IMG/VR virus record: IMGVR_UViG_3300033064_002265
Span: 1-32,832 of that record
Direction: 5' to 3' (one strand)
DNA: 32,832 nucleotides
DNA from: a virus
Of the stretch, positions 1-32,832 are shown one piece after another. Below the pieces are notes generated by a model. That model was not told where the DNA came from and ran no database searches. It saw only the letters and a program-made list of their open reading frames with translations. Made by a program: the position numbers and the translations under genes. Each line of letters opens with the position of its first letter. Position 1 is the first letter of the stretch.

Positions 1-46
1 CCTCTAAGGTCTGCCCCTCTAAGGTATGCCCCTCTAAGGTCTGCCC
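1..46. repeat. Three 15-base tandem repeats encoding pentapeptide units
   Basis: CTCTAAGGT(C/A)TGCCC occurs three times in a row, the first copy starting at base 2. On the minus strand each copy encodes one pentapeptide (A-D/Y-L-R-G). This is coding repetition, not a CRISPR or iteron array, and it continues past the left edge. Confidence 0.8.
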
Positions 47-122
47 GAATCCCTATTGAGCAGTTTGTATCTAGCCAACATAGATGATCGGCTAATATCT
101 TTTTCAACTCTTCTGCGTTCAT
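1..122 (-). CDS. Pentapeptide-repeat protein (partial, C-terminus beyond window)
   Basis: Reading leftward from an ATG at 122-120, the frame stays open to the window edge. It gives a short N-terminal segment (MNAEELKKILADHL...) and then tandem A-(D/Y)-L-R-G units, the signature of pentapeptide-repeat proteins, which fold as a right-handed quadrilateral beta-helix. The 15-base DNA repeat at 1-46 is the coding for these units. An AAAGGGG Shine-Dalgarno lies about 7 bases upstream of the ATG. Some members of the family mimic DNA and act on gyrase (established for Qnr/MfpA), but most have no known role, and nothing here assigns one. It follows the Cys-rich gene at 196-528 and probably shares its transcript. 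Confidence 0.8.
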   Translation of the reverse strand, partial: MNAEELKKILADHLCWLDTNCSIGIRADLRGAYLRGADLR

Positions 123-148
123 TTTCTTGCCCCTTTAACAAATAAACG

Positions 149-185
149 GTTACTAGGAGGTTCTCAGTAAGAACCCCCCTGTAAC
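149..185 (-). other. Intercistronic imperfect hairpin
   Basis: GTTAC (149-153) pairs with GTAAC (181-185), and GG-A-GGTTCT (156-164) pairs with AGAACC-C-CC (170-178) around the loop CAGTA. Only symmetric mismatches separate the arms. It lies between the stop of the 196-528 gene and the start of the pentapeptide gene. There is no U-run after it on the minus strand, so it is more likely an mRNA stability or processing element than an intrinsic terminator. Confidence 0.45.
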
Positions 186-195
186 TATTTATCCC

Positions 196-528
196 CTAAC
201 AAAAAGCAATCGAAACCCTTGTGCATAAATCACATTCGACTTCTGACCATTTGTGGGATATGTGATTCCTTGTTTTACAGTGGGGGCAAACCCAAAAAAA
301 CTTGAAACAAAAACCGCACTCTGCTAATTTTACCTTGACCCTCACTTTATCGGGGGTGCTGTTGTCCCATATTTCAAAACACTGTTGACATATTGTGCTG
401 CCATAGTTTTTTATGTGCCCTGCATTTGCATGGACAAACCTATCCTTTTCATTATACTCTTTCCCGCAATAGGAAAGCCCTGCGTATTCCCCGGTTAATG
501 TCAAGTGTACTACTTGTTTTTCACTCAT
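196..528 (-). CDS. Cys-rich putative zinc-binding protein
   Basis: This 110-aa protein is not recognised by family. It has many cysteines in pairs: CQQC near the middle, then CGFCF, CPHCKTRNH and CDLC in the C-terminal half, the pattern of one or two zinc ribbons. No enzymatic motif is visible. The ATG at 528 is preceded by AAGGGG at suitable spacing. It is the first gene downstream of the strong minus-strand promoter at 665-693, with a roughly 130-base leader carrying a 9-bp hairpin (561-592). Position and size suggest a small early protein; its function is unknown. Confidence 0.75.
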   Translation of the reverse strand: MSEKQVVHLTLTGEYAGLSYCGKEYNEKDRFVHANAGHIKNYGSTICQQCFEIWDNSTPDKVRVKVKLAECGFCFKFFWVCPHCKTRNHISHKWSEVECDLCTRVSIAFC

Positions 529-560
529 TATTCAACCCCTTAATTGAGTAATAACGAGTA

Positions 561-592
561 GAACACTGTAACGATAACTTGAAACAGTGTTC
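561..592 (-). other. 9-bp hairpin in leader of the 196-528 gene
   Basis: GAACACTGT (561-569) and ACAGTGTTC (584-592) are perfect reverse complements separated by 14 bases. The hairpin lies between the promoter at 665-693 and the first gene, so it would form in the 5' leader RNA. There is no U-tract after it. It may be a stability or regulatory hairpin, or an operator-like dyad at DNA level. The palindrome CCGATCGG abuts it (592-599). Confidence 0.5.
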
Positions 593-664
593 CGATCGGC
601 ATTACCCGACGATACCTGATTTGCCCCCTATTAACTTTTCAAGGACCATAAATGAAGATACCAT

Positions 665-693
665 ACTATACACCAAAAACATATCAAAGTCAA
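665..693 (-). promoter_or_regulatory. Sigma70-type promoter P1, leftward
   Basis: On the minus strand TTGACT (693-688) and TATAGT (670-665) are separated by 17 bases, close to the TTGACA/TATAAT consensus. The flanks TTGACTTT and TGGTGTATAGT are identical to those of the promoter at 7486-7513. It reads towards the Cys-rich gene at 196-528 and the pentapeptide-repeat gene. The repeat of the whole element at two gene-cluster heads is the main support. Confidence 0.75.
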
Positions 694-860
694 GTAAAAA
701 AAGGAAAATAATACACGCAGAGTGTCAAAGCTCAATGACTCTTGATTGACATAACCGGAAGCTAAACAAGGACTTGCGTATCATGTAACCCCCTAGTAAA
801 GGATAATAGTTAATATTAAGAAGGTGTCATAGTACTCAGTAGTCAATTAACTATCTACAG

Positions 861-891
861 GACAGACTAAGCAAGGGCCTAGACAGACTAA
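861..891. repeat. Direct repeat GACAGACTAA, two copies 21 bases apart
   Basis: Identical 10-mers at 861-870 and 882-891 have start-to-start spacing of 21 bases, about two helical turns. That places both copies on one DNA face, as protein-binding sites often are. There is no other support for a binding site. Confidence 0.35.
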
Positions 892-1367
892 AGGGAGGAT
901 AACAGCAGTATTGATATAGTTAAGCCACAATGCACAGTCGGAAGCTGAAAGAAACCGCTCTCAATATACCCCTACAAGAGAGAACACAAGTATATAGTCT
1001 TTACTGCGTTTCCAGCCCTTAAGTGAAGTTAGGTATCCCCTCCAATATCTATTTCCCTGTGATTTCTTCAATATCTTGGCTCTTTACACTACTATAGCCA
1101 TACGCATAGTGTCTTCATCTCCCGGCTACCCTGATTATAAGGCTATTATGCAGGGTGACACAATCTGTCAAGTATGAGCTGTCCTATAATATCATCGAAA
1201 CTATCGAATCCATCGAGATAATAGATTTATATGCCCCCATTCCATAGGGGACGACACATGGTATGTGAGACAATAGGCTGACGATAGAGTATTGAGGCTT
1301 ATTGTGGGGTGATGTAGTGTTATGGGACGTTGGGGGTGTAGGTGGGGTCCGATCGGTAAATAAGGTA

Positions 1368-1394
1368 GGGACTGGGTGTTAGATACCCAGCCCC
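1368..1394 (-). terminator. Stable hairpin downstream of the leftward replication operon
   Basis: As minus-strand RNA, GGGGCUGGGU and ACCCAGUCCC pair over 10 positions (one G-U) around a 7-base loop. As plus-strand RNA the same position is an A-C mismatch, so the minus transcript is favoured. It lies about 65 bases after the stop of the 1459-1884 gene, where the leftward operon would end. No clear U-run follows, so it may be a 3'-end stabilising or processing hairpin rather than a classic intrinsic terminator. Confidence 0.5.
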
Positions 1395-1458
1395 TTCCAG
1401 TACAGAATTTATTGATTTAACGGCGATAGAAAAAATTTCTACATATATTTTGGGGGAT

Positions 1459-1884
1459 TTAATCCACTATCTCACAAGAGTTTGGACGTAAATCGACCGC
1501 CATCATTAATCCATCATCATTGCGAATTACAAAGCTACTCCCAACAAACTCTATTGTACCTACATCCTCAAAGTTTACTGGGTTGTTGTGGTGATCATAA
1601 GATGTCATCCAAACTTTTACTCTCGCTCCCTCATAGTATCTTTTACCTTTTCTGTCTCTTAGGTCGAGATAACGCACATAGTTAGGGTGAGCCTCTCCTT
1701 CTTCTATGTGATCAGTGTGATCCGTTATCTCATCCATTTCTGGGGAAACGTCGTAACTCCGTTTACAATTGTGGCACTTGAAACAATCTATATCTACACC
1801 ATGATTATCATCTGCAAAACCCTGATCAATCCAGTTTGGAGCCTCGCAATCGGGGCAATCTATCTCTAACCAACTTTTAGCCAT
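1459..1884 (-). CDS. Zinc-ribbon protein with C-terminal beta-rich segment
   Basis: The protein has 141 aa. Its N-terminal third has two paired-cysteine knuckles, CPDC (about residues 10-13) and CFKCHNC (about 34-40), typical of a zinc ribbon. The C-terminal half (GARVKVWMTSYD..., VGTIEFVGSSFVIRN) looks like a small beta barrel. AAGGAGAT sits just upstream of the ATG, a strong ribosome site. It appears to be the last gene of the leftward operon. The hairpin CTGGG-TTT-CCCAG (1901-1913) lies between it and the preceding gene. Phage zinc-ribbon proteins of this kind are often host-takeover or nucleic-acid-binding factors; the specific role is unknown. Confidence 0.8.
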   Translation of the reverse strand: MAKSWLEIDCPDCEAPNWIDQGFADDNHGVDIDCFKCHNCKRSYDVSPEMDEITDHTDHIEEGEAHPNYVRYLDLRDRKGKRYYEGARVKVWMTSYDHHNNPVNFEDVGTIEFVGSSFVIRNDDGLMMAVDLRPNSCEIVD

Positions 1885-1929
1885 AAATATCTCCTTTCTA
1901 CTGGGAAACCCAGCCTATTTTATATTTTT

Positions 1930-2220
1930 TCAACAATACCCACAATTCAGATTGGAAACAATTCTTTCACTTGGCTTCAAGCAGGAAAAAGGACTGTCCC
2001 CTATCTTTCTCCAAGCACAAGGCAACCAATCCTCAGGAACATAATAAAATCTCCCCTCTCTGTCAACCACGCTAAAGCCAATAGCACTGAGGACAAGTTT
2101 CTCAGGGTATGGGACTGTCTTCTTGCCACCCCCAAACTCTGTAGTATAGTGGATAATATTTCTCTCACTCAAGGAAACCCACTCACCAATAGGTATATAT
2201 TTTCTTTGTTTCTTCCTCAT
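1930..2220 (-). CDS. Small hypothetical protein
   Basis: A 96-aa protein with no family recognised. I chose the ATG at 2220 over an in-frame TTG at 2226 because a GAGGT Shine-Dalgarno lies at ideal distance from the ATG. The sequence mixes short beta-like stretches (EKLVLSAIGFSVVDREGRFYYVP) with conserved-looking Trp residues, and ends in CGYC, which with an earlier Cys could bind metal. It sits between two other small genes of the leftward operon and presumably shares their transcript. Confidence 0.7.
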   Translation of the reverse strand: MRKKQRKYIPIGEWVSLSERNIIHYTTEFGGGKKTVPYPEKLVLSAIGFSVVDREGRFYYVPEDWLPCAWRKIGDSPFSCLKPSERIVSNLNCGYC

Positions 2221-2238
2221 TACCAAGACCTCATTAAT

Positions 2239-2499
2239 TTATCTTATAAAAACACGTCTTCCGCTAATACAGCCCTTGGGAATAGTCATGGTCCCTTGAT
2301 ACTGGAGGTTATCCTTATCTGATCCAATTGATTGAACCAATACAAGGTAATCCTCGGTTTCCTCTAGTAGATATCCTATAGAACTTATTTTGTTTGGCGG
2401 GATTGAGAATACTTCCTTGTGAAATAACCACTCCGATGTTCCAGAAGAATCAACCCATTCAACCTCAATCAAATGATTTATTGCATTATCATGTAACAT
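2239..2499 (-). CDS. Conserved small phage-type protein, unknown function
   Basis: An 86-aa beta-rich protein. The pattern is V-x-W-V-D-S near residue 15, then SSIGYLLEETEDYLVLVQSI, then IPKGCI near the C-terminus. This arrangement recurs, from memory, in small uncharacterised phage early proteins. The ATG at 2499 is preferred over the TTG at 2505 because a GGGGGGGT purine run lies upstream and the upstream gene ends at 2502. Translation is probably coupled to that gene. No catalytic residues are evident. Confidence 0.75.
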   Translation of the reverse strand: MLHDNAINHLIEVEWVDSSGTSEWLFHKEVFSIPPNKISSIGYLLEETEDYLVLVQSIGSDKDNLQYQGTMTIPKGCISGRRVFIR

Positions 2500-2501
2500 A
2501 A

Positions 2502-2798
2502 TCAACCCCCCCTATCTATTAGCCAAGAAAGGGGGTTAATCTTATATACAGTTCCCCCAATTTCAGTACGAAGTAGTGTTTTCCCACACTTTTCACATAT
2601 AACAAAGATTTCATCAACCTGCTGCCCCCTGAGACGGTCTTGGATAATGCTATATGGACGATAGCTCACTTTTAATTTACACTTGTGCCTGCATCTGAAC
2701 TGACATAATCTCAACCATTTACTCCACAAACCCAGTTTAGCAACAACAATATTTAAGTTGTGGGTAAGCACACACCACATGTAGCTCTTACGAAACAT
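2502..2798 (-). CDS. Small basic Cys-containing protein
   Basis: The protein has 98 aa from the ATG at 2798. This start is two bases after the stop of the preceding gene and is preceded by GGGAGAG, a better arrangement than an ATG at 2828 that would overlap by about 30 bases. The sequence is basic (RCRHKCKLK), with a CEKC pair about 25 residues from the end, consistent with a small zinc knuckle and nucleic-acid binding. No named family is recognised. Confidence 0.65.
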   Translation of the reverse strand: MFRKSYMWCVLTHNLNIVVAKLGLWSKWLRLCQFRCRHKCKLKVSYRPYSIIQDRLRGQQVDEIFVICEKCGKTLLRTEIGGTVYKINPLSWLIDRGG

Positions 2799-2799
2799 A

Positions 2800-3093
2800 T
2801 CAAACTCTCCCTTCCAAGGACCATCCATAGCGTCTTAATAGTCTTCCAGCAGCCTTGCCTGAACTTACACCAAAAAATTTCGGTTTGTGTTTTCCAACAT
2901 ATATCTCTGCATCGTGGTACTTTCCTGTAACTATCTTCACGTTCTCTACGCTCAGATTGTTTGACAGAAATGTTGGATCACCCTCTTGTAAAGCTTCTAC
3001 TTGTTCCTGCGTTAAAATATCCATATAGAAGAAGAGCATTTTATCATCATCCCCAAGAATAAGCTTTAATTCATATTTAACTTGCCAATCCAA
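2800..3093 (-). CDS. Hypothetical protein with TTG start
   Basis: The product is 97 aa: N-terminal DWQVKYELKLILGDDD, an acidic middle segment (LTQEQVEALQEGDP) and a basic C-terminus rich in Arg/Lys/Gly. The only in-frame start near a ribosome site is TTG at 3093, with a GGGGGGT run just upstream. No motif points to a function. It is flanked by short genes of the same strand and belongs to the leftward operon. Confidence 0.65.
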   Translation of the reverse strand: MDWQVKYELKLILGDDDKMLFFYMDILTQEQVEALQEGDPTFLSNNLSVENVKIVTGKYHDAEIYVGKHKPKFFGVSSGKAAGRLLRRYGWSLEGRV

Positions 3094-3094
3094 A

Positions 3095-3178
3095 TTAACC
3101 CCCCATAATCCACTTTACCAAATTATCTTTCTCCATACGTTCTTTCTGTTGATCAATTGCTTCGATAGCTGTTCCTAT
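3095..3178 (-). CDS. Possible 27-codon micro-ORF without a canonical start
   Basis: Between two genes of the operon one frame reads ATA-GGA-ACA-... to a TAA, giving GTAIEAIDQQKERMEKDNLVKWIMGG after the first residue. That composition is amphipathic and looks like a real helix. The only start with a good ribosome site (GAGGG, six bases upstream) is ATA; the first ATG leaves only 12 codons. Rare AUA/AUU initiation is known, but a chance open frame or a decayed gene is at least as likely. Confidence 0.22.
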   Translation of the reverse strand: MGTAIEAIDQQKERMEKDNLVKWIMGG

Positions 3179-3180
3179 CT

Positions 3181-3387
3181 TTAGCCCTCTAACTTAGCCA
3201 GTTTTGTTATACTGGTTACATACCTACTTGGGAGTAGGTGTTTAGTGAGGGCTTCATAAATTAAATTCTTTCTAGCTATCTTTTTATTTGGTGCTAGGAC
3301 CAAAGCCGAGAAATGTGTGAGTATCCCATTACCAGAAAACTGTGGATTTGATATAATTACCCCATAGTACATTTTCTTCTTCATCAT
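3181..3387 (-). CDS. Small basic hypothetical protein
   Basis: The product is 68 aa, basic, beginning MMKKKMYYGVIISN; the first two codons are both ATG, so the start may be 3387 or 3384. AGGGG lies just upstream, and the 3384 start has the better spacing. The segment FSALVLAPNKKIARKNLIYEALTKHL suggests a beta-alpha unit. It follows the clamp-loader gene by six bases and overlaps its ribosome-site region, so it is clearly in the same operon. No function assigned. Confidence 0.65.
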   Translation of the reverse strand: MMKKKMYYGVIISNPQFSGNGILTHFSALVLAPNKKIARKNLIYEALTKHLLPSRYVTSITKLAKLEG

Positions 3388-3393
3388 TGTCCC

Positions 3394-4464
3394 CTATTTA
3401 GAAAATTTTTCCAATGAGTACAGCAGCAGACTAAGAATAACCTTATCTGTATTCTTCTCATTACCATATAGATCATGTAGTTTCGCAGTGAGTTGATATA
3501 GCTCGGTTAGGCTGAACTTCCTCTTCATGACATGGCAGAATTTGATGTTCCCCTTTGCTACTCCAATCTCACTCCCTGAGGACACTGTTGCTATTGAGGA
3601 GAACAACCCCATCAAGGAGGTGATCGCTGCGTTAGAACCCATACCAGCAGCAAAGAACAGATTCCAATGCTTCACCAAAGATTCTGCCTCCCTGTTCCCA
3701 AGAGCAGAAACAACACCATAGATATCCCTGAAGGTAGCACCCAGAACCTTTGATACTACTGCCAGATCATGCACTCCATCTACAGTAGCAACTTTCTCCA
3801 ACCACTTAATTCCATTTCTTATATTGCAATCTGAAAATGAGACTATAAGATCAAGCCCATCATCACTTACGCCAAGCTCTTCAGCAGTGTTGATTTTCTC
3901 CAAGACTGTTTTAATATTTTCCTCTCTTGCACTGTAGAAGGGAAACTGAGTGCACCTGCTCCTTATAGTGTCTGGAATCCTATCAACCTCAGTGGTAACT
4001 ATTATGAATTTCACATGAGATGGAGGCTCTTCCAAACCTTTTAGCAGTGCATTAAAGGCTGACTTACTAAGCATGTGTGCTTCATCTATGAGGTAGAACT
4101 TGGTATTGTTCTTTCTCATTGGAAGATAATACATATTTCTAAGGATCATTCTCACATCATCTACTGAATTTTTGTCTGATCCATTGATCTCTATAACATC
4201 AACATCGTCACCACCTTCAATTCCCTTACAGGATGAACATTCATTACAGGGGCATTTGGAAACACTATTCCCCTCACAATTCCAAAACTTTATAAAGGCT
4301 CTTGCCGAACTGGTTTTGCCCGTACCAGATGGGCCATGAAGCAAAGCAACATCAAAATCACCAACAGTCAGATATTTTGCAGACACTTGGCCAATTACCT
4401 CGTTGAGATTTTTTGGCCTATACTTTCTGGCTAGGTCTACAGTTTTAGTTTTCTTTCTGCCCAT
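3394..4464 (-). CDS. dnaX-like: DnaX-like clamp-loader ATPase (DNA polymerase III gamma/tau type)
   Basis: A 356-aa AAA+ protein. It shows KYRPKNLNEVIGQ at residues 14-26, Walker A GPSGTGKT at 44-51, a cysteine cluster (C63, C73, C76, C79) matching the DnaX zinc finger, Walker B with DEAH at 127-130, and an SRC arginine-finger motif at 169-171. Clamp loaders use ATP to open and place a sliding clamp on primed DNA. The length fits a gamma-like product with no tau extension. It overlaps the preceding gene by 20 bases and has GGGAG upstream of its ATG. It lies in the same operon as a family A polymerase, an unusual pairing. No sliding clamp or other loader subunit is in the window, so it may use host delta/delta-prime and the host clamp. 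Confidence 0.93.
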   Translation of the reverse strand: MGRKKTKTVDLARKYRPKNLNEVIGQVSAKYLTVGDFDVALLHGPSGTGKTSSARAFIKFWNCEGNSVSKCPCNECSSCKGIEGGDDVDVIEINGSDKNSVDDVRMILRNMYYLPMRKNNTKFYLIDEAHMLSKSAFNALLKGLEEPPSHVKFIIVTTEVDRIPDTIRSRCTQFPFYSAREENIKTVLEKINTAEELGVSDDGLDLIVSFSDCNIRNGIKWLEKVATVDGVHDLAVVSKVLGATFRDIYGVVSALGNREAESLVKHWNLFFAAGMGSNAAITSLMGLFSSIATVSSGSEIGVAKGNIKFCHVMKRKFSLTELYQLTAKLHDLYGNEKNTDKVILSLLLYSLEKFSK

Positions 4465-4675
4465 TGTTTTTCTCCCGATACCATTTCACGGCATTACGAA
4501 CATTGATAACAAAAGATGGAAGAGTTATTATTAGAAGCCCATAGAGTTCTGTCTTGAAAGCTACTATAGTCCACAGGATTCCACTTATGAGATGAAGTAA
4601 ATACCCCTCCCACCTTTTATTACCAACAACAATCTTACCACCCAACTCAAATATCCCAGCAAGTACATCAAGCAT
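4445..4675 (-). CDS. Small membrane protein
   Basis: A 76-aa protein with two hydrophobic stretches (LLHLISGILWTIVAF at about residues 26-40 and LYGLLIITLPSFVINV at about 44-59) and a positively charged C-terminus (KWYREKNNGQKEN). A two-helix inner-membrane protein with both ends cytoplasmic is likely. Its ATG (4675-4673) overlaps the end of the SEC-C gene, and its own end overlaps the clamp-loader start by 20 bases, so translation is probably coupled. Function unknown. Confidence 0.75.
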   Translation of the reverse strand: MLDVLAGIFELGGKIVVGNKRWEGYLLHLISGILWTIVAFKTELYGLLIITLPSFVINVRNAVKWYREKNNGQKEN

Positions 4676-4820
4676 CGAGGATGGCCCTCCCTACTATATG
4701 CTTCCCCCAGTGACAAAACTTAAACTTCTTCCCACTCCCACATGGGCAAATATCATTTCTTACTGCCACATTTGCCTTTCTAAGCTCCGGCAATCTGATC
4801 CGTCTTCTTTGCTTATGCAC
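4668..4820 (-). CDS. SEC-C motif mini-protein
   Basis: A 50-aa protein from a GTG start (4820-4818) with an AAAGGG ribosome site about 6 bases upstream. It has a basic N-terminus (HKQRRRIRLPELRK) and then a full SEC-C zinc motif, CPCGSGKKFKFCH, at residues 25-37. C25, C27, C36 and H37 are the likely ligands. In SecA this motif binds zinc and contacts SecB or the ribosome; free-standing SEC-C proteins are common and mostly uncharacterised. It overlaps the upstream gene by 8 bases and the downstream gene by 8 bases. The intact motif and tight overlaps make it convincing despite its size. Confidence 0.82.
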   Translation of the reverse strand: MHKQRRRIRLPELRKANVAVRNDICPCGSGKKFKFCHWGKHIVGRAILDA

Positions 4821-5232
4821 GTTTGGCCCTTTCAACTCTTCTCTTGAGTGCTTTGAATCTCTTCAGTCTCATCACCTTTTCCAAAGCCCTACAATGTGTA
4901 TTAGCATATGCAGCCTTTTTTATTAGGTCATAGTAAACTCTAATTATCTCAACATAACTATCTTCTGCTACCGCTCTGTCTACCAACACTGAGTCAAGCT
5001 CGGCTCTCATTGCATGATACTCAGCCCAATACACTGAAGCCTTATTCCAACAACAACATTTACTTTTACAACATTCTCTATGTTTTAGTTCGTGAGTCAA
5101 CAAAAGCTTTCTTGAATCTAAACTCAAGCCTGTTCTTATATAGACAGTATCATTGCTCTCTTCATACCAACCCAGAGGCTGATGCTCTGGTCTATCATAA
5201 GTAATGTAGACTACCTTGGCCCTACTTTCCAT
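4813..5232 (-). CDS. Putative ImmA/IrrE-like metallopeptidase with Cys cluster
   Basis: A 139-aa protein with the motif THELKHRE: H47, E48 and H51 fit the HExxH zinc-protease signature, with E71 or E78 in the following helix as possible third ligand. The beta-strands before it (DTVYIRTGL) and the overall length fit small ImmA/IrrE or Zincin-like proteins. Directly after the motif is an unusual cluster, CC(x3)CCC at residues 54-61, which could form a second metal site. The C-terminus is strongly basic (LKRFKALKRRVERAKRA). Family members often cleave repressors, but no target is visible here. GGGAGGA lies upstream of the ATG. Catalytic activity is inferred from the motif only. Confidence 0.6.
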   Translation of the reverse strand: MESRAKVVYITYDRPEHQPLGWYEESNDTVYIRTGLSLDSRKLLLTHELKHRECCKSKCCCWNKASVYWAEYHAMRAELDSVLVDRAVAEDSYVEIIRVYYDLIKKAAYANTHCRALEKVMRLKRFKALKRRVERAKRA

Positions 5233-5341
5233 AATAGTTGTCCTCCCGAAGAGAAAGAAGAAATGCTATTTTATCGTGTGTGTTATATCTAAAGTGTCTT
5301 ATGAGGAATAGGATAAATCTTACTCTACGTCTTGGTTTCAT
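5222..5341 (-). CDS. 39-aa basic hydrophobic mini-protein
   Basis: This short gene starts at an ATG (5341-5339) overlapping the polymerase stop as TGATGA, and has one of the strongest ribosome sites in the window (GGAGGTGA, 4 bases before the ATG). The product begins MKPRRRVRFILFLIRHFRYN and ends LSLREDNYYGK; the mix of Arg and aliphatic residues suggests a membrane-surface or nucleic-acid-associated peptide. It ends 11 bases inside the next gene. No family recognised; the translation signals are the main evidence. Confidence 0.65.
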   Translation of the reverse strand: MKPRRRVRFILFLIRHFRYNTHDKIAFLLSLREDNYYGK

Positions 5342-7161
5342 CACTTCACCTCCGAATAGTTTTTACCAATTCCTATATCCACCTCAAGCGGAACTTTGAG
5401 TGTCATTGCATTTTTCATCGCACCAGACAAAGACTCAGCTACTTCCTCTGCATATCCATCGAAAGCCTCAAGTACGATCTCATCGTGCACTGTCATAAGT
5501 ATGGCAGCACCCCACTCAGGATGTTTATCAATCTCATCTTTCATCCTGAACATAGCCACTCGAATCATATCCGCAGACAGTGACTGAATGAGAAAGTTGA
5601 AAGCCTGACGATAGGATTTTTGTATGTGGGGGTCTAGCCTCCGTCGTCTTCCAGTTAGGCTCTTGACATATCCATGTTGTTTCAAATGCCATCGGCATCT
5701 TCTTATTGCTTTGTCAACCTCAGGGTAGGTCTTCATAAATCCATCTATGTAGGACTGTGCCTCCCCCTCAGATATCTTGAATGTCTTGCTGATACCTATT
5801 GCAGTTGTTCCATAGATGATCGGAAAATTGATCCCATTCTTTGCCTTGTACCTTTCAGAAGAAAACTTCTCCTTGTACTCTGCATAATCCTTATGGTCAG
5901 CACATAGAGCCTCCTCAGGAATACCAAGTTCAAAGACATAATCAGCAGTCATTAGATGGGGGTCTTTATTGTTATTGAAAGCATCTACTAATTTTGCATC
6001 GCCTGAAACGTGAGCTAGAACCCTAAGCTCTTGACCAGAGTAGTCACCACAGATCAAGGACTTACCCTCTGAACTTACAAAACACTTTCTGAAGTGAACT
6101 GGAAACTCCTCATGTGGTTTAGCTAGGTTCTGCATGTTGGGCTTACTGCTGCTGAATCTTCCAGTTCGTGTACCACAGTTATTGAAATCGCATCTAACTC
6201 TACCATCACCTGAAACCCACTCAGGGGCTTTTGTCAAACACTTATCAAGCACTGCTGTAACTACACTATATGTAATCATCTTCTTTACAAATGGGTTGTC
6301 TTTGTACTTTTCAAGGATAGGCTTGCTAACACTCTTCTTCCCAGTCTCGGTTAAGTCTGTAAGCTTCAGGCCAAACTTGTTCTCCAATATTTTTATCAAC
6401 TGGAGACTACTGCCTAAGTTGTGGGCTGATACAATTTCCTTCCCCCCGAACAACCCCGGCTGAATATGATAGCCACAATCTGCCATCTCGAACAACTCTT
6501 TTTCCAAGTCAAACTTCTTTGCAGAAACTTCTTTCTCCAATTTAGCACATTCCTCCAGATCGAACTTGATTCCATTAGAGTGCAGGTCAGCCAAAACGAA
6601 TTGGCATGGCATCTCAATCTCAAAAAACAACCTGTCCAACTTCTCTGCGTATAGACTTTTGTTAAAACCCTTGTGTAACTGCCAAGTCCAGATGGCATCG
6701 TTGGTAGCATACTCATAGAATCTTTTTGAAGAAACACCTTCGGATTCTGCTTCTTTCCAAGTCTGTGTTTCCACATTCAGATACTTGTTTGCTAGAAACT
6801 TCAAACCCAATCTGCTTTCTTCATTCAATAGATGTTGTGCTGTCATTGTGCAAAAGATATTCTTGGTTATATCAGTGATACCTGACTTATGGAGAACCTT
6901 AATATCGAATTGAGCGTTATGGAATATTAAGTATTTATTGCTTGTTCTCAGCATCTCTTTCAATTCTTCTATTGGTTCTTTACCCAACCTGTGTGTGTCA
7001 ACATAGCAGGCGTATTTACCGTCACAAAGGGAAAAACCTAACATCTTCAAATCATAATAATTGAGAGAAGTTGTCTCAGTATCAAGAGAAAGGACTTTGG
7101 TATTGGCCTTTGTTAAAAAATCCTTGAAGTCACCCACTATGTCTATAGGATAGATTATCAT
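5341..7161 (-). CDS. polA-like: DNA polymerase, family A (PolA/T7 type) with 3'-5' exonuclease
   Basis: A 606-aa replicative polymerase about the size of the Klenow fragment, without a 5'-nuclease domain. The N-terminal DEDDy proofreading exonuclease is intact: D27/E29 (LDTET), D86 (HNAQFD) and Y151-x3-D155 (YATND). The polymerase domain has TRTGRFSSSKPNMQNL near 332-346, motif A DYSGQELR at 373-380, motif B R437-x3-K441...F446...Y450-G, and motif C VHDE at 558-561. All catalytic carboxylates are present. Motif B has one extra residue between K441 and F446 compared with E. coli Pol I (K758-F762), and Pro where Gly is usual. The aromatic at the 762-equivalent position is Phe. It begins at the stop of the HTH gene (TAATG) and heads the replication operon. 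Confidence 0.97.
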   Translation of the reverse strand: MIIYPIDIVGDFKDFLTKANTKVLSLDTETTSLNYYDLKMLGFSLCDGKYACYVDTHRLGKEPIEELKEMLRTSNKYLIFHNAQFDIKVLHKSGITDITKNIFCTMTAQHLLNEESRLGLKFLANKYLNVETQTWKEAESEGVSSKRFYEYATNDAIWTWQLHKGFNKSLYAEKLDRLFFEIEMPCQFVLADLHSNGIKFDLEECAKLEKEVSAKKFDLEKELFEMADCGYHIQPGLFGGKEIVSAHNLGSSLQLIKILENKFGLKLTDLTETGKKSVSKPILEKYKDNPFVKKMITYSVVTAVLDKCLTKAPEWVSGDGRVRCDFNNCGTRTGRFSSSKPNMQNLAKPHEEFPVHFRKCFVSSEGKSLICGDYSGQELRVLAHVSGDAKLVDAFNNNKDPHLMTADYVFELGIPEEALCADHKDYAEYKEKFSSERYKAKNGINFPIIYGTTAIGISKTFKISEGEAQSYIDGFMKTYPEVDKAIRRCRWHLKQHGYVKSLTGRRRRLDPHIQKSYRQAFNFLIQSLSADMIRVAMFRMKDEIDKHPEWGAAILMTVHDEIVLEAFDGYAEEVAESLSGAMKNAMTLKVPLEVDIGIGKNYSEVK

Positions 7162-7463
7162 TAGAATTTCACCTTAACTTCGCCAATCCAATCACAAGCT
7201 CTCTCAGACCACACTCCAATCCTCCAAGGATTTCTCATCTTCTCCTTAGAAAAATCCAAAGGATTTGTCCATTTTACCCTAGTCTCCTTCAACATTGGAT
7301 ACTTTTTGAGCAAATGATCCCAAGCACTCCTGACAGTTTTGACGTTCCATCCAAGCTCATCTGCACATTTTTTGAAGGACAGTCCATCAAAAAGAGTATG
7401 TCTCAGCATTATCAATTCCAGCTCTATAGGCTCCATACCCAAACTCTTTATTAACTCTTCCAT
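7161..7463 (-). CDS. Small helix-turn-helix protein
   Basis: A 100-aa protein. A helix-turn-helix-like stretch (SFKKCADELGWNVKTVRSAWDHLLKK, about residues 29-54) resembles sigma-factor region 4 or a small DNA-binding regulator. The C-terminal part has several Trp residues (WTNPLD, NPWRIGVW, CDWIGEV) and no known domain. AAAGGGG lies before the ATG. It is the first gene after promoter 7486-7513 and its stop overlaps the polymerase start by one base. It may regulate the divergent promoters or act in replication initiation; this is inference. Confidence 0.75.
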   Translation of the reverse strand: MEELIKSLGMEPIELELIMLRHTLFDGLSFKKCADELGWNVKTVRSAWDHLLKKYPMLKETRVKWTNPLDFSKEKMRNPWRIGVWSERACDWIGEVKVKF

Positions 7464-7485
7464 TTTTAATCCCCTTTCTAATTAA

Positions 7486-7513
7486 ACTATACACCATAAA
7501 AAAGGAAAGTCAA
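7486..7513 (-). promoter_or_regulatory. Sigma70-type promoter P2 for the replication operon
   Basis: On the minus strand TTGACT (7513-7508) and TATAGT (7491-7486) are separated by 16 bases, ending about 22 bases before the ATG of the HTH gene. TTGACTTT and TGGTGTATAGT are identical to the promoter at 665-693. The ribosome site AAAGGGG follows between the -10 box and the start, so the leader is short. This is the best-supported promoter in the window. Confidence 0.8.
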
Positions 7514-7635
7514 ATGCTAAATTGACATAAATTAGTATATTCTGACATATCTTTTAATAGTAGGGATTGTACTGATTATAGCTACGGTTGTAGGGTCTGT
7601 AGGGAGAAGAGGTATGTCTGTGATTAAAGTATGAA

Positions 7636-7666
7636 GGGGCAGTGGGGGGAGCAGGGATGCGGGGGG
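7636..7666 (+). other. Canonical four-run G-quadruplex motif
   Basis: Four G-runs (GGGG, GGGGGG, GGG, GGGGGG) are separated by three 4-base loops (CAGT, AGCA, ATGC), which satisfies the G3+N1-7 rule with room to spare. In an AT-rich phage this is very unlikely by chance. It could form in the plus strand DNA or in the leader RNA of the virion operon. Confidence 0.75.
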
Positions 7667-7692
7667 ACAAAAAAGTTTGGATGGAACCAAGA

Positions 7693-7747
7693 ACCGACTC
7701 CGCAAGGAGTTGGTATCAAAAGAAGGTCGGGATGACCGAAAGTGATA
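7693..7747 (+). other. Two adjacent stable hairpins in the leader
   Basis: ACCGACTCC (7693-7701) pairs with GGAGTTGGT (7706-7714) with one G-U pair and a stable GCAA tetraloop. Immediately after, TATCA (7714-7718) pairs with TGATA (7743-7747) outside GGTC (7725-7728)/GACC (7734-7737). The tetraloop and tandem order favour RNA function on the plus strand. No U-tract follows, so this is not a simple terminator. Confidence 0.5.
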
Positions 7748-7876
7748 GGTTAAGAAAGTAGTCATGGATGACGGATAAGGGACTAATAACTGGGTGTCTG
7801 GAAGAATAAAACGTGTGTAGTGTTTATAACGAATACAATCAAAAAATGATTAAACTATGGAGGGGTAAGGCTTTAT

Positions 7877-8056
7877 ATGAAGAAGAAGTGTATAGAATGT
7901 GAGACTGTTAAACCTTTTACCGCTTTTAAAGAGCGTGAGGATGGGTGGGGTCTATATGCTTGGTGTGATGATTGCCGTAGCCGATTAGGTAGGCTCCACC
8001 CAAATCCAGAATCTGAAGAATTTATCAATAAAACTGGGGTATTTAATGCCTTCTAA
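7877..8056 (+). CDS. Zinc-finger stub upstream of terminase (HNH-nuclease-like N-terminus)
   Basis: A 59-aa gene from the ATG at 7877, with TAAGG 6 bases upstream. It begins KKKCIECETVKPFTAFKERE and continues to WCDDCRSR. This CxxC...CxxC zinc module with KPFxxF is commonly found at the N-terminus of phage HNH endonucleases and related proteins. Here no HNH motif follows; the frame ends after a short acidic tail and overlaps TerS by 11 bases. HNH proteins next to terminase genes assist packaging in HK97-type phages, so this may be a reduced relative or an independent DNA-binding protein. Confidence 0.7.
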   Translation: MKKKCIECETVKPFTAFKEREDGWGLYAWCDDCRSRLGRLHPNPESEEFINKTGVFNAF

Positions 8057-8651
8057 GAAAAGCACTGCACTTGTTTCCACAGATATGATTGACAGGAAGA
8101 AGGGGAATGGTGCTAGATTCCACGTAGACTTTATTGGATTGGTTGCTTCCTTGAAGGCTGCGGGACTCAGTGATGAGTACATAGAGAGCAAACTCAAAGT
8201 AAAACCACAAACTCTAAAGCGTTGGAGAAAAAATAATCCAGAGTTGGAACGGGCTTGGCAAGACGGTAAATGCGAGGCGTTAAAGCATCTGGTAGCCACA
8301 GCATATCAGGTAGCCACAGGTTATGACTTTCAGGAGACTGAAGAGGTTTACAAGGTAGAGAAAGACGACAAAGGTAAGTCCGTAGAAAATCTTGTAAAGA
8401 GGTCAAGGAAAACAAAGAGGCAAAAACCTGATACTGCTGTGCTAATATTCATGTTGTGTAATTTGGTACAGGGATTTAAGAACATTAAGAATGTAGAGGT
8501 TACTGAGAAGAAGAAGGTTGAGAGTCTTGAGTTGAAGGGTGAGGTAAGTGCTGAACAGATAATGCAACTCGCTGGAGCTTTAGTAAATCAGGCTCCTCAG
8601 GATTCTGCGAAGAGGAAAATTGTTGAGAGTGAGGTAGTGGATGGAGATTAG
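8046..8651 (+). CDS. terS: Terminase small subunit (putative)
   Basis: A 201-aa protein. Residues about 45-75 form a predicted helix-turn-helix (LSDEYIESKLKVKPQTLKRWRKNNPELERAW), a typical DNA-recognition domain of phage small terminases. The middle is basic (VKRSRKTKRQKPD), followed by a predicted oligomerisation segment (TAVLIFMLCNLVQGF) and a charged C-terminus. TerS binds the packaging site and recruits TerL to the genome. The gene overlaps the zinc stub by 11 bases and the TerL start by 11 bases. The ribosome site is weak, so coupling from the upstream gene is likely. Assignment rests on the HTH and on the position directly before TerL. Confidence 0.85.
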   Translation: MPSKKSTALVSTDMIDRKKGNGARFHVDFIGLVASLKAAGLSDEYIESKLKVKPQTLKRWRKNNPELERAWQDGKCEALKHLVATAYQVATGYDFQETEEVYKVEKDDKGKSVENLVKRSRKTKRQKPDTAVLIFMLCNLVQGFKNIKNVEVTEKKKVESLELKGEVSAEQIMQLAGALVNQAPQDSAKRKIVESEVVDGD

Positions 8652-10647
8652 TAAAGCTGATTCTCCTATTTCTTTTTTTGAGATGATACCTACTAATCTT
8701 GTGGAGAATATAGCTTTTAGAGTTAATCTCCACCAGAAGCTTGAAGCTGATAAGGGTTTCCAAAAAGTTTTCATTGAGATGGTCTTAGACTATCCACCGC
8801 TCTTTTATAATTCAATAGCTTGGACATTTAATCCGAGAAAACCAAGAGGACAGAAGAACCTTCCCTTTATTTTAAGACCTGCCCAGATAGATGCTGTTGA
8901 GGCAATTGACAAAGCCTTCAAAGAACACTACAACGCAGTGTTAGATAAAACAAGGGATGAAGGTGCTACTGAACTTATCACAAAATATTTTGCCATGCAC
9001 TTTCTGTTTAACGAGCAGACTCAGTTTTTAGTAGGATCAAGAAAAGCAGAGTTTGTTGATAAGGGTGTTGAACTGATTGGTGATAAGATCGTAGGGGCAC
9101 ACAAAACTCTCTTCCATAAGTTGCTCTACGGAGTACACACTGCACCTAACTGGGCAAAGCCAGAAAATTATCTGAAGACTTTTATGCTGCTTCAGAATCT
9201 TGACAACGGCTCTGTGATAAGTGGTGAATCAACAAACGAGAACTTTGGGGCTGGGGATAGGCAATCTGCGGTGTTGGTAGATGAGCTTGGTAGAATTGAA
9301 CATCGTGTGGCAAGAGCTTTGACTGAGAATCTAAGTGATGTAACTGATTCTACTTTTTATTGTTCTACTCACTTTTATGGTGCTGCACATCCTTACAACC
9401 AATTGATTACTCAGAAGATTGGTGATATAAAAGTAATCGTACTCCCTTGGGAAAGAAACCCAGAGAAAAATGAAGGGCTGTACCTATCACCAAATCCCGG
9501 CATCATTCAGATAAAAGACATAGACTACTACAGGGATATCTGTCCCTCAGTATTCAATGAAGTTATAGAGATGCAGGATTTTAATGTAGAGGTACATGAG
9601 GAAGAGCTACAACAACACGATATTACCTTTGTTGCTGATGGTGGGGATAGAAACGAAAAGGGTTGGCGTTCTGTTTGGTATGACCATGAGGAGACTGAGC
9701 GTTCCGCAAGAAACATGGCAGCGAACATCGACCGGAGGGCCGTTGGTTCCGGGGACACCTTCTTTTCACTTCCTGCGTTGGCACGAATGGAAGAGGAACA
9801 CTGTAGACGACCTGATTACGTTGGTGATATAAAACTTGACAGCACGATCACTGACAATGATAAACTCATAATAAATTCAGCAGCATTCATTGACAACAAA
9901 AGAGGGAAATTGCAATGGTGGGGCAAATTGGTCGATGGAAGACCTAGGCAGGATCATAACTATATCATTGCCTGTGACATCTCCAGAGGGACAGGGGCGT
10001 CTAACAGTGTTGCGGGTATCTACGATGTCAATACCTCTGAGAAGGTTGGAATTTGGGTTGATGCTTTGACATCTCCTCAGGATTTTGCTGACTTGACAGT
10101 GGGGATGTGCAAATGGGTTGGTGGTTCTTATTGGACCCCTTATCTTATCTGGGAAGGCAATGGACCCGGAGACTTATTTGAGCAGCGTGTTGTTCATCAT
10201 GGGTATAGTTTTGTTTATATCCGAAGAACAGAGGGCAAGATCAGGAAGAAGAAAATGGGCCAACGTGGTTGGTGGTCTAGTAGGGAGGGGAAGAGAAGAC
10301 TTTTACAGGATTTGGATGGGGCAATAGATTCAGCCATAAAGAAGGACAAGACAAGAAAGAAATTAATTATTCACGATGCAGATTCTATTCGTGAATATGA
10401 AAACTATATTGAGTACACTGCCGGTGGTTGTGGTCCCGCAAGGCTAATTGAAGAGTCTGACAATGCGAGAGCACTCCACGGTGACAGGGTAATTCCAGAC
10501 GGATTGTTTGTCCTCGCTAGTACGATACAGCCAGAAGCTGTCGCAAAAAAAGAGAAGAAGAGGCCAAAGCACTGCGTAGGAACACGATTAGAAAAGAGAA
10601 GGCAAGCAGCCAGAGAAAAAAGTCTTAATAAGAGGTTTCCCTATTAA
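8641..10647 (+). CDS. terL: Terminase large subunit (ATPase and nuclease)
   Basis: A 668-aa packaging motor. The ATPase domain has a non-canonical Walker A, KTRDEGAT (103-110), as usual for TerL, Walker B VLVDEL with D214/E215, and a coupling-type motif CSTH (241-244). The C-terminal RNase H-like nuclease domain begins with IIACDIS (D446), then IWEGNGPG near 503, and a later Asp-containing HGDRVIPDG segment likely supplies the last metal ligand. The tail is very basic (KKEKKRPKH...). The start ATG overlaps the end of TerS and GAGGT lies upstream. The protein works at the portal vertex to pump and cut DNA. The stop shares a base with the portal start. Confidence 0.93.
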   Translation: MEISKADSPISFFEMIPTNLVENIAFRVNLHQKLEADKGFQKVFIEMVLDYPPLFYNSIAWTFNPRKPRGQKNLPFILRPAQIDAVEAIDKAFKEHYNAVLDKTRDEGATELITKYFAMHFLFNEQTQFLVGSRKAEFVDKGVELIGDKIVGAHKTLFHKLLYGVHTAPNWAKPENYLKTFMLLQNLDNGSVISGESTNENFGAGDRQSAVLVDELGRIEHRVARALTENLSDVTDSTFYCSTHFYGAAHPYNQLITQKIGDIKVIVLPWERNPEKNEGLYLSPNPGIIQIKDIDYYRDICPSVFNEVIEMQDFNVEVHEEELQQHDITFVADGGDRNEKGWRSVWYDHEETERSARNMAANIDRRAVGSGDTFFSLPALARMEEEHCRRPDYVGDIKLDSTITDNDKLIINSAAFIDNKRGKLQWWGKLVDGRPRQDHNYIIACDISRGTGASNSVAGIYDVNTSEKVGIWVDALTSPQDFADLTVGMCKWVGGSYWTPYLIWEGNGPGDLFEQRVVHHGYSFVYIRRTEGKIRKKKMGQRGWWSSREGKRRLLQDLDGAIDSAIKKDKTRKKLIIHDADSIREYENYIEYTAGGCGPARLIEESDNARALHGDRVIPDGLFVLASTIQPEAVAKKEKKRPKHCVGTRLEKRRQAAREKSLNKRFPY

Positions 10648-12371
10648 TGTCTACTATACATGAAAAAAATGTAAGGATGAGTTTCCCAAAAAGGATTGCC
10701 AGATCAATCTTAGCGTGGGAAAGAAAATACGATCATGTTTTGCAAGCTCGCAACCTTATGTTAAAAGCTTGGGAGAGTGGTTACTCTTCAGCAAGGGATG
10801 ACCTCTCAAGGAATGGGGCACATCCGGTCAATCTTATTGACAGGGGTATGGCTATTTTGATCCCCTACCTTGTGATGAGTAATCCAAAAGTTTTAGTCAC
10901 TACCGAAAAAACAGAGTTCAAGCCATTTGCACTCACCACAGAGTTAGCTTTAAACCATTTCCTGAAAGAGATCAAATTTGCCAAGAGAACTCTACGACCT
11001 TTGGTAAGAGACGCTCTGCTCGGTTTGGGTATAGTCAAGACAGGGATAGCACGAAAGTGGCAGATACCTATTTTTGGTCATCTGCACGACGTAGGCCAAC
11101 CCTATGCTGATGTGATTGATATAAGTGATTATTTTGGTGATTGTACTTCAGATAACTTCGAGGGATTTGAGTTAGAGGGAAACCGTTTTAGGATGCAACT
11201 GGAGGTTGCTCAGGATTTATATCCCAAGTATGCCGACAGACTGAAATCTTCGTTTGGTAGGTGGGGAGATAGAAAACCACCAACAGCACCTCAGGACAAT
11301 GAATCAGGAACATTGAAAAATTTTGTTGAATTGGCCGAAGTTTGGTTGCCTGATGAAAAGACTATTATTACCATTGATCCCCATGACCCAGACGCTAAGA
11401 TTATGAAGACAGTTCACGCTGAATGCGATGAGTCTGGTCCTTATGATAAATTGGGTTTCAAGAATTTTTCAAAGACATTGATTGCACCCCCTCCGGTTTG
11501 GTTTTGGATGGACACTGACGCAGCATTAAATGTTATAGTCAATAAAGTTGTCAATCAAGCAAATTCACAAAAGGCAGTTCTGACTTATGAGGGGGACTCT
11601 GCTCAGGATGCTCAGAATATTGCATTGGCCGGGGATAGACAGGCTATAAGAGTTCAGTCAAAAGACGGAGTTGGTATATTTGAGTTCCCCGGTGTGGATA
11701 GGGAACAGTATCCTTGGATGCAATACCTTGAGGGACAGTATGCAAAGCAGGAAGTAAATCTTGATCAGCTTGGTGGAAGAAGTCCTGCTGCTGAGACTTT
11801 GGGACAGGAGCAAATGTTATTCTCTACTGCCAGCAAGGGTGTAGATGATATGGTTAATCAGGTGTATGATACCACATCTGATGTTCTAACAAAGCTGGCA
11901 AATTTTTTCTGGAAAGACCCCCTTTATCAGTTACCAGTAATCAAAAGGATTCCCGGATATGGTGACGTAGAGGTTATGTATGATGATGCTGCAAGAGAGG
12001 GTGAGTTCTTCGATTACAATTTTAATGTTGAGCCTTACTCAATGCAGAGGTTGAATCCTGATGCTGAGTACAGAAAACTTCTCAACTTCATGGGTCAGTG
12101 GGTATTGCCAACAGCCCAAATAGCAGCACAGCAGGGTGCGACAATAGATGTTCCTGTTGTAACGGAACAGCTTGCTAGATTCCTACAACTGAGGGAATTG
12201 GATAATTGGTATAAGCCTTCAGTACCATCAGCAGCCAAATTGAATCCGTACAACCCCCAACAGGGACAGACTAAGAATAAGTCAATAGCTGATGGCAGGA
12301 CTGGCTCAAATCCAGCAAGTGATCAGGCCAACAGTATGCAGAAAACTATGAAGAATGGGAACCCAGTGTAA
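10647..12371 (+). CDS. Portal protein
   Basis: A 574-aa protein directly after TerL (TAATG overlap). The N-terminus ERKYDHVLQARNLMLKAWESGY, followed by NLIDRGMAILIPYLVMSNPKVLV and helical and loop segments, is typical of phage portal or head-to-tail connector proteins. The polar C-terminus is Gln/Asn-rich and low complexity. The dodecameric portal forms the DNA channel at one capsid vertex and docks terminase and tail. No catalytic motif is expected. The position between TerL and the capsid genes, the size and the sequence style support the call; the exact subfamily is uncertain. Confidence 0.88.
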   Translation: MSTIHEKNVRMSFPKRIARSILAWERKYDHVLQARNLMLKAWESGYSSARDDLSRNGAHPVNLIDRGMAILIPYLVMSNPKVLVTTEKTEFKPFALTTELALNHFLKEIKFAKRTLRPLVRDALLGLGIVKTGIARKWQIPIFGHLHDVGQPYADVIDISDYFGDCTSDNFEGFELEGNRFRMQLEVAQDLYPKYADRLKSSFGRWGDRKPPTAPQDNESGTLKNFVELAEVWLPDEKTIITIDPHDPDAKIMKTVHAECDESGPYDKLGFKNFSKTLIAPPPVWFWMDTDAALNVIVNKVVNQANSQKAVLTYEGDSAQDAQNIALAGDRQAIRVQSKDGVGIFEFPGVDREQYPWMQYLEGQYAKQEVNLDQLGGRSPAAETLGQEQMLFSTASKGVDDMVNQVYDTTSDVLTKLANFFWKDPLYQLPVIKRIPGYGDVEVMYDDAAREGEFFDYNFNVEPYSMQRLNPDAEYRKLLNFMGQWVLPTAQIAAQQGATIDVPVVTEQLARFLQLRELDNWYKPSVPSAAKLNPYNPQQGQTKNKSIADGRTGSNPASDQANSMQKTMKNGNPV

Positions 12372-12382
12372 GGAGATTTGTT

Positions 12383-12841
12383 GTGAAGAGAAACTATCTT
12401 TTAGCTTTGGTTATGTCTTTGATTTTGTTTGTTTCAAGTTGTGCTTTCTTGGACAGTGTTTTATTGAATGATGACGGAAATGTAAAATCAGATGTTACTA
12501 AGATTGTAGATGGGGTTGGGGCTGGTGGAGCAGCAGTTGGGGCTGTAGGTATTCCCTATGGTTTTGTAGTCAGTGGTATTGCTTCTGCCTTTGGTGGAAT
12601 TGCTGCTACTTATGCGAAGATGAGAAAAACAACAAAGGCCAGTGATGACAAAGCAGTGCAAACTCAGGCTGTCATAACTGCCATAGTTGATGCAGTAAAA
12701 GCAACTAGGGATGTAAAGTTGGAGCCTGAAGGTGAGACTGTTGAACAGATGATCAAGAGGTTGGTGAAAGAGAAATTGCAGGACAAGGATATTTATAGAA
12801 TCGGCAAAACTATTATAGACGAGGCCAAAAGGAGTAACTAA
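12383..12841 (+). CDS. Putative lipoprotein with glycine-rich hydrophobic segment
   Basis: A 152-aa protein starting at GTG with AAGGAG 6 bases upstream. The N-terminus (KRN then a hydrophobic run to VSSC, Cys at residue 20) fits a signal peptide cut by signal peptidase II with lipidation of C20. A Gly/Ala/Val-rich stretch (about residues 45-73, VGAGGAAVGAVGIPYG...) could insert in membrane or pack as a helix hairpin. The rest is charged and helical. Candidates are a superinfection-exclusion lipoprotein (as T5 Llp), a spanin-like outer-membrane protein or a virion protein. It lies in the head operon between portal and small head genes and ends with a TAATG overlap. Confidence 0.75.
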   Translation: MKRNYLLALVMSLILFVSSCAFLDSVLLNDDGNVKSDVTKIVDGVGAGGAAVGAVGIPYGFVVSGIASAFGGIAATYAKMRKTTKASDDKAVQTQAVITAIVDAVKATRDVKLEPEGETVEQMIKRLVKEKLQDKDIYRIGKTIIDEAKRSN

Positions 12842-13206
12842 TGGCAGCAGCAGGATTGATTAAAATTGTAGCTCAGTTGACAGGGTTGGGTGAAGTGCAG
12901 GACTTTGCACAGCGTTTTACCCTAACTAATACTCCAGCATTGGCAACTTATAATTACAGGGAGTTGGCTGTTGCTGATACTGCCGAAGCCCTCGATCTGG
13001 GTGGAGTGTCTACGGTAGACTTGATAATTTTCAAGGCTGTAGACAATGACATGTTGATAGATACATCTTATGTTTCTTCGTTTGTGGAAGAGATAAATGT
13101 TCCTGCTGGAGAGATAGCAATCTTCAAGCCGGGGGCAACCGTCTATGTGAAGAATGAGGATGCTGCTGAGACACCTGCGTATGAGTATCTTGTAATAGGG
13201 AGATAA
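12841..13206 (+). CDS. Small beta-rich virion protein (putative)
   Basis: A 121-aa protein starting at the stop of the lipoprotein gene. The sequence is beta-strand rich (STVDLIIFKAVDNDMLIDTSYVSSFVEEINVPAGEIAIFKPGATVYVKNEDA) and ends EYLVIG, like phage small decoration or head-completion proteins. No recognised domain. Its neighbourhood (portal before, scaffold and capsid after) supports a structural or assembly role. Confidence 0.7.
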   Translation: MAAAGLIKIVAQLTGLGEVQDFAQRFTLTNTPALATYNYRELAVADTAEALDLGGVSTVDLIIFKAVDNDMLIDTSYVSSFVEEINVPAGEIAIFKPGATVYVKNEDAAETPAYEYLVIGR

Positions 13207-13207
13207 C

Positions 13208-13447
13208 TTGTTTTCCAAGGATGTTAAATTTGAGAAAGAAATTGCAGAGTCTTTGTCTGATATGGCTTGTTTGTTTCATGGGAACTTGGCTTACTCTGAA
13301 TTGATTAAAAGGGTAAGGACAACTTCTGATAGACAGAAAATTGAAGACTGTGTGGCTTATCTCAGTGCTGCAATAAAGTATGTTCTTTTTGACGCTGAGG
13401 CCACGAAGAGGGAAAGGGATTTTCTCAGAAAGAAGGGGAATGAATGA
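13208..13447 (+). CDS. Small helical protein with TTG start
   Basis: The product is 79 aa, starting TTG at 13208 with AGGGAGA about 5 bases upstream; no ATG or GTG is better placed. It is charged and helical, with a C-terminal run RERDFLRKK. No family recognised. Its end overlaps the next gene by four bases (ATGA), so the two are translationally coupled. Confidence 0.65.
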   Translation: MFSKDVKFEKEIAESLSDMACLFHGNLAYSELIKRVRTTSDRQKIEDCVAYLSAAIKYVLFDAEATKRERDFLRKKGNE

Positions 13448-13746
13448 TAGTTTCTGCTATATGTCATAGTTGTGGTAAGTTCTATCACAAACCGGGACCG
13501 TGTGAATGCAGGGCTGAAGTTTCTATGTCTAAAAGAAGTCCTTTGTTCAAAGGGATCAATACTGACTGTGTGAACAATGGGCGAGTGTCTATGGCTTTGG
13601 GGGTTGATCAGAGCCAGATAGATAGTGGTGAAGCTGAGTCAGTTCATCCGGGGGCAAAATATGATAAAAATGGCAGTATGATAATTGGTAGTCGTGCTGA
13701 AAAAAAGAAGAGGCTTAAAGAACGTAATTGGGTTGAATACGATTAA
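13444..13746 (+). CDS. Conserved-looking head-region protein with zinc-type N-terminus
   Basis: The protein has 100 aa. The N-terminus has CHSCGKFYHKPGPCEC, a possible CxxC...CxC zinc site. The C-terminal segment (HPGAKYDKNGSMIIGSRAEKKKRLKERNWVEYD) has a strong conserved-looking pattern that I have seen in uncharacterised phage proteins near capsid genes. Start is ATG at 13444 overlapping the previous stop. Function unknown; an assembly factor is possible. Confidence 0.7.
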   Translation: MIVSAICHSCGKFYHKPGPCECRAEVSMSKRSPLFKGINTDCVNNGRVSMALGVDQSQIDSGEAESVHPGAKYDKNGSMIIGSRAEKKKRLKERNWVEYD

Positions 13747-13758
13747 AAGGAGATAAGT

Positions 13759-14067
13759 ATGTTTAAAGAATTGTTTAGAAGAATTTTTGATGATGATACA
13801 ATGTTTCGTTTTGGGACTGATTCCCATCCGGTGACAAGCCTTCCTGTTGCTACAATCAGGTTGGAAGTTGTTCACAACAATAAGAGAACCCATCTTCAGA
13901 TCTATCTTGCTGATGTTGCAGGTGGGGAGTTCACAGATGATCTTATTGAGGCGATGATAGAGTACAGAAAAGGAATCAAGCTTGTTGAGCAAAAGAGGCT
14001 TGAAAGTATTGCGAAACAGGATGAGTTGAGAGTTAATGGAGTTACTATTGGCTCTGAAAAGAATTAA
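13759..14067 (+). CDS. Small hypothetical protein upstream of scaffold
   Basis: A 102-aa protein with AAAGGAGA before its ATG. It has a basic N-terminus (MFKELFRRIFDDD), a beta segment (VATIRLEVVHNNKRTHLQIYLADVA) and a helical charged C-terminus. No domain recognised. Its position directly before the scaffold-like gene suggests a head-assembly role. Confidence 0.65.
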   Translation: MFKELFRRIFDDDTMFRFGTDSHPVTSLPVATIRLEVVHNNKRTHLQIYLADVAGGEFTDDLIEAMIEYRKGIKLVEQKRLESIAKQDELRVNGVTIGSEKN

Positions 14068-14084
14068 GGTAGGGGGAGATAGAT

Positions 14085-15071
14085 ATGGCAGATGTTGAGA
14101 TTACACAAGATTGGGAAGATAAGATAGATAACATTGTTGAGGGTTCTGAAGAATCAGAAGATAAAGGCAATGAGCAAGTTGAGGATAAGCAGGAGGATGA
14201 GACTAATCAGGATGAGGGTAAGGAAGACCAAAAGGAAGAGGACCAAGTAGAGGATCAGGAAGACAACAATGACGATGGGAATGAGGAACAGGAAGTCGAG
14301 GAGGAACAAGAGGAGGATAGCTTCTCTGAGTATAAGGAACTTGCTGAGTCGATGGGGTTGAGTGATGAGGACATAAAGAAAACTCCTAAGCACATTTTGG
14401 CTACTCTCAGGAAGTATCAGGAAACTCCTCCTGAAGATAAGACAGAGGGCACACAAAAAGAGAAGGTTGCCGATCCACCGAAGAAGGATCGAGATGATAT
14501 ATTAAGTAAGTTGGACCTAACTGCGGTTAGGGAGAAGCTTGGTGATGAGGTCGTTGATGGCTTAATATCTCCAATCATCAACCAGCTACAAGTAACAAGG
14601 GAAGAGTTAGACAGAGTAACAGGTGAGGTTTCCTCTGCGGAGGAAGTTAGGGAGTTGGATGTTGTACTCTCCAGAGTAAAGAGCACCCAAAGTTATTTAG
14701 ATGAAGTGTCTAATAAGTTACCAGAGTTCGGAAAGTCTGAGAAGTTGCCTATAGGTAAGGATGGCAATCTTGATAGTAGGAATCCTGCTGTTCAGAAACG
14801 GTCTGAAATTTGGGATGTCGCTGACATGTTCTTTTCCTCAGGGAAAGCAGACACTTGGGATAAGGCTTTGGAACATGCAATGCAGTGGTATAAAGGGAGT
14901 GGTGCAGAAGGCTCAGTAAAGAGAGATGTAATTGGAAAGTTGAACAAGCAGAAACAACAATTTACTGCAAGAGGTTCTGGAAAGAAGAGAACAAAGACGA
15001 AACTCTCTAAGGCTGATGAGGCAGAGCAGTTTATAGGCAGTGTTCTCAAGAAGGCTGGGGTCGCTCAGTAA
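14085..15071 (+). CDS. Putative scaffolding protein
   Basis: A 328-aa protein, extremely acidic over its first 80 residues (long Glu/Asp/Gln runs), then helical with segments such as DDILSKLDLTAVREKLGDEV and a region suggestive of coiled coil. The C-terminus is basic (KQQFTARGSGKKRTKTKLSKADEA). An acidic, helix-rich protein with a basic C-terminus located immediately before the major capsid gene is the classic arrangement of phage scaffolds, which guide procapsid assembly and leave before or during packaging. The ATG at 14085 has GGGGGAGA upstream. The low-complexity acidic tract gives a large antisense open frame that is not a gene. Confidence 0.83.
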   Translation: MADVEITQDWEDKIDNIVEGSEESEDKGNEQVEDKQEDETNQDEGKEDQKEEDQVEDQEDNNDDGNEEQEVEEEQEEDSFSEYKELAESMGLSDEDIKKTPKHILATLRKYQETPPEDKTEGTQKEKVADPPKKDRDDILSKLDLTAVREKLGDEVVDGLISPIINQLQVTREELDRVTGEVSSAEEVRELDVVLSRVKSTQSYLDEVSNKLPEFGKSEKLPIGKDGNLDSRNPAVQKRSEIWDVADMFFSSGKADTWDKALEHAMQWYKGSGAEGSVKRDVIGKLNKQKQQFTARGSGKKRTKTKLSKADEAEQFIGSVLKKAGVAQ

Positions 15072-15090
15072 TACAAGAAAAGGATAGATC

Positions 15091-16176
15091 ATGGCAGACC
15101 TTACAATTGATCAAGCGATAGACATTGGATATGCCACACTTCCGAGGTTCAAGAAAGAATCTCTGGAAATGACATATAATGATATCACTCACGAATTGTA
15201 CAACCTGTGGTTTGGGATGGCAGAACGTGACAGTGGCGATAGTATTAAGTCTTGGGTCACTCTTGGTGATACTGGCAACGCAAAGATGGTATCCCTGTGG
15301 GAAGAGGACACCCACAATACCGTCAACACAGACGATGAGATTAAGGTAGACTGGACTCATTCTACTACTAATCTTGAGTACGAACGGCGAGAGATTGCTA
15401 TGAACACTGGCAATAAGGTTCGTATTTATAATTACCTCAAGAGTAAGATGCAGAATATGTTCCGCGAATGGGCAGAACTTCTTCAGCCTAAGTTGATCTT
15501 GTCTCCTACTTCCAGCACAGATAAGAAGAATCCTCATGGGTTGGCTTCTTGGCTGTCTCTTGGTACTGACAATTCAACTGGTGCTTGGACTGGTTACTCT
15601 GGTGTTTACAATGATGGTTCTGGAACTACTTACAACGTAGGTGGTATTGCTTCCACTGCATCTTCCAAAGCTCGATGGGGAAGTTATTATGCTGACCATA
15701 ATGGTGAGTTTGGTAACAACATTGTAGACCTGATGGCTAGGGCTTACAGGAAGACTCACTTTATTCCTCCGATGGTTCCGAGGAAAATTGGAGCAGAGCA
15801 TAATCCAGTGAGCAACTTCCGTCTGTATTCCAATGATGTTGTCATTGGTAACTTTGAAGCGATGGCAAGGGCACAGGATGATAAGGTTGGACCGGATATT
15901 GTCAAGTATCAGGGTATTCCTCATTTTAAGGGTGTACCATTCATCTATGTTGATGAATTGGATACAACCAGAGCAAGCCTGCGGGGAACCAATCCCATCT
16001 ATGGTGTGAACCATACTTACTTCAAATGTGTTGTCCTCAAAGAGAATGACTTTGTGGTTGGGCGGCCCAGACAGCGAGACAATGCTCATAACGTGTTGGC
16101 TGTTGATGCTGATGTGTCCTTTGGTATCCTTTGTACCAATAGGCAGAAGGCCGGGTTCCTGATTTCGCAGCAATAA
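15091..16176 (+). CDS. Major capsid protein
   Basis: A 361-aa protein after the scaffold gene, with AAGGAT upstream of the ATG. The sequence is an alpha/beta mix consistent with an HK97-fold capsid subunit: an N-terminal helical part, a long internal segment around EYERREIAMNTGNKVRIYNYLKSKMQ, and a region FKGVPFIYVDELD near the C-terminal third that matches the P-domain strand pattern of many coat proteins. It has no protease-type prodomain. Position, size and codon regularity make this the best capsid candidate in the window. Confidence 0.86.
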   Translation: MADLTIDQAIDIGYATLPRFKKESLEMTYNDITHELYNLWFGMAERDSGDSIKSWVTLGDTGNAKMVSLWEEDTHNTVNTDDEIKVDWTHSTTNLEYERREIAMNTGNKVRIYNYLKSKMQNMFREWAELLQPKLILSPTSSTDKKNPHGLASWLSLGTDNSTGAWTGYSGVYNDGSGTTYNVGGIASTASSKARWGSYYADHNGEFGNNIVDLMARAYRKTHFIPPMVPRKIGAEHNPVSNFRLYSNDVVIGNFEAMARAQDDKVGPDIVKYQGIPHFKGVPFIYVDELDTTRASLRGTNPIYGVNHTYFKCVVLKENDFVVGRPRQRDNAHNVLAVDADVSFGILCTNRQKAGFLISQQ

Positions 16177-16235
16177 TCTGTTGTTTAGATTGTGTTGTGA
16201 AGTAAAGATTGAATTTAAGATGAAGGGTTTAAATT

Positions 16236-17495
16236 ATGGCTTATGGTCAATTTGGTACAAATTCTAGTGCCCGGAAGAAACGTGTTTTGTATGAAGGTAC
16301 GGACACTATTTATGAGGGTATGCCTCTTTGTTACAACCAAGACAGTACGACCAATATTCTTGGCTGGGATAAAGGGAACGGAGTTAAAGGAACAACCACA
16401 GCAGAAGGTTATCAGAATGAAGGTAAATTCATGCAGGTGGAAAAGCCAGCAACAGCTAATCTTGATTACTTTGCTGGTGTAGTTGCTGGGGAGTCAGAAG
16501 CTGGCATGACTGGCCCTAGGTGGTTAGATATTTATGTTAATGACGGGGCTATTGTTCCTGTTAGAACCGACGCTAACTGCGTGCTTGGACAAACCTTGGG
16601 TGTTGCGGATGGCAGCTATGTTCTGTCTGCCGTTACTGGCGATGGTGATCCTGCGGTATGTGCAACAATGATGGAGACTGTGGACCGCTCTAGTACCAAT
16701 GGTCTTGTTTTGGCAAAACTGTATAAGACTGGGCAGGGTATCCACGCTAAGAATTCCTTCTTTACCCCTGTTCGTTATGGCGTTACTGGGTATGCTTTTG
16801 GAGTCCGGGTTAGTGGCGATGCTATGTTTAGAGGAACTGCTGCATCGAAGAGTTACATCATGCAAATTGATGCTGATCGTGAATCTGATTATGTCGCTAC
16901 TGGCGACAGTAATGATGCACTCTTGAAGATGGCCGGGAATAACTACGCTGCTAATGATGCCAACTTCATTCTTCGTGGTATCAACTCTGGGATTAATAAC
17001 CGTAGTGGTGGTGTCATGGGTCGTTTGGAGGGTGCATCTATTGGTGCTCAGAACAAGTCTGGTGGTACTGTGACAACTCTTATTGGTCTTACCGTAGTTG
17101 CAGAAAACTATGGTACGCTGACTGGTACTGATGTGTTTGGTGGTATTGATGTTCTTCTGAAGAATGAAGCCGCCGTTGGTGCAACTGAGTTTGGCATTCG
17201 TATTCGGAATGAGAATAATAGTATTGCTGATGCAGTAGGGGCAGCTATTAAGATTACTGACACTGGTGCTAATACTGGGTTTGATTATCTTCTTGATGCT
17301 TATGGGGCAACAGCCCCAACTGTTGCTTTGATGAGGTTTGGTCAGACAACTGGTGAAGACATTGTTATTGCTATGGGCGATTTCACAGATGCCGCCGATA
17401 GTGGATTTGCACCGGGGTCACTCGGTATGGATACTACAAATGGGTTGCTGTTTGTTTCTGACAGTGCTGGTTTGTGGCAGCAGGTGACTGTGTAA
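16236..17495 (+). CDS. Capsid decoration or head-fibre protein
   Basis: A 419-aa protein following the capsid gene, with AAGGG upstream. The N-terminal part (to about residue 165) resembles small capsid-decoration domains: a compact beta fold with LDYFAGVVAGESEAGMTGPRWLDIYVNDGAIVPV. The rest (FRGTAASKSYIMQID..., GGIDVLLKNEA...) is regular, Gly/Asn-rich, and resembles beta-helical fibre material. A fusion of decoration domain and surface fibre is inferred, perhaps for host or matrix binding. It is the last gene before the strong terminator at 17509-17547. Confidence 0.65.
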   Translation: MAYGQFGTNSSARKKRVLYEGTDTIYEGMPLCYNQDSTTNILGWDKGNGVKGTTTAEGYQNEGKFMQVEKPATANLDYFAGVVAGESEAGMTGPRWLDIYVNDGAIVPVRTDANCVLGQTLGVADGSYVLSAVTGDGDPAVCATMMETVDRSSTNGLVLAKLYKTGQGIHAKNSFFTPVRYGVTGYAFGVRVSGDAMFRGTAASKSYIMQIDADRESDYVATGDSNDALLKMAGNNYAANDANFILRGINSGINNRSGGVMGRLEGASIGAQNKSGGTVTTLIGLTVVAENYGTLTGTDVFGGIDVLLKNEAAVGATEFGIRIRNENNSIADAVGAAIKITDTGANTGFDYLLDAYGATAPTVALMRFGQTTGEDIVIAMGDFTDAADSGFAPGSLGMDTTNGLLFVSDSAGLWQQVTV

Positions 17496-17508
17496 ACTAA
17501 TTAGTTAA

Positions 17509-17547
17509 TGGGTGGGGTGAAAATCCCCACCCAATATTTTTATTTTT
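17509..17547 (+). terminator. Strong intrinsic terminator after the capsid genes
   Basis: TGGGTGGGG (17509-17517) and CCCCACCCA (17525-17533) form a perfect 9-bp GC-rich stem with a 7-base loop, followed by a T-rich tract (ATATTTTTATTTTT). This is a textbook rho-independent terminator about 13 bases after the stop of the decoration protein. Like the T7 terminator after gene 10, it probably lowers transcription of tail genes relative to capsid genes. Confidence 0.93.
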
Positions 17548-17560
17548 GAAGGGGATAAAG

Positions 17561-17944
17561 ATGGGAAAGAAAAGAGTTCAGTTAGGCATTTATGAAGTAA
17601 CAATGAAACAGATTTTTAGAAATGACGAAGGCCAAATAGAAGAGAAGGATGTGGTCCATAAGATTAATCCTAAGGCAGAGATGTATATTCTCCTTCGTGC
17701 TCCGGGGCTGTTTCAGGATGGCAGACAGATTGTTGAGGCTGTGTGTATTGCTAGAGAAATCAATTCTTGCAAAGATGACTACATTGATTTGAATGAAAAT
17801 GATTTGGAGTTGGTCCAGACAGCATTTAACAAACTTATTAGTAAGGAACATGATCCCGCCAATGGTAAGCAAGCCTTGGGGGGTGAGTTATATGAGGAAA
17901 TGATAATGAGGGTATTCAGGGCAGAAGATGCACCATCTGATTAG
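17561..17944 (+). CDS. Small protein between two terminators (possible assembly factor)
   Basis: The ATG at 17561 with GAAGGGG upstream is preferred over an in-frame TTG at 17546, which would sit in the terminator tail. The 127-aa product is charged with a beta-rich N-terminus (KRVQLGIYEVTMKQIFRNDEG) and a helical C-terminus (LELVQTAFNKLISKEHD, LYEEMIMRVFRAED). No family recognised. It lies in the gap between head and tail genes, bounded by intrinsic terminators, so its expression depends on readthrough or an unseen promoter. Confidence 0.75.
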   Translation: MGKKRVQLGIYEVTMKQIFRNDEGQIEEKDVVHKINPKAEMYILLRAPGLFQDGRQIVEAVCIAREINSCKDDYIDLNENDLELVQTAFNKLISKEHDPANGKQALGGELYEEMIMRVFRAEDAPSD

Positions 17945-17956
17945 TTTATCTCCTTC

Positions 17957-17983
17957 GGGGCCAAGGATGGCCCTGTTCTTTTT
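17957..17983 (+). terminator. Second intrinsic terminator
   Basis: GGGGCCA (17957-17963) pairs with TGGCCCT (17968-17974) with one G-U pair and a 4-base loop, followed by GTTCTTTTT. It is about 12 bases after the stop of the 127-aa gene and 12 bases before the adaptor start. The stem is shorter than the first terminator and may be leaky, letting tail genes be transcribed. Confidence 0.8.
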
Positions 17984-17994
17984 GAGGAAGTATT

Positions 17995-18771
17995 ATGGCA
18001 AGTATGCAATGGACATTTTCAGACGTTTATACAAAGGTAGCTGAGTTCTTAGGCTTAGGTAGTTCCCCAACAGGAACTGATCTTACTAAGGTTAAGGATT
18101 TAGTTTATCGTGGTTATATGCTGTTTCTTCTTCCGATACATCCAAGAAAAGGTAATCATTACACTTGGAGTTGGTTGGAACAAGAAGCAACACTAAGAAC
18201 TGAGTCAGGTAAGTGGGAGTATTTATTGCCATCAGACTTCTTTAAGTTCTGTAGGAAGATGGAGTATGATTCCACTGAGACTAAGTATCCTATCAATGAG
18301 GTTACTGTTAGGGCAGTAATGAACAACCGGGCTGTAAGTGCTTCAAGCACTGCACCCACTGGGTATGCTGTGAGGACTTCAAAGTTTGATACTAGGGTAG
18401 GCTCGACTAAGGAGCTAGTCATCTGGCCTACACCTAATGCGGTTTACAACCTTAACTATAGCTATGTGATAACTCCAGAGAAACCAGTTAATGATACTGA
18501 TTTATTTATTGGTGGGCCATTGGAGTCTGAGGCAATTCTGGAATGTTGCTTGGCTGCTGCTGAATCACAGGAAGATGAAACTGCTGGTATTCACACAAAG
18601 AATGCTTATGAAACAATTTCCAAAATGATACTTGCAGATGAGGGTGATTCACCTACCACGGTAGGATTTGTTCAGGATACAAATATAGGGAGAGTGTCTC
18701 CTTATGATCTAAAAAGAATGTGGCTGCATACTGGGGTAGCTACGGTTTATGGCGAAACTTTGTTCAATTAA
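17995..18771 (+). CDS. Head-tail adaptor / neck protein (putative)
   Basis: A 258-aa protein. The N-terminal FSDVYTKVAEFLGLG...TDLTKVKDLVYRGYMLFL, followed by WSWLEQEATLRTESGKWEYLLPSDFFKFCRKMEYD, and then two beta regions and a helical C-terminus, match the general pattern of podovirus adaptor or tubular-tail proteins that attach beneath the portal. It is the first tail gene after the head module. GAGGAAG precedes the ATG. The specific family could not be confirmed. Confidence 0.7.
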   Translation: MASMQWTFSDVYTKVAEFLGLGSSPTGTDLTKVKDLVYRGYMLFLLPIHPRKGNHYTWSWLEQEATLRTESGKWEYLLPSDFFKFCRKMEYDSTETKYPINEVTVRAVMNNRAVSASSTAPTGYAVRTSKFDTRVGSTKELVIWPTPNAVYNLNYSYVITPEKPVNDTDLFIGGPLESEAILECCLAAAESQEDETAGIHTKNAYETISKMILADEGDSPTTVGFVQDTNIGRVSPYDLKRMWLHTGVATVYGETLFN

Positions 18772-18788
18772 TTTGGGAGTAAGAAGAA

Positions 18789-19259
18789 ATGTCGAATCCG
18801 GGTAATGTTAATACACATTTGGAACTCAGTCCTGTTGGGATGGGTATCCGAAAAATATCTCAGAATGTGGCTTATGGCGATCTCACTGATAATGGTGATG
18901 CCACTGCCAGTCTCACAATGCAGGGTACTATTCCTGTTGGTGCTTTTGTTTTAGGAACAAAAGTATATGTGAAGGAAGGTTTCTCTGGCGACACTACTGC
19001 CGTTATGACAGTTGGCAAGAGTGATGGTGCAGATGAATTTACAGATGGAACTTCCGTAAATATCTTGGCTGCTGGTACAGTTGGTGAGAGTCCTGAAGAC
19101 CCACTAGAGTTTATTGCAGCAGCAACATCTGTCTATCTGAAGATCACTGGAACCGCCGATTGGGGTAATGTCTCTGCCGGTAAAATGTTGGTAGAAGTCT
19201 TCTATCTGTCTTCTGCGGAAGAATTGTCTGCTGGTTACGCTCGTAAGGCTGACCTTTAA
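18789..19259 (+). CDS. Small beta-sandwich virion protein
   Basis: A 156-aa protein with regular beta pattern (TASLTMQGTIPVGAFVLGTKVYVKEGF...TTAVMTVGKSDGADEF...VYLKITGTADWGNVSAGKMLVEVFYLSS). This alternation resembles small virion or appendage proteins. It is not recognised by name. The preceding gene ends 17 bases upstream, and a moderate ribosome site lies before the ATG. A role as a tail appendage or decoration component is an inference from neighbourhood. Confidence 0.7.
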   Translation: MSNPGNVNTHLELSPVGMGIRKISQNVAYGDLTDNGDATASLTMQGTIPVGAFVLGTKVYVKEGFSGDTTAVMTVGKSDGADEFTDGTSVNILAAGTVGESPEDPLEFIAAATSVYLKITGTADWGNVSAGKMLVEVFYLSSAEELSAGYARKADL

Positions 19260-19269
19260 GGAGTGAATA

Positions 19270-19572
19270 ATGGCAGGTCTATATATTGACAATGTTCTCC
19301 CAACAGATGTGACGAGTGGAGAATTTGGCTTCGAGAAGCTTACTATTGCTTCCAATGTTGCTCAGGGTGCTGACCAAGATTGTAGAGAGTGCTGGATTCT
19401 TGTGCCTTCAGGAAACACAGGATCGGTGACTCTCAGCAATACAACTGCCGACGCTAACAGCTTCGACCTGTTGGAAGATACTTATTTGAAGTTTCCTATA
19501 AGTAATACAAATAAGTTGTATTTTTACAGCCCCAATGACAATGATGTTATTTGGCTCCTCTGGAGAAGTTAA
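19270..19572 (+). CDS. Small structural protein upstream of the propeller genes
   Basis: The product is 100 aa, mostly short beta-strands (CRECWILVPSGNTGSVTLSNTTAD...TYLKFPISNTNKLYFYSPNDNDVIWLLWRS). AAGGAGTG is upstream of the ATG. No family recognised. It is packed between similar small virion proteins, and its stop shares a base with the next start (TAATG). Confidence 0.65.
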   Translation: MAGLYIDNVLPTDVTSGEFGFEKLTIASNVAQGADQDCRECWILVPSGNTGSVTLSNTTADANSFDLLEDTYLKFPISNTNKLYFYSPNDNDVIWLLWRS

Positions 19573-19802
19573 TGGCTACTGAAATCCCAGCACCATTGAG
19601 AGGCAAGGCAGTCACAACCCCTGCGGATAAGTCTCCCACAATGACTACATTTTTTATGAACAACATTCGCCCTGTGGATACGTTGGCCCGCCGAATAAGG
19701 TTGGGCCAACGGCCCGGTTTGGATAAGTGGGGGAATGGGACTCTGGTAGGTGGGAGTGAACAGCCAGTGGTTGCAATGTGCGTAGTCTCTAGTGTGGTGT
19801 AA
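19572..19802 (+). CDS. N-terminal-type piece of a propeller tail protein
   Basis: The ATG at 19572 overlaps the previous stop by one base and is preferred to an internal in-frame ATG at 19551 inside the upstream gene. The 76-aa product has NNIRPVDTLARRIRLGQRPGLDKW. From memory, phage propeller-type tail proteins often begin with such an N-(V/I)RP...R-x-R-x-G-x-RPGL segment before their repeats. Here the segment is a separate short gene, followed by the 19806 and 20688 genes that look like the remaining parts. A standalone plug-like peptide is an alternative. Confidence 0.6.
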   Translation: MATEIPAPLRGKAVTTPADKSPTMTTFFMNNIRPVDTLARRIRLGQRPGLDKWGNGTLVGGSEQPVVAMCVVSSVV

Positions 19803-19805
19803 TGT

Positions 19806-20681
19806 ATGGCAGTAATTACTCAAGTTGATGTTAAAGGATATAGGCAGGCAGGCACAGCCACTGCTGATATTACTTTAAGGTTTTTTGCTGCTGATGGGGG
19901 TGGTTTCCCAACCGGGGCAGAGCTTGGGAATGAGACTGTATCAAGTGCTTCATTTGCTGTGGGAACTCCTACAGTAGTGAATGTAGCTGTTTCTCCAAAT
20001 ATCTCGATAACTCCAAATGTTAAGTATATCGTAACTCTGGAATTTCCTACTGGAACTTTCCTTTTTGATGGTATGATATTTAGCCAACTTTCTTCTTACG
20101 ATGATACTTTGAGGGAGGATGTAGCGAGTTTTGATGGTGGTTCTAATTGGTCTGCTGGTTCTGCCTGTGCTGCCCTTGGGATTCAGACTGACGAAGGTGA
20201 GTTGTATTCTGGGGCTGGTGCTGTTGGTGCTGGCTGGAATAATATTTATGCACCATTCCAATTTGGAATGTGGTTCATAAATGCTGCTGTTCCTGAGAAA
20301 GCAGTAACGCCATCTCCTGCAAATGCAGCCACTGGAGTAGACATACCACCATCCCAGCTAACTTGGGTTGATGGTGGAAGTGCTGAAACCTACAATGTCT
20401 ACTTTGGGCCAAGCGGTAATATGAGTCTAGTCTCAGAGGGACAAGCTGGACTGACCTTTGATTTGAGTGGGCAATCTTTTGATTATGGAACAACCTATCA
20501 ATGGCGTATTGACTCAATAAATGATTATGGAACTACAACTGGTGATACTTGGTCTTTCACTACGGCCTCATTTGATCCACCTGCTGTTGGTGGGGGTGGT
20601 GATGGAACAGGCGAAAATACTATGCAGACTTTGAAACGTCTGGTGGTAGCATCAAACAACAAAATTTGGTATGAAAGTTAG
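19806..20681 (+). CDS. Virion protein with FN3-like domain, C-terminus duplicated in next gene
   Basis: A 291-aa protein. The first half is a beta domain (TATADITLRFFAADGGGFPTG...). Residues about 158-256 (AVTPSPANAATGVDIPPSQLTW...SETYNVYFGPSGNMS...TTYQWRIDSIN...TWSFTT) match a fibronectin-III/Ig-like pattern common in phage surface proteins. After a Gly-rich linker, the last residues TLKRLVVASNNKIWYES closely resemble TLKRLVAACNDEIWYES near the start of the next protein. The ATG at 19806 is chosen; an ATG at 19802 is out of frame. It may be a truncated or inserted module of a once larger propeller protein. Confidence 0.7.
   Translation: MAVITQVDVKGYRQAGTATADITLRFFAADGGGFPTGAELGNETVSSASFAVGTPTVVNVAVSPNISITPNVKYIVTLEFPTGTFLFDGMIFSQLSSYDDTLREDVASFDGGSNWSAGSACAALGIQTDEGELYSGAGAVGAGWNNIYAPFQFGMWFINAAVPEKAVTPSPANAATGVDIPPSQLTWVDGGSAETYNVYFGPSGNMSLVSEGQAGLTFDLSGQSFDYGTTYQWRIDSINDYGTTTGDTWSFTTASFDPPAVGGGGDGTGENTMQTLKRLVVASNNKIWYES
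20628..20678 (+). repeat. Diverged 51-base repeat, copy 1
   Basis: This segment at the 3' end of the 19806 gene matches 20715-20765 in frame and without gaps. Shared blocks include AAACGTCT and TGGTATGAA. The copies are diverged at most third positions, so the duplication is old or the two are under parallel selection. Confidence 0.7.
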
Positions 20682-20687
20682 GATCGA

Positions 20688-22298
20688 ATGGCTGTTTCTC
20701 TAAGCGAACAAGTAACCCTTAAACGTCTAGTTGCTGCTTGCAACGACGAGATATGGTATGAATCCGTGGCCGGAACTCTTACAGAAGTAACTAATGCAAC
20801 TGATGTAGACACTTCTGATATGCTTATAATGTTTGAGGCATTCCAGAAAGTTTATATTGTCAATGGTACAATTCTCAGAGTGGCAGATTTTGTCAATACT
20901 AAGCTCGATCTTGGTGCTGGCAATGAGTTGACTACTGCACCTGCAAAGGGTGACATTCTAACTCAAGCAACCACAGCAGCAACTATGGTAGTTGACTCGG
21001 TTGATGACACCAAGAGATATATCTATGGGTACACTACTTCGGGCACATTTGGAACTTCCAATACAGTTAGTTCTGATGACTCCGGGGCAACGATGGACCC
21101 AGCTACATTTACTCCATCTGTAGTCTCCCAAGCTACTACTATGCCACATTGGTATGCTTGGACTAAACACCCCGGAAAGACAACGGCTATGCCGCCGAAG
21201 GCTTATATAGGTTGTTTATATCGAGGAAGATGTTGTTTATCCGGTAATCCAAATGATCCCCACCAATGGTATATGAGCAGACAGAATGATCCGTATGATT
21301 GGGACTACACTGCTGGAGATGCACAATCAGCAGTTGCTGGGGCCAATGCCAACGCTGGGAAGATTGGTGATATAGTTAAGGCAATGATACCGTACAATGA
21401 TGACTATCTGATTTTTGGTTGTGCCAGCAGCGTCTGGGTGCTTCAGGGTGATCCTGCTGTGGGTGGTTCACTGAAACCCATCTCAGAAAAGACAGGCTTC
21501 TTTAGCTCTACTGCGATGACCTTCGATGGAGAAGGAAATCTTTGGTACTTCGGGACTGATGGTTTGAATGTTATTCCAAATGGATTTGGTTCAGTCAAGA
21601 ATGTAAGTAATGTGGCCTTACCAAATTTGATTGCTGATGAGGCTGCAAATCCATCCACCCATAGGATAACTCTTGGGTATGACAGAAAACGTAACGGGAT
21701 ATTGTTGAGTATCACAACCTTAGCTACTGGAGCCAATTCCTGCTACTGGTATGATATAAGGGGTGGTGGATTCTTCCCAGAATCTTATCCCAATGTGTGC
21801 GGAGCATATAGTCAGTTTTACTATGCTTCTAATGTTACAGGCAATGCTGATTTATTGGTAGGGTGTAGGGACGGATATATAAGAAGGTTCCTCGATACTG
21901 CCAAGGATGATGATAGTGGTGCTTCTGATACTGCTATATCTTCTCAGTTTATGTACCCGGCTGTTCCTATGGGTGCTGACGAGGATAGGGAAGGTTTGCT
22001 ATCTTCCTTAACTTTTGTGCTTGCTGGTGGAGCATCAGGCAGTAGTTTTTCGGACAGTGATGGAGTTACTTATGAGATACATGTTGCCAACGATGCTGAG
22101 ACATTGGCTGAGGCTGTTACTGCGGGTGGTACTCCCTTACACACTGGAACTATCTCAGGTACAGGAAGAAAGAACAGAATAAGGAATAGAGCGAGGGGTG
22201 TATATATGGGCCTGCTCTTGAAGAATACTACAGCAAGTGAAACATTTGCTATGGAAAAAGTTGTAATGGAAACAAGAAGCGTTGGGAGAAAACAATAA
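20688..22298 (+). CDS. Beta-propeller-like tail protein
   Basis: A 536-aa protein with repeated strand patterns (FQKVYIVNGTILRVADF, YDRKRNGILLSITTLA, ADLLVGCRDGYIRRFLD) and segments such as YNDDYLIFGCASSVWVLQGDP and DGEGNLWYFGTDGLNVIPNGFGSVKN. These resemble tail-nozzle or stabilisation propeller proteins of podoviruses. Residues about 10-26 repeat the C-terminus of the preceding gene. The C-terminal part (FVLAGGASGSSF...YEIHVANDAETLAEAV) is another beta domain. It likely forms part of the short tail under the portal; the exact position is uncertain. Its stop overlaps the next start (TAATG). Confidence 0.75.
   Translation: MAVSLSEQVTLKRLVAACNDEIWYESVAGTLTEVTNATDVDTSDMLIMFEAFQKVYIVNGTILRVADFVNTKLDLGAGNELTTAPAKGDILTQATTAATMVVDSVDDTKRYIYGYTTSGTFGTSNTVSSDDSGATMDPATFTPSVVSQATTMPHWYAWTKHPGKTTAMPPKAYIGCLYRGRCCLSGNPNDPHQWYMSRQNDPYDWDYTAGDAQSAVAGANANAGKIGDIVKAMIPYNDDYLIFGCASSVWVLQGDPAVGGSLKPISEKTGFFSSTAMTFDGEGNLWYFGTDGLNVIPNGFGSVKNVSNVALPNLIADEAANPSTHRITLGYDRKRNGILLSITTLATGANSCYWYDIRGGGFFPESYPNVCGAYSQFYYASNVTGNADLLVGCRDGYIRRFLDTAKDDDSGASDTAISSQFMYPAVPMGADEDREGLLSSLTFVLAGGASGSSFSDSDGVTYEIHVANDAETLAEAVTAGGTPLHTGTISGTGRKNRIRNRARGVYMGLLLKNTTASETFAMEKVVMETRSVGRKQ
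20715..20765 (+). repeat. Diverged 51-base repeat, copy 2
   Basis: In-frame partner of 20628-20678, near the 5' end of the propeller-like gene. The encoded segments share TLKRLV, N, IWYES. See the first copy. Confidence 0.7.
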
Positions 22299-22822
22299 TG
22301 TCAATTCTGGATGATATTCTTGGTCGGTTCGAGACTGCCAGACAGCAGGCTAATGAGGCAAATGAAAAGAGGTTTCAACAGGGTATAGAAATCTTTGACA
22401 GGATGGCAGATATCTACAGTCCAACAGGAAGCTTTGGGCAGGGTATAGAGAGTGGAATCGAACGAGGCAGGAAGAAAGCTGTATCACAAGGGATGCAGTC
22501 TTTGGTTTCCTCAGGTCTTGCTTCAACTACTACTGCTGCTGGTCTGGGCAAGAGGTATGAGGAGGAAGTGGCACAACCTGCAAGAGAGAGGTCTGAAGAT
22601 ATTCGCTTCGAGAGGTTGGCCGGGGTCATGGGGCAGAAGGCCGGCTTCATTGAAAGAAGGGAAGACACTGGACCCAACTTCAGTGAGATTGCAAGTTTGG
22701 CCCAACAGGTAGGTAGAGGCCAAGCTACCAGAAGAGCACCACGTAAGAAGGCAAAACCTTGGTATGGCTCTAGGATGGAAGCAGCCCAGAGTGGTTGGAT
22801 CACTAAGGGTGGGGGCTGGTAA
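22298..22822 (+). CDS. Small helical virion protein
   Basis: A 174-aa protein, highly charged and helical (FETARQQANEANEKRFQQGIEIFDRM...ERSEDIRFERLAGVMGQKAGF), with a short Ser/Thr/Ala stretch in the middle (SGLASTTTAAGLGKR) and a basic then glycine-rich end. The repeated EANEKRFQQ pattern suggests coiled coil. It could be an internal virion or assembly protein. It begins with TAATG overlap to the propeller gene and the following fibre begins directly at its stop. Confidence 0.65.
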   Translation: MSILDDILGRFETARQQANEANEKRFQQGIEIFDRMADIYSPTGSFGQGIESGIERGRKKAVSQGMQSLVSSGLASTTTAAGLGKRYEEEVAQPARERSEDIRFERLAGVMGQKAGFIERREDTGPNFSEIASLAQQVGRGQATRRAPRKKAKPWYGSRMEAAQSGWITKGGGW

Positions 22823-25800
22823 TTGGGTAGTCCCAATCTAATTCCTATACCTTCAAATGGAGATTGGTCGGCCAATCGTCATGCTTGGAATCTAATCAAC
22901 CAACGGTTAGGTTTTGACAGTTCCCCTACGTTTACATCTCTCACCCTGAGTGGGAGTCTTGTTATAGCGGGGAGCCTTACCCTATCTTCGCTTTCTGCGA
23001 GTAGGTTAATTGCTACAAATGCTTCCAAAACTTTAGTTTCCTCCGATCTTGCATCGTGGGTAGCCGGTACGACAAATAGAGTTACAGTGGCAGACGATGG
23101 CGATGGTACGATTACATTAAGTGGTCCTCAGGACATACACGCTGCTGCTACTCCAACCTTTGCTGATCTTACTCTTACAGGTACTACAGCTTCACGGCTA
23201 TTATCAACAAGTGCTGGCAAAGTGCTTACATCAACCGATCTCTTTGCATGGGTAACGGGCACTGCAAACCGTGTCACGGTTGCTGACGACGCTGATGGAA
23301 CGATAACCCTCAGTGGCCCACAAGACATAGATGTAACTGCGTCACCAACTTTTGCTGGTATCAATCTTACAAATGATGCTGCCCTTATAGCTGTAGATAG
23401 CACTACGTTCATGAAGTACACATCGTCCGACAACTTTTTCATGGGTAAGGATGCTGGTGGTAACTTAATAGGTACACCACAGTATTGTTTTGCAATTGGT
23501 GACAATGCTGGCTACAATTTAAAGTACACTGCTGGCACAGAAGGGTACTACAACCTCTTTATCGGTTATGATGCTGGTAAAGGGAATGCTGCTGGTATAA
23601 CAGGTGCGTATAATGTAGGTATTGGTTTTCAAACCTGCTATGACTTAACAGTTGGGTATAATAATGTTTGCATTGGCTACCATTGTGGCTTTGCCTTACA
23701 GGATGGTGCTTCCAACGTAGCTATAGGGTACAAGGCATTGGAGGCTTGCGTTAGTAACAATGGTAACATCGCTATTGGGGCGAATTCCTTACTTGTTGCA
23801 ACAGATGAACACAATGTTGCTGTAGGACCAAATGTCTTTCTCAACATGATTACTGGTGCGGAGAACTTTGGTGCTGGCAATCAGGCTGCTTGGGTAATGA
23901 CATCTGGCGATGGGAATGTCATTCTCGGATCGTTGGCCTTTCACGCTGCGACTGGGGGTGACAACAACATAGTAATGGGTTATCAAGCTATGAATGGAGG
24001 AACTGGAAGCCCCAGCAATAATATAGTGTTGGGGGCTAGTGCTCTTTTTAATGGTACAGGAAATGACAATGCTGTTATGGGGTATAGAGCACTAGCTACC
24101 ATGACTGCCGGTAACGCAAATGTAGCTCTGGGCACAGATGCTGGTAGATTTACTGACAACATAAATGGTTTAGTGGCAATAGGCTCTTTGGCTGCCTACT
24201 CCAATACATCTGGAAACTACAATACTGCAATTGGATATGCAGCTTTATACAATAATCAGACCCATTCTTATTGTTTGGCTATAGGGTGGGAGGCTCTGAG
24301 AGCAAGTCGTGGTCATTACAATTTAGGTATAGGATACCGAGCAGGGTATAGCATGACCTCTGGCAATGTAAATTGTCTGATTGGTGTATGGGCTGGCACT
24401 ACCATTACTGATGGAGTTTCCAATCTTGCATTTGGCTACAGGTCTTTGTATTTGAACTCATCCGGCGACTTCAATGTAGCTATGGGGTATGAGTCATTAC
24501 GAGGAACCACTTCCGACGCTAATATTGGTATTGGTCAGCAATCGGGCTATACTGCCACAACCGCAACTAGGCATATCAGTATTGGACATCAGGCGGGCTA
24601 TACCCATAATGTGAGTGATACTATTGCTATTGGTTATCAAGCACTTCAGTCGCTTGCGTCTGGTGTTGGCAATATTGCAATTGGAACTTACTCTCAACAG
24701 GACGCCACTACTGCCACTTACAATATATCCATCGGTACAAATACATTGATGGATAATGTGAGTGGTGATAATAATGTAGCTATTGGTTTTGAATGTTTGA
24801 AAGTCAATGGAGCTTCTAGTTTAGGCAACAACAATGTAGCTGTTGGATTCCAAACTCTGACTGCGAATACTACAGGTTCTGGTAATATGGCTATTGGTGC
24901 ATACGCTTTGTGGACTAATACTACTGGTGCTAACAACATGGCAATAGGCTATGGGGCTTTATACCTCCATGAATCAGGCAACACGAATACAGCCATTGGT
25001 ATTAACGCGATGGCAACAAGTGTTTCTTGCACTGGTTGTGTGGCCCTTGGTGGCAATGCTCTCTTTTCCTCTACCACCCCAGCGAGTAACATTGCTATTG
25101 GTGCTTCATCTTTGTATTATAACACAACGGGTGAAAAGAATGTTGCTATCGGTGCTGGGTCATTACAGTCTCAGAATAATGCTACGGCTGATTTTAACAT
25201 AGCAATTGGCCATCAAGCCGGGTACAGTAATCTAGTTGGCAGTAACTGTATATTTATAGGTTATCAGGCTGGATACAATGAGACTGCTGCAAACAAACTT
25301 TATATTGAAAGCTCTAACTCTGCAACCCCCCTTATCTATGGTGATTTTTCCTCTGACTATGTGAGGATCAATGGATACCTCGAAGTTGGTGATCAGGCTG
25401 GTGGTAACTACTGCGAGATAAAAGCTGATGGTGAGATCAACTTGCATGGAACTGCAAGGGTGATGAGGGCTGTAAATATTTCCCCCACGGCCCCCTCCAA
25501 GAGTTCAGGAAACCCACCAGCCTCTGATACAGTAGAAAATTTCACAGCCCTTCGGTTTGATAGGGCAACGGAAGAAGAGATGTTTTATCATCAGGAGCTT
25601 CCCCCAGATTATGCTGCTGCTGGAGCAGTGCATGTTCATTTTGACTGTATGGTAGAGAATCCTCCCTCTGGAACTGGGAATGAAGCAATAGTGATGGGGG
25701 TTGAATATAAGAAGATTTCTACTGGTGATGTGGTTACTTTTGCATCTGGGACTTCTACCGCCACGGCTACTGAGGTTATAACTGATGGGGAAACCCCTGC

Positions 25801-25999
25801 TATAATGCACAGAGTTGGGCCTATAGCTCTTACCACTACAGGGTGGGCAGCAGGTGATATGATATTGTTGAGATTTTTCAGAGATGCTACCAATGGTGCT
25901 GATACTTATGACAATGAGATTGTTGCAGCAGACAATGATGTTTGGGTTGGTGATACCCATTTTGAATATTTATCTGATAGATTGGGAGAAGCTACATGA
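22823..25999 (+). CDS. Large tail fibre with adhesin-head-like repeats
   Basis: A 1058-aa protein starting TTG immediately after the previous stop, behind a G-rich ribosome site. The N-terminal 200 residues contain two copies of a roughly 70-residue unit ending TITLSGPQDI. Residues about 222-835 carry more than 20 short repeats of the type N-(V/I)-A-I-G-x2-(A/S)-(L/G)...TG, the left-handed beta-roll pattern of YadA/Hia-type trimeric adhesin heads, also found in phage fibres. Then comes a transition, LYIESSNSATPLIYGDFS, and a C-terminal beta domain (about 860-1058) with HVHFDCMVENPPSGTGNEAIVMGVEYKK. No S74 chaperone motif was seen. It is probably a trimeric receptor-binding fibre. Confidence 0.85.
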   Translation: MGSPNLIPIPSNGDWSANRHAWNLINQRLGFDSSPTFTSLTLSGSLVIAGSLTLSSLSASRLIATNASKTLVSSDLASWVAGTTNRVTVADDGDGTITLSGPQDIHAAATPTFADLTLTGTTASRLLSTSAGKVLTSTDLFAWVTGTANRVTVADDADGTITLSGPQDIDVTASPTFAGINLTNDAALIAVDSTTFMKYTSSDNFFMGKDAGGNLIGTPQYCFAIGDNAGYNLKYTAGTEGYYNLFIGYDAGKGNAAGITGAYNVGIGFQTCYDLTVGYNNVCIGYHCGFALQDGASNVAIGYKALEACVSNNGNIAIGANSLLVATDEHNVAVGPNVFLNMITGAENFGAGNQAAWVMTSGDGNVILGSLAFHAATGGDNNIVMGYQAMNGGTGSPSNNIVLGASALFNGTGNDNAVMGYRALATMTAGNANVALGTDAGRFTDNINGLVAIGSLAAYSNTSGNYNTAIGYAALYNNQTHSYCLAIGWEALRASRGHYNLGIGYRAGYSMTSGNVNCLIGVWAGTTITDGVSNLAFGYRSLYLNSSGDFNVAMGYESLRGTTSDANIGIGQQSGYTATTATRHISIGHQAGYTHNVSDTIAIGYQALQSLASGVGNIAIGTYSQQDATTATYNISIGTNTLMDNVSGDNNVAIGFECLKVNGASSLGNNNVAVGFQTLTANTTGSGNMAIGAYALWTNTTGANNMAIGYGALYLHESGNTNTAIGINAMATSVSCTGCVALGGNALFSSTTPASNIAIGASSLYYNTTGEKNVAIGAGSLQSQNNATADFNIAIGHQAGYSNLVGSNCIFIGYQAGYNETAANKLYIESSNSATPLIYGDFSSDYVRINGYLEVGDQAGGNYCEIKADGEINLHGTARVMRAVNISPTAPSKSSGNPPASDTVENFTALRFDRATEEEMFYHQELPPDYAAAGAVHVHFDCMVENPPSGTGNEAIVMGVEYKKISTGDVVTFASGTSTATATEVITDGETPAIMHRVGPIALTTTGWAAGDMILLRFFRDATNGADTYDNEIVAADNDVWVGDTHFEYLSDRLGEAT

Positions 26000-26214
26000 G
26001 AGTTGAGTACGAGGTAAAAGATGATACCAGAAAAGTGAAGACTTTTAATGCTGGACAGTGTTTCCTTGACAGTAGTGTGCTGTACATGGTATCAGATGTA
26101 TCCTCTGGTGATATGATTAGCATCATCAATCAAGAAATTGGTTCGATACTAACTATACAAGAGGACACAGAAGTTCACCCAGTTCTCGCTAAAATTACTT
26201 ACACGGAGATTTAA
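25996..26214 (+). CDS. Small fibre-associated protein (putative)
   Basis: A 72-aa protein whose ATG overlaps the fibre stop (ATGA). The sequence is beta-rich (RKVKTFNAGQCFLDSSVLYMVSDVSSGDMISIINQEIGSILTIQ). No domain recognised. Coupling to the fibre gene suggests a fibre chaperone or small tail component, but this is inferred from position only. Confidence 0.6.
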   Translation: MRVEYEVKDDTRKVKTFNAGQCFLDSSVLYMVSDVSSGDMISIINQEIGSILTIQEDTEVHPVLAKITYTEI

Positions 26215-26215
26215 T

Positions 26216-26491
26216 ATGGCTGGTAAATTGGTAACAGAGTTCCACAAAAAGCGTAAAGCGGCAGAAGCGGAGAAGAAGAAACGTAAATCAAAAAAGGGAA
26301 TGTTCTCTAAGTTTGCTGGTTTATTCAAAAGAGGTAAAGGCAAAAAGAAAGCCAAGAATATTCCTGATAAGGTTGTAGAGCTTCATGCTAAGAAGAAGAA
26401 AGATCGTCAGAAACAAGTTGAGGATCAATTGAGAAAGTCAGGTTTGACTCAGGCACAGATTGATAAGCTTCGTGGCAAAAAGAATAAGTAA
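26216..26491 (+). CDS. Lysine-rich basic protein
   Basis: A 91-aa protein with about one Lys or Arg in every two to three residues, in clusters such as KKRKAAEAEKKKRKSKK and FKRGKGKKKAKN. The ATG at 26216 comes shortly after the previous stop. Such charge suggests DNA binding or an internal virion role. No domain recognised. It lies between fibre and internal-protein genes, so packaging with DNA is possible. Confidence 0.6.
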   Translation: MAGKLVTEFHKKRKAAEAEKKKRKSKKGMFSKFAGLFKRGKGKKKAKNIPDKVVELHAKKKKDRQKQVEDQLRKSGLTQAQIDKLRGKKNK

Positions 26492-26500
26492 GGAGATGAC

Positions 26501-27373
26501 ATGGCTATTCGTATAACTCATGGTAGTGCCAAAGACATAGGCCAGCTAGGGGCTATGGCCGGTGCAGGTCAGGCTGCTGCTGAAGAGAGGGAGAGGCAGA
26601 ACCGTTTAGAGACTGCTATGATCTCTCAGGGTGGTGCCAATGTCAGGGCTGGGATCGCTGCTCAAAGTGCTAGGGAGATGGCAGAGTTTCAGGCTTTCAT
26701 AGCTACTGAGAGTGAGAAGCGTAAGCTTGCTTTTCAGGTGGAACGTGATGAGACACTGCAACGACATAAGCTCGAACTCGATTTGCAGGAACGTGAAACC
26801 TTTGAGAACAAATTGATGACTCAACATCTTCAGAGGATCGAGGAGACTGAGACAAAGATCAATGCACTCGATAGGGCTGTTGAACGAGGAGAGCTATCTC
26901 CTGCACAGGCTTCGGAGTTGAAGCTAAGGATAGAGACTGACCTGTACGCCAAGGAAAGAATTGATCCAACACAGAGAATGATGGCCGAGATTCTTTCTGG
27001 TGGTGGGGGAGAAGCCCCCGGAAGACAAATGCCAGCCCAAGCCCCAGTAAGAGAGGGGATGCAGGTTTTTGGTGCTGCCACTCCTGCGGGGTTTAGGGAT
27101 AAGGTAGCTCAACCTGCTGCTGTAGGTCGTGAACTTCCAGCAGAGGGGGAGACACTTAAAGGACTACGTGATCCAAGAGTCCATCTTGATATAAATACAT
27201 TGCTAGGTAAGATGCAGACTTTGGACCCAGAGAGTCAGGCTGAGTTGACAAAGATAATCAACACCGGAAGCGTACTTGATATTAGAAAGGCTGCTGAAAG
27301 ACTTCGTAAACAAAAGAAGCCAGCACCAACAAGACACAGAGGAATTTTCCCCAGAAGTACCTATGGATTTTAG
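26501..27373 (+). CDS. Coiled-coil internal virion protein (putative)
   Basis: A 290-aa protein with AAGGAGAT upstream of the ATG. Long charged helical segments (EERERQNRLETAMISQGG, FIATESEKRKLAFQVERDETLQRHKLELDLQERETFENKLMTQHLQRIEETETKINAL) predict coiled coils to about residue 150. A Gly/Pro/Ala-rich linker and a basic helical end follow. The gene directly precedes the 1087-aa internal virion protein, as in podoviral ejection-protein clusters. The specific function is not visible. Confidence 0.7.
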   Translation: MAIRITHGSAKDIGQLGAMAGAGQAAAEERERQNRLETAMISQGGANVRAGIAAQSAREMAEFQAFIATESEKRKLAFQVERDETLQRHKLELDLQERETFENKLMTQHLQRIEETETKINALDRAVERGELSPAQASELKLRIETDLYAKERIDPTQRMMAEILSGGGGEAPGRQMPAQAPVREGMQVFGAATPAGFRDKVAQPAAVGRELPAEGETLKGLRDPRVHLDINTLLGKMQTLDPESQAELTKIINTGSVLDIRKAAERLRKQKKPAPTRHRGIFPRSTYGF

Positions 27374-27383
27374 GAGATAATAA

Positions 27384-30300
27384 GTGGGACTGTTCGCAGA
27401 CATAGCAAAAGACATGCCAGAGGTTTCTCCTCAGGAAGAGGTTGCTCTCCAAGAAGAGTTGTCAACCAGACTCCCAGAGGTAGAACGTGGAGCATTCGCT
27501 AATTTTGGTGTAGCTCTTGAATCAAACTTCTATAAGATACTTGATCTTGCAGGGACTTCAACAAAGAAGTTCGCTGACTGGGCTGACACACCCGGAATGG
27601 GTTGGGTAAGTAAACATGCTGGCAATTTAGCCCTTGCTGCTAAGACAGCACAGGAGGCCCCCGAACTTCAACCAGAGACAGACCCTGAGGGGCTGGACAT
27701 GTTTGCTGAGTTGATTGGTAGTTCCGTTCCTTACATGGCTACTATTCTGGCCTCTTACGGTGCTGGTGCTGCTGCCGGTGGTGGAGCTGCTGGTTTGGCT
27801 GGGGCTTCAGCCTCTACTGTGGGGACTGCTGCAACCACTGGAGGAATACTTGCTTCTGGTGCAACTTCATTTGCTATAAATAGAGAGGAGTCATTTCGAT
27901 ATGCAAAAGAGACTGGTGCTACCGATGACGAGGCTAATCTGGAGGCTAATATTGTTGGCGGTGTTGTTTCTCTGCTGGAGGTAGCTCAGGTAGGAAGAGT
28001 CCTCAAGTTCTCCAAGACTGGTGGAGCCTTATACAAAGCCATAGTGATGAATGCCAGAAACAAAGCTTGGAGTAATGTTGCCAAGGCTGGTGGAAAGCTT
28101 TCAATGTCAATGGTTCGTACTGCTGTGGAAGAGGCAATAGAAGAATCCCTACAAGGCACAGCATCGGAAGGTATCCCTGCTCTCCTGCGTGGGTTGAAAA
28201 TAGAGGGTGGGGCAGAAGGTTTTTTAAAGAGAAGAGGAACTGAGGCTGCTCTTGGTGGAATAGTTGGAGGGATGTTTGGAACATTAGGTGCTCTAGGAAC
28301 TGCTGCATTCTCCAAGGGTGATGTTCATATCCCCGGTCGCCCTGAGGTCGAGAGAGAGGGTGATCCAACACTTGATCTATCTCCCCCTGAGTTAGATCAA
28401 GTGTTGGAGCAACCGGATGTCATGGAAACTGAGGGTGGTACGTTGGGGGATTTTGATCAGGAGTCTTTTGAAGAGGCTGCTGATCCTATAATGACTGGTG
28501 ATGAGATTGCACCATCCTCCCCAGAGACAAAGGTAGGACAGGAGACTAAGGAAGTTGTAGAGGAAGAAGTTCTTACTCCAACCCAGAAACTAAAGAATAT
28601 AATCTCTGAAAAAAGAACAGAGTTCTCTGAGTCCAGAGCAGTAGCAAAGAAGGCTCAGTCTAAAGAGCGTGGTATCAGGGCTGCACAGTATGAGAAGGCT
28701 CTTGCTGAGGAGAGTGATGTTGATGTAGCAAGGAAGAAAGCCTTATCAGAGTTAAAGGGAGAATTACCCAAAGCCTCTTTCACAGGAATTGATTCTGAGC
28801 AGATGACCAATGAAGATTGGAGAAATGTTAGAAATGAGGTAAGAGATTCAGACCTCAAGACCTTTGAGAAGGAGAAGGCTTTCACCGCTCTTGATAATCT
28901 GATGAACGCCCTTGTCCCCACAGAGAGTGATCTTAAATCTCTCAACAAGGTGGTGTTTGGTTTTGAGTTCCTTCTTAAAGCTACTGATGGTAGGCTCAAA
29001 AAAATGGCTATTGGGATGCTTATGGAGATTACCAACTTTGGTAAGACTGTCTTAGCCTCTGGTGATATATCCCCTATAGGTAGGCAGGGGTTGACAAAAG
29101 GGGTTAGGTATCCTAAGCATTGGTTCAAGGCGTTTGTAGACTCTCACAAGGCTTACTTCTCCAAGGAACGTACATCACTAATGCAGAAGGAAATGTACAC
29201 TTCTCCAGCCTATGATTTAGCCAGAACTATTGACAGGTCAGAGATGCTTACTGACATAGACGGGGAACTCAGTAAGAGAGAGGCTGAGTTTTATTCCAAC
29301 TGGGCAAAAAGGATTCCCATTCTGGGCGGTTTAATCAAAGCTTCTGAGAGGGCTGCTGTGGTAGGCATGAATCGTCTACGTATGGGAGTTTTCCAGAAGT
29401 ATGTGAATGAGTGGGAAGGTACGGGCAAATCGGAGCAAGACCTGAAAGACCTTGCTGACTTTATGCTACAGTCAACAGGTAGAGGTTCAGGGAAGTTCTT
29501 GAAAGATCATGGACATCTACTCAGTGCTGGTTTCTTTTCTCCAAGATTTGTAATTTCTAGGTTTCAATTGATTGGCTCACTTGGTTTAACAACGGCTCCA
29601 GTAAGAAAGCTGGTTGCTCAGGAGTTATTGACTTTTGTAGGTTCTGGTATTCTTATAATGACAATGGCTAGTATGTTAGGTGCTGACGTAGAGGAAGACC
29701 CACGATCCTCTGATTTTGGAAAGATCAAAGTTGGAAAGACCCGGTACGATGTTTGGGGTGGTTATGCTCAGATAGCCCGAACTACAGCACAGATGATTAC
29801 AAAGGAAAGGAAGTCAGTACGTTCTGGAGAGATAAGTGGGGTTGAAAGAGATAATGTTCTAGGAAGATTCCTTAGAGGTAAACTTTCTCCCCCCGCCGGT
29901 TTAGCAATAGACGCTCTAAAGAATGAAACCTTTATGGGTGAGAAGCTTAGTGATAAAGTCAAGACAGTGCCGGGTGCAATAGATGAGGTTGTGAAAAGAA
30001 CTGTCCCTCTATTTGCACAGGACATAGAAGAAGCTGCTCAATACAGTGGATTCTGGAGTTCCGTGGCAACCGCTCCTCTTTCGTTCTATGGGATAGGTGT
30101 ACAATCTTATGAACCCAGCAGGAATGACCAGCTCAAACAAATGAGAGATCAGTATGCAGGTGAAGTCTATGGGGCAGACTGGGATCAGATATCTGGTGAG
30201 TCTCAGCAACTGCTTAGAGAATACAGACCTAAGCTACAGGAGTTAGAACAGGAAGTTAAGGCCAATCGAACTGATTTTGACTTTGTTGCAACACTCCTCA

Positions 30301-30647
30301 AGGAGCAAGCAGAGGCCGGTGAGAGAGTTAAGAAGGAACTGCCTACTACTGTACAGAAAGAATTAAAGTCTCTCAATATGGATGTGGGGGGCCTTAGTCG
30401 GACTCTTGCAAGGAATTGGAGACTTAACTCTAAACGTTACGACCAGTATCAGAAGGATACAGCCTCTATTTTGAAGAAAGTGCTGCCAAGAGTAATAGAA
30501 TCTCCAGCATATCAGAAGTTACCACCTCAGGCAAAGCGTACTATACTGGATGAATTAATACTTGAAGCAAAGAAGGCTGCTAGAGACAATGTAGTAGCAA
30601 CCGCAAAGATGAAGGACTTTGAAAGATTGCAGAGGACAAGACAATGA
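27384..30647 (+). CDS. Large internal virion (ejection) protein
   Basis: A 1087-aa protein starting GTG at 27384 (GGAGA upstream). Residues about 110-165 and 285-310 are Gly/Ala-rich and hydrophobic, fit for membrane insertion during DNA ejection. The middle is acidic then helical (KNIISEKRTEFSESRAVAKKAQSKE). The C-terminal part near 735-860 (LTTAPVRKLVAQELLTFVGSGILIMTMASMLG...SSDFGKIKVGKTRYDVWGGYAQIART...ILGRFLRGKLSPPAG type pattern) resembles the conserved segment found in phage large polyvalent or internal virion proteins. Such proteins leave the head and form a channel for DNA entry. No transglycosylase motif was identified. The following holin-like gene overlaps its stop (ATGA). Confidence 0.8.
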   Translation: MGLFADIAKDMPEVSPQEEVALQEELSTRLPEVERGAFANFGVALESNFYKILDLAGTSTKKFADWADTPGMGWVSKHAGNLALAAKTAQEAPELQPETDPEGLDMFAELIGSSVPYMATILASYGAGAAAGGGAAGLAGASASTVGTAATTGGILASGATSFAINREESFRYAKETGATDDEANLEANIVGGVVSLLEVAQVGRVLKFSKTGGALYKAIVMNARNKAWSNVAKAGGKLSMSMVRTAVEEAIEESLQGTASEGIPALLRGLKIEGGAEGFLKRRGTEAALGGIVGGMFGTLGALGTAAFSKGDVHIPGRPEVEREGDPTLDLSPPELDQVLEQPDVMETEGGTLGDFDQESFEEAADPIMTGDEIAPSSPETKVGQETKEVVEEEVLTPTQKLKNIISEKRTEFSESRAVAKKAQSKERGIRAAQYEKALAEESDVDVARKKALSELKGELPKASFTGIDSEQMTNEDWRNVRNEVRDSDLKTFEKEKAFTALDNLMNALVPTESDLKSLNKVVFGFEFLLKATDGRLKKMAIGMLMEITNFGKTVLASGDISPIGRQGLTKGVRYPKHWFKAFVDSHKAYFSKERTSLMQKEMYTSPAYDLARTIDRSEMLTDIDGELSKREAEFYSNWAKRIPILGGLIKASERAAVVGMNRLRMGVFQKYVNEWEGTGKSEQDLKDLADFMLQSTGRGSGKFLKDHGHLLSAGFFSPRFVISRFQLIGSLGLTTAPVRKLVAQELLTFVGSGILIMTMASMLGADVEEDPRSSDFGKIKVGKTRYDVWGGYAQIARTTAQMITKERKSVRSGEISGVERDNVLGRFLRGKLSPPAGLAIDALKNETFMGEKLSDKVKTVPGAIDEVVKRTVPLFAQDIEEAAQYSGFWSSVATAPLSFYGIGVQSYEPSRNDQLKQMRDQYAGEVYGADWDQISGESQQLLREYRPKLQELEQEVKANRTDFDFVATLLKEQAEAGERVKKELPTTVQKELKSLNMDVGGLSRTLARNWRLNSKRYDQYQKDTASILKKVLPRVIESPAYQKLPPQAKRTILDELILEAKKAARDNVVATAKMKDFERLQRTRQ

Positions 30648-30808
30648 GTTCGGATCACGATGTATTAGTTGAGACTTCCAACGATGTCAAGTGGTTAATC
30701 TCTGAATGGGAGGATCACAAGAAACATCATAAGCAATTGTCCTACTTATGTGCTGCTGCTATTGCTGCCGGAGTTGTTTCATTATTGGTTGCCGGATTTG
30801 GTGTGTGA
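30644..30808 (+). CDS. Holin-like small membrane protein
   Basis: A 54-aa protein, ATG overlapping the stop of the internal virion gene (ATGA). It has a hydrophilic helical N-terminus (VETSNDVKWLISEWEDHKKHHKQ) and a single C-terminal transmembrane segment (LCAAAIAAGVVSLLVAGF). This layout is that of XhlA-type haemolysin/holin-associated proteins and some short holins. It ends the rightward operon. No endolysin or spanin gene follows in the window, so the lysis role is tentative; a small virion membrane protein is an alternative. Confidence 0.65.
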   Translation: MSSDHDVLVETSNDVKWLISEWEDHKKHHKQLSYLCAAAIAAGVVSLLVAGFGV

Positions 30809-30958
30809 TAACATGTATAGACTATAAACATATAGACAGGATGTGTCGAAAGTAATTATATTTATAGACTCATTGTAAAAAATAGATGGCTGGCTTACCA
30901 GTACCAACCGTCCTGAAACGTAACCTCGATATAATCTCTGGTAAACGAGGACACATCC
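30809..30958. other. Convergent intergenic region
   Basis: These 150 bases lie between the end of the rightward operon and the end of the leftward right-hand cluster. They hold three copies of TATAGAC on the plus strand (30816-30822, 30831-30837, 30863-30869) and nearly all of the 10-bp inverted repeat 30838-30847 / 30950-30959. A minus-strand terminator candidate lies at 30877-30909. No gene is seen. Confidence 0.5.
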
Positions 30959-30959
30959 T
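30838..30959. repeat. 10-bp perfect inverted repeat, arms about 100 bases apart
   Basis: AGGATGTGTC (30838-30847) and GACACATCCT (30950-30959) are perfect reverse complements. The arms enclose a smaller potential stem (CCTCG/CGAGG, about 30924-30950). The right arm ends at the stop codon of the 30959-31282 gene. It could fold convergent-transcript RNA, act as a bidirectional terminator scaffold or be a recombination remnant. Confidence 0.55.
30877..30909 (-). terminator. Candidate leftward terminator
   Basis: As minus-strand RNA, GGUUGG pairs with CCAGCC (one U-G pair; 30904-30909 with 30888-30893), followed after a few bases by UAUUUUUU (30877-30882 region). The stem is short and the loop 10 bases, so strength is uncertain. 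It lies about 50 bases downstream of the stop of the last gene of the right-hand leftward cluster, where a terminator is expected. Confidence 0.4.
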
Positions 30960-31282
30960 TAATGAATTAAAACACTATTGTTGTGATCAAGTTCAAGTCC
31001 AAAATCTCCTCCCACAGATTTAGCTTTTTTGAATTTTCCTGTTTCTTTGTCAATAGTTAATAAGTACCCCCCATACTTACCATGGCCGTTCTCATCAACC
31101 ACTGCAAGATAGATTTCCCGACCAAAATGCACCAGTTCGAGAGACAGGGGAGTCTCAGGCTTGCCTCCGCTTACATAATTATCGCAAGCGTTCAGAACAA
31201 CCCTATCTCCCTTTTTAATGTCCTCTGCTGCTATTCCCACTGGAGGACCATCATCTTTATCAAACAATTTTACTTTAGGCAT
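30959..31282 (-). CDS. Small beta-rich hypothetical protein
   Basis: A 107-aa protein. The segment VGIAAEDIKKGDRVVLNACDNYVSG is like the start of SAF-type or decoration-type beta-clip domains, in which AxDIxxGxxV is common. The remainder is beta-strand alternation (REIYLAVVDENGHGKYGGYLLTID). AAGGTGAA lies just before the ATG, and the start overlaps the preceding gene by 8 bases. It is the last gene of the cluster with the GroES-like protein. No function assigned. Confidence 0.7.
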   Translation of the reverse strand: MPKVKLFDKDDGPPVGIAAEDIKKGDRVVLNACDNYVSGGKPETPLSLELVHFGREIYLAVVDENGHGKYGGYLLTIDKETGKFKKAKSVGGDFGLELDHNNSVLIH

Positions 31283-31502
31283 TTTTCACCTTCACCTTTC
31301 CAGACTTGGTTGTGGGGAAACCCAATTTACTGAGTTCACTGTGACAGATTTCCAGACCCTCATCTGACAAAATTACTAAATCTTGATAAGCCTTTTCAGT
31401 ATCACTTGTCTTCTTCCCCATCATAAAGAGCATTCCATCCTCTTTCTCAAGTTTAACATCAACGGATGGTTTTTCTTCTTGTCCATCTATTCTAAACTTC
31501 AT
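31275..31502 (-). CDS. Small hypothetical protein downstream of GroES
   Basis: The start is probably the second of two adjacent ATGs (31502; 31505 also possible), because GGGGAGG lies 6 bases upstream; a further ATG at 31517 would overlap the ribosome site. The 75-aa product reads MKFRIDGQEEKPSVDVKLEKEDGMLFMMGKK... and is charged, with mixed alpha/beta character and a basic end. The first bases overlap the tail of the GroES-like gene. No family recognised. Confidence 0.65.
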   Translation of the reverse strand: MKFRIDGQEEKPSVDVKLEKEDGMLFMMGKKTSDTEKAYQDLVILSDEGLEICHSELSKLGFPTTKSGKVKVKNA

Positions 31503-31824
31503 CATCTTCCTCCCCATTACAAGCCTCTTCTGATTCTTCCATTATAGCTAGGATCGTCCCACCATCCACAATATAAACATCCTCAGTTCCGGGAACTGGA
31601 GGACACATCTTGGCACAACCGGGAAGGATCAAAACTCTAGCACCAACTTTCAAATGTTTCGTATGCTTCTGAAGGTCTTCTCCGTCACCCACTCCAAGAA
31701 CCCTTGCAACCTCAAGGAAAATTCTTTTACTTTGTTCTGGGAGACAAATCCCCCCCTCAGTTGTATTTTCAGGGATAACCCTGATTGCTACATTGTTACC
31801 TAATACATGAGTCATTGTCAACAT
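31492..31824 (-). CDS. groES-like: GroES-like co-chaperonin (Cpn10)
   Basis: A 110-aa protein with AGGAG 6 bases before its ATG. It aligns along its whole core with GroES: an N-terminal strand (NNVAIRVIP), the mobile-loop motif EGGICL (GroES: AGGIVL; here GG at 24-25, ICL at 26-28), then VARVLGVGDG matching EVLAVGNG, LKVGARVLILPG matching VKVGDIVIFNDG, and a final EDVYIVDGGTILAIME matching EEVLIMSESDILAIVE. An acidic tail of about 15 residues (EACNGEEDDEV) is extra. Phage co-chaperonins such as T4 gp31 replace GroES on host GroEL to fold the capsid protein; a like role for the capsid protein at 15091-16176 is inferred. No GroEL-type gene was seen in the window. Confidence 0.92.
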   Translation of the reverse strand: MLTMTHVLGNNVAIRVIPENTTEGGICLPEQSKRIFLEVARVLGVGDGEDLQKHTKHLKVGARVLILPGCAKMCPPVPGTEDVYIVDGGTILAIMEESEEACNGEEDDEV

Positions 31825-31856
31825 TCTTTTCTCCTAAAAAATATTGTTATTTTCAT

Positions 31857-32105
31857 CTAGAAAATATCACCATTTTCTTCTATCTTTGTTTCTTCATAGG
31901 GAACAGCTATCCTTCTATACAGTTCCAATTTTGCACATTCAAGAACACCTATAGCAGAGTTAATGTTAGCATAGTTTGTATCATTAACTTTAAGCCATTG
32001 GTTCAACATCACACAAATTGTATAGTTTAGATCACCTACTGTAGCACTCTTTGTATGGACCCCACGCTCTAGTGACTTCCGTTTTTCTGGTTTAATGTAT
32101 GGCAT
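31857..32105 (-). CDS. Conserved small phage protein (DUF6899-like, tentative)
   Basis: An 82-aa protein. It starts MPYIKPEKRKSLE and ends with a block, SAIGVLECAKLELYRRIAVPYEETKIEENGD, that I recognise as recurring in uncharacterised phage proteins; the DUF number is from memory and should be confirmed. TTAGGAGAAG lies before the ATG. The start shares a base with the stop of the preceding gene (TAATG), so the two are co-translated. Role unknown; neighbours suggest early or middle expression. Confidence 0.75.
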   Translation of the reverse strand: MPYIKPEKRKSLERGVHTKSATVGDLNYTICVMLNQWLKVNDTNYANINSAIGVLECAKLELYRRIAVPYEETKIEENGDIF

Positions 32106-32832
32106 TATTCTTCTCCTAATCTTTTACTCATAGGCTCCTGATACTCCTTCTTACGTGATAGTATCTCATGTTTGAGTTCATCCTCTGTTCCGTGGCCATA
32201 AGCCTCAGGAGCCTCTACCCCTCTTTCCAACAGTCCCTTGTAGTAGTCTGGGAATCCCTTACTCATCTCTCTGATGAATGTCTTTCTGAATTTATTCCAC
32301 AGGATGCTTTTAATGTTTTCCGTTTCCTCCTCCTCGAAGTCGTTGTTAAGCTCTTTCATCAGTGGGCCTATATCCTTAGGTGAGTTGGTAAGAGTTCCGT
32401 CATCTCTAAGGTGCTGGATAGCTTTGTTGAATCGCTGCACACAATTGTATTGCGTTGCCAGTTGAAGAACAGTATCAACATCACCCTTCCATTTCTTTGC
32501 ACCGGACTTCTCACTGTATTCGGGAGATACGACCTTGAACACACCCCTTCCCATGTTCTCTACGCTCATATGTATTACTGTGTCTCCCTTGTGCCTTGCT
32601 GAGAAAGAGCTAGTGAACCCCTGTGTGTGATCAGCAATATCCTTAATCACTACTCCCTCGATCTTGGAACCACCAAGCACACTCTTAGTACTCATCAAGT
32701 CCTCTATCGCCCTCATATCACGGACAGTCCCCCAAGCTTCCAGTATGGCAGTATCGGCCGAACTGAGGTTCAGTGTATGGGTGTCTTTGGTAGCATGATG
32801 ATATCTGATATATCGCCTCAATTGTTTAATCA
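32105..32832 (-). CDS. Hypothetical protein (5' end beyond window)
   Basis: The frame is open to the right edge, so the true start is probably outside; a TTG at 32821 is an internal option. About 240 residues are visible, mixing beta segments (IEGVVIKDIADHTQGFTSSFSARHKGDTVIHMSVENMGRGVFKVV) with an acidic helical part (LMKELNNDFEEEETENIKSILWNKFRK) and a C-terminus rich in Glu/Lys. No domain was recognised. It is the most upstream gene seen in the right-hand leftward cluster, ahead of the DUF6899-like and GroES-like genes. Confidence 0.7.
   Translation of the reverse strand, partial: IKQLRRYIRYHHATKDTHTLNLSSADTAILEAWGTVRDMRAIEDLMSTKSVLGGSKIEGVVIKDIADHTQGFTSSFSARHKGDTVIHMSVENMGRGVFKVVSPEYSEKSGAKKWKGDVDTVLQLATQYNCVQRFNKAIQHLRDDGTLTNSPKDIGPLMKELNNDFEEEETENIKSILWNKFRKTFIREMSKGFPDYYKGLLERGVEAPEAYGHGTEDELKHEILSRKKEYQEPMSKRLGEE

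What the first reader, a model, noticed from the sequence alone, without database searches (positions are those of the whole stretch)
7636..7666. Canonical G-quadruplex motif in the divergent promoter region
Four G-runs of 3-6 bases with equal 4-base loops sit just upstream of the virion operon, in an AT-rich genome. This is rare by chance. It could act as a leader-RNA switch, a replication or packaging mark, or a promoter regulator.
Basis: seen in the sequence. Interest (0 to 1): 0.6.

Follow-up and report, generated by a model that had tools for sequence, protein, structure and literature searches.

The report
Conserved paired G-runs before phage operon
A pair of six- or seven-G runs, usually about 210-260 bases upstream of the virion-gene operon, recurs in three deep branches of an uncultured phage family, so it is very probably a working control element, perhaps one that acts by forming an unusual four-stranded structure when transcribed.

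Summary
The G-run cluster is real: GGGG-CAGT-GGGGGG-AGCA-GGG-ATGC-GGGGGG at 7636-7666. A canonical four-run G4 is not rare by chance in this window (25% of shuffles have one). What recurs is two runs of 6-7 Gs (7644-7649 and 7661-7666) with a variable linker. This pair lies upstream of the terminase genes, on the operon's sense strand, in 6 of 35 TerL relatives, against 0.023 expected from shuffles and none in the other 328 kb of those loci. The six fall in three well-supported TerL clades. In the closest relative (52% TerL identity) the element and the second promoter copy are the two clearly alignable stretches of the leader. The first G-run is not conserved. The middle GGG sits in the loop of a possible mini-hairpin. 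In two lineages the element sits at the start of a duplicated copy of the operon's promoter region. My preferred mechanism is a transcription-dependent G-quadruplex or RNA:DNA-hybrid quadruplex, like mitochondrial CSB II, that pauses polymerase or stabilises an R-loop. That mechanism is inferred, not shown. Packaging-site, protein-site and origin readings remain open.

The parts
7644..7666 (+). Core conserved element: G6 - AGCAGGGATGC - G6
   Evidence: Same double G6-7 run in the leader of L055/G013, L007/L008, L046, L043 and L009
7636..7639 (+).
   Evidence: Comparison with L055/G013
7651..7660 (+). Linker mini-hairpin GCA-GGGA-TGC; GGCA-GGGA-TGCC in L055/G013.
   Evidence: Sequence comparison and predicted fold; small evidence
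7621..7639 (+). Promoter-like copy 1 (TGATTAAAGTATGAAGGGG), running into the G element
   Evidence: 17 of 19 match copy 2, spacing 226; 0 of 300 shuffles as good
7847..7865 (+). Promoter-like copy 2 (TGATTAAACTATGGAGGGG), before the first gene of the operon
   Evidence: aligns with the G013 leader at E 0.002
7667..7876 (+). Rest of the leader, G-over-C skewed, with a stable GCAA-capped hairpin near 7693-7715
   Evidence: Fold z -2.24; skew; hairpin not shown to be conserved
7877..8056 (+). First gene of the operon, 59-aa zinc-ribbon-like protein
   Evidence: Weak PHROG match to endonuclease VII N-terminus
8046..8651 (+). Terminase small subunit (TerS)
   Evidence: PHROG 309, E 7.6e-20
8641..10647 (+). 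Terminase large subunit (TerL), used to find relatives
   Evidence: PHROG 5989, E 8.1e-7; relatives
7161..7463 (-). Divergent small helix-turn-helix protein, weakly like sigma-70 region 4; possible regulator of this promoter region
   Evidence: PF08281 E 0.004, below cut-off; the gene in the same place in L007 passes the PF04545 cut-off

Best explanation
The feature is a conserved cis element: two runs of 6-7 Gs on the sense strand, joined by a short linker or a small hairpin, in the leader of the terminase/virion operon and, in two of the three lineages, at the start of a duplicated copy of the promoter region. Shown: its presence, strand, position and recurrence. Inferred: when polymerase starting at promoter copy 1 transcribes it, the G-runs in the RNA and in the displaced non-template DNA strand associate as a G-quadruplex, most likely an RNA:DNA hybrid because two DNA runs suffice. 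This stalls or terminates polymerase and/or holds an R-loop, so that output from copy 1 is throttled, or diverted to priming replication, while copy 2 downstream drives the operon directly. It would work like mitochondrial CSB II.
For: Double G6-7 runs in 6 of 35 leaders, all on the sense strand, 0.023 expected, none in 328 kb elsewhere in the same loci. Three supported TerL clades. The element is one of two clearly alignable stretches between the window and G013 leaders. It abuts or closely follows a duplicated promoter copy in W, L055 and L007. Linkers of 3-14 nt, the longest self-complementary, fit a looped single strand. Quadruplex-allowing energy models favour quadruplexes in the RNA of all elements tested, though barely in L009. 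[quoted passage not shown] CSB II, mostly G6AG7 or G6AG8, terminates transcription and holds R-loops this way.
Against: No start site or transcript is known, and copy 1 is not a canonical sigma-70 promoter. The promoter duplication was not found in L046, L043 or L009. G-over-C skew downstream of the element is clear only in W, G013 and L046. With 6-G runs an intramolecular three-tetrad quadruplex is not possible without other runs. A sister clade (L004, L005, L036, L037, L060) lacks the element.
Confidence: 0.4

Rival explanations
1. Packaging-initiation site (cos or pac) of the terminase: the G-pair marks where TerS/TerL bind or cut, just upstream of their own genes.
For: Always on one strand upstream of terS/terL; packaging sites often lie beside terS (own knowledge).
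Against: No genome end was found at the element: it is internal in G013, and G013 is assembled with a terminal overlap. Many close TerL relatives lack it.
Confidence: 0.2
2. Duplex DNA site for a protein (for example the divergent sigma-region-4-like protein or a host factor) that reads two GGGGGG boxes as a direct repeat.
For: Run pairs of near-equal length (6/6, 7/7) in a promoter region; a divergent DNA-binding-type gene.
Against: Start-to-start spacing of the runs varies from 9 to 20 bp with no helical phase (sequences). Relatives with the same kind of divergent gene (L005) lack the boxes.
Confidence: 0.18
3. Part of the replication origin: the leader is the origin, and the G-runs with the 9-bp iterons open DNA or hold a primer.
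For: Cumulative GC skew turns at the divergence point (confounded by gene strand). 9-bp iterons are concentrated upstream of the operon (25 matches in 30.5 kb against 15 in 345 kb).
Against: Iterons also occur in relatives without the G element and are weak or absent in several with it. A second iteron and G-run region lies elsewhere in G013.
Confidence: 0.15
4. Chance: G-rich leaders throw up G-runs.
For: Within the window alone a four-run G4 is found in 25% of shuffles. The window leader has a strong G-over-C skew.
Against: Recurrence in the same region and on the same strand in three clades, 0.023 loci expected.
Confidence: 0.03

Closest known systems
[quoted passage not shown]
   Same: Two G-runs of similar length on the non-template strand, downstream of a promoter; forms RNA, DNA and hybrid quadruplexes that stop transcription and hold R-loops (PMC8780183, PMC6317783)
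   Different: Linker is 3-14 nt rather than one A; a phage genome; near the presumed start of the transcript rather than about 120 nt in; no activity shown here
Putative DNA:RNA hybrid-quadruplex sequences (PHQS) near transcription starts of warm-blooded animals
   Same: At least two G-tracts on the non-template strand near a start site (PMC3905843)
   Different: PHQS loops are 1-7 nt; the W and G013 linkers are 11 and 14 nt, although they contain a GGG, which makes the pattern match formally
ColE1 RNA II primer
   Same: A G-run in a primer RNA helps keep a persistent RNA:DNA hybrid (own knowledge)
   Different: No RNA II match or any other above-threshold Rfam match in the leader
Lambdoid late-operon leader (P_R' with its pause site and leader terminator)
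   Same: A leader of about 200 nt before the late operon where elongation control would act (own knowledge)
   Different: No intrinsic terminator found in the leader; no Q-type gene identified

Membership tests
Canonical intramolecular G-quadruplex motif | Four G3+ runs with loops of 1-7 nt | tested here: met
   Met in the window and formally in L007/L008 by splitting the long runs
Canonical intramolecular G-quadruplex motif | The four runs are conserved in relatives | tested here: not met
   L055/G013 lacks the first run; L046 and L009 have only two 6-G runs
Canonical intramolecular G-quadruplex motif | K+-dependent quadruplex fold | not testable with these tools
   Energy model only: W element -6.8 against -2.7 kcal/mol with and without quadruplexes
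CSB II-like / hybrid-quadruplex element | Two or more G-tracts on the non-template strand | tested here: met
   All six elements lie on the operon's sense strand
CSB II-like / hybrid-quadruplex element | Located just downstream of a promoter | tested here: inconclusive
   Follows a duplicated promoter-like copy in W, L055 and L007 only; no start site mapped
CSB II-like / hybrid-quadruplex element | Stops transcription and holds an R-loop | not testable with these tools
   Needs in vitro transcription
cos / pac packaging site | Genome end or cut at the site | tested here: inconclusive
   Element internal in G013; no read data for physical ends
T7-type phage promoter | Phage-encoded single-subunit RNA polymerase | tested here: inconclusive
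   PF00940 found in none of the related records searched, including ones of 45-51 kb, but the search's control genomes gave no match either

The most novel reading that the evidence does not exclude
An uncultured phage family uses a CSB II-like hybrid quadruplex: transcription from a duplicated promoter stalls at a G6-linker-G6 element and leaves an R-loop that primes genome replication by the phage's family A polymerase, so that one element links replication to virion gene expression.
Probability: 0.13. Interest if true: 0.82.

Novelty: new variant of a known kind. Interest (0 to 1): 0.5.

Why it matters
Putative G-quadruplexes in phage genomes are mostly counted rather than tested by comparison (example found here: PMC8036883). 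Here the run pair recurs in three clades while the surrounding leader has diverged beyond alignment, which is a good sign of function. If it acts through RNA:DNA hybrid quadruplexes, it would be a phage counterpart of mitochondrial CSB II, and the minimal unit (two runs, not four) would explain why four-run scans miss most copies. The natural set of variants (linkers 3-14 nt, runs of 6-9) gives a ready test series.

Tried and rejected
T7-like promoter/polymerase: the copies resemble ACTATAGGGAGA, but no PF00940 gene was found in the related records (the control did not ring, so absence is not proven). Rfam and tRNA scans of the leader: only sub-threshold chance matches. CsrA-sponge idea (GGA loops): GGA not enriched over shuffles in W or G013. 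A contig end at the element (L170) as a sign of a genome terminus: an artefact of the stored stretch; the region is internal in the 45-kb record. General R-loop-prone GC skew: clear only in W, G013 and L046. Intrinsic terminators in or near the leader: none. DNA similarity of the leader to named phages: none. Pattern scans for the element: apart from L055/L170 and L046 the hits looked unrelated by their sequence context. The Shine-Dalgarno reading of GGAGGGG could fit copy 2 in some relatives but not copy 1, which precedes no gene. Searches for relatives with single proteins found almost nothing; only TerL alignments worked.

Full report
OBSERVATION. The window is a 32,832-base IMG/VR virus record. 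At 7636-7666 the + strand reads GGGG CAGT GGGGGG AGCA GGG ATGC GGGGGG, as stated, and it is the only G3+/loop 1-7 motif in the window on either strand. In 300 dinucleotide shuffles of the window, 25% contain such a motif, so the four-run motif alone is not remarkable; a pair of G6 runs within 14 nt occurs in 3.3%.

SURROUNDINGS. The motif lies in a gap (7464-7876) between minus-strand genes (a small helix-turn-helix protein 7161-7463 and a family A DNA polymerase 5341-7161) and the plus-strand operon of a zinc-ribbon-like protein, TerS, TerL and, by synteny with the distant relative L002, the likely portal and capsid genes. The helix-turn-helix protein is weakly like sigma-70 region 4; the gene in the same place in relative L007 passes the Pfam cut-off. 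The gap holds two copies of a 19-nt sequence, TGATTAAAGTATGAAGGGG (7621) and TGATTAAACTATGGAGGGG (7847), 226 nt apart; none of 300 shuffles gives as good a repeat. Copy 1 runs into the G element; copy 2 lies before the first gene. That they are promoters is inferred from place and from their recurrence before this operon; neither is a canonical sigma-70 promoter.

RELATIVES. TerL alignment searches gave about 40 relatives in IMG/VR at roughly 35-52% identity. Of 35 non-redundant ones with enough upstream DNA, six carry G6+ N(1-14) G6+ on the operon's sense strand in the region 600-1400 nt upstream of TerL: W, L055, L007, L046, L043, L009. The shuffle expectation is 0.023 loci (largest 1), and no further case occurs in the other 327,837 bases of these loci on either strand. 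The elements read W GGGGGGAGCAGGGATGCGGGGGGaca; L055 GGGGGGAAGGCAGGGATGCCGGGGGGata; L007 GGGGGGGGGATAATAGGGGGGGaca; L008 GGGGGGGATAATAGGGGGGGaca; L046 GGGGGGAGGATAGGGGGGaca; L043 GGGGGGGATACACAGGGGGGGcgg; L009 GGGGGGATAGGGGGGcac. On a maximum-likelihood TerL tree they form three supported clades, W+G013, L009+L043 and L007/L008+L046, needing three changes of the label against 6.6 in shuffles. One gain with losses, or several gains, are both possible. The distance from the element to the first recognised gene is 209-262 nt, except in L009 (377 nt, to TerS).

WHAT IS CONSERVED. The relative G013 (45,336 bases with a 114-bp terminal overlap, so probably complete; 99% identical to L055 over 1.4 kb here, TerL of L055 52% to the window) has a leader that aligns to the window's in two clear stretches only: the G element (E 4e-5) and the copy-2 promoter with its upstream iterons (E 0.002). 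G013 lacks the window's first G-run. In both, the centre is a possible small hairpin, GCA-GGGA-TGC or GGCA-GGGA-TGCC; the extra pair in G013 is added on both sides, which suggests that the stem is real, though the case is small. So the unit that recurs is two G6-7 runs with a short linker or a capped one, not four G3 runs. The promoter duplication recurs: 45 nt at 78% in L055 (the first copy ends 15 nt before the element) and 75 nt at 92% in L007 (the first copy ends in the first run). It was not found in L046, L043 or L009.

MECHANISM. Shown: presence, strand, place, recurrence. Inferred: function. Linker lengths from 3 to 14 nt, the longest self-complementary, and mostly equal run lengths point to a structure in which the linker is a loop, that is, a single strand of DNA or RNA, rather than to two fixed duplex sites. 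Energy models that allow quadruplexes favour them in the RNA of all elements tested, strongly for the 7-G runs and barely in L009. [quoted passage not shown]). I therefore favour a transcription-dependent quadruplex or R-loop element at the start of the leader. I put this at 0.4, because start sites, polymerase type and structure are all unmeasured, and the G-over-C skew typical of R-loop regions is not shared by all members. Packaging (0.2), a duplex protein site (0.18) and a replication-origin part (0.15) stay open.

KNOWN KINDS. By layout it works most like CSB II/PHQS; membership is not claimed, because the promoter criterion is only partly met and the activity is untested. No similar leader was found in 50,697 named phage records. 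I rate it a new variant of a known kind.

LIMITS. L007 and L008 differ in the first run (9 against 7 Gs), which may be real or an assembly artefact. The absence of the pair in the sister clade L004/L005/L036/L037/L060 means that it is dispensable or replaced there.

Noticed in passing
window 530-1458, and G013 about 9840-10750 counted on the reverse complement of the record (loci L184-L186): A second long noncoding stretch among early minus-strand genes is shared by the window and G013, with a conserved 30-nt G-rich segment (GGGGGTGTAGGTGGGGTCCGATC..., E 1e-4). In G013 it also holds a second double G-run (GGGGGGCTACTAATGGGGGGG) and iterons; it could be an early promoter or origin region.
   Followed up: partly
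L055:3074-3118 and 3361-3405; leaders of L003, L060, L064; window about 7565-7606 and 7825: 9-bp tandem iterons of the type GATTATAAC/GATTGTAAC lie upstream of the operon promoters in several relatives: 25 matches in 30.5 kb of upstream DNA against 15 in 345 kb elsewhere. They may be sites of a phage regulator or initiator.
   Followed up: partly
L004:382, L005:6096, L007:1499 and 1726; L036, L037 and L060 upstream of the operon: A TATAGAGGGAG(ACC)-like sequence precedes the operon in many relatives and resembles T7-type promoters, but no T7-type polymerase gene was found.
   Followed up: partly
L055:662-2848: The helix-turn-helix protein and the family A polymerase are read as one 728-aa frame in L055 but as two genes in the near-identical G013; a sequencing error or a real fusion.
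   Followed up: no
window 31492-31824 (-): A GroES-like (Cpn10) co-chaperonin gene in the phage (PF00166, E 9.5e-7).
   Followed up: no
window 7543-7618: A 12-bp inverted repeat closes a long predicted hairpin just upstream of promoter copy 1.
   Followed up: no
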